Below are positions 1 through 64,000 of a DNA stretch of 64,000 bases, in pieces; within the stretch, counting starts at the first letter, position 1; each line of letters opens with the position of its first letter. The position numbers were made by a program, and so were the translations under genes. The stretch comes from Deltaproteobacteria bacterium (GTDB lineage: Bacteria; DRYD01), in assembly GCA_028276365.1 (NCBI GenBank), contig JAPYWL010000004.1:1-64000 (forward strand), read 5' to 3'. The notes beneath the pieces are model-generated. The model searched no databases. It was not told the origin of the DNA and worked only from the letters and a program-made list of their open reading frames with translations.

Positions 1-1
1 A

Positions 2-589
2 GCAGTTGTTTCTTTTACTTTGGCTGTTGATAGGATTTCTGAAGGTACTGATTACTTTGATATTGTTGGATTTGAAAAATTGGCTGAGATATCTAGTAAA
101 TATCTAAAAAAAGGTAGATTAGTTATGGTAGAAGGTCGATTACAAACTAGAGTATTTGAAAGAAATGATGGAACTAAAGCTAAAAATTTTGAAATAATTA
201 TGGAAAATATGAAAATGCTTGATAAAAAACCTGAGGCTGAAGAATATAAAGAATATAAAGTAGATAAAGCAGAATCTAAAGATTACTTATATGAAGCAAA
301 AAATGTAAGATCAGAAACTAAAATGGATTATAAAGAACCTAAAACTGAGCCTTTAAAATCTAAAAAAACTTATACTCAAGAATTGGAATTTGATGAAGAT
401 CTTAGTTTTGATGAATTTCAAGAAGAGGATTCCTTTACTGTTAATCCTAAGGTAAAAGAACAAAATTTAGCTAAGGAATTTAGAAAAAATCAAGCTGATT
501 ATAAAGCTCCTTCTTCTTACTCTAAAAAAATCTCAAAACCTTTTGAAGATGATGATGATTTTGATGAATTATTCTTTGATGATAAATAA
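2..589 (+). CDS. ssb: single-stranded DNA-binding protein (5' end cut by window edge)
   Basis: The reading frame is open from the first bases of the window, so the N-terminus lies outside it. The TTG at 20 is an internal Leu of the conserved FTLAVDR strand, not a start. The visible part has the C-terminal half of the OB fold (LKKGRLVMVEGRLQTRVFE), which binds ssDNA during replication and repair, then a long K/E/D-rich linker of about 110 residues. Bacterial SSB normally ends in an acidic tip closing with a Phe that docks partner proteins. Here the end is acidic (DDDDFDELFF) but finishes DDK after the two Phe. recF follows 23 bases downstream, so the two repair genes are probably co-transcribed. 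Identity is secure; the tip is unusual. Confidence 0.93.
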   Translation, partial: AVVSFTLAVDRISEGTDYFDIVGFEKLAEISSKYLKKGRLVMVEGRLQTRVFERNDGTKAKNFEIIMENMKMLDKKPEAEEYKEYKVDKAESKDYLYEAKNVRSETKMDYKEPKTEPLKSKKTYTQELEFDEDLSFDEFQEEDSFTVNPKVKEQNLAKEFRKNQADYKAPSSYSKKISKPFEDDDDFDELFFDDK

Positions 590-612
590 TTTTTTTATAA
601 CTTTAGTTATTT

Positions 613-1745
613 ATGTATATTTTAAATTTAGAGTTAATTAATTATAGATTATTTAAAGAAAGTAGTTTTAAGTTTAATAAAGGGGTTAATATTATTTTTG
701 GATATAATTCAACAGGTAAAACTTCAATTTTGGAAGCTATCAATTTGGTATTAACAGGTATAGCTATTAATAATGAAAATATTATAAATTTTGATTCTGA
801 TTTTGCTAATATCTTCGCTAATATTATTAAAGATAATATTACACATAACCTAAAACTTATAATAAAAAAAATAGATGAACAAAAATTAAGAAAGTTTTTT
901 TTTTAAATGAAAAAAAAATAAAAAACTATGAAGAACTGAGAAATATTTTTTTTATTATTTTTCTTGGTTTAAAAGATATATTATTAGTTAATAGTGAACC
1001 TTCTGTTAAAAGGGATTTCTTAGATAGGTTTTTAATCTCACTTTTCAAGGATTATTATAATTCTTTAATTAATTACAAGAAAACTCTATTTAACAAAAAT
1101 AAATTACTTTATAATTTGAAAATTAATCAAAGTATTGATTATGAAATGTTGGATATTTTAAATGAAAGCATTGTAAATTACTCTGTTTTTATTTCATTAA
1201 AAAGAATGGAGATTTTTTATAGGATAAAAGAGTATATAAATAATTATTTAAAATTTCTTTTACCTAATTTTGAATTTTCTTTTATTTATGATATTAGCGG
1301 GATCTATAAGATAGATATAGAAAAAGTTAATATAAATCAAGAGGTATTAAGAAATTTTTATTTTCAAGCACTAAAGAAAAATAAAAAAAAAGAATTAAGT
1401 ATTTATAAATCAGTAATTGGAGCTTCTAAAGATAATTTTGAAATACTTATTAAGAATTCTAATAATATAAATGTAAAATATTTTCTCTCTTTAAGTCAAA
1501 TCAATCTTTTATCTTTAGCTATATTTTTTTCATTAAAAAAAATAATGAAACAATTTTTTAATTATGACCCTATTTTGCTTTTAGATGAACCCTTTGTTTA
1601 TTTAGATAAAAATAATGTAAAAAAAGTATTAAATTTATTATTTGAAAATACCCAATCTATTTTTACTACCAATAATATAGATTTATTACATTTTATTTTT
1701 GATTCTTTTGATAATATAAATGTAATAAAACTAAAAAATGAATGA
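613..1745 (+). CDS. recF: RecF recombination protein, frame interrupted at a T10 run
   Basis: RecF is an SMC-like ATPase that loads RecA at ssDNA gaps. The first frame (613-906) holds the N-terminal beta strands and Walker A (GYNSTGKTS) and stops just after ten T at 895-904. Reading one base back at 903 gives an uninterrupted second frame from about 903 to 1745. It contains the RecF block NSEPSVKRDFLDRF, an LSLSQ signature and Walker B (ILLLDEP). With one extra T the protein is 377 residues, near the usual RecF length of about 360, so no part of the family is missing. The last codons overlap the next gene as ATGA. A sequencing error, slippage during expression or a recent mutation could each explain the break. 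Confidence 0.88.
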
Positions 1746-2356
1746 GGAATAATAAAATAATGGATCAAAAAAGTAATAAAAAATTTAATAGCTTTTTTAA
1801 TACAAATTCATTAAAAATATATAAATTTGATTTTACTAAGTTTCAAAATAATATTTATTATTCTTTTTTTGAAAAAGATAAAAACAGAGATTATTATATT
1901 AATGTTATTTGGTATTTAGAAGAATTATTAGAATTCATATTAGAGTTATTTTATATTATAAATTCTGAAAGTAATTTGGAGTTATTTAGCAAGAACCAGG
2001 AGTTAGTATTAAATAAATTAGAAAGATTAAAATTAGAGTTATCCGATGTTTTTGCTTGGATTTTTAGTATTTTAAATTTAAATAATATCAAGATAAATCA
2101 AGTTTTTATTATCTTGGAAAGTAGTGAATATTTTAATGAAAATAATTTAGATTTTATCTTTAGTAATTTAGTTTATTCTAATTTGTATTTTATTAAATCA
2201 ATAAAAAAGCAGGATCTTAAGAATTTAAAAAATGCTGTTTATTTAATTATTTTTTACTTGATAAAAATTAGTTTTATTTTAAAAATTGATTTAAATGAGG
2301 TTTTTCAGAGGTATGAAGTTTGCCCAAAATGTAATCAAAAAAAATGTATATGCTAA
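1742..2356 (+). CDS. MazG-like nucleotide pyrophosphohydrolase with C-terminal Cys cluster
   Basis: MazG-type all-alpha enzymes hydrolyse nucleoside triphosphates to monophosphates and pyrophosphate, often as house-cleaning enzymes. The metal-binding pattern is visible: EExxE at E60, E61, E64 and ExxD at E99 and D102 (ELSD), followed by a hydrophobic helix. The protein ends in CPKCNQKKCIC, four Cys that could bind zinc; from memory, similar tails occur on some MazG-like proteins. The ATG at 1742 overlaps the recF stop (ATGA). A second in-frame ATG at 1760 has a GAGG 12 bases upstream and may be the true start, which would shift residue numbers by 6. The assignment rests on motifs; the rest of the sequence is diverged. 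Confidence 0.6.
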   Translation: MRNNKIMDQKSNKKFNSFFNTNSLKIYKFDFTKFQNNIYYSFFEKDKNRDYYINVIWYLEELLEFILELFYIINSESNLELFSKNQELVLNKLERLKLELSDVFAWIFSILNLNNIKINQVFIILESSEYFNENNLDFIFSNLVYSNLYFIKSIKKQDLKNLKNAVYLIIFYLIKISFILKIDLNEVFQRYEVCPKCNQKKCIC

Positions 2357-2598
2357 AAGATTTCTTATTTCATAAAAAACTATTTAGGCTATACTGCTTA
2401 ATAAGAATTATGTTAGTCTTGTAATGTATTGTTTTGAACATAAAGAGAATCTCAAAAAGAGTTAATTTTGTAAATAGTGGAGTTTATCTAAAAGGGAGTC
2501 TTTACTTACAAAAATTTGAATTTAGATGGAATTTTAGATATTAACATTAATTTAAATATTATATATAAAAAATTGTTTTTTATAATTTTATTGTAAAT

Positions 2599-2630
2599 TT
2601 GATTGTTTTTTTATAAAAGGGTTATAAAAT
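2599..2630 (+). promoter_or_regulatory. candidate sigma-70 promoter for the pyrophosphatase gene
   Basis: TTGATT at 2599-2604 and TATAAAAT at 2623-2630 are separated by 18 bases, close to the sigma-70 consensus. Transcription from about 2636 would give a leader of about 110 nt that includes the pseudoknot element. In sequence this AT-rich, such matches occur by chance, so confidence is limited. Confidence 0.35.
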
Positions 2631-2662
2631 TGTTTAAAGAATATTAATAATACATTTGGAAA

Positions 2663-2730
2663 TACCGCTAAGCAAGGATAGCGGAATAAAAATTATTCCT
2701 TGCTCCCTAAATTAAAAAAATTTAGGGAAA
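2663..2730 (+). promoter_or_regulatory. structured RNA leader, element 1: H-type pseudoknot plus hairpin
   Basis: CCGCTA (2665-2670) pairs with TAGCGG (2679-2684). The 8-nt loop between them, AGCAAGGA (2671-2678), is perfectly complementary to TCCTTGCT (2697-2704), which gives a crossing H-type pseudoknot or two mutually exclusive hairpins. One base later CCCTAAATT (2705-2713) pairs with AATTTAGGG (2719-2727) around five A. A competing small hairpin GGAATA/TATTCC (2683-2688, 2694-2699) spans the linker. The 3' arm of the last hairpin carries AGGGA, the only Shine-Dalgarno-like stretch before the GTG at 2745, although the spacing is long at 17. No U tract follows, so it is not an intrinsic terminator. 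The same layout and partly the same bases recur before ybaB at 46883-46980. Confidence 0.6.
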
Positions 2731-2744
2731 AAAAATAAATAAAA

Positions 2745-5123
2745 GTGAATAACGTTTTATTTTTAACAACTGAAACTACTATAACTTTACCTACTTTAAC
2801 TTCTAATGAATATTTTTATTTACTTATAATACTTATAGCTGCGTTAATAAGTATCGTTTTTGGATTAGGTACATTTTATAATGTAATGAAAAAAGATTCA
2901 GGAACTCCTGAAATGCAACAAGTAGCATCTGCTATCCAAGAGGGGGCTCAAGCTTATCTTAATAAACAACTTAGTACTATGTCTATTTTTGTTATTATTT
3001 TAGCTATTGCTTTATTTTTCTTATATAATTCAATTTTTAATAACTCATTTTTAGCATTAGGTGTTAGTTTTGCTTTTCTGTTAGGTGTAGGTTTTTCTTA
3101 TATTGCTGGATTTTTAGGGATGTATTTAGCAGTAAGGGCTAATCAAAGAACAGCTTATGCTGCTATTAATAGTTATGTACAGGCAATGAAGATAGCTTTT
3201 AGGGCTGGTAGTGTTGCTGGAATGGCTACTGTTGGATTGGCTCTTTTAGGTGCTGTTTTACTATTTTTTATATATAAAGAAGAGGCAGTTAAAGTTTTTA
3301 TTGGTTTTGGTTTTGGGGGATCATTAGGTGCTTTATTTATGCGGGTTGGTGGAGGTATTTATACTAAAGCTGCTGATGTTGGAGCTGATATAGTCGGTAA
3401 AGTAGAAGCTGGGATTCCTGAAGATGACCCAAGAAATCCTGCAGTTATTGCTGATAATGTTGGTGATAATGTAGGAGATTGTGCAGGTATGGTAGCTGAC
3501 GTTTTTGAGAGCTATGCAGTTACTTTAGTCGCTTCCATTGTATTAGGTGTTGTTGTATTTATAGATCAAAATTTTAAAAATATTTTATTACAAAATAATC
3601 AAAATGTAGATAAATGGATACTTTTATTAGTATTTTATCCGTTATTGGTAAGGGCTTTAGGTGCTATTACTGCTATTATTGGAGTTTTAGCTCTTAATCC
3701 TAAGGAAGATGATACTAATCCGATGAGACCTATAAATTTTGGGTTCTGGGTTTCTTTAATTGCTACATTAATTGGAGCTTTCTTTATTAATTTCTTAATC
3801 CCTACTTTGCCTACTACTCCTGAGTGGGCTAACTGGTTTGGACATGATTTTAGATTCTTCTTAGCTATTTCCTTAGGAGTTGTTTTAGCTGCTATTACTT
3901 TATATATAACTGATTATTATACTCATATTGATAAATTACCTGTAACTGAAACTTCTTATTCTTCTAAAACAGGTACTGCTACTTTAATATTAAGTGGTAT
4001 GGCACATGGTTATCAAAGTAGTGCTTGGGCTATATTAGCTATTATATTCGTTATTGCTTTATCTTATCTACTTTTCTTACCTGATAATAATTTATATTTA
4101 CAAATGTATGCTATTTCTTTAGCAGGAGTAGGATTACTTACTACTACTGGTTATATATTAGCAATGGATACATATGGTCCTATTAGTGATAATGCTAATG
4201 GAGTATTTGAAATGTCTGGAATTGCTAATAAACTTGATACTAAAAGACCTCAAGAAATAATAGCTAAATTAGATGCAGTCGGGAATACTACTAAGGCATT
4301 AACAAAAGGTTTAGCAATAGCTACTGCAGTATTTGCTGCTGTTTCTCTATTTGTATCTTATGTTAGTTCAGCTAACTTAACTGCTGGTATAAGGATTGAT
4401 CAGCCATTAGTATTTTTAGGATTACTTTTTGGTGGTGCTATACCATTTTTCTTTGCTAGTTTTACTATAAATGCTGTTGGTAGAAGTGCTTTTAAGATAG
4501 TTGAAGAAGTTAGAAGACAATTTAGAGAAATTTCTGGATTAAAAGAAGGACAGGCTAAACCTGAATATGGGAAATGTGTTAGTATAGCTACTGCTGCTGC
4601 TCAAAAAGAACTAATTGGTCCTGGAATTTTAGGAGTATTTTCTCCTATTTTAGTAGGTTTCTTATTCAATGCAGAAGCTTTAGGTGCATTTTTAGGTGGA
4701 GTTATATTAGTAGGCCAGTTATTAGCTGTTTATATGGCTAATGCTGGAGGATTATGGGATAATGCTAAAAAGAAAATAGAAGAAGGATTCTTAGGGGGTA
4801 AAGGTACTGAATATCATAAGGCTGCAGTAGTTGGAGATACTGTTGGAGATCCTTTAAAGGATACTACTGGACCCGCTATTAACCCATTAATTAAAGTAAT
4901 AAACTTAGTAGCTCTATTAATTGCTCCTTTAATAGCTGTTGGTAATGAAGTATCTTTAGAATTTAAAATTTCTGCTATTTTAGTAAGTTTGGTATTATTA
5001 ATTATTGCAGTATATGTATCTAATAAAGGATCATTACTTGATAGTGAGGAAGCTAAAAATGAACTACAAAAATTAGCTTCTAAGCATTCCCAATCTAAAT
5101 TAACCGATGAAGCTAAGGTGTAA
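2745..5123 (+). CDS. hppA: membrane-bound (V-type) pyrophosphatase, K+-independent H+-pumping type
   Basis: This integral membrane enzyme couples PPi hydrolysis to ion transport. The 792-residue protein is within family range and has about 16 hydrophobic segments. The catalytic loops are intact: DVGADIVGKVEAG and DDPRNPAVIADNVGDNVGD near residues 210-250, and GDTVGDPLKDTTGPAINP near the C-terminus. The cation signature GNTTKALT at 513-520 has Lys and Thr at the two diagnostic positions; K+-dependent enzymes have Ala (GNTTAA). By family knowledge this marks a K+-independent, usually H+-pumping enzyme. The start is a GTG without a well-placed Shine-Dalgarno, directly after the structured leader element, which suggests translation is controlled. 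The enzyme would recover energy from biosynthetic PPi, as expected in an energy-limited anaerobe. Confidence 0.96.
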   Translation: MNNVLFLTTETTITLPTLTSNEYFYLLIILIAALISIVFGLGTFYNVMKKDSGTPEMQQVASAIQEGAQAYLNKQLSTMSIFVIILAIALFFLYNSIFNNSFLALGVSFAFLLGVGFSYIAGFLGMYLAVRANQRTAYAAINSYVQAMKIAFRAGSVAGMATVGLALLGAVLLFFIYKEEAVKVFIGFGFGGSLGALFMRVGGGIYTKAADVGADIVGKVEAGIPEDDPRNPAVIADNVGDNVGDCAGMVADVFESYAVTLVASIVLGVVVFIDQNFKNILLQNNQNVDKWILLLVFYPLLVRALGAITAIIGVLALNPKEDDTNPMRPINFGFWVSLIATLIGAFFINFLIPTLPTTPEWANWFGHDFRFFLAISLGVVLAAITLYITDYYTHIDKLPVTETSYSSKTGTATLILSGMAHGYQSSAWAILAIIFVIALSYLLFLPDNNLYLQMYAISLAGVGLLTTTGYILAMDTYGPISDNANGVFEMSGIANKLDTKRPQEIIAKLDAVGNTTKALTKGLAIATAVFAAVSLFVSYVSSANLTAGIRIDQPLVFLGLLFGGAIPFFFASFTINAVGRSAFKIVEEVRRQFREISGLKEGQAKPEYGKCVSIATAAAQKELIGPGILGVFSPILVGFLFNAEALGAFLGGVILVGQLLAVYMANAGGLWDNAKKKIEEGFLGGKGTEYHKAAVVGDTVGDPLKDTTGPAINPLIKVINLVALLIAPLIAVGNEVSLEFKISAILVSLVLLIIAVYVSNKGSLLDSEEAKNELQKLASKHSQSKLTDEAKV

Positions 5124-5180
5124 ATTAAAGAATAAAGCGTAAATTATTAATATTAATTTAAAAAGAAGCATTATTATTTA

Positions 5181-5900
5181 ATGAGTAATAATATTTTAAA
5201 TAAAAACAGTATTTTAAATAAAGAAGATATAGAATTTATTTATAACAACTATTCAGAGTATGTTTTAAAGGTAATTAGAGAATTGGGAGATAATTATTTT
5301 CCTAATACCTCAGGAAATGTTAGCACTTTAATAGAATATAAAGGTAATAAGTATATACTATCTACTCCAAGTTCTATAAATTCTTTAAAACCTAAGGATA
5401 AATTAAAACCATTTGAATTAAGTCTAATTGATCTAAATAATAATTTAATTTACGGATTAAAACAAACATCTGAAATAAATTTGCATTTAGAAATATATAA
5501 AAACTTGGATAATGTAAATTATGTAATTCATACACATCCTTTTTATTGTACTGTTTTTGCTGTTTTGAATAAGAAAATAGAAACAAAGATAATGGCTGAA
5601 TCTTATTTAAAGGTTCCCAAGATTTTATATGTGCCTTATGAAACTCCTTCTACTTTAAATTTGGCTACTAAAGTTATTCAAAAAATAAAAAAAGAAGGGT
5701 ATTTCCCTGTTATTTTATTTAATCATGGATTAGTTGTTTTTGGTAATGACTTAGATAAATTAATTGATATTACAAAAACTATTGAACACACTGCTAAAAC
5801 TTATTTCTACTCTTTAATAATATCTATTCCTAAAAAAATAAAATATCATAAAATAAAAGAACTAGAAAAATTGTTTTTTAATTATGATGAAAGAAATTAA
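5181..5900 (+). CDS. class II aldolase/adducin-family protein
   Basis: Members cleave or epimerise sugar phosphates (FucA, AraD) or dehydrate methylthioribulose phosphate (MtnB) with a Zn ion. The metal triad is present: H117 and H119 in HTHPFY and H182 in NHGLV. A Glu at the usual catalytic spot is E98 in TSEINLH. The glycine-rich phosphate-binding entry NTSGNVS lies at 42-48. The length of 239 residues fits the family. The 3' end overlaps dapD by 17 bases, so translation may be coupled, but no substrate can be deduced from this neighbour. FucA-like and MtnB-like are equally possible. Confidence 0.85.
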   Translation: MSNNILNKNSILNKEDIEFIYNNYSEYVLKVIRELGDNYFPNTSGNVSTLIEYKGNKYILSTPSSINSLKPKDKLKPFELSLIDLNNNLIYGLKQTSEINLHLEIYKNLDNVNYVIHTHPFYCTVFAVLNKKIETKIMAESYLKVPKILYVPYETPSTLNLATKVIQKIKKEGYFPVILFNHGLVVFGNDLDKLIDITKTIEHTAKTYFYSLIISIPKKIKYHKIKELEKLFFNYDERN

Positions 5901-6687
5901 AAAATTAGAAGAGTTAATTAATTATTTATGGGAAGAAAAAGAAAATAATAAAGATATTTTATTTAAGCATAAAAAAGAAATAAAAAGAGTGGTAGATTTG
6001 CTTGATAAAGGGAAAATAAGGGTTGTAGAAAATGTTGATAATCAATGGATAGTTAATGAATATGTAAAGAAAGCAATATTGTTATATTTTATGGTATTTA
6101 AAATTAGGAATATAGATTTTAGGGGTATAAAATATAGGGATAAGATTCCATTAAAAAGGACTTATAAAGACGTAAGAGTAGTACCAGGGGCTATTGTAAG
6201 ATATGGTAGCTATTTAGAACCAAATGTAGTAGTTATGCCTAGTTTTATTAATATAGGAGCTTATGTAGGTGCTAATACTATGGTTGATACTTGGGTAACT
6301 GTGGGTTCTTGTGCTTACGTAGGAAGAAATGTTCATTTAGCAGGAGGAGTAGGGATAGGTGGCGTATTGGAACCTCCTTCTGCTTTACCTGTTATTATTG
6401 AAGATAATTGCTTTATAGGATCAAGATCTATAATAGTAGAAGGAGCGGTTATTAAAAGAGGTGCTGTTTTAGCAGCTAATGTGGTTATTACCTCTTCTAC
6501 TAAAATTATTGATATAAATACTGGAGAAATTTATTATTCTTATGTTCCTGAGGATAGTGTTGTTATTCCTGGAACATATTATAAAGAAATAAATTCTAGT
6601 AAATATGGCATAAATTGTGCCTTGATAATTGGTAAGAGAAAAGAATCCACTAACCTAAAAACTATGCTTAATCAATTTCTTAGATAA
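5884..6687 (+). CDS. dapD: tetrahydrodipicolinate N-succinyltransferase
   Basis: DapD transfers succinyl from succinyl-CoA to tetrahydrodipicolinate in the succinylase branch of lysine and diaminopimelate synthesis, feeding peptidoglycan. The 267-residue length is typical. An alpha-helical N-terminus is followed from about residue 95 by hexapeptide-repeat strands of a left-handed beta helix (GAIVRYGSYLEPNVVVMPSF, IGAYVGANTMVDTWVTVGSC). The family signature HLAGGVGIGGVLEP and PVIIEDNCFIGSRS follow. Two consecutive ATG codons (5884, 5887) overlap the aldolase gene and no Shine-Dalgarno is visible, so coupling is likely. The sucD gene (44242) encodes part of the enzyme that makes its succinyl-CoA donor. 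Confidence 0.95.
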   Translation: MMKEIKKLEELINYLWEEKENNKDILFKHKKEIKRVVDLLDKGKIRVVENVDNQWIVNEYVKKAILLYFMVFKIRNIDFRGIKYRDKIPLKRTYKDVRVVPGAIVRYGSYLEPNVVVMPSFINIGAYVGANTMVDTWVTVGSCAYVGRNVHLAGGVGIGGVLEPPSALPVIIEDNCFIGSRSIIVEGAVIKRGAVLAANVVITSSTKIIDINTGEIYYSYVPEDSVVIPGTYYKEINSSKYGINCALIIGKRKESTNLKTMLNQFLR

Positions 6688-6740
6688 ATATTTTATAGTT
6701 AATTTTCTTTTTTACTTGTATTTTTGGGAAATTGTATTAA

Positions 6741-6756
6741 TAAGTTAGCTAACTTA
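6741..6756. promoter_or_regulatory. 16-bp perfect palindrome upstream of the antiporter
   Basis: TAAGTTAGCTAACTTA is a perfect 16-bp dyad 41 bases before the antiporter start codon. Its position suits a repressor operator, but no regulator is identified, and with this base composition one such palindrome in 64 kb is not strongly improbable. Confidence 0.3.
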
Positions 6757-6797
6757 GAGAATTGGAATAATTTGAATAATTAGAATATCCTAAATTT

Positions 6798-7931
6798 ATG
6801 GAATACATTTTAATAGGTTTATTTTTTATACTTTTGTTTATTTTTTCTTACTACTTTAGAGTATCTTATGTATTTTTTTCTATATTTTTGGCTATTATTC
6901 TTGGTATTGCTTTTATTTATCTATTTAAAGAGAATTCTAATATTGTTTTTTTTAATAACATAAAAAGTAATTTATCGTTTTTTTATGATAATGCCTTTAT
7001 TTTTCTTTTCTTTTATTTAGGTTTAGGATATAGTTTTAATAAGATTTATAAGATTTTAATGAAATCTTTAATTCCTTCTTTATTGGATTTAGTTAATTTG
7101 GTTGTTTCATTTGTATTATTTTTTTTAATTTTAAAGGATTTTTTTATCAGTTTGGTTTTAAGTTTAGTTATTTATCCTTCTAGTACAGCTATTATTGTAA
7201 AGAAATTAGAAAATTATAAATTATTATACAGTAAGCAAGCTGATTTTTTATTAGGGGTTTTATTGTTTGAGGATTTTGTTCTTATAGTAATACTTAGTTT
7301 TATAAGTATTAAAAATTTTAATCTGTATTTATTTTTAGTTGGCGCTATTTTATTTTTAATTATTATTATCTTTTTGCTAAATATATTTGAAAAGTATAAA
7401 AAAAATATAGAATTAATACTAAATAGTGATTTGGGGATATTTTTGGTTATTGGTATAGTTTTATTTTTTACTTGGTTATTTTACAAGGTTTTCTATTTAC
7501 CTTATTTTATTTCTTCTTTTGTTTTAGGAATATCAATTAATCAATATTTAGCAGATAAAGTAAGGAGCAAGATAGATGGATTTAAGGATTTAGCTTTGTT
7601 TTCTTTTATGTTTTTATTCTTTTTAGATTCTATTATGAAAGAGAAAACTTTGATTTTTTATGATTATCATATTTTGTTTATTTTAATTTTTTTATTATTT
7701 TTAAAGTTATTAACTACTTATATTGGGGCAAAGAATTTTGGAATAAGTTCAAAAAATTTGAATTTTGTATCTATCTTATCTTTAATAAGAGGAGAATTTA
7801 GTATTATTGCTATTTCTTTTATCCCTAAATATTTTACACTAGCTTTAATTGTTGTTATTTTAACTAACTTATTAGCTACTTTTAGTTTAAATTTATTTAT
7901 TTTTAGAGATAGAAAAATTGTTAAAAAATGA
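6798..7931 (+). CDS. Kef/CPA2-type cation:proton antiporter
   Basis: This is a polytopic membrane protein of 377 residues with about 11-12 hydrophobic segments over its whole length. The region YPSSTAIIVKKLEN followed by LLGVLLFEDFVLI matches the CPA2 core (SSTA helix, then the LLFQD-type helix with its acidic residue), which exchanges Na+ or K+ for H+. A second feature is SLIRGEFSIIAISF near residue 340, like the RGEF motif of Kef-type proteins. The cytosolic TrkA-N nucleotide-binding domain seen in KefB/KefC is absent, as in NapA/GerN-like members. The 3' end is convergent with the transglycosylase gene, only 23 bases away, with no visible terminator hairpin. Confidence 0.82.
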   Translation: MEYILIGLFFILLFIFSYYFRVSYVFFSIFLAIILGIAFIYLFKENSNIVFFNNIKSNLSFFYDNAFIFLFFYLGLGYSFNKIYKILMKSLIPSLLDLVNLVVSFVLFFLILKDFFISLVLSLVIYPSSTAIIVKKLENYKLLYSKQADFLLGVLLFEDFVLIVILSFISIKNFNLYLFLVGAILFLIIIIFLLNIFEKYKKNIELILNSDLGIFLVIGIVLFFTWLFYKVFYLPYFISSFVLGISINQYLADKVRSKIDGFKDLALFSFMFLFFLDSIMKEKTLIFYDYHILFILIFLLFLKLLTTYIGAKNFGISSKNLNFVSILSLIRGEFSIIAISFIPKYFTLALIVVILTNLLATFSLNLFIFRDRKIVKK

Positions 7932-7954
7932 TAAATTATTAAAGTTTGTAAATT

Positions 7955-8965
7955 TTAAGCTATGTATCTCATTTCTGACTTATATTGTTGATAATAAACC
8001 ATAATTCTTCTTACATAATTTTGAGTTTCAGCAAATGGAGGAATTCCACCATATTTTTTAACATTACCGGGACCTGCATTATATGCAGCTAATGCTAATT
8101 CTACTCTACCTCCAAACATATCTAACATTTGTCTTAAATATTTGGCTCCACCCATTACGTTTTGTACAGGATCAAAAGGATTTGATACTCCTAAAGATCT
8201 TGCAGTTTCTGGCATTAATTGCATTAATCCCATTGCTCCTACATGGGATCTAGCATTGGGATTAAAACCACTTTCTTGTTTTATTACTGCTTTTAATAAA
8301 GCTGGATCTAAATTGTATCTTTGAGCTGCTTGTAAAATTATTCTATCTAATTGATTTTGAGGAATGAAATTTCTAAAACCTATATTACCTGAATTAGGGG
8401 TAAGAGGGAATTCACCCATACCAGGGAATCCACCTATACCAGGAAATCCACTCATACCAGGAAATCCACCCATACCAGGGAATCCACCTATACCAGGAAA
8501 TCCACTCATACCAGGAAATCCACTCATACCAGGAAATCCACCCATACCAGGAAATCCACCCATACCAGGGAATCCATTCATACCAGAAAATCCGCTCATG
8601 TTGTTATTATTAACAAGTGTTAGTAATAATAATAGTAAGCTTAATAGTAGCATTGGATTTATAGGGTTTTGAATCATATTATTATTAAATGGAGCATTAT
8701 TATTAAATGGAAAACTAAAGGGACTATTTAATGGATTTGAAAAGTTATTCATTAAAGGAATAGCTGTTCCTAATAAAGCACCTATTAATCCTCCTGTTAA
8801 TCCTCCTATTAATCCACTAATAAATGGGTTATTTAATGAGTTATTTGAAATATTATAATTATCAAAAAGATAATTAAATGTTATATTTGATGTAGTTATA
8901 GAACTAAAGGAGAAAGTTGAAAATCCAGAGGTTATAGAAAAATTTGAATAATTAAAATTAATCAT
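7955..8965 (-). CDS. SLT-type lytic transglycosylase with glycine zipper and GFPG hexapeptide repeats
   Basis: The C-terminal 130 residues are a Slt/MltE-like domain that cleaves peptidoglycan glycan strands. Visible are the catalytic Glu in [24 protein letters not shown] and [13 protein letters not shown]. The N-terminal 200 residues are unlike ordinary family members: a Ser/Asn/Phe-rich stretch, a glycine zipper ([16 protein letters not shown], about 51-66), a Leu-rich segment (105-118) and eleven hexapeptides around GFPGMG (123-188). No classical signal peptide is obvious; the hydrophobic segments may anchor or export it. The start has an ideal ribosome site (AAGGAGGTG). It is transcribed divergently from rlmN. 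The enzyme call is firm; the role of the repeats is unknown. Confidence 0.9.
8402..8599 (-). repeat. 11 tandem 18-bp repeats inside the transglycosylase gene
   Basis: On the plus strand the unit is close to CCACCCATACCAGGAAAT. The copies encode the hexapeptides [12 protein letters not shown] or IGGFPG, with end units degenerating to MSGFSG and MGEFPL. Several copies are nearly identical, which indicates recent expansion and probable length variation between strains. Confidence 0.95.
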
Positions 8966-8987
8966 TTTTTTTACACCTCCTTCTTTA

Positions 8988-9005
8988 TTAGGATTTTAAT
9001 CCTTA
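8988..9005 (-). promoter_or_regulatory. short dyad in the transglycosylase leader
   Basis: AGGATT (8990-8995) and AATCCT (8998-9003) form a 6-bp inverted repeat with a 2-bp centre, lying just upstream of the strong ribosome site of the minus-strand gene. It could be an operator half-site pair; the 2-nt loop makes an RNA hairpin of the full stem unlikely. Confidence 0.25.
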
Positions 9006-9198
9006 TTATATTTATAAAAATTTTTTTTAGCTATTTTTAATAAGATTGTTAAAAAAGTTAAAAAAAATAGAAAAATGTTAAAAAATATTATTTTTATTAT
9101 ATTATGTAATAATTTTTTTTTATATCTTTGTAAAGGTAATTATTTGAGGATTGTTTAAATATATATAAGGGTAAATATAAATAGGGGAGATTTTTAAT

Positions 9199-10293
9199 AT
9201 GGATTATTATCTAAAAAATTATACTTATAGTCAATTAAAAGATTTGTTAAAGAATATATTAGCTAAAGATAAGAGTAATCTAAAGGAAGATTTTTTTAAT
9301 TATAGAGTTGATCAGATTTTTAATTGGATTTATAAGAAATATGAGGATAAAATAGATAATTTTTCTGATTTATCCAAAAATTTTAGAGAATTCTTAAAAA
9401 ATAATTTTGAAATAAATTCACTAAAGATATATGATACAAAATTATCTAAATACAATGATTCAATTAAGTTTTTATTTAAGACATCTGATAATGAGTATAT
9501 AGAAAGTGTTTTAATGAAACATCCCCAAAGATACACTGTTTGTTTATCTACTCAGGTAGGTTGTAATGTTAGGTGTATATTTTGTGCTTCAGGTATTAAT
9601 GGGCTTAAAAGAAATTTGAATTTAGCTGAAATAATTGATCAGTTATTTTTAATTCAGAAGTATATATATATGAGAGAAAAAATGAGAATTACGAATATAG
9701 TTTATATGGGTATGGGAGAACCTTTATTTAATTATGAAAACCTTATTAAATCTTTGGATATTTTTACCCATGATAAAGCTTTTAATATAAGTAATAGAAA
9801 TATAACTGTTTCTACTTCGGGAGTAGTTGATAAGATTTATGAATTAGCAGAAGAAAAATTTAGAGTAAAACTTGCTATTTCATTACACTCTCCCTTTGAA
9901 AATAAAAGACAAAAATTAATCCCCTTAGCTAAAAAATATAAAATACCTCAAATATTAAAAGCTGCTGAATATTATTTTTTGAAAACTAAGCGAAGGATAA
10001 CTATTGAATATATTTTACTTAAAAACATAACAGACACCTTAGAAGATGCTAAAGAATTGGTAAATATTCTAAAAAATTATAATTTTAAAGTATTTATTAA
10101 TTTGATTCCTTATAATTCAATAGGTAATATTTATTTAGATAATGTTTTATTAGAACAATCAGATAATGAATCTATAATTCAATTTTATAATTATATAAAG
10201 AAATATTTTGAGGTAAATGTTAGATGGAGCTTAGGAAGAGATATTAACGCTGCTTGTGGGCAACTTAGAAGACAGTTAATCAATTCAATCTAA
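9199..10293 (+). CDS. rlmN: 23S rRNA (A2503-C2) / tRNA (A37-C2) methyltransferase
   Basis: This is a radical-SAM enzyme that methylates carbon 2 of A2503 in 23S rRNA, and of A37 in some tRNAs. The 4Fe-4S cluster motif is Cys122-x3-Cys126-x2-Cys129 (CNVRCIFC). Other family marks are RVDQIFNWIY near the N-terminus, the SAM-binding MGMGEPL, and SLHSP. The C-terminal NAACGQLR contains the Cys that resolves the methyl intermediate. The 364-residue length is usual. A GGGGAG ribosome site lies upstream. PBP2 follows after 15 bases, so the two may share a transcript. Confidence 0.96.
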   Translation: MDYYLKNYTYSQLKDLLKNILAKDKSNLKEDFFNYRVDQIFNWIYKKYEDKIDNFSDLSKNFREFLKNNFEINSLKIYDTKLSKYNDSIKFLFKTSDNEYIESVLMKHPQRYTVCLSTQVGCNVRCIFCASGINGLKRNLNLAEIIDQLFLIQKYIYMREKMRITNIVYMGMGEPLFNYENLIKSLDIFTHDKAFNISNRNITVSTSGVVDKIYELAEEKFRVKLAISLHSPFENKRQKLIPLAKKYKIPQILKAAEYYFLKTKRRITIEYILLKNITDTLEDAKELVNILKNYNFKVFINLIPYNSIGNIYLDNVLLEQSDNESIIQFYNYIKKYFEVNVRWSLGRDINAACGQLRRQLINSI

Positions 10294-10308
10294 TTTTTAT
10301 ATTTTTTA

Positions 10309-12030
10309 ATGAGGTACCTCTTTATTATATTTATTTTAGGGTATCTTTGGGTATTTTATAATTTATTAAAAATACATTTTCTAAAACACGATTTATTTAA
10401 ACAAAAATTATACCAATTTACCACTATAACTATCTATACTTCACCTAATAGATCTTTAATTTTAGATAGAAATTTAAAGGAAATAGTTCAAAATAAATCA
10501 GAATTTTATATAACTTTACAAAAATCTAAACTACAATTGCTAAACAGAAATACTAGAATGAATATCATAGATAATCTAAGTAAATACTTTAATAAAGATA
10601 TTCAGCAAGAAATTGCTAAATCATATTTGGATAAAGTTATTTTAAAAAAAAATCCAAATATTAATGATATTTCATTTATAACTGAGAATTTATATTATTT
10701 ATATGGTGTTAATGTTGAGATTTTTTATAATAGATATTATCCTTATAAATCTGCTGCTGCTTTTATAACGGGATTTGTTAATATGCCTTCTTATGAAGAA
10801 ATTAAAAATAATCCAGAGTTAATTTACTATGATTATACTGGAAAGGATGGCTTAGAAAAGCAGTATGATAATTTATTAAGAGGAAAATTAGGGGTTATTA
10901 AATATCAAATAAAGCCTGATGGCACTCCTTATAAAGTTTTGGATAAATCAGAACCTGTTAATAATTTTTACCTTAAAACCACTATTGATATTGATATTCA
11001 ATTATATATTTATAATGAATTAAAAAAATTATGTGATAATTTAAGTATAAAAAATAATCAGCCAGTAGGAGGTTCTGTTGTTTTAATGAAAACTAATGGT
11101 GAGATTTTATCTTTAGTTAGTTATCCATCTTATGATCCAAATACTTTAAAGCCTGATTATAATTATATACTAAAGAAATACCCAGGTTTTTCTTATTTTT
11201 TAAATAGAGCTATTTCAGGGGAATATCCTCCAGCTTCTACTTTTAAAATTATAACTTCTTTAGCTGCTTTAAGTGAAAATATTATTAACGATAAAACAAA
11301 GATATATTGCCCAGGGGTTTTTTATGTAGGTAGTCATCCTTTTTATTGTTTTAATCAATCAGGACATGGGTATTTAGATATTTATTCTGCTTTAGCATAT
11401 TCCTGTGATGTTTTCTATTATAAACTTGGTTATTTACTAGGAATTGATAAATTATCAAAATATTGTTTCATGTTGGGATTAAATAATTTAACAGGTATTG
11501 ATTTACCTTATGAAGCAAAAGGTTTTATACCTACTAAAGAGTTTAAAATGAAATATTTAAAAGAAGAATGGACTAAAGGGGATGATGTTAATAGTTCTAT
11601 TGGTCAAGGAATGGTTTTGGTTACCCCTATTCAGATGGCTGTTGTTGTTAATTCTATTGCTACAGGGTATAAAGTAACCCCTTTTATTAATTTGGATTAT
11701 AAACCTAAAGTTATAAAACTTAATATAAATGAAAAAAAATTAAAAATAATAAGACAATCAATGAGGAATGCAATTGATTTTGGTACTGCTAGTATTGTTA
11801 AATATAAAGTGAAAAAATATGTAGTAGCTGGTAAAACTGGCACTGCTGAAGTACCTACTAATTCTAATAACCCTAAAGGATTAAATAATACATGGTTTGT
11901 TTCCTATTTTGATTATAATAAACCTGAGTATGTTTTAGTTGTTTCCTTAGAAGGTAGTGGAGGATATGGAGGAGAATATGCTGCTAACTTAGCAGCTGAT
12001 ATTATTAACTTTTTAGCTACTAAAAAGTAA
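10309..12030 (+). CDS. mrdA: penicillin-binding protein 2 (elongation transpeptidase)
   Basis: PBP2 cross-links peptidoglycan during lateral wall growth with the RodA/MreB complex. The order is an N-terminal membrane anchor (about 3-23), a dimerisation domain containing GKDGLEKQYDNLLRGKLG (about 183-200), then the transpeptidase domain. The three active-site motifs are present: ASTFK (catalytic Ser near residue 311), SCD for SxN, and KTGTAE. The 573-residue length is within family range. The anchor starts immediately at the first codon. No RodA gene is adjacent. Identity as a class B PBP is firm; PBP2 rather than FtsI is inferred from the GxxGLE-type insert and overall similarity. Confidence 0.92.
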   Translation: MRYLFIIFILGYLWVFYNLLKIHFLKHDLFKQKLYQFTTITIYTSPNRSLILDRNLKEIVQNKSEFYITLQKSKLQLLNRNTRMNIIDNLSKYFNKDIQQEIAKSYLDKVILKKNPNINDISFITENLYYLYGVNVEIFYNRYYPYKSAAAFITGFVNMPSYEEIKNNPELIYYDYTGKDGLEKQYDNLLRGKLGVIKYQIKPDGTPYKVLDKSEPVNNFYLKTTIDIDIQLYIYNELKKLCDNLSIKNNQPVGGSVVLMKTNGEILSLVSYPSYDPNTLKPDYNYILKKYPGFSYFLNRAISGEYPPASTFKIITSLAALSENIINDKTKIYCPGVFYVGSHPFYCFNQSGHGYLDIYSALAYSCDVFYYKLGYLLGIDKLSKYCFMLGLNNLTGIDLPYEAKGFIPTKEFKMKYLKEEWTKGDDVNSSIGQGMVLVTPIQMAVVVNSIATGYKVTPFINLDYKPKVIKLNINEKKLKIIRQSMRNAIDFGTASIVKYKVKKYVVAGKTGTAEVPTNSNNPKGLNNTWFVSYFDYNKPEYVLVVSLEGSGGYGGEYAANLAADIINFLATKK

Positions 12031-12173
12031 GTTTTTTTAAATATTATATTTAGCTTTTATTCTTTTATATTGCTTCTTTTAATTTTGAAAAGGATTTTAG
12101 ATTTATAAATAGAATATAAAAGTGTCCATTAAATAATATAATATATATAGTAAAAAATTAGGGGGTGAAAAAA

Positions 12174-12242
12174 ATGGGTTGGTGGTGGTTAGTTATGTTA
12201 GCTATTATTTTAGTAGGTTTATCCTATCCTGATACATTCTAA
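12174..12242 (+). CDS. 22-residue membrane micropeptide with a WWW motif
   Basis: A very strong ribosome site (GGGGGTG, 12161-12167) lies 6 bases before an ATG that opens a 22-codon ORF. The peptide begins MGWWWLVMLAII, continues with LVGL and ends SYPDTF. It is one short transmembrane helix flanked by a Trp cluster. It does not match a family I can name. It lies alone in the 476-nt gap between PBP2 and the zinc-finger protein, with its own AT-rich upstream region. The ideal ribosome spacing and single-helix composition argue that it is translated. Function is unknown; small membrane modulators of envelope proteins look like this. Confidence 0.6.
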   Translation: MGWWWLVMLAIILVGLSYPDTF

Positions 12243-12506
12243 TTTTAAATTAATTGATCTTATAAAATTATAAAAATTATAAAAGAGATAATAAAGAGAT
12301 AATAAATGATAAAATAAGAATTTAAAATTAATAAAAATTAGTATTTTTTTTATAAAAATAAACAAGCAACTTATATAGCTTAGAATTATCTACAAATACC
12401 TATTTTATAATAAAAAAACTTTATTAATGTGCTAAAGCGCTAAATGAGTATTGTTTAATAAAGGAGTATAGTTTGATTATATTTTAGTTAAAGAGGTGAT
12501 TTATAA
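12243..12506 (+). other. 264-nt noncoding stretch with a 9-bp dyad
   Basis: CTTTATTAA (near 12419-12427) and TTAATAAAG (near 12455-12463) form a perfect 9-bp inverted repeat around a 27-nt loop. The 3' arm runs into GGAG, but no usable start codon follows. Short direct repeats (AAATTATA, AGAGATAATAA) precede it. No gene is seen. Confidence 0.4.
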
Positions 12507-13097
12507 ATGTTTTGTCCTAGATGTTTAATTAATTCTAAAGAAGTTTTGCTCCAAAATATGGTATTAGAGGGTATAGAATTGGATGTATGTAATTCTTGTG
12601 GAGGGATATGGTTTGATAAACAGGAATTGGCTGCTGCTGTATCCTTAGATAAACAAACTGTAGATAGTTTTTATAATAAATTAAATGCTTTAAAAGTGCA
12701 AAATGAAACGAGTGAAACAGTTTCAAATGACCAGAATTTTGCTAAAGATCTTATTCTTAAATGTCCTAAGTGTAACATTGAGATGAGTAAATATAGATAT
12801 ATGTATACTTCTAATATCTATATAGACTCGTGTGATAGGTGTGAGGGTATTTGGTTAGATAATAATGAATTGTTAAATATAATAAATTATTTAGAAGAAG
12901 CAAGTAAAGTGGATCCTGAAAAGGAAGCTGCTGTTTTAGCTAAAGTACAACAAATAAAAAGAGAATATGAATTAAGAGAAAAGGAATTTGTAGATAGCTT
13001 AGTTAAACTTGATGATAAAGCAAGAAACCCTATCACTAAAGGTTTAGGTGAAGTTTTACAAGCTATTTACTCTTTTCTATATAAAAGAGGATTATAA
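12507..13097 (+). CDS. two-domain zinc-finger protein (zf-TFIIB family)
   Basis: Two copies of the bacterial zf-TFIIB ribbon are visible. The first has CPRC with CNSCGGIWFD (residues 3-35) and the second CPKC with CDRCEGIWLD (near 88-125). Each supplies four Cys for one zinc ion, followed by the W-(F/L)-D-x-x-E-L signature. The last 60 residues are charged and helical (KVDPEKEAAVLAKVQQIKRE). The function of this family is not established despite the name; there is no reason to think of transcription factor IIB here. A GAGGTG ribosome site supports the start. It stands between the micropeptide and ispH without clear functional links. Confidence 0.85.
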   Translation: MFCPRCLINSKEVLLQNMVLEGIELDVCNSCGGIWFDKQELAAAVSLDKQTVDSFYNKLNALKVQNETSETVSNDQNFAKDLILKCPKCNIEMSKYRYMYTSNIYIDSCDRCEGIWLDNNELLNIINYLEEASKVDPEKEAAVLAKVQQIKREYELREKEFVDSLVKLDDKARNPITKGLGEVLQAIYSFLYKRGL

Positions 13098-13206
13098 TTA
13101 AATTATTAAGTAGAAGTTAATTTATTAGCTTACTAAAAAGAAATAAGTAATCTTAAATAGGAAAAAACTTTTGGAAATTAAGATAAGTAATATTAGGGAG
13201 TGTGTT

Positions 13207-14106
13207 ATGGAAATTATATTAGCTGAAAAAATGGGATTTTGTTTTGGAGTTAAAAGAACAGTTAATGAAACTCAAAAATTAGTTGATCAAAATTTAATTG
13301 ATGCTATTACTTTTGGCCCTATTATCCATAATAACGATGTTATAACCTATTTTAACCAAAAAGGTATAACTTATGTTAATAACCTTGAAGAATTAAAACA
13401 AAAATTAAAAGAAAAAAAAATAAATACTGTTGTTATTAGAACCCATGGAGTAAGAAAAGATATTTTAGAGGAAATTAAAAAACTTAATTTAAAAGTGATA
13501 AATGGGACATGCCCTTATGTTACTAAGGTTCATAAGATAGTAGAAAAAATGTCAAGGGAAGGATATCCGATTTTAATTATAGGGAAAGCTGATCATCCTG
13601 AGATAATTGGGGTTACTGGTTATATTGATAATAACGTACCTTATTTTATTATAAAAAATGAAGAAGAATTAAATCAAATTGATTTTTCTAAGATAAAAAA
13701 GATAGCTGTTGTTTCTCAAACTACTGAGAAAATAGAAAAAGTTCAAAAAATAGTTTCTAAGTTAATTAGCTTTATTCCTGAAGTTAGATATTTTAAAACT
13801 ATATGTTATGCTACTGATGAAAATCAGGAGGCTGTACATAAATTAGCTCCTAATGTTGATATAATGATTGTTATTGGAGGAAAAAGTAGTTCTAATACTA
13901 AAAAACTATTTGAAATAGCTAAACAGTATTGTGATAGGACTTATCATATAGAAAATGAGAAAGATTTAGATATAAATTGGTTTAATTATGATGATAAAGT
14001 AGGTATAACTGCTGGAGCATCTACTCCTGATTGGGTTATTCATAATGTTATTAATAAAATTAAAGAATTTTCTGATATTTTAAAAAATAATACTGTTAAG
14101 GTGTAA
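13207..14106 (+). CDS. ispH: 4-hydroxy-3-methylbut-2-enyl diphosphate reductase
   Basis: IspH performs the last step of the non-mevalonate isoprenoid pathway, reducing HMBPP to IPP and DMAPP with a 4Fe-4S cluster. The three cluster Cys are in GFCFGVKR (Cys12), NGTCPYV and ICYATDENQ. Also present are RTHGV with its conserved His and the C-terminal TAGASTPDW. I start at ATG 13207: GGAG lies 7 bases upstream, and MEIILAEKMGFCFGV is the normal family N-terminus. The longer frame from TTG 13171 has no ribosome site. The 299-residue length is usual. It works with dxs at 17551 in the same pathway. Confidence 0.96.
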   Translation: MEIILAEKMGFCFGVKRTVNETQKLVDQNLIDAITFGPIIHNNDVITYFNQKGITYVNNLEELKQKLKEKKINTVVIRTHGVRKDILEEIKKLNLKVINGTCPYVTKVHKIVEKMSREGYPILIIGKADHPEIIGVTGYIDNNVPYFIIKNEEELNQIDFSKIKKIAVVSQTTEKIEKVQKIVSKLISFIPEVRYFKTICYATDENQEAVHKLAPNVDIMIVIGGKSSSNTKKLFEIAKQYCDRTYHIENEKDLDINWFNYDDKVGITAGASTPDWVIHNVINKIKEFSDILKNNTVKV

Positions 14107-14159
14107 GTAATTAAAAATAAAAGTAAGAAAAAGTAAGATAGGAAATAGAGGGGAAATAT

Positions 14160-15629
14160 ATGTTAAAAAAACTAAGAAATATTATATTCTATTTAAGTAT
14201 TATTTTGCTAATTTTTGGGATTTTATTTGTATTTAATTTAATGAAGATAAAAAGTGAAGGTAATTTAGAGAGTAATAATGAAAAAACAATTAACCAGGAA
14301 GTAGATATAGGTAGAGCTGATTTTGAACTTTTTAGGCAAGTTATTGCTTATTCTTATAAATATTTTCCTGAAGATTTTAGTATTAAAGATAAATTAAATA
14401 AAACATTAATTAAAGTTAAAAATAATTTAAATTATTTAGGATATAATGTTAATGTTTCTTTATTAAATTCTGATAATTTAAAGGATTATCTTAGTGAATT
14501 TGAAACTAAGGTTAATGAGATTTATAATCAAATTAAAGATCAAAACATAGATATTTCTAAGAGTTTAGGTAAAAGTAATTTAAAACAAAATCAGATTGAA
14601 ATTTATAGTACTTTAAATAAGTATTTAAGAACTTATCCGGGATATTTTAAATTTGTTTTAAATACTTATTGTTCTACGTTAGATCCTTATACTAATTATA
14701 TGGGGCCTAAAGAGTATAAGGTTTTTAATGAAGGAATTAGTGGTGGTAATTTTAGTGGGATTGGAGTTGCTATGTCTGCTGTTAAAGATAAAGATGGGGA
14801 AATTACTATTATAGATGTTTTTGAAGATACGCCAGCTTATAGAGCTGGATTAAAACCTGGAGATAAGATTGTTGAAGTTGATGATAAAAATGTTAAGGAT
14901 TATTCAGTTGATACTGTTCAATCTATGATAAGAGGTCCTAAAGGAACGCCTGTTAATTTAACTATAAGAAGAGGAAAAGATTTAATTAATTTTAAAATAA
15001 TTAGAGATATTATTCATATAAAAAGCACAAAAGAAAAATTAATAACTAAGAATGGAATGGAAATAGGATATATAAGAATAAGTAGTTTTAATAAAGATAC
15101 TTCTAAGGAATTCTTACAATCTTATAATAAATTAAATAGACCTAAGAAAATTATAATTGATTTAAGAAATAATGGTGGGGGCTTATTAGATGAAGCAGTC
15201 AATATAGCATCTTATTTTGTAGAGAACGGAAAATTAGCTGTTTATCTTAAGTCTAAAGATAGGATAGAAAAAGAATATTATACTAATTCTAAGGAAAAAA
15301 TAGATGCTGATGTTGTTATTTTAGTTAATAATTATACTGCAAGTGCTGCTGAAATTTTAGCTCAATCTCTAAAGGATTTAAAAAAGGAGGTAAAAATAGT
15401 TGGACTACCTTCATATGGTAAAAATAGTGTTCAAACTTTATTTAATCTTATGGATGGCGGAGTTTTAAAATTAACCATTGCTAAATATTATACTTTATCA
15501 AATAGAGATATTTCTAAAGATAAAGTTAGTTTAGATTATAAAGTTGAATTTAATGATTCTAATCCCCTTGATTTTGGATCTGATAAGGATACTCAATTAA
15601 ATAATGCAATAGAATTATTAGCTAAATAG
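14160..15629 (+). CDS. C-terminal processing peptidase (S41 family, CtpA-like)
   Basis: Ctp proteases degrade or trim envelope proteins, including peptidoglycan hydrolases. The order is an N-terminal signal anchor (residues about 4-27), a helical region, a PDZ domain (GIGVAMS to about 290) and the S41 serine protease core. The catalytic Ser is in NNYTASAAEIL and the Lys in LPSYGKNSVQT, the Ser-Lys dyad of the family. The 489-residue length fits. The start has GAGGGG 6 bases upstream. The rpmH gene follows 36 bases later. An extracytoplasmic location is inferred from the anchor. Confidence 0.93.
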   Translation: MLKKLRNIIFYLSIILLIFGILFVFNLMKIKSEGNLESNNEKTINQEVDIGRADFELFRQVIAYSYKYFPEDFSIKDKLNKTLIKVKNNLNYLGYNVNVSLLNSDNLKDYLSEFETKVNEIYNQIKDQNIDISKSLGKSNLKQNQIEIYSTLNKYLRTYPGYFKFVLNTYCSTLDPYTNYMGPKEYKVFNEGISGGNFSGIGVAMSAVKDKDGEITIIDVFEDTPAYRAGLKPGDKIVEVDDKNVKDYSVDTVQSMIRGPKGTPVNLTIRRGKDLINFKIIRDIIHIKSTKEKLITKNGMEIGYIRISSFNKDTSKEFLQSYNKLNRPKKIIIDLRNNGGGLLDEAVNIASYFVENGKLAVYLKSKDRIEKEYYTNSKEKIDADVVILVNNYTASAAEILAQSLKDLKKEVKIVGLPSYGKNSVQTLFNLMDGGVLKLTIAKYYTLSNRDISKDKVSLDYKVEFNDSNPLDFGSDKDTQLNNAIELLAK

Positions 15630-15665
15630 AATAATAAAAATAAAAAAAGAAGGGGGAAGTAAGTT

Positions 15666-15803
15666 ATGACTAAAAGGACTTATCAACCTAATAATAGAAA
15701 GATGAAGAAAAAACATGGGTTTTTGTCAAGGATGGCTACTAAAAGTGGAAGAAAAATAATTAAAAGAAGAATACAAAAAGGTAGATGGAGATTAACTGTA
15801 TAA
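15666..15803 (+). CDS. rpmH: 50S ribosomal protein bL34
   Basis: This 45-residue, strongly basic protein has the hallmark bL34 sequence: [28 protein letters not shown] and a basic end closing WRLTV. It sits in the large subunit near the exit-tunnel region. GGGGGA lies 10 bases before the ATG. In most bacteria rpmH is followed by rnpA, yidD and yidC beside dnaA. Here it lies between ctpA and divIVA and neither rnpA nor yidC is near, so the usual origin-region cluster has been broken up. Confidence 0.97.
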
Positions 15804-15842
15804 TATTTAAATTATTTTTCATTTATAGAGGTGTCTTATAAA

Positions 15843-16493
15843 ATGAAAGATTCTTTTAATAATGATTTTGCTATTTTAACTCCTGCTGATATAGCTCGTA
15901 TTAAATTTAGTACTTCTTTTAAGGGATATAATAAAGATGAAGTAGATGAATTTTTAGAACAACTTAATATCTATTATACTAAAATATGGAAAGAAAATAT
16001 AGAGCTAAAAAATAAAGTAGAATACTTAACTAAAGAATTAGAACATTATAAAAAACTTGAGAATACTATTCAAGAGTCATTAATTACTTCCAAGAAAATG
16101 GCAAATGAAATAATACAATCGGCTAAACTGGAATCAGAGAATATAATCAAAAAAGCTCAATTAACTCAATTAACTATTGAAAATGAGATTAAAAAAATCT
16201 TAGATAAAATTCAAAATGATATAACTCACATAAAAAATTTAAGAAATGATTTAGTAAAGGAAACAAAGTATTATTTAACAATTCTATTAGAAAAATTAAG
16301 TGAAATAGAAAGTAGTTTTAATGTAGAAGAAGATTATTATCAAGTATTTTTTAAAAAATATACATTGTTTTTAAAGGAGAATATGGATGGGTGTTTAAAT
16401 AAATTAGTAGCTCTTAAAGATGAGAGTTTAGATTTATTAAATGAAAACCTAAAAAATAAAATAAGTAATGGAAATAGAGAAGTAATAAGTTAA
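15843..16493 (+). CDS. DivIVA-domain protein
   Basis: DivIVA proteins bind negatively curved membrane at poles and septa and recruit division or wall-growth proteins. The N-terminal domain is clear: ILTPADIARIKF and FKGYNKDEVDEFLEQL, the membrane-binding and crossover elements. It is followed by a coiled coil (about 45-150, rich in K/E/I/L) and a C-terminal helical tail. I place the start at ATG 15843, preceded by GAGGTG 10 bases upstream. The GTG at 15831 lies within that ribosome site. The final length is 216 residues. DivIVA with an outer membrane marker (LpxC) is an uncommon combination. Confidence 0.88.
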   Translation: MKDSFNNDFAILTPADIARIKFSTSFKGYNKDEVDEFLEQLNIYYTKIWKENIELKNKVEYLTKELEHYKKLENTIQESLITSKKMANEIIQSAKLESENIIKKAQLTQLTIENEIKKILDKIQNDITHIKNLRNDLVKETKYYLTILLEKLSEIESSFNVEEDYYQVFFKKYTLFLKENMDGCLNKLVALKDESLDLLNENLKNKISNGNREVIS

Positions 16494-16512
16494 TTGATAA
16501 AGGGGGTAAATT

Positions 16513-17031
16513 ATGAAAAAACCAGTATTACAATTTTCTATTCCATGCTTGGAAATAGAAACTGAAGATAAACCACCAGTATTTTCTTACGTATTTTATG
16601 AATTACCTTTTCCTAACGCACCAGTTTCATTTTATATTGCTAATGGATGGTCTAATGGAGAAGGTAGTTTTACTCAAGAAATTAAGTTAATTAAGCCATC
16701 TGGAAATTTATTAGTATCTACAGGAAAACAGGATTTTGAATTAAAGAGTTATAATATTCCTCAGTTAATGGTAAATTTATTTAGAGATATGATGTTTGAT
16801 GAATTTGGAGATTATAAAGTTGAAGTTTATCTTAATGATGAAAAAGTAATAGAATATCCTTTAACTGTTAGACAATTAACTCCTGAGGAAATAAGAAGAG
16901 TTCAAGAGATACAAAATAGGTTAGAGAATCAAGGAGGTACTAAAGAAAAGCAGGTTCAACAACAGACTTCAGAATCTAAGAAAGAAACAAAGAGAATATC
17001 CTCTGATGATGAATTTCTTATTTCTGGATAA
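16513..17031 (+). CDS. uncharacterised 172-residue protein (DUF6941-like?)
   Basis: I do not recognise this with confidence. The first 125 residues are predicted beta-rich and look like a sandwich: PVLQFSIPCLEIETEDK, then FPFPNAP-type turns, GSFTQEIKLIKPSG, and YKVEVYLNDEKVIEYPLTVR. The layout recalls the DUF6941 family, in which a short beta domain follows this opening, but that is from memory only. The last 45 residues are a charged, Gln-rich helical tail (TPEEIRRVQEIQNRLE). No signal peptide is present, so it is probably cytosolic. GGGGGT lies 8 bases before the ATG. coaD follows after 13 bases. Confidence 0.7.
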   Translation: MKKPVLQFSIPCLEIETEDKPPVFSYVFYELPFPNAPVSFYIANGWSNGEGSFTQEIKLIKPSGNLLVSTGKQDFELKSYNIPQLMVNLFRDMMFDEFGDYKVEVYLNDEKVIEYPLTVRQLTPEEIRRVQEIQNRLENQGGTKEKQVQQQTSESKKETKRISSDDEFLISG

Positions 17032-17044
17032 TAAATAATAGCTA

Positions 17045-17554
17045 ATGAAAAAAATAGCGGTTTATCCTGGTAGTTTTGATCCTATAACCTTAGGGCATAT
17101 TGATATAATTAAAAGAGGTATTAATTTATTTGATAAGCTTATTATTTTAGTTATGATTAATCCTAAAAAGCAAGGATTATTTAATATATTTGAAAGAAAA
17201 ATTTTAATAGAAAAATCTTTAAAAGAATTTAATTTATTAAACTGTGAAGTAGATGTATATGAAGGATTATTGGTAGATTATTTAAGAAAAAATAATTTAA
17301 AGTATATAATAAAAGGAATAAGGGCTATTTCAGATTTTGAATATGAATTCCAGCAATATATAGTTAATAGTAGCTTTGATAATGAAATTGAAACTATATT
17401 TTTTATGACTAATTATGCTTATATGTATCTAAGTTCTTCACTTGTTAAAGAAATAGCTTATTTTAAAGGAGATATCTCTAAATTTGTACCTAATTCCATT
17501 ATTGAGGATATAAATAATAAAATTAATAGTTTAAGGGAGTTGAAAGTGATATGA
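17045..17554 (+). CDS. coaD: phosphopantetheine adenylyltransferase
   Basis: CoaD makes dephospho-CoA from 4'-phosphopantetheine and ATP, the penultimate step of CoA synthesis. The nucleotidyltransferase signature is TLGH (Thr15 to His18) in YPGSFDPITLGHIDI. Other family marks are KGIRAISDFEYEFQ near residue 88 and LSSSLVKEIA near 127. The 169-residue length is typical. Its stop overlaps the dxs start by 4 bases (ATGA), so the two are translationally coupled. Confidence 0.96.
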   Translation: MKKIAVYPGSFDPITLGHIDIIKRGINLFDKLIILVMINPKKQGLFNIFERKILIEKSLKEFNLLNCEVDVYEGLLVDYLRKNNLKYIIKGIRAISDFEYEFQQYIVNSSFDNEIETIFFMTNYAYMYLSSSLVKEIAYFKGDISKFVPNSIIEDINNKINSLRELKVI

Positions 17555-19596
17555 ATCAAATTAATTCTCAAATTAATTTTGAAAATACTAAATATTTAAA
17601 ATATGCTAATTATAAGAATTTGAATGATTTTAATTATAATCAGTTAGAGATATTAGCAAAGGAAATAAGAGATTTTATAACTGAAGTGGTTTATCATAAT
17701 GGAGGACATTATGGAAGTAATTTAGGAATAGTTGAGTTAAGTATTTCTTTATTAAGGAATTTTAATCCTGAATTAGATAAAATAGTATTTGATACTTCTC
17801 ATCAAAGTTATGTTTATAAGATATTAACTGATAGAAAAGAAAGATTTCATACTTTAAGGACTTTTAAGGGGATATCAGGATTTTCTAAGATAGAAGAAAG
17901 TAAATTTGATCATTATGGGGCTGGACATGCGGGTACAGGATTAAGTGCTGCTTTGGGATACGCTAAAGCTAGAGATATTCTAAAACAAGATTATAATGTA
18001 GTTTCTGTTATAGGTGATGCTGCTTTAACCTGTGGAGTTACTTTTGAAGCTATTAATAATATAGCACAATACCCTTCTAAGTTAATAATAGTTCTTAATG
18101 ATAATGAGTTTTCTATTGCTCCCAATGTAGGTGCTTTTTCCATTTATTTAAAAAAACTTAGGAATAATCCTTTTTTAATTAAAGTTGAAAAAAAATTAGA
18201 TGAAATTATAAATATATTACTTGTTAATAGTTTAATAAAAAATTTTTTAATTGATACAAAAAGTTGGATAGAAGAAGGTTTTACTAAGATTATTTCTCCT
18301 TCAATTGTTGGAGTTATTTTTGAGGAATTTGGAATACAGTATATTGGGCCTGTTGATGGACATAATATTAGGTTATTAGATGAAGTATTTTCTTTTGCTA
18401 AAAAATTAGAAAAACCAGTTATTATTCATGTACTAACTGAGAAAGGGAAAGGTTCAAAAGAGGCACAAGAACATCAAGAGAAATTGCATGGAGTAGCTAA
18501 AGGAAAGTTAAAAATCTCTAATTTTATATATTTTTCTACTGATGAGGGATTGAAAGTAGAAAAATCTACAAATTCAGAAGATAAAAAAATAAAAACGTAT
18601 ACTGAGGTTTTTGGGGAAGCTATTGTAGAATTAGCTAAGGAAGATGAAAAGATAGTTGCTATTACTGCTGCTATGCCTTCTGGAACGGGATTAATTAATT
18701 TTTCAAAATCTTTTCCTGATAGGTTTTTTGATGTAGGGATAGCAGAAGAACATGCTGTTATCTTTGCTAGTACATTAGCTTTAAAAGGATTAAAACCTGT
18801 TGTATGTATTTATTCTACTTTCTTACAAAGAGCTTTTGATATGTTAATTCATGATGTGGCTTTACAAAATATTCCAGTTTTATTTGTATTGGATAGAGGA
18901 GGGATTGTAGGAGAAGATGGACCTACTCATCATGGAGTATTTGATTTATCTTATTTAAGAATGATACCTAATTTCCAAATCTTTGTTCCTTCTAATGAGT
19001 TAGAATTAAGAAATATTATTTATACAGTATTGCAAAAATTGGATAAACCTACTGCTATAAGATATCCCAGAGATAATGTTGAAGGTATTTATCCATTAGA
19101 TAAGTTTTCTACTATTGATCTATATAAGTGGGTTTTAAATTATGAAACAAAGGAACATAAAAAAGATTCTAAAAAAGTAGCTATTTTAGCTACTGGAAGA
19201 TTAAATAGATTTATTCCTAAACTTATAAAATTGTTAGAAGAAAATGATATTTATTGTAAATGGTATAATTGTATAAGTATTAAACCTTTAGATAGTAATG
19301 TTTTAAATGATTTAATAGATTATGATTTGGTATTAACTTTAGAAGATAATGTATTAGCGGGTGGTTTTGGAAGTGCTGTTTTAGAATATTATAATGATAA
19401 TTTTTATGATAAAAAAATGAATGTTTTAAGAATTGGATGGGGGGATTATTTTGTTGAGCATGGTTCTATTAAAGAATTATACGATTTTTATGGAATTAAT
19501 GAAGTTGAAATTTTTAATAAAGTAATTCAGAAATTAAAAATAGATACTGTAAAGGTAGGTGTAAATAATAATGAATCCATTCAATCAAATATTTAG
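17551..19596 (+). CDS. dxs: 1-deoxy-D-xylulose-5-phosphate synthase
   Basis: DXS condenses pyruvate and glyceraldehyde 3-phosphate using thiamine diphosphate, the entry to the non-mevalonate isoprenoid pathway. The ThDP-binding motif GDAALTCGVTFEAINN is near residue 157. GAGHAGTGLSAALG, the hinge HVLTEKGKGSKEAQ, AEEHAV (with the catalytic Glu region), DRGGIVGEDGPTHHG and LEDNVLAGGFGSAVLE follow in family order. The 681-residue length is slightly above the usual 620-640, with about 60 extra residues in the N-terminal half. It overlaps coaD by 4 bases and nuoH by 26 bases, so the three form one transcript. Confidence 0.96.
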   Translation: MNQINSQINFENTKYLKYANYKNLNDFNYNQLEILAKEIRDFITEVVYHNGGHYGSNLGIVELSISLLRNFNPELDKIVFDTSHQSYVYKILTDRKERFHTLRTFKGISGFSKIEESKFDHYGAGHAGTGLSAALGYAKARDILKQDYNVVSVIGDAALTCGVTFEAINNIAQYPSKLIIVLNDNEFSIAPNVGAFSIYLKKLRNNPFLIKVEKKLDEIINILLVNSLIKNFLIDTKSWIEEGFTKIISPSIVGVIFEEFGIQYIGPVDGHNIRLLDEVFSFAKKLEKPVIIHVLTEKGKGSKEAQEHQEKLHGVAKGKLKISNFIYFSTDEGLKVEKSTNSEDKKIKTYTEVFGEAIVELAKEDEKIVAITAAMPSGTGLINFSKSFPDRFFDVGIAEEHAVIFASTLALKGLKPVVCIYSTFLQRAFDMLIHDVALQNIPVLFVLDRGGIVGEDGPTHHGVFDLSYLRMIPNFQIFVPSNELELRNIIYTVLQKLDKPTAIRYPRDNVEGIYPLDKFSTIDLYKWVLNYETKEHKKDSKKVAILATGRLNRFIPKLIKLLEENDIYCKWYNCISIKPLDSNVLNDLIDYDLVLTLEDNVLAGGFGSAVLEYYNDNFYDKKMNVLRIGWGDYFVEHGSIKELYDFYGINEVEIFNKVIQKLKIDTVKVGVNNNESIQSNI

Positions 19597-20956
19597 TTTT
19601 CTTAGGTTTACTTTATTTTTTATTGTTTTTTATTTTGTTGTAGCTGTTTTTTTATTAATTATAGCATTTATTTTAGTTTTTATTTTAGATAAATTGGGTG
19701 TTATTTCTTTACTAAAAACGTTTTTAATTATTCCTGCTAACTTTAATTGGTTTGGTTATGTTGTGTATTCTATTGTTGGGATTTTGTTTATATTAACGGT
19801 TTTAATGGGTAGTGTTATTGTTCAGATTTGGTGGGAGAGGAAGTTTTCAGCTAAGATTCAGGGTAGGATGGGGCCTACTGTTGTTAATTTACCTTTTTTA
19901 CTTGATATAGGGAGTAAAAATATATTTTTAGGAGGGATTTTACAGCCTATTGCTGATGTTATTAAATTAATCCAAAAAGAGATAATGATACCAGAAACTT
20001 CTTATCCTTATTTATTTTTATTATCTCCTATTTTAGCTTTTTCTACGGTTATGATTGTATTCGGAGTAGTACCTTTTAGTAGGGATTTTATTATGCTTAA
20101 AGATTTAAATATAGGTTTATTATTTATATTTGCTATATCAAGTTATATGGTGATTTCGTTAATATTAGCTGCGTGGGCTTCTAATAATAAATATTCTTTG
20201 TTAGGTGGTTTAAGAACAGTTGCTCAAATGCTTAGCTATGAAATTCCTTTGTTGTTATCTTTTTTATCAGTTATTATATTTGTAGGTAGTTTTGAAGTTG
20301 TTAAAATAATAGAAGTTCAAGATAAGATAGGGTGGTTAATATTTTATCAGCCTTTAATGTTTATTATTTTCTTATGGTCTATGGTAGCGGAAAATAATAG
20401 AGCACCATTTGATTTACCAGAAGCGGAAAGCGAATTAGTTGCTGGTTTTGTTACTGAGTATTCTTCTATGGCTTTTTCTTTATTTTATTTAGCTGAATAT
20501 GGTTACTTATTCTTTAATAGTATTATAATTTCTATTTTATTTTTAGGTGGAGATTCTTTAATTCCTGTTGCTTTTTTAAATATTCTATCTAATTATTTAC
20601 CAAACAATATTTTTCAATTAATAATACTAGCTAATAGTAATGTTATATGGCTATTTTTGAAAGCTTTTATTGTTTTGACTTTAATAATGCTATTTAGATG
20701 GACTTATCCAAGGATAAGGATGGATCATTTAATGAATTTAGCTTGGAAAGCTTTTATTCCTATTACACTAATTAATATTATGTTTTCTTCTTTTGATTTG
20801 GTTTTGTCTTTAAATTTATTTAACAATAATTTTATTTTACCTTTATTTAATTGGATTTTCTTTTTAGTTATTATTTATTTAACTGCTATTAAAAAAATTA
20901 GTTTATCTAGTAAATATAAAAATGTACCTATTTTTTATAAGAAATATAGTACTTAA
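19571..20956 (+). CDS. nuoH: NADH-quinone oxidoreductase subunit H (NuoH)
   Basis: NuoH is the membrane subunit that forms the quinone pocket and links the peripheral arm of complex I to the pumps. Family motifs are clear: WWERKFSAKIQGRMGPTVV, LQPIADVIKLIQKEIMIPE and the diagnostic RAPFDLPEAESELVAGFVTEYSSM. The protein is 461 residues, well above the usual 320-350. The excess is a long hydrophobic N-terminus, an insert near residue 320 and extra C-terminal segments. It overlaps the end of dxs by 26 bases and has AGGTGT before its ATG. The next genes are the GltD-like flavoprotein and the NuoI-like ferredoxin; the other nuo genes visible (M, N) are 12 kb away. Confidence 0.93.
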   Translation: MNPFNQIFSFLRFTLFFIVFYFVVAVFLLIIAFILVFILDKLGVISLLKTFLIIPANFNWFGYVVYSIVGILFILTVLMGSVIVQIWWERKFSAKIQGRMGPTVVNLPFLLDIGSKNIFLGGILQPIADVIKLIQKEIMIPETSYPYLFLLSPILAFSTVMIVFGVVPFSRDFIMLKDLNIGLLFIFAISSYMVISLILAAWASNNKYSLLGGLRTVAQMLSYEIPLLLSFLSVIIFVGSFEVVKIIEVQDKIGWLIFYQPLMFIIFLWSMVAENNRAPFDLPEAESELVAGFVTEYSSMAFSLFYLAEYGYLFFNSIIISILFLGGDSLIPVAFLNILSNYLPNNIFQLIILANSNVIWLFLKAFIVLTLIMLFRWTYPRIRMDHLMNLAWKAFIPITLINIMFSSFDLVLSLNLFNNNFILPLFNWIFFLVIIYLTAIKKISLSSKYKNVPIFYKKYST

Positions 20957-20973
20957 AGAAGTATAGTACTTAA
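20940..20973 (+). repeat. 17-bp tandem duplication at the nuoH stop
   Basis: AGAAATATAGTACTTAA (20940-20956), which includes the nuoH stop codon, is repeated directly as AGAAGTATAGTACTTAA (20957-20973) with one mismatch. The second copy is noncoding. It looks like a small replication-slippage duplication. Confidence 0.85.
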
Positions 20974-21062
20974 TAAAGAGGTTTTTAGAAATTACTTTTA
21001 GAATAATTAAATAAGAAACTGGAATAATTAAATAGGGAGTTAGGAATTGAGGTGATTTATTA

Positions 21063-22733
21063 ATGTTGAGTTCTTTAAATTATTTAGCTGATTCTTTAAG
21101 GAGATTGATAGATGGGCTTAAAATTACTTCTAGATATTTTTTTAAAGAGCCAATTTATACTTATAATTATCCTATAAAAGTTAAAGAGGTTTTTTCCAGG
21201 TGGCGTGGAAAAGTAAGAGTTAGAGCTTTTAATACTTTAGAAACTATTTATAACAGAAGTGAAAATATGTATAGATCTTTTAATTTACCGCCGTGTGTTA
21301 GGGGGTGTCCTGCTAATGTTGATGCTAGGGGATATGTAGTCTTAGCTGGTGAAGGAAAGTTTTTAGAAGCTTTAAATATAGAAAGAGCACAGAATCCTAC
21401 TGCTATGTGTTTTGGGAATCTTTGTACTGCTCCGTGTGAAACTACTTGTAGTAGGAGTGTTCAAGATCATAAGCCTATTGCTATTAGATTAATTAAAAAA
21501 GCTATCAGTGAATATAATCTAAAAGTTAACTTAGAAAATAAGGGAAGATATAATTTTACTATAGTAGGTAAAGAAAGTAATAAAAGGGTAGCAGTTATTG
21601 GTGGAGGACCTGCGGGTATAGCTTGTGCTCATAGATTACTTAGATATGGGCATAAAGTTGATTTATTTGAAAAATATAATTTTTGTGGTGGATATCTCTA
21701 TTCTGGTGTAGCTTTTTTTAGATTAGATAAGGATATTATGAACAAAGAATATGAGAATTTAGTTACTTTTACGAAGAATGGTAGAATTTTTTATAATGCT
21801 ACTATTATTTCCGAAGAACAAAAAGAAAAATTTAAATTAGTATCTTATAATGATATAAAGGACTTAAATGAGTCTATAAATTATTTAGAAAAAGGTAGTG
21901 GGATATTATTTAGTGAATTAGAGGATAATTATGATGCAGTAGTTATTGCAGCAGGTGCTACTAAACCTAGAAAACTTAATTTAAAAAATGCTGATAAAGT
22001 TGAATTAATTCAAGCTGAATGGTTTTTAGAAGATTGGAATTTAGGTATAAGGAGTTATAAAATCGGTAAAAAGGTAGTAGTTATTGGTGGTGGGGGAACA
22101 GGTATTGATGCTGCTAGAACTTGTAAAAAAGTTTTTTCTGATGAAGTATTTATTGTAGATTTATTGCCTTATGAGGATTTACCTGTAGCTGAAGAAGAAA
22201 AAGTAGAAGCAGAAGAAGATGATAATATAACTTTTATTTGTTCAGTTATGCCTACTGAAGTAGTTATTGATGAGAATAATAATATAAAAGGATTGAAAGT
22301 AGCTAAGTGTCTATGGGGACCTGTGCTTAGTAATGGTAGGAAAAAATTAATTAAAACTAATGAAGAGTTTGTTATAGAATGTGATACTATTATTTTAGCT
22401 GTTTCAAGGGATATAGAAATTCCATTTGCTCCTAAGGATATTGTAGGTTTAAGGGGAGAAATAGTAGTAGATGGGTTTGATGTTATGGCAAATGGATTTG
22501 TATATAAATTTGGACAAAGCCCAAGACCTAAAGTATTTGCTGCGGGTGAAGCTTGTTATGGACCTCAACCTGCTATAGTGGCTTTAGCAAGTGGTAATAG
22601 AACTGCTGAAAAAATTCATATGTATTTAACTAATGAATTACCTCCAGTTTTAGATTTTGAAGTACAAAAAGTTTTAGGGCCTTTAAATGTTCACAAGGTT
22701 CTAAGGAAATCTGAGGTCTTAAAGGTTAGTTAA
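21063..22733 (+). CDS. GltD-like NAD(P)H oxidoreductase with N-terminal Fe-S domain, complex I-associated
   Basis: The protein matches the small-subunit fold of glutamate synthase. An N-terminal helical double-cluster domain has Cys in PPCVRGCPANVDARGY and NLCTAPCETTC. Next come an FAD Rossmann motif (VAVIGGGPAGIACAHRL, near residue 177), a second nucleotide-binding motif for NAD(P)H (VVVIGGGGTGIDAAR, near 340) and the FAD-closing FAAGEACYGPQPAIVALASG. The 556-residue length has an extra 75-residue N-terminus. No glutamate synthase large subunit is nearby. Instead it sits between nuoH and a nuoI-like ferredoxin gene, so I infer that it passes electrons from NAD(P)H to a complex I lacking the usual NuoEFG input. 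A role with another partner is possible. Confidence 0.85.
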   Translation: MLSSLNYLADSLRRLIDGLKITSRYFFKEPIYTYNYPIKVKEVFSRWRGKVRVRAFNTLETIYNRSENMYRSFNLPPCVRGCPANVDARGYVVLAGEGKFLEALNIERAQNPTAMCFGNLCTAPCETTCSRSVQDHKPIAIRLIKKAISEYNLKVNLENKGRYNFTIVGKESNKRVAVIGGGPAGIACAHRLLRYGHKVDLFEKYNFCGGYLYSGVAFFRLDKDIMNKEYENLVTFTKNGRIFYNATIISEEQKEKFKLVSYNDIKDLNESINYLEKGSGILFSELEDNYDAVVIAAGATKPRKLNLKNADKVELIQAEWFLEDWNLGIRSYKIGKKVVVIGGGGTGIDAARTCKKVFSDEVFIVDLLPYEDLPVAEEEKVEAEEDDNITFICSVMPTEVVIDENNNIKGLKVAKCLWGPVLSNGRKKLIKTNEEFVIECDTIILAVSRDIEIPFAPKDIVGLRGEIVVDGFDVMANGFVYKFGQSPRPKVFAAGEACYGPQPAIVALASGNRTAEKIHMYLTNELPPVLDFEVQKVLGPLNVHKVLRKSEVLKVS

Positions 22734-22763
22734 TTTTTATTTTTATAAAAAAGGGGGAGTTTT

Positions 22764-23147
22764 ATGGCTAGATTACCTGAATATGTAAAAAATAGTGTAA
22801 TTTTGGACGATTATGCTTTGGAAGATGGGATTAGATGTTTAAGCTGTGAGAGTGGAGTTTGTATTGCGTGTGGCTACTGCTCTATGGTTTGTCCTGTTAA
22901 AGCTATAAGAATGGAAGTAATTCAAGATGAATTAGGGAGAACTATTGTTGATAAATTTGAGATAAATGTTAGTGCTTGTATATTTTGTGGATTATGTGAG
23001 CAGGTTTGTCCTACTAAAGTTATTGAAATGGAAAATACTTATGAATTTGCTTTATATAATAATGTTGATGTAGTTAGAATGGATGAATATTTTGAATATG
23101 ATGAAAAAAAATCTTTTGATCAAAAATTAATTATTAATAAAGGATAA
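22764..23147 (+). CDS. NuoI-like 2[4Fe-4S] ferredoxin
   Basis: Two classical 4Fe-4S motifs are visible, CIACGYCSMVCP and CIFCGLCEQVCP, spaced as in NuoI, the complex I subunit that carries electrons toward the quinone site. Two additional Cys (CLSCESGVC) precede the first motif and could bind something else. The 127-residue length is shorter than typical NuoI, and the membrane-apposed N-terminal helix is not obvious. GGGGGAG lies 7 bases before the ATG. It lies 30 bases after the GltD-like gene and about 1.8 kb after nuoH, so it is probably the electron bridge in that cluster. Confidence 0.88.
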   Translation: MARLPEYVKNSVILDDYALEDGIRCLSCESGVCIACGYCSMVCPVKAIRMEVIQDELGRTIVDKFEINVSACIFCGLCEQVCPTKVIEMENTYEFALYNNVDVVRMDEYFEYDEKKSFDQKLIINKG

Positions 23148-23155
23148 AAATATAT

Positions 23156-24034
23156 ATGAATAAAAAATCCAAAAAAAACGAAAAAACTACTATAGAAAAA
23201 AAGAATAAAATTAAAATAGAAAGTAATTATACTGATAAGTTAAAAATAAAAGCAATCGAAAATAAAACTAATATTGAAAATGAAATTAATAGTGTTGATA
23301 AACAAATAGAGGAATCTAATAATAATGCTTATTTAACAAATGATTTAGAAGATAAGTTACTAAATCAGATAAAACAGGATTTTTTTGAAGAAAATAAGCT
23401 AAAAGATCTAAAAGATGAGGAGTTAGTAGAGTTGTATAAAAAAGGATTTAAAGAAGCTTTGGATATTTTAATTAAAAGATATAAAAATGTTATATTATCT
23501 AAGAGTTTATTATTCTATATATCTAATCCTCAAGAAAGGGATGATATTTTACAAGAAGCCTATTTAGGTTTTTTGAGTGCTATAACAGATTTTGATAAAA
23601 ATAAAGGTAGTTTTTATTCTTTTGCTAGTGTTTGTATTCAAAGACATATTTATACTTATATTAAAGCTTTAAATAGGAACAAGCATAAGATTTTAAAGGG
23701 AGCTTTTTCTTTGGAATCTACTTTAAATAAGGATCAGGAGTTTGCTGAAAGAAGATTGGAAGAATATTTAGAGCACTCTAAAATATCTTCTAATATACCT
23801 TCTATATCTAGTTATTTATCTTCTGATGAAATAGCTTCTGTTAATTTTGATTATAAAGATAAACGAGAAAAAATATTAAAAAAATTAACTCCTATTGAAA
23901 AGGAAATTTTAAAATACAGGAGCTTAGGATACAGTTATAAAGAAATTGCAGATAAAATAGGTAAAAGCATTAAATCAGTAGATAATGCTATTCAACGTAT
24001 TAAAAGAAAAGTTAAACTTATATTACAAGATTAA
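23156..24034 (+). CDS. SigH-like RNA polymerase sigma factor (sigma-70 family)
   Basis: Region 2 is clear (RYKNVILSKSLLF, DDILQEAYLGFLSAITDFDKNKGSFYSFASVCIQRHI), as is region 4 with its helix-turn-helix (LTPIEKEILKYRSLGYSYKEIADKIGKSIKSVDNAI). Regions 1.1 and 3 are absent. The layout is that of Spo0H/SigH of Firmicutes, an alternative sigma factor of the transition phase. The first 80 residues are an unusual Lys/Asn/Glu-rich extension with no recognisable motif. It follows the ferredoxin gene by 8 bases and precedes a SpoIID-domain gene by 12, so all three may be on one transcript. Whether the organism sporulates cannot be judged here. Confidence 0.85.
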   Translation: MNKKSKKNEKTTIEKKNKIKIESNYTDKLKIKAIENKTNIENEINSVDKQIEESNNNAYLTNDLEDKLLNQIKQDFFEENKLKDLKDEELVELYKKGFKEALDILIKRYKNVILSKSLLFYISNPQERDDILQEAYLGFLSAITDFDKNKGSFYSFASVCIQRHIYTYIKALNRNKHKILKGAFSLESTLNKDQEFAERRLEEYLEHSKISSNIPSISSYLSSDEIASVNFDYKDKREKILKKLTPIEKEILKYRSLGYSYKEIADKIGKSIKSVDNAIQRIKRKVKLILQD

Positions 24035-24046
24035 AAATTATTTATT

Positions 24047-25279
24047 ATGTATATAAGGATTTTGATTTTTTTTATTGTTAATTTTATAGTTTTTTACTTT
24101 TATTTAGTAATTTCTTCATATGGTTATAATGTTTATAGATCGAATTTCATGTCATTGTTAAATCAAGAAAGCTATGATGTTATTAGAGTATTAATAGATA
24201 GTGGGTATATTAAAGATAGGATTGATTTAAAGGGGAGTAATATAAGTTTAAGATATTCTTTAAAGAAATATCCTTCTATTTATCAAGGCTCTAATAATTT
24301 GTTTAATTTTTTATCAATAGTTTATAATTATCCTTATTTAGATTATTATTATTCTGAGAATAAGTATTATATTAATTTTGAGGATATAAGTGATGTTTTA
24401 GTTTTATCGAATGATTTTATTGAGTATAAAAATAGGAAATATAGAGGAATAATGAGAATAATTTTTAAAGATCATAAATATTATTTAATTAATTATGTTA
24501 GTTTAGAGGATTATTTAAAAGCGGTTGTACCATCAGAGATGCCATATACCTGGAGTATAGAGGCTTTAAAAGCACAAGCTATTGCTGCAAGAACTTATGC
24601 TATTAAAATGATGTTAACTAGGAGATCTAAAAATGAGATTTTTGATGTTTATTCTACTGTTTTGGATCAAGCTTATTATGGGATTGATTATGAAAAAGAT
24701 ACTACTAATTTAGCAGTGGATTCTACTAAAGGTATGATCTTAGTTTTTAATAACGAACCTATTTGGGCTTTATATCATTCTAATTGTGGAGGATTTACTA
24801 TTGATGGATATTTACCCTTTGCTAAAACAGTATCTAAAGAAGATTATTATTTATCTTCTGTTAAATGTTATTATCCTGGAAATACTTGGGTTTCTAAAAT
24901 TAGTTTATATGAAATAAAGGATTTGTTAAAAAAATATACTAAAAGAGAAGTTTATTCAATTAATTCTATTTCTGTTAATTCATTTAAAACTACTTTTATT
25001 TACCAAACTGTGAATAATACTTTTGTTAATTATAGTATATATAATTGGGAGTTAAGGAAGTTATTGAATTATAGAATAAAAAGTCCGTTTATAGATAAAG
25101 TAAGTATTGAGAAGGATTGGGTAATTTTTGAGGGTAAAGGTAATGGGCATGGAGTAGGTATGTGTCAATATGGAGCAAATTATATGGCTAAAGCTGGATA
25201 TAGTTATGTTCAAATACTAAATCATTATTATCCTAATTCTGTTTTAATTAACTTAACTGATTATTTTTCTAAAAAATGA
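24047..25279 (+). CDS. SpoIID/LytB-domain peptidoglycan hydrolase (first copy)
   Basis: SpoIID proteins are lytic transglycosylases acting on glycan strands lacking stem peptides. The protein has an N-terminal membrane segment (about 5-24), a 140-residue N-domain, then the SpoIID core. YLKAVVPSEMPYTWSIEALKAQAIAARTYA carries the catalytic Glu (PSEMP). WALYHSNCGGFT and the signature GKGNGHGVGMCQYGANYMA follow, with two conserved Cys. The 410-residue length is usual. It follows the SigH-like gene directly. A second, longer member lies at 56943-59039. In non-sporulating bacteria such proteins take part in wall remodelling. Confidence 0.92.
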   Translation: MYIRILIFFIVNFIVFYFYLVISSYGYNVYRSNFMSLLNQESYDVIRVLIDSGYIKDRIDLKGSNISLRYSLKKYPSIYQGSNNLFNFLSIVYNYPYLDYYYSENKYYINFEDISDVLVLSNDFIEYKNRKYRGIMRIIFKDHKYYLINYVSLEDYLKAVVPSEMPYTWSIEALKAQAIAARTYAIKMMLTRRSKNEIFDVYSTVLDQAYYGIDYEKDTTNLAVDSTKGMILVFNNEPIWALYHSNCGGFTIDGYLPFAKTVSKEDYYLSSVKCYYPGNTWVSKISLYEIKDLLKKYTKREVYSINSISVNSFKTTFIYQTVNNTFVNYSIYNWELRKLLNYRIKSPFIDKVSIEKDWVIFEGKGNGHGVGMCQYGANYMAKAGYSYVQILNHYYPNSVLINLTDYFSKK

Positions 25280-25329
25280 AAAATAAATAGTAATCATAGT
25301 TTAAATATTGATTAAATAATTTATAATTT

Positions 25330-25857
25330 ATGAGTTTTAAATTATTAAAATTAATTTCAGAAGAGGAAATTCAGAAAGGAGTATCTTATATTGCTAATAA
25401 GTTGAATAGTTTTTTAGATGAGAATTATGAAGATGAGTGGTATTTTATAACGGTGATGAAGGAGGGTATACCTTTTAGTGTTGATTTATCTAAGCAAATT
25501 AGGCATAATTTGATATTTGATTATATATTTTTAGAAAAGATATTTGAATATGATAATATTAAGGAGTTAGCTATAAAAAAAGATATATTTTTACCTGTTA
25601 ATAATAAAAATGTGATAGTATGTGCTACTGTTATTCATACGGGATATGAGGTTAATTTTATAAAAGAAGCTCTAAGGATTAGGGGAGCTAAGTCTATATT
25701 TATTGTTAGTTTAGTATTAAAACAGTATCCTAATAGTATAGTTAAGCCAGATTTTTATTATTTTGATATTGAGGGGACCGAATTTTTAGTTGGTTATGGG
25801 TTAGGTTATAATGAAAAGTATAGGAATCTTAATTCTATTTATAAGTTGGCTCTTTAA
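25330..25857 (+). CDS. HPRT-like phosphoribosyltransferase with degenerate PRPP motif
   Basis: Overall this matches hypoxanthine phosphoribosyltransferase: the N-terminal EWYFITVMKEGIPFSVDLSKQI (PPi loop region) and the C-terminal FLVGYGLGYNEKYRNL, which normally binds the base. The 175-residue length is typical. The PRPP-binding motif, normally close to VEDIIDTG, reads VCATVIHTG (97-105). The two acidic residues that hold PRPP ribose hydroxyls and Mg are Ala99 and Thr100, and the catalytic Asp is His103. Loss of transferase activity is therefore likely; a regulatory or binding role is a guess. The gene is intact and its neighbour is yjbQ. Confidence 0.78.
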   Translation: MSFKLLKLISEEEIQKGVSYIANKLNSFLDENYEDEWYFITVMKEGIPFSVDLSKQIRHNLIFDYIFLEKIFEYDNIKELAIKKDIFLPVNNKNVIVCATVIHTGYEVNFIKEALRIRGAKSIFIVSLVLKQYPNSIVKPDFYYFDIEGTEFLVGYGLGYNEKYRNLNSIYKLAL

Positions 25858-25931
25858 TATATATTTTAATATTTGCTTTTAAAAGGATTATTTAATTAAT
25901 TAATGAATAAATAAAAAAGCGGGAATCGAGT

Positions 25932-26330
25932 ATGTTAATAGAGTTAAAAATAAGTACTAAATTAAGAGAAGATTTAATAGATATAACTGATTTAGTATTA
26001 GAGAAGATAGAACAGAGTGGAATTAAAAATGGGATAGCTGTTATTTTTGTGCCTCATACTACTGCAGCTATACTTATAAATGAGAATTCAGATCCTATGG
26101 TTAAGAAGGATATTTTGGAATATTATAAAAGAAATGTACCTCTAGATTATGATTATTATCACGTTGAGGGTAATTCAGATGCTCATATAAAATCTACTTT
26201 AATTGGTAATAGTTTAACACTAATTGTAGAGAATTCTAAGGTTATATTAGGTTCATGGCAGGGGATATTTTTTTGTGAATTTGATGGTCCTAGAATTAGG
26301 AAAGTTTATATAAAAATAATTCCTGGCTAA
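25932..26330 (+). CDS. yjbQ: YjbQ/UPF0047 family protein
   Basis: Small 132-residue protein with the full family signature: GIAVIFVPHTTAAILINENSDP, YHVEGNSDAHIKSTLIG and GSWQGIFFCEFDGPR. The conserved His, Asn and Asp residues cluster in a putative metal or phosphate site. From literature on the family, some members show weak thiamine-phosphate synthase activity, but the physiological role is not settled. It lies 74 bases after the HPRT-like gene and just ahead of the HEPN gene; no thiamine genes are near. Confidence 0.92.
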   Translation: MLIELKISTKLREDLIDITDLVLEKIEQSGIKNGIAVIFVPHTTAAILINENSDPMVKKDILEYYKRNVPLDYDYYHVEGNSDAHIKSTLIGNSLTLIVENSKVILGSWQGIFFCEFDGPRIRKVYIKIIPG

Positions 26331-26356
26331 GCGTTTATTATTGGTAGGTGATTTTA

Positions 26357-26773
26357 GTGAAAGAAAAAAAATTTAATAGTAAATCTAAAGAAGCATATTT
26401 AGCGTGGTATGAACAAGGGTTAAGAGATTTGGAGGTAGCTGATTTTTGTTATAATAATAATTATTATGAATGGGCGTGTTTTTGTTATCAAGAAGCTACT
26501 GTTAAAGTTTTGAAAGCTTTACTAAAAAAAAATAATCTTGAATCTTTTAGGCATTCTGCTTTTTCCTTATTAGAAGAATTATCAAAAAAAATAACAGTTA
26601 ATAAAGAGCTATTTAACCTAAGTATGGAATTAGATAAACATTATATTACTTCTAGATATCCTGGAGCTAATATGTTACAGCCGCCTTTTAAAGTATATAA
26701 AAAAGAAATTGCTGAGAATGCTAAAAATATTGCTAATAAAATAATAGAATTTGTTAAACAATACTTAGAATAA
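26357..26773 (+). CDS. HEPN-domain protein
   Basis: A four-helix HEPN protein of 138 residues: AYLAWYEQGLRDLEVADFCY, then YYEWACFCYQEATVKVLKALL, a Leu-rich third helix and the late motif SRYPGANML (family SRYPDA). HEPN proteins often pair with a minimal nucleotidyltransferase (MNT) as a toxin-antitoxin or modification module, but no MNT gene is adjacent. The catalytic Rx4-6H motif of RNase HEPN is not obvious, so nuclease activity is doubtful. I choose the GTG at 26357, which has AGGTG 6 bases upstream, over the in-frame GTG at 26348 that lies inside that ribosome site. Confidence 0.82.
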   Translation: MKEKKFNSKSKEAYLAWYEQGLRDLEVADFCYNNNYYEWACFCYQEATVKVLKALLKKNNLESFRHSAFSLLEELSKKITVNKELFNLSMELDKHYITSRYPGANMLQPPFKVYKKEIAENAKNIANKIIEFVKQYLE

Positions 26774-26852
26774 ATAGAATTTTTTATTTTTTTTCAATTT
26801 TTAGAAAGATATTCTTTGTATAATTTTCTTTAGGGGAAGGAGAATATAAACA

Positions 26853-28541
26853 ATTTTTAGGATTACCTTAAATAACTATTTTTTATTTAGTTTGGTTTTT
26901 TGGAGTATAATTTTTTTGTTTTTATTAAAGGGAATTAATTTGTTATATTTTACTTATCCAGATGAAAGTAGAAATGCTTTTGCTACTTATTATATGTATT
27001 TTAAAAATAATTTATATAATTGGATTGTTCCTTATTATAATGGAGATATAAGATATGATAAACCTGCTTTGCTTTATTATATTGCGAATATATTTTATAT
27101 GTTATTGGGTAAATTGAATTTGGATATTGAAGTTATTTATAGATTGGTTTCTGTTTTTTCTTTATTTTTATCTAGTATCATTGTTTTTAAGTTTGCTAAT
27201 ATTTTATTTGAAAATATTTTTTATAGGTATTTTAGTGTAGTTGTGTTTGTATCATTTGTAAATATTTTTGTTGAAGCTAAAGCATTTGTAACTGAACCCT
27301 TATTTACTTTTTTTATTTTAATTTCTTATTACACATTTCATAGATTTTATCAAACTAGTAATTATTTTTATTTAAATTTATTTTTAATTTTTTTAGGTTT
27401 AGCTAATTTTAGTAAAGGGATTGTATCTTATATTGTTATTCTTGGACCAATCTTGATTTTCTTATTATATAATAAATATAATTTAAAACAGATTTTTCAT
27501 GTATTTTTTAATAGAAAAGTAATATTAGGTTGGATAGGGCATATTATTTTAGGTTATACTTGGTTTATACTTGTTTATTTATTTACTAATGGAAAATTTA
27601 TTAAAAATTTTTTATTTTTACATAATTTTGGTAGATTTACTGGTGCTTCAAATATGCATCTAAATCCAATTTATTTTTATTTTATTGTTATTATTGTTAA
27701 TATAATTCCTATTTGGGAATTGATTTCTTTGATTTTGGTCAATTTAAATAAGATAAGTTTGAAAAAATATAATGAACATTACCTTTATTTAATTTTTATT
27801 TTTGTTTTTATTTTTGTTTTTTATAGTTTATCTAAAGGGAAAGTTTATCATTATATTATGCCAATATTTTTACCTCTTTCTTTATTAATTATTGCTTTCA
27901 TTAAGGAAATTATAGAAAATAATTATCAATTCAATTCTAAATTGAATTTAGGAGTTTTTTTTATACTTTCTATTTCGTTTTCTATTATTTTATTAGTTTT
28001 GGATTTTAAGTTAAATGATTTGATTTTTCTTAATAAGGATAAAATTATTTTTAATCTTATTTATTTAAATTTGTTTTTTACAATTTTGATTGCTTTTATT
28101 TTATATTTTAATTATTTAAAATCTTATGCTTCTTTTTTACTATTTGTTTTTACATTTATTAAAGTTATTTTATTTTATCATTCTATTTTAGATGATATTA
28201 ATTTTAAAGTTTTAAGTAAAGATTTCATAGAGATTATTAAGAATTCAAGGAATAAAGAAATAATTACAGTAGGTGATATTGCTGGTGTTAGTTTTTATAA
28301 TTTATATTTTAATAAAAAAGAAAGAACTATAAGTATAGATATAAATTATTTACAAGATTTTCCAAATATCTTAGGGGATATAAAAGAAAATACTTATTTA
28401 GTTTTTACTAAAAAGAAATATTTTTTACAACTTAAAAATACTATTGATTATTCAAAAAATTATATAGTAAAGGAAGTAAGAAATATATTTGTTATTTTTC
28501 AAGATATGTTAGTTATTGATATAAAAAAAGTAGAGAAATAA
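26853..28541 (+). CDS. ArnT-like family 39 glycosyltransferase
   Basis: Polytopic GT-C glycosyltransferase of the PMT/ArnT family, which moves a sugar from a polyprenyl-phosphate donor to lipid A or protein in the periplasm. The first periplasmic loop has the family motif YPDESRNAFATYYMYF with Asp-Glu, then WIVPYYNGDIRYDKPALLYY. About 11-12 hydrophobic segments follow. The first ordinary start is TTG 26892, but it has no ribosome site. A strong GGGGAAGGAG (26833-26842) lies about 10 bases before an in-frame ATT at 26853, which I take as the probable start, adding 13 residues. Acceptor and donor are unknown; lipid A is plausible given LpxC. Confidence 0.8.
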   Translation: MFRITLNNYFLFSLVFWSIIFLFLLKGINLLYFTYPDESRNAFATYYMYFKNNLYNWIVPYYNGDIRYDKPALLYYIANIFYMLLGKLNLDIEVIYRLVSVFSLFLSSIIVFKFANILFENIFYRYFSVVVFVSFVNIFVEAKAFVTEPLFTFFILISYYTFHRFYQTSNYFYLNLFLIFLGLANFSKGIVSYIVILGPILIFLLYNKYNLKQIFHVFFNRKVILGWIGHIILGYTWFILVYLFTNGKFIKNFLFLHNFGRFTGASNMHLNPIYFYFIVIIVNIIPIWELISLILVNLNKISLKKYNEHYLYLIFIFVFIFVFYSLSKGKVYHYIMPIFLPLSLLIIAFIKEIIENNYQFNSKLNLGVFFILSISFSIILLVLDFKLNDLIFLNKDKIIFNLIYLNLFFTILIAFILYFNYLKSYASFLLFVFTFIKVILFYHSILDDINFKVLSKDFIEIIKNSRNKEIITVGDIAGVSFYNLYFNKKERTISIDINYLQDFPNILGDIKENTYLVFTKKKYFLQLKNTIDYSKNYIVKEVRNIFVIFQDMLVIDIKKVEK

Positions 28542-28553
28542 AGAAAAATAGTT

Positions 28554-29357
28554 ATGAGATTATTTGTTATTATATTTAGCGCAGGTTATTCAAGTAGGTT
28601 TAGGAATTCGTATGAATTATATAAAGAACTACCTAAACCATTAATTCCTATTTATAATAAGAAACTAATAGATTTACACTTACATAATTTACTGAGCTTA
28701 AGGAATATAAATATAAAGTCTTTAAAAATTTATGTTAATTTACATTATAAAGCTTTTGAGATATTTAGTTATATAAGTTCTTTTTATGAAGAATATATAA
28801 AAAAGGGAATAATTAATTTTTTATTTGAACCTAACTTATTAGGACATATTAAAACTATTGATAAGTTAAAATCTTATATACTTAATAGTGACTTATTTTT
28901 TATATTAAACTGTGATTCTTTTATTGGTAAATTTTATAATTACTTAGATATTGTTTTAGAGGTTTTAGTTAATAATAAAGTGAATAATCTCATATTTGTT
29001 TCTGATAAAAGAATTTCACAGGATAAAAAAACATATACTCATTTTGAATTTAAAGATTGTTTTACCTTTAAGTATAAAAATAAGTTAATTAAAATTTCTA
29101 AAGTAAATGATATATATAAAAATGAGGTAAGTTTTAGGGAATATATTACTTTGTATATAGGTTTTAGTTTTTTTAGAATTAATAGAGAGTTTAATAATAT
29201 TTTATTATCTCGTGATTTTAAAGAATTAAATTTTATAGATTTTTTGAAGAAACTTGATTTATATTCTCTTAAAATTCCCTATTTTTTTGAGATAACTGAA
29301 GTTAAAGATTATTTAGATTTCTTAAATTATTATTTGTTCTATTATAAGTATTATTAA
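28554..29357 (+). CDS. sugar-phosphate nucleotidyltransferase-like protein
   Basis: The N-terminus has the NTP_transferase pattern: IIFSAGYSSRF, KELPKPLIPIYNKKLIDLHLHNL, LKIYVNLHY, FEPNLLGHIKTI and FILNCDSFIG (the metal-binding NCD/GD spot). This most resembles MurU/RmlA-type uridylyl- or thymidylyltransferases that activate a sugar 1-phosphate. The nucleotide loop reads SAGYSSRF rather than AAGxGxRL, so it is diverged. Total length is 267 residues. It lies 12 bases after the ArnT-like gene, so the pair may build and transfer one glycan decoration. The substrate is unknown. Its 3' end faces the kinase gene 7 bases away. Confidence 0.75.
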   Translation: MRLFVIIFSAGYSSRFRNSYELYKELPKPLIPIYNKKLIDLHLHNLLSLRNINIKSLKIYVNLHYKAFEIFSYISSFYEEYIKKGIINFLFEPNLLGHIKTIDKLKSYILNSDLFFILNCDSFIGKFYNYLDIVLEVLVNNKVNNLIFVSDKRISQDKKTYTHFEFKDCFTFKYKNKLIKISKVNDIYKNEVSFREYITLYIGFSFFRINREFNNILLSRDFKELNFIDFLKKLDLYSLKIPYFFEITEVKDYLDFLNYYLFYYKYY

Positions 29358-29364
29358 TTAAATT

Positions 29365-31449
29365 TTATGTTATAGTTGTTTTGGTGGTGGAATATTTAAG
29401 AAATTGTGGTTTTAGATCGTTAATGATTTCGCTTATATTTTGGTATCTTTTTTTGGGGTTTTTTTCTAACATTTTTCTTATTATTTTTTCAATATCTTTG
29501 GGTATATAGGTTGTATTTCCTTCTAATATATGACTATCTACGGGGTTATCTAACATATGAGCTTTAAATACTGCGTATATGTTATCACTTTCTCCAAATG
29601 GTAGTTTTCCTGTTAATAATTGGAAAATTATTATTCCTAAGGAGTATATATCGCTTCTTTGATCTACTTTTTGCCCTTTAATTTGTTCAGGTGACATATA
29701 CCAAGGAGTACCTACGAAATCCTGGGTTATGTTTAAAGTTTTGTTAATTATTTTTGAGATTCCAAAATCTGTGATTTTAACGGTTGTTGTTTCTAAATTA
29801 TCGTTTGTTAATTTTAATAATATATTTTCTGGTTTTAGATCTCTGTGAACGATTCCTTTTTGGTGGGCATAATCTAAGGCTTCTAATAATTGCATCCATA
29901 TATTCATAGTTTCATATATGTTTAGTTTCTTCTTTTCTTTTAAGATTTTATCTAAGCTTTTGCCTTCTACATATTCAAAAGCTATATATGGGAGATTATC
30001 GTCTAAATTATAATCTATTAATTTAACGATGTTTGGATGTGAAAGTAATTTATTTATCTCTATTTCATTTTCTACTCTTTCTTTTATAATATCTTCATTT
30101 AGAATGTGTTTATGGATAAGTTTTAGAGCTACTAAGTTTTTTGTTTTTGTGTTAATTGCTTTATATACTACTGCTGTTGCCCCTACTCCTAATTTTTCTA
30201 ATAAAACATAATCAGAAACTTTAGGATTATCTTCATTTAATAAATTATTTAAATTGCTAACATTGCTTGATGTATTATTTAGTTGTTCAATTTTTATTAT
30301 TGTATCTTTTAATCTTCTTACTTTTTCTGATTTATTTTTATTTTTATTTAGTATTTCATTTATTGATTCTCTTATTTTATTTCTGTTATAATATGCTAAT
30401 ATTGCTAATGCTATACTTGGAAATATTAGTAATGCTAAATATATATAAGGTATGATATGCTCTATATAGAATTTTTTTTCGAGTATAAATGTTTTAGAAT
30501 AAGTTGGAAAGGTTAAAGCGTGTGGATTTATTTTAAACGATATTGTTTCATCTTTATATCCCTTTGAGGATATTGACAAATTAAAGCTTTTGGGAATTAA
30601 AAAATTATTATCGTTTTTATATTCCGATAAATCATTTAATTTTAAGTTTTTGCTAGGAGGATTTTCTATTAAAGTTAGAGTTAATTTATTGTCTTCTTTT
30701 TTTGTTAATTTGGTAAAATCAATAGAATTGACAGTAATATTGTAATCAAAATTCTTTATTTTATTTGGATATATATCTGTTATATTGAATATAATATCGA
30801 ATTTTTTGGGGGTTAAGGTTATTGTTAAGTTAGTATCTTGAGTTAAGTAGCCTTCTATTTGTAGTTCTTGGTAGTTGTTATTAATTGGAGAAATAAATAT
30901 TTTTAAATAATCTTCTTCAAGTAAGCTTTGAGCATAATATGAAGATAGGTAATTTTTATTATTATTTTCTTTTAAACCTATTATTTTTATATTAGATGGT
31001 ATATTTTCATTATTTAAATTTTTTATATTTAGCTTTAGGTTATGATACTTTTTATTTGTTATTATTGTATTGTTATAATTATTATATGGGTAGTTTATGG
31101 TATTAGTTTTATTATTATTTAGATAATTTTTTGAAGTATTTTTATATGAATTTAATAAATAATTTTGAGAAGAATTTTTTAGAGAATTATTATTTTCTGT
31201 GGAATTTTTTTTAATATTATTTTTAATAAAATTTTTTGATTTATTTTTTAAATTTTTAGGAGGGGGTATATTGTCTGTGTTATTAGGATAGTTGTTTTGT
31301 TGGTATTCTTCAGGGATATAGGTTATTGACGCTGAATAAGCAATATTTAAATTTAATAAAATGAATAAGCTAAAGGTTAATATACTAATTATGAAAGTAA
31401 AAATAGAAAAATATAGATAGTATTTTGTTTTGTAATTTTTAGTGTTCAT
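29365..31449 (-). CDS. membrane receptor-type Ser/Thr protein kinase, C-terminal kinase domain
   Basis: A eukaryotic-like (Hanks-type) kinase. From the N-terminus: a membrane segment (about 12-36), a 290-residue outside region rich in Asn/Lys with repeated beta-strand-like patches, a second membrane helix (about 330-352), a short coiled linker and the kinase domain (about 412-690). The catalytic features are intact: G-loop GVGATAVVYK, VALKLI, HRDLKPEN near 533, DFG near 561 and GTPWYMSPEQ. Usual bacterial PknB-type receptors carry the kinase at the N-terminus with the sensor after it; here the order is reversed. AGGAGG precedes the start. The unknown protein upstream on the same strand is 32 bases away and could be a partner or substrate. 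Confidence 0.93.
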   Translation of the reverse strand: MNTKNYKTKYYLYFSIFTFIISILTFSLFILLNLNIAYSASITYIPEEYQQNNYPNNTDNIPPPKNLKNKSKNFIKNNIKKNSTENNNSLKNSSQNYLLNSYKNTSKNYLNNNKTNTINYPYNNYNNTIITNKKYHNLKLNIKNLNNENIPSNIKIIGLKENNNKNYLSSYYAQSLLEEDYLKIFISPINNNYQELQIEGYLTQDTNLTITLTPKKFDIIFNITDIYPNKIKNFDYNITVNSIDFTKLTKKEDNKLTLTLIENPPSKNLKLNDLSEYKNDNNFLIPKSFNLSISSKGYKDETISFKINPHALTFPTYSKTFILEKKFYIEHIIPYIYLALLIFPSIALAILAYYNRNKIRESINEILNKNKNKSEKVRRLKDTIIKIEQLNNTSSNVSNLNNLLNEDNPKVSDYVLLEKLGVGATAVVYKAINTKTKNLVALKLIHKHILNEDIIKERVENEIEINKLLSHPNIVKLIDYNLDDNLPYIAFEYVEGKSLDKILKEKKKLNIYETMNIWMQLLEALDYAHQKGIVHRDLKPENILLKLTNDNLETTTVKITDFGISKIINKTLNITQDFVGTPWYMSPEQIKGQKVDQRSDIYSLGIIIFQLLTGKLPFGESDNIYAVFKAHMLDNPVDSHILEGNTTYIPKDIEKIIRKMLEKNPKKRYQNISEIINDLKPQFLKYSTTKTTIT

Positions 31450-31481
31450 GTTTCCTCCTGTATATATTTTTTTAATATTTT

Positions 31482-32402
31482 TTATTTAGCTGTATATAGT
31501 TCAGCTAATAGAGAAAATAGGTCAGCTATTTTTTCAATAATTTTATTAGTAGTTTGCTCATCAGCTCCATTTTTAATAGCGTCATATAGTTCTTTTTCTG
31601 CTTCTTTTAATAATTTCCTTGCTCTGCTTATGTTTTCATAGTATGGTTGTTCGTTAAGATCTGATATACCTCTTGCTTTTAATTCTTTTTTAATATCTTC
31701 TCTTATATCTGTATAATCTTTTTTCTTCTTTTTTTTGAGTTTATTAAAGGCTACTGACATCATTCCTGCTGCAATTGATGAGAATTGGTTTTCTTCTGCT
31801 TCTCCTTTAGGTACATTTTTTAGTTTATTATCGTTAAAATCTTCTACCATTTTTTTGGCATCTTTTACTAATTTAACTAATTGTAATTTTACAAAGATTT
31901 CAGCATTTTGAGGATTCATTATCAATTGGGTATTTAGGATTTTTTCTAAGTTTTCTATTGCTTTGTTATCTGCATTTAACCAGGTCATAACAAATCGTTG
32001 GGTAGTATTTTCATCGGCTTTTACTTTATTCATTAAAGCGAAGTTGGAGTTAGGATTTAGCATTGAAGATAACCAGTCTTTTAAAACTCCTTTTAAGGAT
32101 TGTAGTTCTTGTTTATAAAGAGGAATAGAATCTTTTTGTTGAGTTTGGTTTTTATTTTTTAATAGGTTAATATTGGATAATTGAGATTTTCTTATTTGAT
32201 CTTGTTTTAATTGTTCTTGTTTTAGTTGTTCTTGTTGTTGAGTTTGAGTTAATTCTTTTTGTAGTTGTTCTTTTTTTTCTGCTTGTTGGGATATAGTGTC
32301 TTTAATAGTATTTTGGGATTCATTTTTTTTAGCTATGTCTTGAGTTTTTCCGGTAAATGAGGCTTGCGTTGTTTTCATTCTATTTATATTTGTACTATCC
32401 AT
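31482..32402 (-). CDS. unknown Gln/Lys-rich cytosolic protein
   Basis: I do not recognise a family in these 306 residues. The first 90 are low-complexity Gln/Lys/Glu with a repeated QEQLKQEQLKQ pattern, probably coiled or disordered. The remainder is predicted helical with a KKKKKK run near residue 225 and a final helix pair (YENISRARKLLKEAEKELYDAI, then IADLFSLLAELYTAK). There is no signal peptide or membrane segment. GAGGTG stands 10 bases before the ATG. It lies upstream of the Ser/Thr kinase in the same orientation, so it is probably the first gene of that operon. Confidence 0.8.
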   Translation of the reverse strand: MDSTNINRMKTTQASFTGKTQDIAKKNESQNTIKDTISQQAEKKEQLQKELTQTQQQEQLKQEQLKQDQIRKSQLSNINLLKNKNQTQQKDSIPLYKQELQSLKGVLKDWLSSMLNPNSNFALMNKVKADENTTQRFVMTWLNADNKAIENLEKILNTQLIMNPQNAEIFVKLQLVKLVKDAKKMVEDFNDNKLKNVPKGEAEENQFSSIAAGMMSVAFNKLKKKKKKDYTDIREDIKKELKARGISDLNEQPYYENISRARKLLKEAEKELYDAIKNGADEQTTNKIIEKIADLFSLLAELYTAK

Positions 32403-32641
32403 AAGAAAATTACACCTCTATATAAATTCGGCTCTTACTATCATTTTATTTTAGAATTAAATTATTAATAAAATGTTAAATTTTATTTAAAAAAATGTAA
32501 ATTTTTTTTAAGAGTAGTTAATTAATATATAGAAGTTTTTAAAATACTTTTAAGTTGATTTTTAAAAGGACTGTTTGGAAATAGAAAGAATATTTTAAAA
32601 AAATAATTTAAAAAAATACATATAAAAGTGGAGTGTAAATT

Positions 32642-34162
32642 ATGAGTAATAGTTTTTATTCTATAGGCGTGTTAATTTTGATTTTAGCTCATTTAGTTTT
32701 ACCATTATTATTATTTTTTATAAAAGAAAAGTATGTTAGATGTTATTCTATAATAATAGGTAGTTTAATAGGGGCTTTTTCTATATTTTTAGCACTTTCT
32801 TTTTATTATAACCCTGACATTACTTTATTTACTTTTAATTTAAATTTATTTGGGTTAGATTATAGGTTTAGAATAGATAATTTTAACTATAGTTTAATAT
32901 TATTAAATGGTTTAATAACTTTTGCTTTTCCTTTGGCTACTCATATTAAAGAAAGGGAAAAAGATTTTTATGTTTTAGCGTTTTTGGTTATGTTGGGGAC
33001 TGCTGGTTTATTTTTAACTCAAAATATGATACTTTTTGTATTGTTTTACGAGTTAGCAAGTGTTCCTATGTATTTTTTAATTGCCAATTGGGGTAGTTTA
33101 GGATTAACTCCTTTTAGAAAAGTTGAGCCTAAATATGCTGCTATGAAATTATTTATTTATCTTCAGTTAGGTGGAATATTAGTAATGTTGGGATTTTTTA
33201 TATTACATTCTTTAGTATTTCCTAATGATTTATTTAATAATTGGAATTTTAGTGATTATGAAAATATAATTAAGGTGAAGGGATATTTAGTAGATACTGA
33301 TTTAGCTAAGATTTTATTTATTTTATTTTTTGTAGCTTTTGGGATAGAGGCTGCATTAGTACCATTTCATACTTGGTTACCTGATGGGCACTCTGCTGCT
33401 CCTAGTTCTATTAGTATGATTTTAGCAGGTATATTACTTAAGATGGGAACCTATGGGATTCTTAGAATCCCTTTTGTATTTTTTAATGAAGCTTTAAATA
33501 GTTTATCTTTAGTAATTATATTTTGGGGATTAATAAATATGTTTTGGGGAGCTTTTAATGCTTATAGACAAATAGATTTTAAATATTTAATAGCTTATTC
33601 TAGTATAAGTCATATGGGAGTAATTTTTATGGGGCTTGGTGCTAATAATGATTTAGGAGTAAGTGCAGCTATATTTCAGATGGTTTCTCACGGTTTAATT
33701 TCTGCGGTTATGTTTTCAGTTGCTGGGTCTTTTCAATATAGAACTAATACGAGGATATTAGATAATTATGGAGGGCTTTTAAGAGTGATGCCATTTATTG
33801 GATCTATACTAATTTTTGCTTCTATGGCTAATTTAGGGTTACCTGGATTAAGTGGATTTGTTTCTGAGCTAATTGGTATATCTGCTTCTTTAAAAGCTAT
33901 TTATTCTAATAATCTCAAAATTATCTTTCTTTTAGTTTCATTAGGTGCTATTTTTATTACTACTGTTTATGTTATTAATTTACTTGAAAAAGTTTTATAT
34001 AAAAGAATAAATCCTAATTACTATGAATTAAAGGATGCTCATTGGGATGAAAAATTACATTTAACTATTTTAGCTTTATTTATATTAGTATTAGGTATTT
34101 ATCCCAGATTAATAATGGATTTATCTAATTTAATTAAAATAAAGCAAATTATAGGGTTATAG
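32642..34162 (+). CDS. nuoM: NADH-quinone oxidoreductase subunit M (NuoM)
   Basis: An antiporter-like proton-pumping subunit of complex I. About 14 hydrophobic segments are present. Motifs include LFYELASVPMYFLI with the key Glu, VPFHTWLPDGHSAAPSSISMILAGILLKMGTYGILR with its Lys, and YSSISHMGVIFMGL. The 506-residue length is normal. GGAG lies 6 bases before the ATG. It follows a 239-nt divergent promoter region, and nuoN follows 28 bases later. NuoL, usually just upstream, is absent from this window, so the complex I genes are split over several loci. Confidence 0.95.
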   Translation: MSNSFYSIGVLILILAHLVLPLLLFFIKEKYVRCYSIIIGSLIGAFSIFLALSFYYNPDITLFTFNLNLFGLDYRFRIDNFNYSLILLNGLITFAFPLATHIKEREKDFYVLAFLVMLGTAGLFLTQNMILFVLFYELASVPMYFLIANWGSLGLTPFRKVEPKYAAMKLFIYLQLGGILVMLGFFILHSLVFPNDLFNNWNFSDYENIIKVKGYLVDTDLAKILFILFFVAFGIEAALVPFHTWLPDGHSAAPSSISMILAGILLKMGTYGILRIPFVFFNEALNSLSLVIIFWGLINMFWGAFNAYRQIDFKYLIAYSSISHMGVIFMGLGANNDLGVSAAIFQMVSHGLISAVMFSVAGSFQYRTNTRILDNYGGLLRVMPFIGSILIFASMANLGLPGLSGFVSELIGISASLKAIYSNNLKIIFLLVSLGAIFITTVYVINLLEKVLYKRINPNYYELKDAHWDEKLHLTILALFILVLGIYPRLIMDLSNLIKIKQIIGL

Positions 34163-34190
34163 AAAGATAATAGAAGGAGTTGAATTATTT

Positions 34191-35690
34191 ATGGATATAT
34201 TATTTAAGTTATTTCCAGAGGCTATTTTAACTATTTCTATTATTTTTAATATTTTAATAATTTCAATTGCTAAAAATATTAAGGAATTAAGGAATGCTTT
34301 TCTGTTGGTTTTTATATTTTCTATATTTTTTACAATTGCTTCCTTGATTTTTCAATTATATTTTATAGTAAGTGGAAGTGAGCTTATTGATTTATCTTTA
34401 ATTTTAAATAATATTATGGTTTATGGGGTAAGTTCTTTTGAGATAGTTAGTAAAATATTGTTATCTATTGTAGCTATTATTTTAGCTTTTATTGTTTCTA
34501 TATATTTTTATACAGATAAATATGAGCATAGATATTTCAAATTAGAATATTTACCTTTATTTTTAACTGTTTTATTGGGTTCATTTGTTTTAGTTAGTGC
34601 TAAAGACTTATTAACTTTTTTAATAGGCTTTGAGTTGGTTGCTATTCCTTCTTATTTTGTTATAGCACTTGATAATAAGAATAAAATATCTTTAGAAGGT
34701 AGTATTAAGTATTTTTTAATTGGCTCTATTTCCACTATTAGCATTATTTTAGGTATTTTGATATTTTATATATTTAACGGGAGCTTTTTATATTCTGCTA
34801 ATTTAAATAATTTTAATTTAATTTCTTTAAAGTTAGGGTTTTTATTTATTTTAATTGGTATTATTTTAAAATTAGCTGTATTTCCATTTTCTTTTTGGAT
34901 TCAAGACGCTTATTATGCTAGTAGAATTCCTTATTTATTACTTATTTCTACATTTCCTAAGTATTCTGTGGTTTTAGCTTTAATAAATATGTTAAGTTAT
35001 ATTCAGGATGGATATTTTAAGATTTTATTGAGTGTATTGGCGGTTTTATCTATGGTTATGGGGGTATTTTGGGCTTTAAATGAAAATGATATAAAAAAAA
35101 TTATAGCTTATTCTACTGTTTTTAATATGGGTTTTATTTTAATTCCATTTACTGGATTCTCTTTTAATATTGAACAAAAAATTTATGTTTTGTCTTTAGT
35201 TAATTTTTATATTTTTCAGTATATTTTATCTACTATTTTAATTTTGGGAGTTTTATTATATTTAGAAGAAAAATATGATACTACTGATATGTTAAAACTA
35301 AAAGGAGTTTTAGCTAATAATAAAGCTTTATCGTTTTTGTTAATTGTGGGATTACTTTCTACTGCCGGGTTACCTCCTACTGTTGGTTTTATTGCTAAGT
35401 TTTTTGTCTTAGCTTTTTCTTATAAATTTAACCCTATTTTAGTTATAATTGCAATTATATTTTCAGTTGCTTCACTATATTATTATTATAGAATAGCTAA
35501 AGAATTATACGTTGAAAAAGAATTTAGTTTAGCTAATAACTTATCTTCTTTAGATTTTTCTTTAAAAAATTCTTTTTTGTATTATGTTTCTCTTTTTGGT
35601 GTTTCTATTTTGTTAATAATTTTAGGATTATTACCTTATTTTATTACTAATACGTTCTATTTTATTACTTATACTACTATTAAGTTTTAA
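34191..35690 (+). CDS. nuoN: NADH-quinone oxidoreductase subunit N (NuoN)
   Basis: The second antiporter-like subunit of the cluster. Motifs are GFELVAIPSYFVIAL with the conserved Glu, KYFLIGSISTISIILG, KLAVFPFSFWIQDAYYAS (the family FHxWxPD region, here diverged and without the usual His and Pro) and IKKIIAYSTVFNMGFIL. It has about 14 membrane segments over 499 residues. GAAGGAG lies 8 bases before the start. The gene pair ends with a 383-nt gap. Confidence 0.94.
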   Translation: MDILFKLFPEAILTISIIFNILIISIAKNIKELRNAFLLVFIFSIFFTIASLIFQLYFIVSGSELIDLSLILNNIMVYGVSSFEIVSKILLSIVAIILAFIVSIYFYTDKYEHRYFKLEYLPLFLTVLLGSFVLVSAKDLLTFLIGFELVAIPSYFVIALDNKNKISLEGSIKYFLIGSISTISIILGILIFYIFNGSFLYSANLNNFNLISLKLGFLFILIGIILKLAVFPFSFWIQDAYYASRIPYLLLISTFPKYSVVLALINMLSYIQDGYFKILLSVLAVLSMVMGVFWALNENDIKKIIAYSTVFNMGFILIPFTGFSFNIEQKIYVLSLVNFYIFQYILSTILILGVLLYLEEKYDTTDMLKLKGVLANNKALSFLLIVGLLSTAGLPPTVGFIAKFFVLAFSYKFNPILVIIAIIFSVASLYYYYRIAKELYVEKEFSLANNLSSLDFSLKNSFLYYVSLFGVSILLIILGLLPYFITNTFYFITYTTIKF

Positions 35691-36073
35691 GTTTAGGTTG
35701 CCTGAGGATTTGGTAAGTATTTAAGTTATTTCATATTTTTTATATTTTGAACCGATAAAATATCAGAAATCTGGGGGTTCCTGAAAAAATACTTTGGTTA
35801 AAAAACTTGATAAGAAAAAAGAGGAAATAGAATTTTTACTTGAAAATTTGGAAAAAATAAAAGATAGTATTGATATTATTGAAAAAAGATTAGTAAAGAA
35901 AAAATTAGCAAGAAAAACTTAGAAAGAAAAGGATAAATTTTTTAGATTTTTTTATATATTTTGAATATATTTTGGATATAAAAAGGTTTTTATTGGTTTT
36001 AATAAAATATTATTAATGTAAGGATTATTTTTAGGGGTAAATTTAATTTTAACATATTTAAGGAGGAGGTTTT
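35691..36073 (+). other. 383-nt gap between nuoN and the response regulator
   Basis: This contains one small candidate ORF (35794-35922), described separately, and a weak possible pseudoknot (GAACC with GGTTC around 35749-35780, TCAG with CTGA crossing it). The last 20 bases hold an excellent ribosome site (AGGAGGAGG) for the response regulator. Nothing else is supported. Confidence 0.4.
35794..35922 (+). CDS. possible 42-residue coiled-coil peptide (TTG start)
   Basis: The frame opens with TTG and encodes a charged amphipathic helix (KKLDKKKEEIEFLLENLEKI, then IDIIEKRLVKKK). A heptad-like spacing of Leu and Ile is visible. GGGGG lies about 16 bases upstream, too far for a good ribosome site. 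It may be a real small protein, or the remnant of a longer coiled-coil gene. Lys/Glu-rich frames arise easily in AT-rich DNA, so this is uncertain. Confidence 0.3.
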   Translation: MVKKLDKKKEEIEFLLENLEKIKDSIDIIEKRLVKKKLARKT

Positions 36074-36484
36074 ATGACTAGGATAGGGAAAGGTGAAAAA
36101 ATATTAATAATTGATGATGAGGAGAATTTAGTAGATCTTATTTCTAATATTTTAAAACATGAAGGTTTTGTAACGGTTAGTGCATATAATGGGAAAGATG
36201 GTTTAGAGAAAGCTAAACAAGAAAAACCAAATATAATAATACTTGATATAATGATGCCCCAGATGGATGGTTTTGAAGTTCTTAAGAAATTAAAGGAAGA
36301 TGAGGAAACTAAGGATATTCCAGTTATAATGTTAACTGCAAAAACCGAAGATAGTGCTGTTATAGAAAGTTGGAGGAAGGGAGCTGAATTTTATATTCCT
36401 AAGCCCTTTGAGATTGAAGAAGTACTTCATGTAATAGAATTAATACTTAAAAATAAATACGCTAATTCTAATCAACAAAATTAG
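36074..36484 (+). CDS. single-domain response regulator (CheY-like)
   Basis: A stand-alone receiver domain of 136 residues. The acidic pocket D14-D15, phospho-acceptor Asp58 in ILDIMMPQMDGF, Thr in MLTAKTED and Lys in IPKPFE are all present, so it should be phosphorylatable. There is no output domain, so it signals by protein contact. No histidine kinase is adjacent. AGGAGGAGG lies 6 bases before the ATG, indicating high translation. Its partner is unknown. Confidence 0.94.
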   Translation: MTRIGKGEKILIIDDEENLVDLISNILKHEGFVTVSAYNGKDGLEKAKQEKPNIIILDIMMPQMDGFEVLKKLKEDEETKDIPVIMLTAKTEDSAVIESWRKGAEFYIPKPFEIEEVLHVIELILKNKYANSNQQN

Positions 36485-36529
36485 TTTATTTTATTTACTA
36501 TTTATTTTTTCTTTCAATGGATTTTTTAA

Positions 36530-37468
36530 ATGAATACGAAAGTAAATATCATTGAGGATTTTAAATATTATTTAGTTTCAAAAGGTTTAGGTAGTAGAAC
36601 TATTAAAGAGTATATACTTGATGTTCTAAAATTCCAAGAATTTGTAGAAAATGAGGTTATAAATTTGATTAATTTACTGGATTTATCTGAAGATAGGATA
36701 TTAAAGATAATTCAAAAATATGTATCTATATTAAAATTGGAGAAAAATCAGAGTAATAGAGGAATAAATAGGAAGTTATCTGCTATAAAAAAATTTTTTT
36801 TATTTGCTTTTAAAAATGGATTAACTAATAAAAACATAAGCAATTTAATAGAAATGTTAAAAACTCCAAAAACTTTACCCAAAGCTATTAGTATTAGTGA
36901 TTTAAAACAATTCATATTAAATATTGATTTGTTTATAGATAGTAATAAAAAATTAAGTACTTTTAAAAAGAATTTTTTAAAAGTAAGGAATAGATTAATT
37001 ATATATTTTTTATTTTTTACAGGGGTTAGAGTATCTGAATTGGTTAATATAAAAATTAATGAAATAGATTTTGAAAGTAATACTATTAAAGTTTTAGGAA
37101 AAGGTAATAAAGAAAGGATTGTTATATTTTCTGATGAATTAAAGGATCTAATAAATGAATATTTAACTATAAGGAAGGATTTTATTAAGGATAACGAGTA
37201 TTTGTTTATTAGCTTAAGAAAAAAAAGAATAACACCAAGAATGATTCAGATTTTATTTAAGAAATTATCTAAATTAGTAATGAAGAGTTTTAATATAACA
37301 CCTCATGTTTTAAGGCATACTTTTGCTACTGTTATGCTTAGTAATGGTGCTGATATAGTTAGTATTAAGGAATTATTAGGTCATTCAAGTTTAAGCACTA
37401 CTCAGATTTATACAAAGGTATCAATACAACATTTAAAAGATAATTATAAATTAAATAAAGTGTTATAA
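36530..37468 (+). CDS. XerC/XerD-like tyrosine recombinase
   Basis: A SAM-like N-terminal core-binding domain (about 5-105) is followed by the catalytic domain. All catalytic residues are visible: Arg in TGVRVSELV, Lys in GKGNKERIV, His and Arg in HVLRHTFATVML, His in LLGHSS and Tyr in TQIYTKVS. The 312-residue length fits Xer recombinases that resolve chromosome dimers at dif. No mobile-element borders or integrase-type context surround it, so the housekeeping role is likelier. XerC versus XerD, or a single XerH-type enzyme, cannot be decided. Confidence 0.9.
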   Translation: MNTKVNIIEDFKYYLVSKGLGSRTIKEYILDVLKFQEFVENEVINLINLLDLSEDRILKIIQKYVSILKLEKNQSNRGINRKLSAIKKFFLFAFKNGLTNKNISNLIEMLKTPKTLPKAISISDLKQFILNIDLFIDSNKKLSTFKKNFLKVRNRLIIYFLFFTGVRVSELVNIKINEIDFESNTIKVLGKGNKERIVIFSDELKDLINEYLTIRKDFIKDNEYLFISLRKKRITPRMIQILFKKLSKLVMKSFNITPHVLRHTFATVMLSNGADIVSIKELLGHSSLSTTQIYTKVSIQHLKDNYKLNKVL

Positions 37469-37497
37469 AATAGAGTATTATAGATGTATTTTAGGTT

Positions 37498-39099
37498 ATG
37501 TTAGTTAATTATATTAGTTTATATAGAAAGTATAGGCCATCTAAGTTTGGAGAAGTTATTGGTCAAGATGTTAGTATTAAAATATTAACTAATTCTATAT
37601 TAAAGAAAGAGGTATTTCATGCTTATATATTTAATGGTACAAGGGGTACAGGAAAAACAACAGTAGCTAGGATTTTAGCAAAGGCTTTAAATTGTTTAAA
37701 TTTAAATGGTTTTGAGCCTTGTGATGAATGTTATAATTGTAAAGCAATAATGAATTTTTCTTTTCCTGATGTTATTGAAATAGATGCTGCTTCCAATAGA
37801 GGGATAAATGAAATAAGAGAAATAAGAGATAATGCTAAATTATCTCCTTTAAAAGGTAGGTATAAAGTTTATATTATAGATGAGGTACATATGTTGACCA
37901 TAGAAGCTTTTAATGCTTTATTAAAGACTTTAGAAGAACCACCTAAAAACGTAGTTTTTATCTTAGCTACTACTGATATACATAAAGTACCAATTACTAT
38001 TCTATCAAGGTGTCAGCAAGTAGAATTCAAAAGAGTTGATTATCATTTAATATTTAATCATTTAAAAAATATTTGTCAAAAAGAGGGGATTAATATAGAT
38101 GATCAAGCTTTAATGTATATTTCTAAAGTATCTAAAGGATCAGTTAGAGATTCTATTAGTATATTAGAACAAGTTAAAAATATATCTGATAAAATCACTT
38201 TAGAAGATATTTTTAAAATATTTTCTATCTATTCTTTTGAATTGATTAAAAATTATATTTATTATATTTTAGACGGTAATTTTAAGGAAGTTGTTAGTAT
38301 TATTAATATAATAAGAACTAACGCTGTTAATATTTATAACTTTTTATATAATTTAAATACTGAGTTAAAAGAAATTATCTATTATTATTTTAATTCTGAA
38401 GTTATTGAAAAAGATTTAACTAAAGATCAAATTAAATTTTATAAATTTATAATAAATAAATTTGATATAAGATTAATTTACGAATTATTAAGGAATCTTA
38501 ATTCTGTTTTAAATTTTTATAAAAATGATAATGATTATTATCTTTTTGAGGTTCAGACATTATCATTTATTTTTAACCTTAGTAAATACTTAAAAAATAA
38601 GAGTAGCGAAGAAAGTAGTAGAGATTCTGAGTTTAAATCTTTGGATACTGATTATCAAAATAAAGAAAAAATTATTACAAATTTAGAAGATACTAAAAGT
38701 AATAATATTTTAATAAGTAATAATATTTTAATTAATCAAGTGAATACACAAGAAAGTAAAGAAATAATTTTTAATGAAAATATAGGAAAAGAATATACAA
38801 AAGAATATACAAATGAGGATACAAAGGAAGAAGTTAAAAATTTAGAAGTTGATATAAAAAATAATATTTTAAATTTGATTTTGGATAAAAACTTACAGAG
38901 TGCTATTAAAGCTGCTGATAAAGTTATTTTTATTAATAATTCTTTGGTATTTTATTTTGATAGTTCTAAAAAAATTAATCAAACTTATAAAAATCTTATA
39001 AAGATCTCTAAAGAAAAAATTAAAAATTATCTTTTGAATAAATATAATATTAATGAAATTGTTTTAGTAGATGATTCTAAAAAAAAAATGACAATTTAG
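37498..39099 (+). CDS. dnaX: DNA polymerase III subunit gamma/tau
   Basis: DnaX is the clamp-loader ATPase. Visible are Walker A in NGTRGTGKTTVARIL, the zinc module CDECYNC with an upstream Cys, Walker B IIDEVHML, sensor TTDIHKVP and the SRC motif (ILSRCQQ). A tau-like C-terminal region follows after a repetitive K/E/T/N-rich linker (about 365-460). In the zero frame the protein is 533 residues, ending KKKMTI just after ten A at 39079-39088. A -1 step in that run would give a 570-residue protein ending in an ATGA overlap with the next gene. DnaX frameshifting is known in E. coli and by RNA slippage in Thermus, but there it occurs in the middle of the gene. Confidence 0.94.
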   Translation: MLVNYISLYRKYRPSKFGEVIGQDVSIKILTNSILKKEVFHAYIFNGTRGTGKTTVARILAKALNCLNLNGFEPCDECYNCKAIMNFSFPDVIEIDAASNRGINEIREIRDNAKLSPLKGRYKVYIIDEVHMLTIEAFNALLKTLEEPPKNVVFILATTDIHKVPITILSRCQQVEFKRVDYHLIFNHLKNICQKEGINIDDQALMYISKVSKGSVRDSISILEQVKNISDKITLEDIFKIFSIYSFELIKNYIYYILDGNFKEVVSIINIIRTNAVNIYNFLYNLNTELKEIIYYYFNSEVIEKDLTKDQIKFYKFIINKFDIRLIYELLRNLNSVLNFYKNDNDYYLFEVQTLSFIFNLSKYLKNKSSEESSRDSEFKSLDTDYQNKEKIITNLEDTKSNNILISNNILINQVNTQESKEIIFNENIGKEYTKEYTNEDTKEEVKNLEVDIKNNILNLILDKNLQSAIKAADKVIFINNSLVFYFDSSKKINQTYKNLIKISKEKIKNYLLNKYNINEIVLVDDSKKKMTI

Positions 39100-39209
39100 A
39101 TAGTAGTAATAAAGAAATGGAAGCTAATCAAATAGTTAATAAAGAGAGTATATTTATAAGGGATTTTGAAGGGTTTATAGAATTCATAAAGAGGGAATTA
39201 GAGTTATGA
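39087..39209 (+). other. -1 frame extension of dnaX after the A10 run
   Basis: Reading one base back at 39087 opens 40 codons (NDNLDSSNKEMEANQ, then FIRDFEGFIEFIKREL) to TGA at 39207-39209. The end overlaps the ATG of the TPR-GGDEF gene as ATGA. The codon make-up resembles the neighbouring coding sequence. A stand-alone ORF from ATG 39117 is the alternative, but it has no ribosome site. I infer either slippage or a homopolymer sequencing error. Confidence 0.5.
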
Positions 39210-41644
39210 AGGGTATTAAAAAAAAATTAAATATATTTAAATTGTTGATAATATTATTTTTAGTAAATTTTGTTTTGAATTTTTTGAGTTTTAGAGTTTA
39301 TGCAATAGATATAAAAGAAATGGAAAATAAAAGTGATTATGAGCTTTATAATATAGCAGCTGAGTATTTTAATAAAGGAAATGATCAGGAAGCTTTTAAA
39401 GTAGTAAAATATTTGTTAGAGAATAAGAATCCAAAAAATAGGGAAGCTTTATATCTTTTGATAGAGATTTTAATAAGGAATATAAATAATTTTCCTGAAG
39501 ATAAGAGAAAAGATATATTTTATCAGATAATAGAAAAAGCTAATTGGATAAATGATAATATAGATTATTATGATTATAAAGCGTATTATTATAAAGGATG
39601 GGCTTTTTATAATTTAGGGGACTTAGCTACTGCTGAAAGAAATTTTAAAGAATCTTTAAAATATTATGCCAATTATTTACCTTCTTTATATTATTTATCT
39701 AAGATTTATTTAGATAAGAATGACTTAGAAAATGCTAGTAAAATTATTGAAAGGATATTAAATATACAGTCTAATAATATTAATTTTAAAAAATTATATT
39801 TTGAGTTGTTAATAAAACAAAATAAATTTGATGAAGCTATAGATTATTTTTATTCTGAGCTTAGTAATTTAAATGATGAAAATATATATTATCTATTAGC
39901 GTTATCTTATTATAATAAAAATGAATTTCCACAAGCTTTAAATTATATCGATAAATCATTAAATATAAAACCTAATGATAATGATTATCTTAAACTAAAG
40001 GTAAAAATATTATTTAAATTAAGAAATTATAAAAATGCAGAAGAAATAATTAATAATTATTTTAAAGATACCATGGATGAAGAAATAAAAAATATATATA
40101 GCAATATTCAGGTAATAAAGAAACAAAAGGTATATATTTTAATTGCTGTTTTGTTAGGTTTATTAGTTGTGATAATAGGTGTATATTTTTATTCTAAAAG
40201 TTATAAAGAAAGTAGGTATAAGAGATATTTACGGGAGCAAAAAGCTAGTTATATAGAAAAGGTATCTAAAAAAGCGGAGAATTTGGAATTATTAACAGGT
40301 TATGCGTATGATTTTTTAGCTAAGTTTTTAGAAGTTCCTAAAATTGGAATCTATATTGTTGATAGTAAGAAAGATAATACACTATATAGTTATGTAAATA
40401 ATATTTCAGAGGATTTACCTGTTGCATTCTATGTTTTTACTAAATATTCTACGTGGTTAAATGAAGGTGCTAATAAACCATTTAGTATTTATCAAATTCA
40501 AGAAGATCCTACTATGAGCGAATATTTTGGGGGTAAAAATTTAATTAATTTTAAAAAATTAGGAGTAAAAGTAATTATACCTGCTGTTTCTAGAGGAGCT
40601 TTACAAGCGTTAATTTTATTAGCTGATGGTAAAGAAGAAAGTGCGTTTTTTGAAAATATAAAACAGAAAAAGGATTTATTGAGTGATATAGTTGAAGAAT
40701 TTGCTAATGATATTATGTCTACCAGGTTTAAGGAGGCAGCTATATTAGATGAACTAACTCGTCTTTATAATAGACGTTATATGCTACAAAAATTAGAAGA
40801 AGAAATTTCTAAAGCTAATCAAACTAAATCCAAGTTATCTTTTATTTTATGTGATATAGATAATTTTAAGAAATTTAATGATACTTATGGGCATCAAGTA
40901 GGTGATGAGGTTTTAAGAGTTGTTGCTAAGGTTTTTAAAGAGTCCTCTAGAGCAGATTTTGATATACCTTTTAGGTATGGTGGGGAAGAAATTGGATTAA
41001 TTTTACCAAATACTGATTCAGAAAAAGCTTTTCAAATTGCTGAGAGAATACGAATGAATGTTTCTTCTAAAAAATTCGAAGGGGTTCCTACTATTATTAC
41101 TATTTCTATTGGATTAGCTACTTATCCTGATCATGCATTAGATGTAGAATCTCTAATAAAAGAAGCGGATGAAGCTTTATATTATTCTAAAAAAACTGGA
41201 AAAAATAAAACTACTATTGCTGGGGTTAAAGTTTTATTAAATGAATCTAATTTAAGTAATCAGCAATTACAGGATTTATCTAAAATTGGCAATGATAAAT
41301 TTAGTGATAAACCTAGTGATAAATCTTTTACAGATGCTAATTTGAAAAAGGAATTTAAATTACCTGCATTTTGTTATTCTTATGAAGATTTTATAGATTA
41401 TTATAATAATCTAAAATCGAATATTTCTAATATTAAATTAGTTTCTATAATATCTGACTTAGATAATTATGAGAAAATTTTATATGATGTACATTTTAAT
41501 TTATTATTAACTGAGAGTGTTTCTGCTAAACTTATTGGCAATAATGAAGTTGAAATAAAAATTTTATTAGTAGAAAGATCAGAAAAAGAAATTCAAGATT
41601 TGATTAATTCTGTTCAAAGTAAATTTAATGTTAAAATTAGCTGA
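39206..41644 (+). CDS. TPR and GAF-like protein with GGDEF domain, membrane-bound diguanylate cyclase
   Basis: From the N-terminus: a signal or anchor (about 9-33), a TPR superhelix (about 40-300; for example YYYKGWAFYNLGDLATAERN), one membrane helix (about 308-330), a GAF-like region (about 345-500) and a GGDEF domain starting DELTRLYNRRYML. The active-site loop is GGEE at 592-595 (RYGGEEIGLIL), the catalytic GG(D/E)EF form, so c-di-GMP synthesis is likely. A further 100-residue C-terminal domain with ferredoxin-like alternation (SVSAKLIGNNEVEIKILLVE) is unknown. TPRs outside and the cyclase inside suggest sensing of an envelope partner. The ATG overlaps the shifted dnaX frame. Confidence 0.88.
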   Translation: MKGIKKKLNIFKLLIILFLVNFVLNFLSFRVYAIDIKEMENKSDYELYNIAAEYFNKGNDQEAFKVVKYLLENKNPKNREALYLLIEILIRNINNFPEDKRKDIFYQIIEKANWINDNIDYYDYKAYYYKGWAFYNLGDLATAERNFKESLKYYANYLPSLYYLSKIYLDKNDLENASKIIERILNIQSNNINFKKLYFELLIKQNKFDEAIDYFYSELSNLNDENIYYLLALSYYNKNEFPQALNYIDKSLNIKPNDNDYLKLKVKILFKLRNYKNAEEIINNYFKDTMDEEIKNIYSNIQVIKKQKVYILIAVLLGLLVVIIGVYFYSKSYKESRYKRYLREQKASYIEKVSKKAENLELLTGYAYDFLAKFLEVPKIGIYIVDSKKDNTLYSYVNNISEDLPVAFYVFTKYSTWLNEGANKPFSIYQIQEDPTMSEYFGGKNLINFKKLGVKVIIPAVSRGALQALILLADGKEESAFFENIKQKKDLLSDIVEEFANDIMSTRFKEAAILDELTRLYNRRYMLQKLEEEISKANQTKSKLSFILCDIDNFKKFNDTYGHQVGDEVLRVVAKVFKESSRADFDIPFRYGGEEIGLILPNTDSEKAFQIAERIRMNVSSKKFEGVPTIITISIGLATYPDHALDVESLIKEADEALYYSKKTGKNKTTIAGVKVLLNESNLSNQQLQDLSKIGNDKFSDKPSDKSFTDANLKKEFKLPAFCYSYEDFIDYYNNLKSNISNIKLVSIISDLDNYEKILYDVHFNLLLTESVSAKLIGNNEVEIKILLVERSEKEIQDLINSVQSKFNVKIS

Positions 41645-41707
41645 ATTCTATTAATCTGCTTTGTTAATTTAGTAAAAGAAATAAAATAAATTCTAAAAAA
41701 GTAAAAA

Positions 41708-42082
41708 ATGAGTGAATTAATTAATTTTTCTAGAAAATATCAAAGGGAATTAGCTATTATAAATTTATTTCAGATTATTTTTTATAAAAGTGATTTTGTT
41801 TTTGAATTTTTAGATAATTACTTTAAGAATTTACTAAATAGATATATGATTAATAAAGTGGATATTGATTTAAAGATTTGGAACATGGTAAGATATACTG
41901 ATTTTAGTATTTTAAATGAATTAGAGAAAGCTTTGTTGATTTTATTTTTTTTGGAAACTTTATATTCTGATTTGGATGATAAAATTATTTTATCTATTTA
42001 TGTTAATTTATCTATAAAATATTGTAGGAGAAATTTTAATAAGCTTATACCAGTTTTTTTAGATAAAATAAAAAATGGGTAA
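41708..42082 (+). CDS. NusB-like protein (diverged)
   Basis: At 124 residues, all helical, this aligns by eye with the antitermination factor NusB: the N-terminal RKYQRELAIINLFQI (family RELALQLLYQ), VDIDLKIWNMVRYTDFSILNELEKALLILFFLE (family ID..I......W...RL...ER.ILRLA..EL) and the final KYCRRNFNKLIPVFLDKI (family AK.Y...FVNGVLD.I). The consensus is heavily drifted; RNA-binding Arg-rich spots are reduced. It overlaps PBP1A by 8 bases, which is not a typical partner. If it is not NusB, it is an orphan helical protein. Confidence 0.55.
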   Translation: MSELINFSRKYQRELAIINLFQIIFYKSDFVFEFLDNYFKNLLNRYMINKVDIDLKIWNMVRYTDFSILNELEKALLILFFLETLYSDLDDKIILSIYVNLSIKYCRRNFNKLIPVFLDKIKNG

Positions 42083-44141
42083 ATTTTTAGTTTTTATTTA
42101 TAATATTTTTGTAAATTTTGTTAAGTTTTTAATTTTATTGGTTTTATTAATTTTATTGTTTGGGATTTCATTTCTAGTAGGTATTATAATGGAAGCAAAG
42201 AAAGAGTTGCCTGATGTTAGTTCTATAAGAAATAGGGTACCTGTTATGACTTCTGAAATTTTTGCTTCAGATGGTACTAAAGTAGCAAAATTATTTATAG
42301 AGAATAGATATTGGGTTAGTATTAAGGATATTCCTATTACTGTTAAGAATTGTTTGGTGGCAGCTGAAGATGAGAGATTTTATTATCATAAAGGTGTAGA
42401 TATTATTGCTGTAATTAGGGGGATTATTAGTATATTAATGAATAAGGAAATAACTCAAGGGTCTAGTACTATTACTCAACAGTTGGCTAGGATTTTGTTT
42501 TTAAGTCCAGAGATTAGTATCAAAAGGAAAATAAAAGAAGCATTAATAGCTAATGAATTAGAGAAATATTTCTCTAAGGATGAGATAATGGAATTATATT
42601 TAAATTTGGTTTATTTTGGGGAAGGGGCTTATGGGATTGAAGCTGCTTCTAGAGTTTATTTTGCTAAAAGTTCTAAAGATTTGAATTATCCTGAAGCGGC
42701 ATTAATTATTGGGCTTCTTCCTGCTCCCTCTTCTTATAATCCTTATATTAATTTTAAAGTAGCTAAGGAAAGACAATTATATGTTTTAAGAAAATTACTT
42801 GAGTTAAATTACATTTCTAAGCAGCAGTACGATGAATATATTAATTACCCTATTAATCTAAAGAAGGAAAAATTGGAAGAACAAAATATTCTTTATCCTT
42901 ATTATACTAATTTTGTTATTCAAAATTTTCAAAAACTAACTAATAATAAAATAAATTATGAAGATCTTAAAACTCAAGGATTAAAAGTATATATAGCTTT
43001 AGATCCTAAGCTACAGGAAGCTGTTGAAAAGATGGTGAAAAAAGAAATAGATAAAAATCGAGATTTGTATAATGTTCATCAGGCAGCAGTTGTATTGATA
43101 GAGAATTACACGGGTAGAGTTATCTCTGTCATTGGTGGTTATGAATATAGAATTAATGATCAATTTAATAGGTTTTATCAGGCTTTTAGGCAGCCAGGAT
43201 CTACTTTTAAGATATTTGTTTATACTGCTGCTTTAATGAATGGCTTTGATATTAACTCTATTGTTGATGATAAAGTTTATACATATATTGGTTCTGATGG
43301 TAAGCCGTATTCTCCTGTTAATTGGGATGGTAAATATTGGGGAACACTTACTTTAGCTGATGCTTTTGCATTTTCTAGGAATACTGTAGCAGTTTATTTA
43401 GCTAATTCAGTAGGAATTAATAAGGTTATAGAGATAGCTTATAAGATGGGGATAAAATCTAAGTTAGAACCTTATTTATCTACTGCTTTGGGGTCTTCAG
43501 TTGTGTCTCCTTTAGAAATGGCTGTTGCTGTTTCTACTATTGCTAATAATGGTCAATATATTGAGCCTGTTTTTATTGAAAAAGTTTTAGATAAATATGG
43601 AGGAATTATTTTTATAAATTCTAATAATTCTAAATTAGAGAATCAGGTTATTCCTTATGATATTGCTCAAAAGATGAAGTATTTAATGAAGCAAGTTGTT
43701 GATAGAGGTACAGGTACTAATGCCAAAATATCAGGAATTGATGTTTATGGTAAAACTGGTACTACAAGTGATCATAGGGATGCTTGGTTTGTTGGATTTA
43801 CTGATGATTTTACTTGTGTTGTTTGGGTTGGTAATGATGATTATTCTAAATTAAATCAGGTTTATGGAGCTACTTTACCTGCTTTATTATTTAAATATAC
43901 TATTGAATTAGCTTATAAATATCATAAACCATCTGATAAAATTAAGAATATTAAATCTAAGATACTTAAAAAAACTGCTACTACTTTAGATACCAATAGA
44001 AATGTAAATAATAATGAAATTACTTATGATAGTAAAACACATGAAAATGAACAGACTTTAAATTCAAAAACTACGGAAAAAACTATAAATACTACAACTG
44101 TTGATTATAATACTTTTCCCTGGGAAAATACTACTAATTAA
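42075..44141 (+). CDS. bifunctional penicillin-binding protein 1A
   Basis: A class A PBP that polymerises and cross-links peptidoglycan. It has an N-terminal membrane anchor (about 5-37) and a GT51 glycosyltransferase domain with EDERFYYHKGVD, GSSTITQQLAR, KRKIKEALIANELE and YLNLVYFGEGAYGIEAAS. The transpeptidase domain has SxxK in PGSTFKI, SRN for SxN, and KTGTTSDHRDAWFVG. The C-terminal tail of about 60 residues is Thr/Asn/Lys-rich. The 688-residue length is usual. It starts inside the end of the NusB-like gene without a visible Shine-Dalgarno, so coupling is likely. Confidence 0.95.
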   Translation: MGKFLVFIYNIFVNFVKFLILLVLLILLFGISFLVGIIMEAKKELPDVSSIRNRVPVMTSEIFASDGTKVAKLFIENRYWVSIKDIPITVKNCLVAAEDERFYYHKGVDIIAVIRGIISILMNKEITQGSSTITQQLARILFLSPEISIKRKIKEALIANELEKYFSKDEIMELYLNLVYFGEGAYGIEAASRVYFAKSSKDLNYPEAALIIGLLPAPSSYNPYINFKVAKERQLYVLRKLLELNYISKQQYDEYINYPINLKKEKLEEQNILYPYYTNFVIQNFQKLTNNKINYEDLKTQGLKVYIALDPKLQEAVEKMVKKEIDKNRDLYNVHQAAVVLIENYTGRVISVIGGYEYRINDQFNRFYQAFRQPGSTFKIFVYTAALMNGFDINSIVDDKVYTYIGSDGKPYSPVNWDGKYWGTLTLADAFAFSRNTVAVYLANSVGINKVIEIAYKMGIKSKLEPYLSTALGSSVVSPLEMAVAVSTIANNGQYIEPVFIEKVLDKYGGIIFINSNNSKLENQVIPYDIAQKMKYLMKQVVDRGTGTNAKISGIDVYGKTGTTSDHRDAWFVGFTDDFTCVVWVGNDDYSKLNQVYGATLPALLFKYTIELAYKYHKPSDKIKNIKSKILKKTATTLDTNRNVNNNEITYDSKTHENEQTLNSKTTEKTINTTTVDYNTFPWENTTN

Positions 44142-44241
44142 TAAGAAATTTTAAGTATTTTTATAGAAGGTTTTAATTTTTTTTGTGTAGAATTCTTTTA
44201 ATAGCAATTAAAATCTATTTTATTTAGGAAGGAGTGAAGAA

Positions 44242-45138
44242 ATGGGTATATTAGTTAATAAGGATACAAGAATAATAGTTCAAGGGATAACAGGGAAGGA
44301 AGGTAGTTTTCATACTAAGCAAATGTTAGATTATAAAGCTAATATAGTAGCGGGTGTTACTCCTTATAAGGGGGGCCAGGAGTTTTTAGGAATTCCTGTT
44401 TATAATACGGTTTCTGAAGCTGTAAGAGAAAAGGGGAAGATAGATGCAACTGTTATTTTTGTGCCTCCTAAATTAGCTCCTAATAGTATAATAGAAGCTA
44501 TATTAAATGGTATAAAAATAATTGTGGTAATAACAGAAGGTATTAAGCAGCATGATATGTTAAAAGTTCATTATTATTTAAAGAGATCTGATTCAATAAT
44601 GATAGGTCCAAATTGTCCAGGTATTGCTACTGCTGGACAAACTAAATTAGGGATTATTCCTAATAATGTATTAGAGCCTGGGATAGTTGGTTTAGTTTCA
44701 AGGAGTGGTACTATTTCTTATGAGATTTTAAAATTATTAAAAGATCATAAATTAGGGCAAACTACAGCAATAGGTTTAGGGGGGGATCCATTAATTGGTT
44801 TAAGATTTAAGGAAGCTTTGGAGATGTTTTTAAATGATTCTGAAACAAAAGCTGTTGTTATGGTTGGAGAAATTGGGGGGACTGATGAAGAAGAAGCTGC
44901 ACCAATTGTTAAAAAGTTAGTGGAGAATAATAAACCTGTAGTTTGTTTTATTGCGGGTAAGAATTCGCCTGAAGGTAAGAGGATGGGGCATGCTGGGGCT
45001 ATTATTATGGGGAAATCTGGGAAACCTGAATATAAAATAAGTGCATTAAAGCAAGCGGGAGCTATTATTAGTGATACTATTCAAGAAATACCTATTATCT
45101 TAAAAAAAGAGTTATCTAAAGTTAAATTAGAAAACTAA
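44242..45138 (+). CDS. sucD: succinyl-CoA ligase alpha subunit
   Basis: SucD forms the CoA-binding and phosphohistidine half of succinyl-CoA synthetase. Visible are the CoA-binding Rossmann entry VQGITGKEGSFHTKQML, GPNCPGI, SRSGTISYEI and GLGGDPLIG. The active-site His is His250 in RMGHAGAIIMG. The 298-residue length is normal. AAGGAGTG lies 7 bases before the ATG. The beta subunit (sucC), normally adjacent, is not in the window, so it must be elsewhere. It would link to dapD, which consumes succinyl-CoA, and possibly to a propionate/methylmalonyl route hinted at by the acyl-CoA carboxylase subunit. Confidence 0.95.
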   Translation: MGILVNKDTRIIVQGITGKEGSFHTKQMLDYKANIVAGVTPYKGGQEFLGIPVYNTVSEAVREKGKIDATVIFVPPKLAPNSIIEAILNGIKIIVVITEGIKQHDMLKVHYYLKRSDSIMIGPNCPGIATAGQTKLGIIPNNVLEPGIVGLVSRSGTISYEILKLLKDHKLGQTTAIGLGGDPLIGLRFKEALEMFLNDSETKAVVMVGEIGGTDEEEAAPIVKKLVENNKPVVCFIAGKNSPEGKRMGHAGAIIMGKSGKPEYKISALKQAGAIISDTIQEIPIILKKELSKVKLEN

Positions 45139-45144
45139 TTTTTA

Positions 45145-46884
45145 ATGAAAGTTTTTAATTTTTTTAGATTTAATTTTTTTAGATTTGGTAAGAAAATAGT
45201 TAATAAGGTTGTATTTTTTTTATTATTATTTTGTTTTAGTTTTGGAATTTCTTATTCTTATGAGGTTAAAGTTGTTTATTTTTATGAGGAGGGTAATTAT
45301 TTTGTTTTTTATTATCCTAATTCTTTGAAGTTATTTGTGGATATTAATAGTGGATATGTTATAAAACCTGAGGATCAAGAGGTAAAAATAAATTTTGTTT
45401 CATATATTCTAAATACAAAGACTTTTATAAGTAGGGATGAGGATACTTTTACTAAGCTTTACTTAATAAAAAAAGCTATCGGATTTAATTTTGATGATAT
45501 CCAACCTAACAATGTAGATTATTATTCTTGGTCTAATCTAACTTATAAGTATTTAATAATTTTTTTGAAAAATGTTGAAAATTCTATTACTATAAGTATT
45601 CCTTCTTGGGAAAATTTAAATGAAAATGATAAAAGAGATATAATAGAGAAATATAGATTAGTTTTTGGGACTTCTTTTAATGAACCAAGATATCTACCTT
45701 ATGAGGTTATTTTTAAAAAAGATATTAAATATTATCAGTCTAAAAATCTGGTAAATGATAGTATTTATAGTACTGATACCTTGTATAATACTGAGAATAC
45801 TTTATATAATACTGAAAAAAATTTATCTACTGATATATATAACAAAAGTGATAATACTAGTGATAATACTACTAATTTGCCTACATTTAATACCTTTAGT
45901 AATGTTAAAAATAATAACTTAAATCGGAATTCTAATAATAATTTGATTTCTTTTATTTACGAGAATAAATTTATTATCATTTTTATTTTTCTTTTATTTT
46001 TCCTTTTAATTACGTTGTTTGCGGGATACTTTGTTGTTAAGAAATATTTATTTGCTTCTAGTAAAATTAATAAAGGAATTGATTTAGATAATGATAGTTA
46101 TAAAAAGGATTTAAATGAAGTAAAGGATTTGGATAAAGTTAATGAAGGAGGAAGTAATCTTGATAAAATTTTAGAAAAGAAGATAGAAGAGATAATTGAT
46201 CAAAAGTTATCTAATTTTGAACAAAAAGTAATGGAAAAATTAAATTCATATGTTTCAGAATTAAATAAAAAGGTGGATAGTATTGAAAGTAGTTATTTAA
46301 ATTTGCCAATTAATAAAGGGGAAAAGGATAGTGAATTTGATTTGAGGGCTAATAATAATACTATAGATCAAGGTTTTGATAATGATTTAGGTAAGTCAAA
46401 GAAATTGGATCCTGAAAATCTTGAGATTTTTATGTTTAAAGTAGATAATATTATTTCTAAACTAAAGTTTTTAGAAAATTATAAGGATTATAATATTAAT
46501 GATAAAGCTACTAAAATAATTTTTAAATTACAAGAATTGAAGTCAAAGATTAGAGCTTCTAAATCAATTAATATGGCTTTTTGGGAAGATATTGCTAAGA
46601 ATGATATAATTGATCTCATTTCTCTTTTAGATAGATATTTAGCTTCAATTGATTATAATCCTAATATATCAAAGATTAGGGGAGAATTACTTAATGCTTT
46701 TGACTTAGAAGAGATAGAAGTTATTGTAGGTAGTACTAAGGTTAATATAATTGAGCACAAAGTTGAGGCATATTCTAGAAATCCAAGTGTTCCTAATGGA
46801 ATTATAACAGATTTAAAGGAAAAGGGGTATAAATATAGAGGAATAGTTTTAAAAAGAGCAAAAGTTATAGAAAATAGGGTATAG
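45145..46884 (+). CDS. membrane-anchored protein with GrpE-like C-terminal domain
   Basis: The first 240 residues follow a signal peptide (about 13-32, ending SYS) and form a beta-rich outside region with repeated TLYNTENTLYNTE-type segments. A membrane helix at about 272-296 leads to a cytosolic part: a charged coiled coil (about 330-410) and a helical then beta region (430-579). Its end, IVGSTKVNIIEHKVEAYSRNP then GYKYRGIVLKRAKVIEN, resembles the GrpE beta domain (HEAV, GY, VLRPA.V). I infer a membrane-tethered GrpE-like nucleotide exchanger or scaffold; true GrpE proteins are cytosolic and about 200 residues. The match is short, so treat it as a hypothesis. Confidence 0.6.
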   Translation: MKVFNFFRFNFFRFGKKIVNKVVFFLLLFCFSFGISYSYEVKVVYFYEEGNYFVFYYPNSLKLFVDINSGYVIKPEDQEVKINFVSYILNTKTFISRDEDTFTKLYLIKKAIGFNFDDIQPNNVDYYSWSNLTYKYLIIFLKNVENSITISIPSWENLNENDKRDIIEKYRLVFGTSFNEPRYLPYEVIFKKDIKYYQSKNLVNDSIYSTDTLYNTENTLYNTEKNLSTDIYNKSDNTSDNTTNLPTFNTFSNVKNNNLNRNSNNNLISFIYENKFIIIFIFLLFFLLITLFAGYFVVKKYLFASSKINKGIDLDNDSYKKDLNEVKDLDKVNEGGSNLDKILEKKIEEIIDQKLSNFEQKVMEKLNSYVSELNKKVDSIESSYLNLPINKGEKDSEFDLRANNNTIDQGFDNDLGKSKKLDPENLEIFMFKVDNIISKLKFLENYKDYNINDKATKIIFKLQELKSKIRASKSINMAFWEDIAKNDIIDLISLLDRYLASIDYNPNISKIRGELLNAFDLEEIEVIVGSTKVNIIEHKVEAYSRNPSVPNGIITDLKEKGYKYRGIVLKRAKVIENRV

Positions 46885-46980
46885 ATATGGATAAGTACCG
46901 CCTGCTGAGGGGTATCCATATCTGTTTTAAGGCGGTTAATAAATACCTCAGCCTAAAGTGTTTATATACACTTTAGAGAT
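46883..46980 (+). promoter_or_regulatory. structured RNA leader, element 2: pseudoknot plus hairpin before ybaB
   Basis: ACCGCC (46897-46902) pairs with GGCGGT (46931-46936), and GCTGAGG (46904-46910) pairs with CCTCAGC (46946-46952). The two stems cross, as in element 1. CTAAAGTGT (46953-46961) then pairs with ACACTTTAG (46968-46976) in a hairpin that abuts the second stem, and AGAGA follows 10 bases before the ybaB ATG. An extra perfect 11-bp inverted repeat (46883-46893 with 46913-46923) encloses the 5' strands and would compete with or lock the fold. It starts at the stop codon of the preceding gene. Shared bases with element 1 include TACCGC(T/C), (A/G)AGG, GCGG, CCTAAA and TTTAG(A/G)GA. 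Confidence 0.6.
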
Positions 46981-46989
46981 AAAAAAGTT

Positions 46990-47286
46990 ATGCAGTTTAA
47001 TAAGAATTTATTAAATCAGGTACAGAATATGGCTAATAAATTACAGCAGGAAATGGCTAATGAAAAATATGAAGGACAAGCTGGTAATGGAAAAGTTAAA
47101 GTAGTTGTTAGTGGATTACAAGAGGTTATTTCTATCAGTATTGATGATGAGTTGTTAAAAGATGATAAGACATTATTAGAGGATTTGTTAGTTGTTGCTT
47201 TAAATGATGCTCTAAATAAATCTAAGGAAGCTGGTAATAACGCTATAGCTAAATTACTTGGTAATATGAATTTAAATTTATTTTAA
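46990..47286 (+). CDS. ybaB: YbaB/EbfC family nucleoid-associated protein
   Basis: At 98 residues this has the family core: LLNQVQNMANKLQQEMANEKYEG, GNGKVKVVVSGLQEVISISID and DLLVVALNDALNKSKE. YbaB dimers bind DNA with a tweezers-like fold and are linked to nucleoid organisation. It is usually found between dnaX and recR; here dnaX is about 8 kb upstream and recR is not seen. The start lies just after the structured leader. No strong Shine-Dalgarno exists other than the AGAGA at the foot of the hairpin, which suggests structural control of initiation. Confidence 0.94.
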   Translation: MQFNKNLLNQVQNMANKLQQEMANEKYEGQAGNGKVKVVVSGLQEVISISIDDELLKDDKTLLEDLLVVALNDALNKSKEAGNNAIAKLLGNMNLNLF

Positions 47287-47442
47287 ATTTATTTTAATTT
47301 TATTTATTTTGATCTTAAGGAAAGTTGCTATCTTTAAGGATATATTTTTTAGAAATTAATATAATGTAGAGTCAATTAATGGTATTTCAAAGTATTTTTT
47401 TGGGTATTAAAAAGTATTTGTTGGGTAAGTGAGTGATTATAA

Positions 47443-48312
47443 TTGTTTAGATTATCTTTAAAAGAAGTTTCAGATGATGATTTTCTTATTGTTAAAAAAA
47501 AATATCAGCTTACTTTGAAAACTAAAGTTATTTTATTAGGTAAGGGGATTCATACAGGTATAAAATCTAAAATTATTCTACATCCTTATAATAAAGGTAT
47601 TGTTTTTAAGAAAGGAAAAGAATATTTAAAATTAAATCCTTTTAAAGTGATTAATACTCTGGCTAGCACAGATTTAAGTTTGGTTAAAACAGTAGAGCAT
47701 CTTTTAGCTTCATTGTTTTTAAATAAAATAGATAATGTATTAATAGAGGTTTTAGGTTTAGAAGTTCCTATTTTAGATGGCAGTATTTTCTATTTTAATA
47801 AAGTTTTAGAAAATAATTTTTTTATTTTAGATAAAAAGGCTAAAACTTTAAAATTAAAAAATATTACTTTAGATAATATTAATTTGAATTTAAATTATAA
47901 GATATTTGAAAGTGATATTTTAAAAATTTATTGTATTCAAAGAGATTTAAAAAGGAACAGGTATTTTTTAGCTTATTATGATGAGGGTATGAGTATTTAT
48001 CCGGCTAAGACTTTTGGGTATATTAATGATTATGAATTTTTGAAAAATAATAACTTAGCAAATGGTGCTGATTTTAAGAATACTTTAATTCTAAGTATTA
48101 ATAAAAGTAGTGATTTTTTTTATTTTAATAATGAAATAGCTTATCATAAGATAATAGATTTTATGGGTGATATTTTTACTATGCAAATAAAAAATATTAA
48201 AGCTACTTTTGTTTTAATTAATCCTAATCATAATCTTAATAATAAATTAGCAAGAGTTATTTTTAAAAATATTTTAAGAATAAAAAAGAATTTAGGATTA
48301 AAAAATTTTTAA
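47443..48312 (+). CDS. lpxC: UDP-3-O-acyl-N-acetylglucosamine deacetylase
   Basis: LpxC performs the committed step of lipid A synthesis, a zinc-dependent deacetylation. The zinc and catalytic residues are visible: GKGIHTG (His37), TVEHLLASL (Glu85-His86), YHKIIDFMGD (His235, Asp239) and the late His in NHNLNNKLAR. LEVPILDGS matches the family (APEIPIMDGS). The 289-residue length is slightly short, with one insert reduced and the N-terminus starting 20 residues before the first strand. The start is TTG 47443, preceded by a weak GTGAG. This gene is the best evidence for an LPS-type outer membrane. No other lpx genes are near. Confidence 0.9.
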   Translation: MFRLSLKEVSDDDFLIVKKKYQLTLKTKVILLGKGIHTGIKSKIILHPYNKGIVFKKGKEYLKLNPFKVINTLASTDLSLVKTVEHLLASLFLNKIDNVLIEVLGLEVPILDGSIFYFNKVLENNFFILDKKAKTLKLKNITLDNINLNLNYKIFESDILKIYCIQRDLKRNRYFLAYYDEGMSIYPAKTFGYINDYEFLKNNNLANGADFKNTLILSINKSSDFFYFNNEIAYHKIIDFMGDIFTMQIKNIKATFVLINPNHNLNNKLARVIFKNILRIKKNLGLKNF

Positions 48313-48321
48313 TTAAATATT

Positions 48322-50592
48322 ATGTTTAAGCAAAACTTAGAATATTTTAGTTTGATAAATTTGATAAATATAGAGATAAATTATAAAATTGCTCCGATTG
48401 AAGTAAGAGAGAAATTGCTTTTTGATAAAAATAATTTAATATCTTTAAAAAATTCTATTATTCAGGATGATTTTCTTAAAACAATAATTAATGGTATATT
48501 TATTTTATCTACTTGTAATAGAACGAGTTTATTTCTTGATTTAAATGTAAATCAAGTGTATAAAGAAAATTTAGAAGTTTTTGAAAATATTGATAAATTC
48601 AGTTTTAATAATTTTTTATTGAGTTTAGATATTGATAATTTATTAAAGAAGCTTAATTTAGATGGTTTAAAAAATTACTTAGTAATAAGAAGAGGTTTGG
48701 AAGCTGTGGAAAATTTATTAAGGATATCTTGTGGTTTAGAATCTCAAATTTTTGGTGAAACTGATATTATTAGACAAATTAAGCAATATTATAGTTACTG
48801 TAGGGAACTTAATTTATTAAGTAGTTTTTTAGAAATTTTGATTAATAAAATTTTAAACTATTCTAAAGAGTTTGATGTTAATATAAGATCTAAGTTTAAT
48901 AATCTTAGAAATAGTTTTGCTAATTTTATTATAAATTTTATTAGAAAATGTAATTATAGTAAAGTAAATTTATTGTTTATTGGTTTAGGTAGTGTTTCTA
49001 AACAGATAATAAAACTTATAGTAAGTGATGAGTTTATTTTTAATAAAATTCAGGAAATTGTTATTGTTTCTGATTATTATGAAAATCTTAAACAAAGTTT
49101 AAAAGAATATTCTATTTTTAGTTTTTATAAAAAAAATGAAATTAAATTAGTCTTTGAAAAGATGAAAAACAAAATCGACTTTATTATAGTTAATTCTAAA
49201 AATTTCTTCTTAGAATACGAATATTTAAGGGATATAACTAAAGATGTTATTATCTTTGATTTAGGTGTTCCCAGAAGTGTTGATCCTTCTATTTGTACAT
49301 TATCAAATTTTAAGTTATTTGATTTAGATAAATTAAAGGAACTTGATTTTACTAATGATTCCTTAAATGTTTCAAATAATTTAAATGAAATTATTGAGTT
49401 TTTTATTAAAGAAAGGCTTAAGCAATTTTATAACTACATTATTTCCAGAACCTTAGATAAAAAGTTATTAACTTTTTATGAACAAATGCAAGATATAAAA
49501 CAAGAAATATTAATTGAGAATAATAACAAGAAAATAAGTAGTATAGATCTTATAGATAGGTATATAAAGAAATTGATTTATAAAATTTCGAAGGTACATA
49601 AAGATTATATGCTATTAACTAATAATACAGGGATATTTAAGAGGCAAATAATATTAGGTAGTAGAGGATCAAAATTGGCATTAATTCAAACTTATAAAGT
49701 GCTTGATTTATTAAAGTTATTTTTTCCAGATTTTGATTTTTATGTTAAAATTATAAAAACCAGTGGGGATAAAAAGATTTATACTAATAATTCATTTGTA
49801 AAGGAATTAGAGGAGGCATTGGTTAATGAAGAAATTGATATAGCTGTTAATAGCTTAAAGGATATGCCTTATAATATTAATGAATATACAAATATAGCTG
49901 CTGTATTAAAAAGAGAAGAAGTAAATGATATTTTAATTTCTAAAGATAACAAATCTTTTTGGGATTTAGAACCTTATAAAGTTATTGGTACTTCATCTTT
50001 AAGAAGAAAGGAACAATTGAAATTACTTAGACCTGATTTAATATTTAAAGATATAACTGGAAATGTTGATACCAGGATAAAAAAGTTAAATAATTTAGGA
50101 GATTATGATGCTATAGTTTTAGCAAAAGCTTCTATTAAGCGTTTAAATCTTGAATATTTTATATCTTATGAGTTTTCAATTGAAGAAGTTGTACCTGCTG
50201 TTGGGCAGGGAGTTATTGCTTTACAAACTCGTAAAAACTCATTTTTAAACCAAATTTTATTTAGGATTAATGATATTAAAACTTTTTTAGAAATAGCTAT
50301 TGAAAGAGAAATTATGGGAATTCTTAAATTAGGTTGTAGAAATCCTTTAGGATTATATGTATCTATTGAAAACAATTTTATTAATATCTATTACTTTTTT
50401 ATCTATAATGGCAATATATTTAAAGGTAGGAAACAAATTAATTTAATAAACAATAAAAATTTTCAATTAATTATAAGTTTAATTAAAAATCCTGAACAGT
50501 ATCATAATTTTAAAAATGAAGTGTATTATATTATTAATGATTTAGCAAATGATTTTATAAAGCAAATAGCAGGATTAAGTATAAATTTTTAG
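48322..50592 (+). CDS. hemA-hemC: fused glutamyl-tRNA reductase and hydroxymethylbilane synthase (HemA-HemC)
   Basis: One 756-residue protein holds two tetrapyrrole enzymes. Residues 1 to about 430 are glutamyl-tRNA reductase: catalytic Cys65 in STCNRTS, CGLESQIFGETDIIRQIK, an NADPH-binding LLFIGLGSVSKQ and IFDLGVPRSVD. Residues about 440-756 are hydroxymethylbilane synthase: LGSRGSKLALIQT, VNSLKDMP, GTSSLRRKEQL, VDTRIKKL, and the dipyrromethane-bearing Cys672 in KLGCRNPLG. No stop or homopolymer break lies between them. The enzymes catalyse steps one and four of the C5 route; GSA aminotransferase and ALA dehydratase lie between and are not seen here. Coupling of non-consecutive steps points to co-regulation rather than channelling. 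Confidence 0.94.
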   Translation: MFKQNLEYFSLINLINIEINYKIAPIEVREKLLFDKNNLISLKNSIIQDDFLKTIINGIFILSTCNRTSLFLDLNVNQVYKENLEVFENIDKFSFNNFLLSLDIDNLLKKLNLDGLKNYLVIRRGLEAVENLLRISCGLESQIFGETDIIRQIKQYYSYCRELNLLSSFLEILINKILNYSKEFDVNIRSKFNNLRNSFANFIINFIRKCNYSKVNLLFIGLGSVSKQIIKLIVSDEFIFNKIQEIVIVSDYYENLKQSLKEYSIFSFYKKNEIKLVFEKMKNKIDFIIVNSKNFFLEYEYLRDITKDVIIFDLGVPRSVDPSICTLSNFKLFDLDKLKELDFTNDSLNVSNNLNEIIEFFIKERLKQFYNYIISRTLDKKLLTFYEQMQDIKQEILIENNNKKISSIDLIDRYIKKLIYKISKVHKDYMLLTNNTGIFKRQIILGSRGSKLALIQTYKVLDLLKLFFPDFDFYVKIIKTSGDKKIYTNNSFVKELEEALVNEEIDIAVNSLKDMPYNINEYTNIAAVLKREEVNDILISKDNKSFWDLEPYKVIGTSSLRRKEQLKLLRPDLIFKDITGNVDTRIKKLNNLGDYDAIVLAKASIKRLNLEYFISYEFSIEEVVPAVGQGVIALQTRKNSFLNQILFRINDIKTFLEIAIEREIMGILKLGCRNPLGLYVSIENNFINIYYFFIYNGNIFKGRKQINLINNKNFQLIISLIKNPEQYHNFKNEVYYIINDLANDFIKQIAGLSINF

Positions 50593-50620
50593 AAGCTTTA
50601 TAAAAGATATAAAAAATTTT

Positions 50621-52165
50621 ATGCTTAAAAAGATATTAAAAAAACAGGAGCAAAAAGAAAATAAATTAGAAATACAATTACAATCTCTAAACTATAGGGT
50701 CTTAAAACAAATATTTAATAACTATTTTCAATTTTATAAAATTCCGAAGTTAAAAATAAAAATCTCAAGTAAAGAAAAACAAAATATAATTAATTCTTAT
50801 AATAAAGTTCAAAAGGTATTAAATGAAGATAAAAAAGTATATGGCATTAATACGGGGTTTGGTAAGCTTTATGATAAGATAATAGATAAACAGGATTTAA
50901 AAGAACTACAAAATAATTTAATATATTCTCATTTTTCTGGCTATGGAGTAGAAATTGATGATATTTTTTCTAGTACTACTGTTTTAATAAGGTTAAAGCA
51001 GTTAGCATTGGGTTATAGTGGAGTTAGTTTAGAACTTATAGAATATATAAAAGAATTTATAGAGAAGGGATATATTTCGTTTATTCCTGCTTATGGGTCA
51101 GTAGGTGGTAGTGGGGATTTAATCCCATTAGCTTCTATTGCTGCTTCTTTTATTAAAGCTAATAAAATAAAAAATCTAAAAAATTATAAAGATTTTAAAG
51201 TTTATGAATTTAAACCTAAAGAGGCTCTTGCGTTTATAAATGGTGTAGCTTTCTCTTTATCTTTGTTCTCTTTTGGAGTATTTTTATTAGAAAAATTAAT
51301 TAACTATTCTAATTTAGTTTTTACAATATCTTTAATTGCTAATAATGTTAATTATGATCATTTTAATTTGAATATATCTAAAACTAGAAAAAATAGTTTT
51401 TTTTTATGTGTTTTAAAAGATATTAATAAGTTATTAAAAGATTTTTTAAGTGAATTATATAAAGATTATTACTTACAGGCTCCATATAGTTATAGATGTT
51501 ATCCTCAAATTTTGGAATCTTTTTTACTCGTTTTAGATATTTCTAAAAAAATAATAGATAATGAACTTAATACTGTTAGTGATAATCCTTTAGTAATAGG
51601 AGATAATTTTTACTCCGCGGGTAATTTTCATGGAAATACTATTTCTACTTTCAGTGATCATTTAAAATTACATATATTTCAATTATCTAACATCTCTTAT
51701 GAAAGACAGAATCATTTACTAAATCCTGATTTTTTAACTACCAAATCTGGTTTAAGTTCTGGCTTTATGATCTCTCATTATTTAACTTCTCATCTTTTAG
51801 CAGAACTAAAAACATATACTAATTATGTAAGTGTTAATAATTATCCTGTTAGTTTGAATCAGGAAGATTTTATAACTCACTCTGAATTATCTACTAAAAA
51901 TTTATTAAAAGCTATTAAATTAGCTTTTAAAATATTAACTGTAGAGCTAATAATGGCTATTCAAAAGGTAAAATTAAAAAATATTAATATAAACGAAAAT
52001 AATTTAAAAAACGAGTTATTAAAGTATTTTGAAGCTAAAGTTTTAAATGAGCTAAATAATTTCCCAATAAAAGATGATTTAGATCTTCATAGAAAATACA
52101 CTAATCTATATAATCTTCAATCTGTGTTTATTGATAATCTTAAATTTATAAAATTCAAAATATAA
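50621..52165 (+). CDS. histidine ammonia-lyase family protein, altered MIO triad
   Basis: The protein matches the aromatic amino acid ammonia-lyase family across 514 residues, the usual HAL length: YGINTGFG with the catalytic Tyr, YRCYPQI, SDNPLV, SAGNFHG and the C-terminal YNLQSV. The MIO prosthetic group forms from Ala-Ser-Gly in GxASGDL. Here the triplet is Gly163-Ser164-Gly165 (SVGGSGDLIPLA). Cyclisation of GSG might still work, as the Ala side chain is not chemically required, but activity or specificity may differ. No hutU or other histidine-use genes are adjacent. HAL versus a tyrosine/phenylalanine lyase or aminomutase cannot be decided. Confidence 0.85.
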   Translation: MLKKILKKQEQKENKLEIQLQSLNYRVLKQIFNNYFQFYKIPKLKIKISSKEKQNIINSYNKVQKVLNEDKKVYGINTGFGKLYDKIIDKQDLKELQNNLIYSHFSGYGVEIDDIFSSTTVLIRLKQLALGYSGVSLELIEYIKEFIEKGYISFIPAYGSVGGSGDLIPLASIAASFIKANKIKNLKNYKDFKVYEFKPKEALAFINGVAFSLSLFSFGVFLLEKLINYSNLVFTISLIANNVNYDHFNLNISKTRKNSFFLCVLKDINKLLKDFLSELYKDYYLQAPYSYRCYPQILESFLLVLDISKKIIDNELNTVSDNPLVIGDNFYSAGNFHGNTISTFSDHLKLHIFQLSNISYERQNHLLNPDFLTTKSGLSSGFMISHYLTSHLLAELKTYTNYVSVNNYPVSLNQEDFITHSELSTKNLLKAIKLAFKILTVELIMAIQKVKLKNININENNLKNELLKYFEAKVLNELNNFPIKDDLDLHRKYTNLYNLQSVFIDNLKFIKFKI

Positions 52166-52402
52166 ATAAATATGATTTTTGGGAGTAATGGAAAGACTTA
52201 AATTGGGATTAATCTTGGCTTTAATTTATTTGAAAGTTAATCTCAAGTAAAAAGTTAATCTAAATAATAAAAAGTAAGGTATTATTTTTTATAATGAAAA
52301 ATTCTATTTAATTTCTAAATTTTGGTAATTTTTTTATTTTGCTAATTTCTATTGATTTGTTATGTTTTGAAGTTTTATTTTATATTGATATAATTTATAA
52401 AT

Positions 52403-53491
52403 TTATTTAGGGTAATTACTAATGAGTTCAATAGAATTTTCTTTAATTAGGATTAAGTCTTCAATTCTAATGCCACCTATATTTTCTATATAAATCCCAG
52501 GTTCAATTGTTATTACATTTGATATATTTAAATAATCATTAGAAACGGAAGATAAAGAAGGTAATTCATGGATTTCTAAACCTACTCCATGGCCTAACCC
52601 ATGAGTAAAATAATTCTCTAAATTATATTTCTTAAATATTTCTACTGCTTTAAAAAATACTTCTTTAGCAGGTACTCCAGCTTTTAAAAAATCTATAGAA
52701 TTTAGTTGAGCCTCTAAAACTATATTATATAATTCTTTAAATTTAGGGTTATTTCCAAAACAAAAAGACCTAGTTATATCACTATGATACCCTAAATAAG
52801 TAGCACCCATATCTATTATAATAAAATCGTTTTCTTGTAAAATAGTATCTTTAGGGGTATAATGAGGATAAGCACTATTATTTCCAAAAGCTACAATAGG
52901 CTCAAAAGCTAAACCTCCACCTAATTCAGTTATTCTCTTTTTTATATAGAAAGCTACTTCGGATTCCTTAATTTTTGATATATTGTTTTTTAATAATTCT
53001 TCAACTTCTTTTAATACCACTTGAGTTATTTCCATAGCTCTTTTAATTAATGAGATTTCGTGTTCTTCTTTAATAGCTCTTATATTTTCAACGAGAAAGT
53101 AAGTAGGAATTATTTTAAAATGTTCTTGATAAACTAAGTAACTACTAAGTGTTAAATTATTGGCTTCTACTGCTAATTTTGATACTTTTAATTCTTTTAA
53201 TAGGTTTATTACTGTATTAGTAAGTCTATTTTTGTCATTAGCTTCTATTATAGTAGTATTTACTGCTTCATTTTTAGCTCTTAAAGTATATCTACCATCT
53301 ACTATTAAATAATTTTCATTAGGGGTAATTACTAATATACCTGTGCTTCCGCTAAAATTAGATAAATAATAGAAATTATTTCTATTGTTTGTTATAAAAG
53401 CATCTGAACCTATGATATTCAATTGGTTTTTAACTTTTTGGGTCCTTTTGTTATATATTTCATTTATTTTATTTTCAGTAAAACTAAGCAT
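52403..53491 (-). CDS. M24 metallopeptidase (Xaa-Pro aminopeptidase/prolidase-like)
   Basis: This releases N-terminal residues next to proline or cleaves X-Pro dipeptides. The N-terminal creatinase-like domain (1-120) is followed by the pita-bread catalytic domain with all five metal ligands: Asp in IIDMGATYLGYHSD (two), His in HGLGHGVGLEIHE, Glu in TIEPGIYIE and Glu in GIRIED. The 362-residue length is usual. GAGGAGTG lies 8 bases before the ATG. Three degenerate copies of the first 45 bases of this gene lie in the gap upstream. Confidence 0.93.
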   Translation of the reverse strand: MLSFTENKINEIYNKRTQKVKNQLNIIGSDAFITNNRNNFYYLSNFSGSTGILVITPNENYLIVDGRYTLRAKNEAVNTTIIEANDKNRLTNTVINLLKELKVSKLAVEANNLTLSSYLVYQEHFKIIPTYFLVENIRAIKEEHEISLIKRAMEITQVVLKEVEELLKNNISKIKESEVAFYIKKRITELGGGLAFEPIVAFGNNSAYPHYTPKDTILQENDFIIIDMGATYLGYHSDITRSFCFGNNPKFKELYNIVLEAQLNSIDFLKAGVPAKEVFFKAVEIFKKYNLENYFTHGLGHGVGLEIHELPSLSSVSNDYLNISNVITIEPGIYIENIGGIRIEDLILIKENSIELISNYPK

Positions 53492-53522
53492 TTACATCAC
53501 TCCTCTTTTTATTAGTATCTTT

Positions 53523-53567
53523 ACTTTTGTATATTTAATTTATTTTACTTTTAGTAAAACTAAGCAT
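53523..53567 (-). repeat. degenerate copy 1 of the M24 gene start
   Basis: On the minus strand this reads ATGCTTAGTTTTACTAAAAG, matching the true start (53491 down to about 53446), with a few substitutions and short indels. An in-frame stop after about 10 codons makes it noncoding. It lies upstream of the real ribosome site. Confidence 0.8.
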
Positions 53568-53608
53568 TTGAAATATAAAATGAAATATAAAATTTTTTAT
53601 GGTATTTT

Positions 53609-53734
53609 AAGTAATTAGCACCGAATTGGTACATACCTACTGTATTTCCAAAACCTCTACCTTCAAATATAAATTTACCTTTTGTTTTTATTATTTTTTC
53701 TATAAAATTAGATGGTAATAAAGAATAATACATA
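53609..53734 (-). pseudogene. fragment of the second spoIID gene (duplicate of 57016-57141)
   Basis: This 126-bp segment aligns without gaps to 57016-57141 with about 8 mismatches (near 94 percent identity by hand). It corresponds to about residues 633-675 of the 698-residue SpoIID protein, including FEGRGFGHGVGMCQFGANYL. In the copy, the bases for HGVG are the most changed. Too short to be functional; it is a dispersed partial duplication 3.4 kb from its source. Confidence 0.9.
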
Positions 53735-53742
53735 ATTTATAT

Positions 53743-53788
53743 TATTGTTATATATTTTGTTTATTGTATTTTGAATAAAACTAAACAT
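53743..53788 (-). repeat. degenerate copy 2 of the M24 gene start
   Basis: Reads ATGTTTAGTTTTATTCAAAA on the minus strand and aligns with the real start over 46 bases with about 7 mismatches. It is more like copy 3 than like the source, so copies 2 and 3 probably share an ancestor. Confidence 0.75.
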
Positions 53789-53816
53789 TTAAAATACAAT
53801 TTTTTAATAATATCAT

Positions 53817-53862
53817 TATTGTTATGTATTTTGTTTATTGTATTTTTAGTGAAACTAAGTAT
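53817..53862 (-). repeat. degenerate copy 3 of the M24 gene start
   Basis: Reads ATACTTAGTTTCACTAAAAA on the minus strand; its ATG has changed to ATA. It abuts the stop codon of the DHH gene at 53863. About 6 mismatches to copy 2 over 46 bases. Confidence 0.75.
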
Positions 53863-54867
53863 TTAAAAAACCCCGTTTTTTAGAGTATCTTTAAGTATAG
53901 GTAATAAAGTATCAATAGTTTGGAAAGGATCTTTTTTAATTCTAAATCCTGCGGCTAAGTTATGTCCTCCTCCTCCAAAATCCTCTGCTATTTTCCTTAT
54001 TGGAATATTTCTTGACCTTAAACTAACTTTTGTTTTATTTTCTTGGAGTTCTATAACACTAAAATAAATTTCCACTTCACTTAAATAATCTACATTTTCT
54101 ATTATGTTATTTACATCTTCTAAATTCAAATTAAATTTTTCTAAATCAGATTTTAGTATATAAGAATATGCTATTTTTTCCTCGATTTTTAATCTATCAT
54201 AAAAAACTGATAATATTTTATATTCGTTAATAGATTTCTTATTGATTTTATAAAATATTTCACTCCAATTAACTAAATTTCTTAATTCAGAAAGGATTTT
54301 TAGAGATTTTGAGGTTAAAGAAGAATATTTTAAGCCACCTGTATCTGAGATTATACCCATTACTATATATTTTGCTATTTCTTCATCTATGTTTATTTCA
54401 GTATCAACTATGATATCATATAAGGCTTCATTAATTGAACATGCATCCGTATCTACATAATAATAACTACCAAATAGATCATTAGAAGCATGATGATCAA
54501 AGTTTAAAATTATTTTATCTTTTAAGATTTCTTGATAATTATTATTTTCTAAATTAAGTGCTTCTAAAAACCTTTTATAATTACCAGTTTCAATAGCTAT
54601 AATACAATCAAATTTAGAAATAGTATCTTCTAATTTATTTATAAACTCATTTTCTTTAAAATTAAAAATTTCTATAAAATTTTTATTTAGTGGATCTTTT
54701 GAATAAAGAGTAACTTTTTTATAGAAGTAATCATTTAGGATTTTTTTTATAACTTTCATTGCTGATAAGCAGTCGATATCTGGAGAAGGATGAGCAACTA
54801 ATAAGACATTCTTTACTTTTATAAATAGTTTCCTTAAATAATTTAAGGAGATGTTGGATTTTATCAT
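53863..54867 (-). CDS. DHH/DHHA1 phosphoesterase (NrnA-like nanoRNase)
   Basis: NrnA-type enzymes degrade short RNA oligonucleotides and 3'-phosphoadenosine-5'-phosphate. The DHH domain shows VAHPSPDIDCLSA (metal-binding His and Asp residues), a mid-domain Asp in IETG-type context and NFDHHASND. The DHHA1 substrate domain ends with GGGGHNLAAGF. The 334-residue length is typical. GGAGG lies 7 bases before the ATG. The small unknown gene lies 46 bases upstream in the same direction. A c-di-AMP or pApA phosphodiesterase role is possible within the family. Confidence 0.88.
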   Translation of the reverse strand: MIKSNISLNYLRKLFIKVKNVLLVAHPSPDIDCLSAMKVIKKILNDYFYKKVTLYSKDPLNKNFIEIFNFKENEFINKLEDTISKFDCIIAIETGNYKRFLEALNLENNNYQEILKDKIILNFDHHASNDLFGSYYYVDTDACSINEALYDIIVDTEINIDEEIAKYIVMGIISDTGGLKYSSLTSKSLKILSELRNLVNWSEIFYKINKKSINEYKILSVFYDRLKIEEKIAYSYILKSDLEKFNLNLEDVNNIIENVDYLSEVEIYFSVIELQENKTKVSLRSRNIPIRKIAEDFGGGGHNLAAGFRIKKDPFQTIDTLLPILKDTLKNGVF

Positions 54868-54913
54868 CTTTAAACCTCCATTTAAAATTAGAGCTTGTTT
54901 ATTAATTTATTTA

Positions 54914-55255
54914 TTAATTTAAAAGTTCATAAATTTCTTTAGCTATATAAATTTTTAAGATATTTTCTTCTTTTTTTATGTTTATTACTCTTATTTTGTT
55001 ATCGTTTAGGATTTCAGTGAATTTTTCTATTTCATTTTTTAATATTTCAATTGGTATGTCTTTTGATTTTTCTTTATCTTTATCTTTTTCTTTTTCTTTA
55101 TTATAGCTAAAGTTTATTTTATCTGAAATTATTATTTTAAAATCAAAATAATTTAACTCTTCATCTTGTTTAATTGTTTCTAAAACTATTTTTAAAGGTA
55201 AAGATATTAGGTTAAGAATTTTTCTTTCTAATGAAATAATGTTATCCTTAAACAT
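54914..55255 (-). CDS. unknown 113-residue protein
   Basis: I do not recognise this. The N-terminal 45 residues alternate hydrophobic residues (ISLERKILNLISLPLKIVLETI) and the middle is a charged run (KEKEKDKDKEKSKD) that separates two small alpha/beta parts. The C-terminal part ends VINIKKEENILKIYIAKEIYELL. Some bacteria place rbfA next to nrnA, and the size is similar, but RbfA motifs are not seen. No Shine-Dalgarno is visible. A 7-bp AT-rich dyad (55284-55301) lies just upstream of it. Confidence 0.65.
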   Translation of the reverse strand: MFKDNIISLERKILNLISLPLKIVLETIKQDEELNYFDFKIIISDKINFSYNKEKEKDKDKEKSKDIPIEILKNEIEKFTEILNDNKIRVINIKKEENILKIYIAKEIYELLN

Positions 55256-55283
55256 TATCTTAAAAGTTATAAAATAATTTTAA

Positions 55284-55301
55284 AACTTAAGTAATTAAGT
55301 T
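55284..55301 (-). terminator. weak AT-rich hairpin downstream of the carboxylase gene
   Basis: AACTTAA and TTAAGTT form a 7-bp stem with a 4-base loop, and on the minus strand the sequence continues with a T-rich stretch (TTAAAATTATTTT). The stem is nearly all A-T, so it would be a weak terminator or a processing site at most. Confidence 0.25.
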
Positions 55302-55310
55302 AAAAAAATA

Positions 55311-56936
55311 TTACATTCTAAATATGGCGTAATTAGTATCTTTAAATGGGCTATTAAGGGATATAGAGATTAATTTAGCTAAGATATTTCTGGTTTGAAT
55401 GGGATCAATGATTCCATCATCCCAAAGTCTAGCAGTACTATAATAAGCACTTCCTTCTTGTTCATATTTTTCCATTATTTTATTTTTAAATTCTTCTTGT
55501 TCTTTTTCAGACATTTCTAAGCCTTTAGCTTTTAGTTGCTGAATTTTAACAGTTAATAGAGTTAGAGCTGCTTGTTCTCCTCCCATAACTGATATTTTAG
55601 CAGTTGGATACATAAATAAGAATCTTGGATTATAAGCTCTACCGGACATAGCGTAATTACCTGCTCCAAATGAGTTACCTACTATTATCGTGAATTTAGG
55701 AACATTGGAATTAGCAACAGCATTAATCATTTTAGCTCCGTCTTTAGCTATTCCTCCATGTTCATATTGCTTACCTACCATAAACCCTGTTATATTTTGT
55801 AAAAATACAATGGGGATTTTTCTACTATTACATAATTGTATGAAATGAGCTCCTTTTAAAGCAGATTGTGAAAATAAGACTCCATTATTAGCTACAATAC
55901 CTACTAAGTATCCCCAAATTCTTGCAAATCCAGTAACTAAGGTAGGACCATATAGTGGTTTAAATTCATGAAAATAGCTACCATCTACTATCCTTGCTAT
56001 TAATTCTCTAATATCAAATGGTTTTCTTAAATCTTTAGGAATAATTCCGTAAATTTCTTCAGGGTCATAATAAGGGTCTTCAGGTTCTTCTTGAGGATAT
56101 TCATATTTCTCTATTTTACCAAGATTTCTTATAATGCTTCTGGTTATCATTATAGCGTGTTCATCATTATGAGCAAGGTAATCTGCTACTCCTGATATTT
56201 TAGTATGTACTTCTCCACCACCTAATTCTTCAGCACTAACTTCTTCACCTGTAGCAGCTTTAACTAATGGAGGACCTCCTAAAAATATAGTGCCTTGATT
56301 TCTTACTATAACTACTTCATCACTCATAGCAGGTACATAAGCTCCACCTGCTGTACAGCTACCCATAACTACTGCTATTTGAGGAATCTTATTAGCTGAC
56401 ATTCTGGCTTGATTATAAAATATTCTTCCAAAATGTTCTTTATCAGGGAAAACTTGATCTTGTAGAGGTAAAAATGCTCCCCCTGAATCAACTAAATATA
56501 TACAAGGTAAGTTATTTTCTAATGCTATTTCTTGTGCTCTTATGTGTTTTTTAACTGTTAAAGGATAATAAGTTCCTCCTTTTACTGTAGCATCATTTGC
56601 TATTATCATTACTTCTCTGTTTTCTACTACTCCTATTCCTGTAATTATTCCTGCAGCAGGCACTTCATCTTCATATACATTATAAGCTGCTAATGGAGAT
56701 AGTTCTAAAAATTTTGTACCCTTATCTATTAATAATTCTATTCTTTCTCTTACTAATAATTTATTTCGTTGTTTATGTTTTCTTTTAGCTTCCTCACTTC
56801 CTCCTGATTTGATTTTTTCTAATATTTCATAATATTCTTGTACTTTAGATTTCATATATTCAAAATTTTCTTTATATTCGAGGGAATTTTTATTTATTTT
56901 TGATTCTATTCTGTTAAACTCTATTTCTTTTAACAT
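55311..56936 (-). CDS. acyl-CoA carboxylase beta subunit (MccB-like carboxyltransferase)
   Basis: The biotin-dependent carboxyltransferase moves CO2 from carboxybiotin to an acyl-CoA. The two crotonase-like halves are complete over 541 residues, with [75 protein letters not shown] and [18 protein letters not shown]. The [17 protein letters not shown] stretch and overall pattern are those of methylcrotonyl-CoA-type rather than propionyl-CoA-type subunits, but substrate cannot be fixed. No biotin carboxylase or biotin carrier gene is adjacent. It lies 6 bases downstream of nothing on its own strand but 6 bases upstream of the second spoIID start-to-stop junction region, with no ribosome site visible. 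Confidence 0.9.
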
Positions 56937-56942
56937 ATTTTA

Positions 56943-59039
56943 TTATTCTATCTCTTTTATTTCTACTCCTTTATAATAATGCTTTAATATAAACGAGTAA
57001 TCAAAGTGATTACCTAAGTAATTAGCACCGAATTGGCACATACCTACCCCATGTCCAAAACCTCTACCTTCAAATATAAATTTATCTTTTGTTTTTATTA
57101 TTTTTTCTATAAAATTGGATGGTAATAAAGGATAATACATATCTTTTGAAAATAAATATATTGAATCATCTTTATATACGGTATATTTATAAAAATTGTT
57201 TCCTTTTTTAGAAATTATAGTTAATTTATTAATTCTTTGGCTTTGATTTTTTTCAAGTATAATATCATAAATATTTCCTTCATATTTTTGTGATAAAAAA
57301 TAGGGAATGGTTTTTGATAATATTGAATTTAGTTCATTTTTATTGAGTTCTATTTTCCATTTAAAGAGTTTAGAATCTTTACAATAAGCATTATCTATAT
57401 TATCCTGATAATCTTTAACTGATTTTAAATAAGGGATAGAATTATTAAATACATCTTGACTATTTGCTGTTAATCCTCCACAGGTAGAGTGATATAAAGC
57501 ATCTATAGGAATATCTTTATATGTTATTATCAAGTTATGTGTAAAGATAGAGGCTAAGTAGCTTTTAAATGTTTCATTATATTGTCCGTTAAATGCTTGA
57601 CAGTGAGGTTTATTACAGAGATTATAATTTTTATGTCGTTTATATTTAAGACTTTTGAAAGCATAGGTTCTTGCTGCTATTGCTTGAGCTTTTAGTGCTT
57701 CTAAACTAAAACTATCTGGCATCTCGCTTATTACTACATCCTGTATATAATTATCCATATCAATTAATAAAATCAAAATATTATCTTTTAAATATAGTTC
57801 TTTAAAATGGGTAGAAAATATTGCTTGGATACCTTTTTGTTTATTCAGTTTTATAAATAATATAATGTTATCTTTGTTATTGCTAATTATTTTATTTCCA
57901 TTTTCTAATTCATTTATTACTAGATTTGTATTTATAAAATCTTCAAAGATATTTTTAAAATTTCCTAATTGATTTGATCCGCTTAAACCTACTAAGTTAA
58001 AATATTTCATTTTATCTAAATCTATATCTTCTATTCCTATTGTTATGTATAAGTTTTTTTTAGATTTAATCAAATTTTGAGTATTATACAAATTTTTAAT
58101 ATTTAATTTTTGTTTTTCAAGATACTTGTTAAGGAAATGATTTAAATTTAAGTTTTTTCGTTTTTTTAGAGATGAATTAAATATGAAATTATTGCTAAAA
58201 GCTAATTCATAAGGTTTTATGATTAAAAATATATTAAAACTTTCAGGATTAATTTTTTTTAAATTTAGCTTTAGAATTAAATTAAGTAAATCAATATTAA
58301 AATTATATATATAAGGATTAGAATAATTTTCAATTGTAAAGGTATTTTCTGCTAAAAAGTATATATTATCGTTAATTTTAACTAAAAATGGAGTGTTATC
58401 TTCTAAATATGCTAAAATTTCATAATTATATAATAATTGTAAATTGATTGTGTATTTTCTTGAGAGTAAAATTTCTTTGGGGTAGTCTTTAAAATAATTT
58501 GTATAGTTTTTACTTATTTTAAAATAATTGTATTCAATGTTATTAAACTCAATATTGGCTATATTAAATAAATCATATATTTTATAATGATTTTTTTGGT
58601 AGAATTTGTTATAAATTAGACTTTGGTAAGTAAATAATATTTTTCCATTGCTGTCTAAGTAATCTTTAAATTTCAAAATAACATTAATTGGTAGTATTCT
58701 ACAATCATTTACTATAAGTAAATCTATATCAAAACTGTCTAATAAATTTAAACTTCTATCGGTTATAATTATATATTTTATATTGTTTAAAGCTAAAAAT
58801 TTTTTTAAAAAATAGAATTCTTTTAGGTATCTTCTATTTAAATGATAAAATGTGTCATATGAAAAATAGATTCCTATTATTTTTGTATCTTTGGATTTTT
58901 GGTAATTCTTTAGATTTTTGTTATAAAAATACTCAAATGTTATATTTGAAAAGTAATCATAAAAATATATAATAAAAAAGAAAAGAAATACTAAAGTAGA
59001 AAAGAGTGATAATTTAGTAAGATGAAAAAAAATTTTCAT
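56943..59039 (-). CDS. large SpoIID-domain protein (second copy) with unknown N-terminal half
   Basis: The C-terminal 280 residues are a SpoIID peptidoglycan-cleaving domain: VVISEMPDSFSLEALKAQAIAARTYA with the catalytic Glu, ALYHSTCGGLT and GRGFGHGVGMCQFGANYLG. Before it lie an N-terminal membrane helix (about 5-30) and 380 residues of unrecognised sequence with Rossmann-like alternation (KIIGIYFSYDTFYHLNRR, then IKYIIITDRSL and LLIVNDCRILP). Its opening suggests a glutamine amidotransferase-like or similar alpha/beta fold without catalytic motifs. It follows pilC by 17 bases on the minus strand, without a ribosome site. A 126-bp part is duplicated at 53609-53734. Confidence 0.88.
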   Translation of the reverse strand: MKIFFHLTKLSLFSTLVFLFFFIIYFYDYFSNITFEYFYNKNLKNYQKSKDTKIIGIYFSYDTFYHLNRRYLKEFYFLKKFLALNNIKYIIITDRSLNLLDSFDIDLLIVNDCRILPINVILKFKDYLDSNGKILFTYQSLIYNKFYQKNHYKIYDLFNIANIEFNNIEYNYFKISKNYTNYFKDYPKEILLSRKYTINLQLLYNYEILAYLEDNTPFLVKINDNIYFLAENTFTIENYSNPYIYNFNIDLLNLILKLNLKKINPESFNIFLIIKPYELAFSNNFIFNSSLKKRKNLNLNHFLNKYLEKQKLNIKNLYNTQNLIKSKKNLYITIGIEDIDLDKMKYFNLVGLSGSNQLGNFKNIFEDFINTNLVINELENGNKIISNNKDNIILFIKLNKQKGIQAIFSTHFKELYLKDNILILLIDMDNYIQDVVISEMPDSFSLEALKAQAIAARTYAFKSLKYKRHKNYNLCNKPHCQAFNGQYNETFKSYLASIFTHNLIITYKDIPIDALYHSTCGGLTANSQDVFNNSIPYLKSVKDYQDNIDNAYCKDSKLFKWKIELNKNELNSILSKTIPYFLSQKYEGNIYDIILEKNQSQRINKLTIISKKGNNFYKYTVYKDDSIYLFSKDMYYPLLPSNFIEKIIKTKDKFIFEGRGFGHGVGMCQFGANYLGNHFDYSFILKHYYKGVEIKEIE

Positions 59040-59056
59040 ATTTATTATTTTATTTA

Positions 59057-60070
59057 TTATAAGTTTCTAATTAGGAACATGATGGGAGAAAAAATGGATA
59101 AAGCAATAACGCCAGCAACTAATCCTGCTAATGCTGACATTATAGGCTCTAATAGTTTATTAATTGTATCAAAAGAAGTATTAGCTTCTAGTTCTGCTAA
59201 CTCTGCTAGTTTTTTTAAAGTTTTAGGTAATTCTCCACTTTCTAACCCAGAATTTATTTGCTTAATATACATGGGTTTAAATGCATCATTATAATTAAGT
59301 ATTTCTATTAATTCCCCTTTTTTAGCTTTATCATATAATTTTGAAAAAAAAGTAGCAAATGGCTCTACTGTTTCATTTCTTAAGATTAAAAAAGTGTTTA
59401 AAAAATTAAGTCCGCTTTCTAAACTAACTGCCCATAAATTTAATACCAAACTTAAATAAGAATTATATATAGCATTCCCTATTACAGGGATTTTAAATAT
59501 ATAGTTATAAATTTCTTTTTTATTAAAGGTTAGCAAATTTTTTAAAATAAAGTAAGCTATTAAACTTATAATAAATAATAAAAAAAGCAACCTTATATCA
59601 AATATAGATGTTAAAATACTAAGTAATTTAAAAGCGAAAGGCTCAGAGATACCTAAATCTGCATATAAACTTCTAAACGATGGAATTATCAGATTTTTAA
59701 AAATTAATAATATACCAGAAATTACTATTAAAAATAGAGACGGGTATATTAGGGATTTTATTAAATTATTTTTGGTTTCTATCTTTTTTTGTAATATAGA
59801 TTCTATTTTTTTTATTACATAAGGTAAGTTCTCTGTTTGTTCTCCTATTTTAAAAATTGATAATTCAATTCCATCTAATATTTTTGTTTTTTGGAAAGCG
59901 GTTGATAAATTTGTTCCTGATAATACCATTTTTTTTAAATTAGTAAATTCTTTTTGATATTTTTTAAATGTTTGAATACAAATTTCTAAAGAATAACCTA
60001 ACGGAATCCCACTTTCTATTAAAGTCCTAAATATCATTAAAAAATTTAATCTCTCTTGATCGTTTAACAT
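59057..60070 (-). CDS. type II secretion/type IV pilus inner-membrane protein (GspF/PilC)
   Basis: A polytopic platform protein that works with the assembly ATPase in type II secretion or type IV pilus systems. Two T2SSF domains are visible: FRTLIESGIPLGYSLEICIQTF and LWAVSLESGLNFLNTFLIL, each followed by membrane helices, and the conserved ending LEPIMSALAGLVAGVIALSIFSPIMFLI. The 337-residue length is near the short end of the family. A pseudopilin-like gene lies upstream on the same strand, but no ATPase, secretin or prepilin peptidase gene is in the window. Confidence 0.9.
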   Translation of the reverse strand: MLNDQERLNFLMIFRTLIESGIPLGYSLEICIQTFKKYQKEFTNLKKMVLSGTNLSTAFQKTKILDGIELSIFKIGEQTENLPYVIKKIESILQKKIETKNNLIKSLIYPSLFLIVISGILLIFKNLIIPSFRSLYADLGISEPFAFKLLSILTSIFDIRLLFLLFIISLIAYFILKNLLTFNKKEIYNYIFKIPVIGNAIYNSYLSLVLNLWAVSLESGLNFLNTFLILRNETVEPFATFFSKLYDKAKKGELIEILNYNDAFKPMYIKQINSGLESGELPKTLKKLAELAELEANTSFDTINKLLEPIMSALAGLVAGVIALSIFSPIMFLIRNL

Positions 60071-60173
60071 TTCATTTTTATATTTATAAAGATACTATAA
60101 AAAACCTCCCTAAAAATCAATACCTAAAACTTTAGAATTAAACTTATTAATGATTTATTAATGATAGAAATTA

Positions 60174-61739
60174 CTAATAATTAAAATCAATAGCTATAAT
60201 TCTATCTGTATGTATGTTAAGAAGATCAATAGGATCAATAAAGGATAATCTTTTATCATTAATATAATATTCGTTTAAAGTATTTGGTCCAGGTATTGAT
60301 GAATGTATGCTTCCATATACATAAACATTTTTTAGATTTCTGTTACCAATTAGTGATAAAGTAGAATTATCGTTATACATTGCTACGTATTTACCGCATA
60401 AGATTAATGAAGTATTTGATGAATTAAAATTACTACCATCTAATATAATATTTTCTGTTACTAAAGTAAATAGGTTATTGTTATTAGTTACTGGTATATT
60501 ATCTTTGTTAATTTTTGTAGGATCTATATTATTACCTATATTTACTTTATTAGCTGTTTCTTCATAAAGTATATGACCTTTTATAGTAGTAAAATAGTTT
60601 TGAGGGGTTATTAAATAAATTTTTTCTTTTATTATTCCATTATCTGAAGATAAATTACTATCTGATCCTATTATGGGGTTAGCAAAAACTAATATGTATA
60701 TTAAAGAATTCCTTGTTTTATATATAATATAATTATTTCCCCTTTTTAAAACTTTATACACATATCCATTATCTGGATTAAGGGTAAAATTAATATTTCT
60801 ATCACTTCGTGGATCTCTAATCTTCTTTTCTAAGTTATTAGCAAGAACTCTATCATTTGTTATTAAAGAGCTATTATTTTTATCAAAATCAAAGGTTTGA
60901 GGTTCTCTTACTAAAATAAAACTAGAATCATAATTATTATTATAAAATATATCTATTTTTTGATTATTATTTTCAATATTAAAATTTATATTGGGATTAT
61001 TATCATTTTGTTTTTTAACTATTAATACTCCTTTATTATTTAGTTCTACATTTTGAGAGGGGGGGGAATATAATTCTTGAATTACTTTTATTAAGAAGTT
61101 ATCATAGTAATTTATAGGATCTAAATCTACTCTATATAGTTTTTCTGTATATTGTTTTGTTAATTCTTCATCTGTAATAGATCTGGAGCTTGTAATTGAG
61201 TTAGAATATTCATCTATTTGTACTTCATAAAGTTGAGTATTATATTTTAGGAAGAGTTCTTTAAATATTTTGTTACTATAAACTTCTATGTTGATTTCAT
61301 CTGCTAAGGATGTAGCATTATTGTAATAAGAGGTAGCATTAAAATAGTAATTATTATTAGATTTAGTATATAGTTTATTAATGTTTCCTAAATTAATTTT
61401 ATACTGAACAATTGCTTTAGCTAAGAGATTATTGTTTTCTAATATTTTAACGTAAATATGAGATCCATCTATATTTTTTATTTGGTATTGATAATTTTTT
61501 CCTTTATAGGGGATATTACCTGTGTAGTTTCTATAATCTTGTCTATAGATATTTGTAGCTATAAGTATTAAGCTTTTGATATCTGAGCTTCTTTTAGCTT
61601 TTTTTATTAACTCTTTAGTTGTTCTTATATCTGAGGAAACATAATTGAATAAAATGATACTAAAGAATGAGATAAATAAAGTAAATAAAGTTAGCCATAA
61701 GTATAAGGAGAATCCATTTTGAGCTTTATAAAATCTCAT
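60174..61739 (-). CDS. pseudopilin-like membrane protein (GspK/PilX type)
   Basis: The N-terminus has a prepilin-like cleavage motif, QNGFSLYLWLTLFTLFISF: Gly before Phe, then a hydrophobic helix. The Glu normally at position 5 after the cleavage point is missing, as in GspK-like minor pseudopilins. The remaining 480 residues form an outside, Asn/Ser/Tyr-rich, beta-predicted body with no motif I know. GGGG lies 4-8 bases before the start. With pilC next on the strand, it is probably the tip or minor subunit of a pilus or secretion system. Confidence 0.7.
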   Translation of the reverse strand: MRFYKAQNGFSLYLWLTLFTLFISFFSIILFNYVSSDIRTTKELIKKAKRSSDIKSLILIATNIYRQDYRNYTGNIPYKGKNYQYQIKNIDGSHIYVKILENNNLLAKAIVQYKINLGNINKLYTKSNNNYYFNATSYYNNATSLADEINIEVYSNKIFKELFLKYNTQLYEVQIDEYSNSITSSRSITDEELTKQYTEKLYRVDLDPINYYDNFLIKVIQELYSPPSQNVELNNKGVLIVKKQNDNNPNINFNIENNNQKIDIFYNNNYDSSFILVREPQTFDFDKNNSSLITNDRVLANNLEKKIRDPRSDRNINFTLNPDNGYVYKVLKRGNNYIIYKTRNSLIYILVFANPIIGSDSNLSSDNGIIKEKIYLITPQNYFTTIKGHILYEETANKVNIGNNIDPTKINKDNIPVTNNNNLFTLVTENIILDGSNFNSSNTSLILCGKYVAMYNDNSTLSLIGNRNLKNVYVYGSIHSSIPGPNTLNEYYINDKRLSFIDPIDLLNIHTDRIIAIDFNY

Positions 61740-61962
61740 AATACCCCTTTTTCTCTTATTTATAAATTTTTAATACATTTTTTTATAATTTTTGATAAGT
61801 TTGTTAGGTTGTTTTATTCCATTGATAAGTATAAAGATTTTCGTTAAAAAAATATTAAAAAATTTTTTCTTAATTGTTAAATTTTAATAAAATTGCTAAC
61901 TTTATGAAGATTTGTTTATTTATAGATAAGAAAAATTAATTAAAGAAGAATTTTTATAGATA

Positions 61963-63408
61963 TTACTTTCCGATACAAAATCTATTAAGCATATTATTTA
62001 TAACAAGCTCAGTTATATCTGTTCCCAAAAGATTTAGTATTTTTTCTAATGCTAATCTTAAATTTACTAAAATTAGTTCTACGGGATTATTATTTTGATA
62101 TTCAAAAATAGCTTTATCTAAATAATTTAATACTTCTTGTAGTAGTTCTTTTTGGAATATATCAGTTATATAGAAATTATCTTCTAAATTTTCATTAGTT
62201 TCAAAGAATTCAGTAATAGCTTTGTTTATTTGATCTAAATTAATGTTTTCTTTTATTGAGGCAAAAATTATTTTATAATTTTTTATATTCAAGTTGTATA
62301 GAATTTCTTTTATTAGGGATGTATTATTTTCTATTGCTTTATTTAAATCTTTTGATTCAATTTTATCGATTTTATTAATTATTATTATCAAGTATTGATT
62401 TTCATTTAAATTAGATAGTAATTCTTTATCATTGAGGTCAATGGAATTTATTTCAGTTAGGAAGAATACGAGTTTAGCGTTTTTGATTATTTGTAATGCT
62501 TTTTGGATACCGATTTCTTCTATTTTGTCTTGGGTTTTTCTAAAGCCTGCGGTATCATATATTTTTAGTAGAAATCCATTAAAATTGATGTATTCACTTA
62601 TGATATCTCTGGTTGTACCTGGGATGTCGCTTGTTATTACACGTTCTTGACCGTATAGGTAATTGAAAAAGGTGGATTTTCCTACATTGGGTTTTCCTAT
62701 TATTACTGTATCTATGCCCTCTTTATATATCTTAAGTTTTTCATAATTTTGTAGCATTCTAATTATACTTTGTTTTATGCTTATTAAATCATTTATGAAT
62801 AAGTTATAATCAATGGGTGGGATATCTTCTTCAGGAAAATCAACTAAAGCTTCTATCCATGGGATCCAATAGATTAATTTTTCTTTAATTTCATTTATTT
62901 TATTAGATAATTTTCCGTTAAGGTTTTTAAAAGCTATTTCTAATTGTTTTTCGGTATTAGCTTCTATTATATCTTTAATAGCGAATGCTTGAGTTAGATC
63001 CATTTTTTGGTTTAGGACTGCTCTTAGGGTGAATTCTCCGCCTTTAGCTAATCTTGCTCCTTTTGATTTTATTAATTCTACTATTTTATTAAGTATAATG
63101 ATGTTTCCGTGTGCGCTTATTTCTACCATATCTTCTCCTGTATAACTATATGGTTTCCTAAATATACTTACTAAAACTTCATCTATTATTTCATTATTAT
63201 CGTTTATAATGTATCCATAATAAATTCTATATCCTTTATTAAAGTTTATTTTTTTTTTGTTTTTAGGTTTAAAAATTTGGGAGATTATGTCAAATGATTT
63301 ATTTCCACTTATTCTTATTATTCCGATTGGTGCGTTTTTTAAGGCTGTTGATATTGCTACTATTGTATCTTCTTTTAAAAGTAAGTCTTGAATTATCATA
63401 TGCTTCAC
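61963..63408 (-). CDS. mnmE: tRNA uridine-34 modification GTPase MnmE
   Basis: With MnmG, MnmE adds carboxymethylaminomethyl to U34 of several tRNAs. The N-terminal tetrahydrofolate domain has TIVAISTA and RISGNKSF. The G domain has P-loop GKPNVGKSTFFN, the G2 region GTTRDI, DTAGFRKTQDKIEEIGI and NKID. The C-terminus ends FCIGK with the conserved Cys. The 481-residue length is usual. The frame begins with GTG 63408; the in-frame ATG at 63399 (MIIQDLLLKEDTIVAISTA) is an equally good start. It is divergent from thpR. Confidence 0.95.
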   Translation of the reverse strand: MKHMIIQDLLLKEDTIVAISTALKNAPIGIIRISGNKSFDIISQIFKPKNKKKINFNKGYRIYYGYIINDNNEIIDEVLVSIFRKPYSYTGEDMVEISAHGNIIILNKIVELIKSKGARLAKGGEFTLRAVLNQKMDLTQAFAIKDIIEANTEKQLEIAFKNLNGKLSNKINEIKEKLIYWIPWIEALVDFPEEDIPPIDYNLFINDLISIKQSIIRMLQNYEKLKIYKEGIDTVIIGKPNVGKSTFFNYLYGQERVITSDIPGTTRDIISEYINFNGFLLKIYDTAGFRKTQDKIEEIGIQKALQIIKNAKLVFFLTEINSIDLNDKELLSNLNENQYLIIIINKIDKIESKDLNKAIENNTSLIKEILYNLNIKNYKIIFASIKENINLDQINKAITEFFETNENLEDNFYITDIFQKELLQEVLNYLDKAIFEYQNNNPVELILVNLRLALEKILNLLGTDITELVINNMLNRFCIGK

Positions 63409-63534
63409 TTTTTAGTAATTTTTTATTTGCCTTTATTAATATTTTCTTCATATTTTTTTTTTTTCTTTTTAATTTTTTGTATTTTAATATAAGGAGGTTT
63501 TTAATGTTTTTTTGTCTAAATTTATAAATATTTA

Positions 63535-63567
63535 AATATGACTGAATATAATTTAATATGACTGAAT
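63535..63567 (+). repeat. 13-bp duplication spanning the thpR start codon
   Basis: AATATGACTGAAT occurs at 63535-63547 and again at 63555-63567, 20 bases apart. The second copy contains the true start. The first opens a 7-codon frame that ends in TGA next to that start. Confidence 0.8.
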
Positions 63568-64000
63568 TTATAAGAGCTTTTATAGCTTTAGATTTACCTT
63601 TTGAAGTTAAAAACTATATAACTATATCCTTATTTGAGCTAAAGAAATACTTTAAGTATGAAGCTATAAAATGGGTTAATACTGAGAATTTACATATTAC
63701 TTTTGCTTTCTTTAAAAAAATAGATAAATTAATTTTAATAAATAAATTTGAGAACCTTAAGATTGATGTAACTGATATCCCTATAATTTCAATAGATAAT
63801 AAAGTTTATAATTTTAATTATAGGGTTTTGTATTTAAAACCTGATAATTATCAATTTTTCTTTTATATCTATAATCAAATTTTACAGGAATTTAGAGATT
63901 ATATGGATATAAAGGAGGAATTTATTCCTCATTTAACTATTGGAAGAATAAGAAATAAATTAAAACCTAAAGAAATTGATATAATTACTAACTTTAAGTT
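63558..64000 (+). CDS. thpR: RNA 2',3'-cyclic phosphodiesterase (3' end cut by window edge)
   Basis: A 2H-family enzyme opening RNA 2',3'-cyclic phosphates, historically called 2'-5' RNA ligase. Both catalytic HxTx motifs are visible: LHITFAFF and PHLTIGR. The opening TEFIRAFIALDLPFEVK matches the family N-terminus. About 147 codons are present, so only the last 30-40 residues are missing. A perfect AAGGAGG lies at 63491-63497, but it faces a 7-codon frame (63504-63527) rather than the thpR ATG, which has no ribosome site of its own. thpR may be translated by reinitiation after one or both short frames. Confidence 0.9.
   Translation, partial: MTEFIRAFIALDLPFEVKNYITISLFELKKYFKYEAIKWVNTENLHITFAFFKKIDKLILINKFENLKIDVTDIPIISIDNKVYNFNYRVLYLKPDNYQFFFYIYNQILQEFRDYMDIKEEFIPHLTIGRIRNKLKPKEIDIITNFK

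Follow-up and report, generated by a model that had tools for sequence, protein, structure and literature searches.

A family-specific mRNA pseudoknot as a candidate translation-start signal in place of the Shine-Dalgarno sequence

It is thought that a bacterial translation start is marked by a Shine-Dalgarno (SD) sequence, by the absence of structure, or by the mRNA being leaderless. Among structured leaders, the preQ1-I and SAM-II riboswitches fold as H-type pseudoknots with a short first loop and an A-rich loop lying along stem 1. In the type I toxin mRNAs tisB and timP, an upstream pseudoknot is required for translation; its recogniser is thought to be ribosomal protein S1 and/or the 30S subunit, with S1 proposed as a helper, and timP retains an SD (PMC11228461). 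The pseudoknot of the Escherichia coli rpsO mRNA docks on the platform of the 30S subunit before initiation (PMC3858243). When the dicistrovirus IGR IRES was placed in E. coli, its structure was dispensable, and S1 and an SD-like stretch were used (PMC9458429). Known non-SD genes have reduced structure around the start, and either weakly structured leaders or leaderless mRNA (PMC5397173).

The element described here was compared with each of these systems. The element shares with tisB and timP a pseudoknot that precedes the start codon. Each of those is an individual mRNA that still uses its own ribosome-binding site, with the structure far upstream and S1 as the proposed recogniser; the element, by contrast, stands at similar spacing before dozens of genes, where the SD is mostly absent, and S1 was not found. 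The rpsO leader differs in that it has an SD, needs S1 for unfolding, and serves S15 autoregulation (PMC3858243). With the IGR IRES the element has in common the notion that structure can drive initiation between cistrons, but a single H-type pseudoknot is a fold unrelated to the triple pseudoknot of IGR-type IRESs. The missing SD and the A-rich stretch just before the AUG are as in non-SD initiation, and the conserved fold directly upstream sets the element apart from the known non-SD genes. Its topology is that of preQ1-I and SAM-II, but there was no Rfam match, no pathway theme, and mostly no SD to be masked.

The window (the whole 64-kb stretch of DNA that was analysed) contained one copy before hppA (E1) and one before ybaB (E2); their features are listed in Table 1. 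Crossing stems with an abutting hairpin and an 11-bp inverted repeat had been claimed before ybaB in a sequence-only reading, together with the same order of stems before hppA. Every pairing named there was present in E2, the inverted repeat (P0) was found and recurred in most copies with a long linker, and the stem order before hppA was the same. The 5' strand of P0 begins at the stop codon of the upstream gene, and the 13-nt spacer before the ybaB start codon lacks a strong SD. When the window was scanned for crossing GC-rich stems of 6 and 7 bp, E1 and E2 were the sole matches, and E2 was reproduced in 0 of 40,000 Markov shuffles of its intergenic stretch. In a check for terminators, hairpin 3 was followed in both window copies by A-rich sequence with no U run. 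With a pattern built from E1 and E2, a third copy was found in the window genome, before a Kbl-like gene, and in the one relative of the same genus both hppA and the Kbl-like gene were preceded by a copy.

Table 1. Coordinates of the two window copies of the element and of the genes that they precede
Feature	Sequence (5' / 3' strand)	Position in window	Strand	Remarks
E1 pseudoknot		2665..2704	+	
E1 stem 1	CCGCT / AGCGG	2665-2669 / 2680-2684	+	
E1 stem 2	AGCAAGGA / TCCTTGCT	2671-2678 / 2697-2704	+	
E1 pseudoknot loop	AATAAAAAT			
E1 hairpin 3	CCCTAAATT / AATTTAGGG	2705..2727	+	17 nt before GTG start
hppA		2745..5123	+	membrane pyrophosphatase; gene served by E1
E2 P0 inverted repeat	AGATATGGATA / TATCCATATCT	46883-46893 / 46913-46923	+	11 bp
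E2 stem 1	ACCGCC / GGCGGT	46897-46902 / 46931-46936	+	
E2 stem 1, family core	CCGCC	46898-46902	+	
E2 stem 2	GCTGAGG / CCTCAGC	46904-46910 / 46946-46952	+	
E2 long linker L2		46911..46930	+	contains the P0 3' strand
E2 A-rich loop L3	TTAATAAATA	46936..46945	+	
E2 hairpin 3	CTAAAGTGT / ACACTTTAG	46953-46961 / 46968-46976	+	
E2 hairpin 3, whole		46953..46976	+	optional part; adjoins stem 2; ends 13 nt before AUG
ybaB/ebfC		46990..47286	+	nucleoid-associated protein; TIGR00103 match; gene served by E2

A pattern with relaxed stem 2 gave 83 strict matches, spread over all six genomes of one bacterial family (G000, 15; G001, 20; G002, 16; G003, 14; G004, 7; G005, 11), and none when reversed; a genome from another family of the same order (G006) had 0 strict matches. 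Three of the 83 looked spurious: two were located in coding sequence, and one mirrored a palindromic site. Further copies, with loop variation, came in when a single mismatch was tolerated at any position, and in these stem 1 was still CCGC/GCGG. The final total, which covers the DNA fetched from these six genomes, was 110 distinct copies including E1 and E2, against 0 in the reversed-sequence control. Among 386 genomes across the domain, the element occurred in numbers only in this family; genomes outside it had 0–2 matches, counted irrespective of stem-2 pairing, which is about the control rate. A narrow form with AGG/CCT was scanned in 84,980 species genomes and gave 23 hits, about the chance expectation, of which only those in two records paired convincingly, both records being from this family (L058 and L062 match G001 copies, and L064 sits in a genome matching G005). 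The narrow pattern had a single match in the IMG/VR contigs, and this was without stem 2. Searches of Rfam 15 returned no relevant match for the window at the gathering threshold, and no bacterial family up to E=5 for five element loci.

The copies share the layout of an H-type pseudoknot: the 5' strand of stem 1 (CCGCY/RGCGG) is followed, usually after 0–2 nt, by the 5' strand of stem 2 (mostly 5–9 bp), a linker, the 3' strand of stem 1, the loop W-ATAWAAAT directly after GCGG, often one A, and the 3' strand of stem 2. Stem 1 and the ATAWAAAT part of the loop are near invariant; stem 2 is gene-specific, yet its pairing is kept. Covariation had been claimed from the two window copies and was upheld by 46 aligned copies, in which 99.8% of cells paired compared with 69% after shuffling. 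In this alignment, which had 46 rows built from structural blocks, all six stem-2 pairs varied on both sides; in stem 1, the fifth pair occurred as U-A, C-G, and G-C. As the alignment columns were selected by pairing, the unbiased test is the permutation of stem-2 partners among copies, where the observed pairing of 17.1 was never reached in 1000 permutations (10.1, SD 0.3). The linker measured 0–5 nt in most copies and 13–32 nt in nineteen. In most of the long-linker copies, E2 among them as a P0 subtype, the linker can pair with the 5' flank to form P0, more often than in swapped controls; in one (L112) it contains a hairpin of its own. Of the proposed switch between two folds, the alternative P0 fold was thus recovered in most long-linker copies, but it does not hold as a general mechanism because the linker of most copies, at 0–5 nt, leaves no room for P0.

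A same-strand open reading frame started within 130 nt in 93 of 95 copies, mostly 9–25 nt after stem 2. Where the distance was larger, a hairpin was usually inserted directly 3' of stem 2, and the distance from the hairpin end to the AUG was mostly 12–17 nt (ybaB 13, hppA 17); hairpin 3 is missing from most copies. Measured from its 3' edge, whether pseudoknot or hairpin, the folded part mostly ends 10–20 nt before the start codon, so this edge is kept at a near-constant distance from it. Many copies are intercistronic, since an upstream stop codon on the same strand was located at most 30 nt from the element in 54 of the 95.

About 50 groups of proteins are encoded downstream; they are of mixed function and mostly housekeeping. 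Ribosomal targets comprise S2, S4, L5, L7/L12, L17, L31, and L32, as well as the ribosome recycling factor (frr). Further targets are trigger factor (tig), AlaRS (alaS), an AsnRS-like synthetase, RecA, and SSB; in metabolism, GAPDH (gapA), aldolase, pyruvate phosphate dikinase, malate/lactate dehydrogenase (mdh), and an isocitrate-type dehydrogenase; and, in addition, acyl carrier protein, an enoyl-reductase-like SDR, a NuoE-like protein, AtpH, PRPP synthetase, KhpB, and CutA. Most targets are non-ribosomal and the element is not confined to ribosomal-protein operons, as would be expected of autogenous leaders. No pathway or ligand theme was common to the downstream proteins of these groups, in support of the earlier suggestion that the signal is not pathway-specific. 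The switch responding to energy or ion stress that had been proposed for hppA and ybaB was not supported, as the proteins form about 50 unrelated groups and the element replaces the SD and does not mask it. A defence gene also carries the signal: in G003, the element precedes csm2 of a type III CRISPR system (L140).

The relation to the SD was first seen at ybaB, trm112, atpH, and a pilT-like gene, whose orthologs without the element had a strong SD and whose element-bearing copies had none. Orthologs of more than 20 genes were recovered across the six genomes with chimeric N-terminus queries, and the comparison was made between orthologs because a comparison against all open reading frames is diluted by wrong start calls. 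The median SD:anti-SD energy was −3.3 kcal/mol for 62 element-bearing starts and −11.85 kcal/mol for 74 element-less orthologs, and energies of −6 kcal/mol or lower were found in 14/62 and 70/74, respectively. The 26 ortholog groups in which both states occur, from which these starts were taken, all showed the same direction (Mann-Whitney p 3e-18; Wilcoxon p 3e-8). At ybaB, a weak SD with the element in the window stands against a strong SD (AAAGGAGGT, AAGGAGGT, AGGAGGT or GGAGGT) and no element in five of five relatives. The ybaB position of E2 is therefore specific to the window genome, and absence from the ybaB leaders of close relatives (here G001–G005) had been named in the sequence-only reading as evidence against it; it is no refutation, because the same genomes carry the element before many other genes. 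The two signals can occur together: a good SD is still present at about one-fifth of the element-bearing starts (trx of G001, orf244, gapA of G003 and G005, rplL), and strict exclusion therefore does not hold. With this proviso, the ortholog comparison establishes that the two behave as alternatives at the level of sequence. The loss of the SD could also reflect relaxed selection if the element acts otherwise, e.g., by setting the 5' end of the RNA.

The anti-SD CACCTCC of the 16S rRNA is intact. The 5' strand of stem 2 was considered as the SD itself and rejected, as many of these strands are not SD-like (TACCAGCT, TGTCCG, CCAGCG). Pairing of the conserved core with 16S rRNA gave short matches only, the longest of which (13 nt) was outside the 16S gene. 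Two of the 16S 3' ends, from G001 (L177) and G002 (L178), were identical, including the spacer, despite the different genera, and one rRNA contig of the two may be misbinned.

Ribosomal protein S1 was not found with an rpsA model in the six element-bearing genomes, which are draft MAGs of 71–90% completeness. In each family genome the model returned only a single S1 domain, which lay within a frame of approximately 700 aa (L455–L460 in G000–G005); in G000, the one genome checked, this frame was PNPase. The element-less G006, of the sister family, had a true S1 protein (L454). If the completeness figures are taken at face value, S1 would have been missed six times by chance in about 1 of 100,000 cases. 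In this small sample, the genomes that use the element appear to be those that have lost S1, which is a correlation only. Recruitment through S1, the usual precedent, is disfavoured by its seeming absence, and recognition is probably by the 30S subunit itself or by another factor, because the expected reader of such folds seems to be missing.

We consider it likely that the element is a pseudoknot translation-start signal that substitutes for the SD. The folded RNA would dock on the 30S subunit at the site usually occupied by the SD helix, in the mRNA exit/platform region; this docking is our inference. The invariant stem 1 and the A-rich loop would be read by the recogniser, either the 30S subunit itself or a lineage-specific protein other than S1, and the AUG would thereby be held near the P site. 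In some copies, including E2, P0 may add regulation. A broader reading, to which we lean slightly less than to its opposite, is that this family lacks S1 and has a second genome-wide recruitment code, in which the pseudoknot would be recognised by shape by the 30S subunit, do the job of the SD helix, and be exchanged with SD sites during evolution, as a native bacterial counterpart of an IRES. If true, a conserved fold that repeatedly swaps with the SD before essential genes would add a further class to the start signals, and how a 30S subunit without S1 reads structured mRNA would become directly testable. The element could then also be used as an orthogonal ribosome-binding part in synthetic biology, and gene finders that score the SD would misplace such starts.

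The best rival is a signal for RNA processing or mRNA stability, that is, a site in polycistronic mRNA that a nuclease uses as a landmark or meets as a barrier, giving short leaders, after which the downstream cistron is read as if leaderless. We regard it as unlikely, although the mostly intercistronic position, the short and A-rich (53% A) leaders 3' of the pseudoknot, and a BFN gene that in four relatives directly follows a tRNA and has no SD and no element, as fits a processed short leader, are in its favour. Leaders with hairpin 3 are 25–55 nt long and thus not leaderless, for some copies the sequence upstream is promoter-like and no gene is close by on that side, and the near-constant spacing between the last helix and the AUG is what ribosome positioning predicts. 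Control by a ligand or protein, in which a global riboswitch or the site of one regulator would co-tune housekeeping genes, would account for the near invariance of stem 1 and L3 next to a freely varying stem 2, as in a recognised site, and for the alternative inverted repeat of long-linker copies. A standard switch masks an SD that is mostly absent here, however, no pathway is common to the targets, and a repressor site alone leaves the loss of the SD unexplained; such control seems quite improbable.

We also considered a selfish dispersed repeat, without function for the host, for which a place before genes is tolerable; near-identical copies, as expected of a transposon-borne repeat, were looked for. 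They formed a single subfamily in G001, with 11 copies (L130, L344–L353) sharing approximately 85–110 nt, a promoter-like TATAAT upstream, and the hairpin AAAGTGTATAAGAATATACACTTT, before unrelated genes; it looks as if this subfamily was recently amplified. That subfamily and the restriction of E2 at ybaB to one genome would suit a selfish repeat. We nevertheless find this reading hardly credible, as stem 2 differs in most copies, its pairing is conserved, copies are kept at orthologs across two genera (rpsD, cutA, STAS, acpP, khpB), orientation and start-codon distance are fixed, and the SD is systematically missing.

Some minor observations were made along with these results. Hairpin 3 of E2 resembles the amplified subfamily of G001. 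At the bifunctional-nuclease (BFN) gene (L365, L368, L369, L376), tRNA processing would give a nearly leaderless mRNA. In the window, one open reading frame (48322–50592) joins an N-terminal glutamyl-tRNA reductase (hemA) to a C-terminal hydroxymethylbilane synthase (hemC) in a natural fusion, and a large TPR-GGDEF protein with a diguanylate cyclase domain (39206–41644) is encoded between dnaX and a nusB-like gene.
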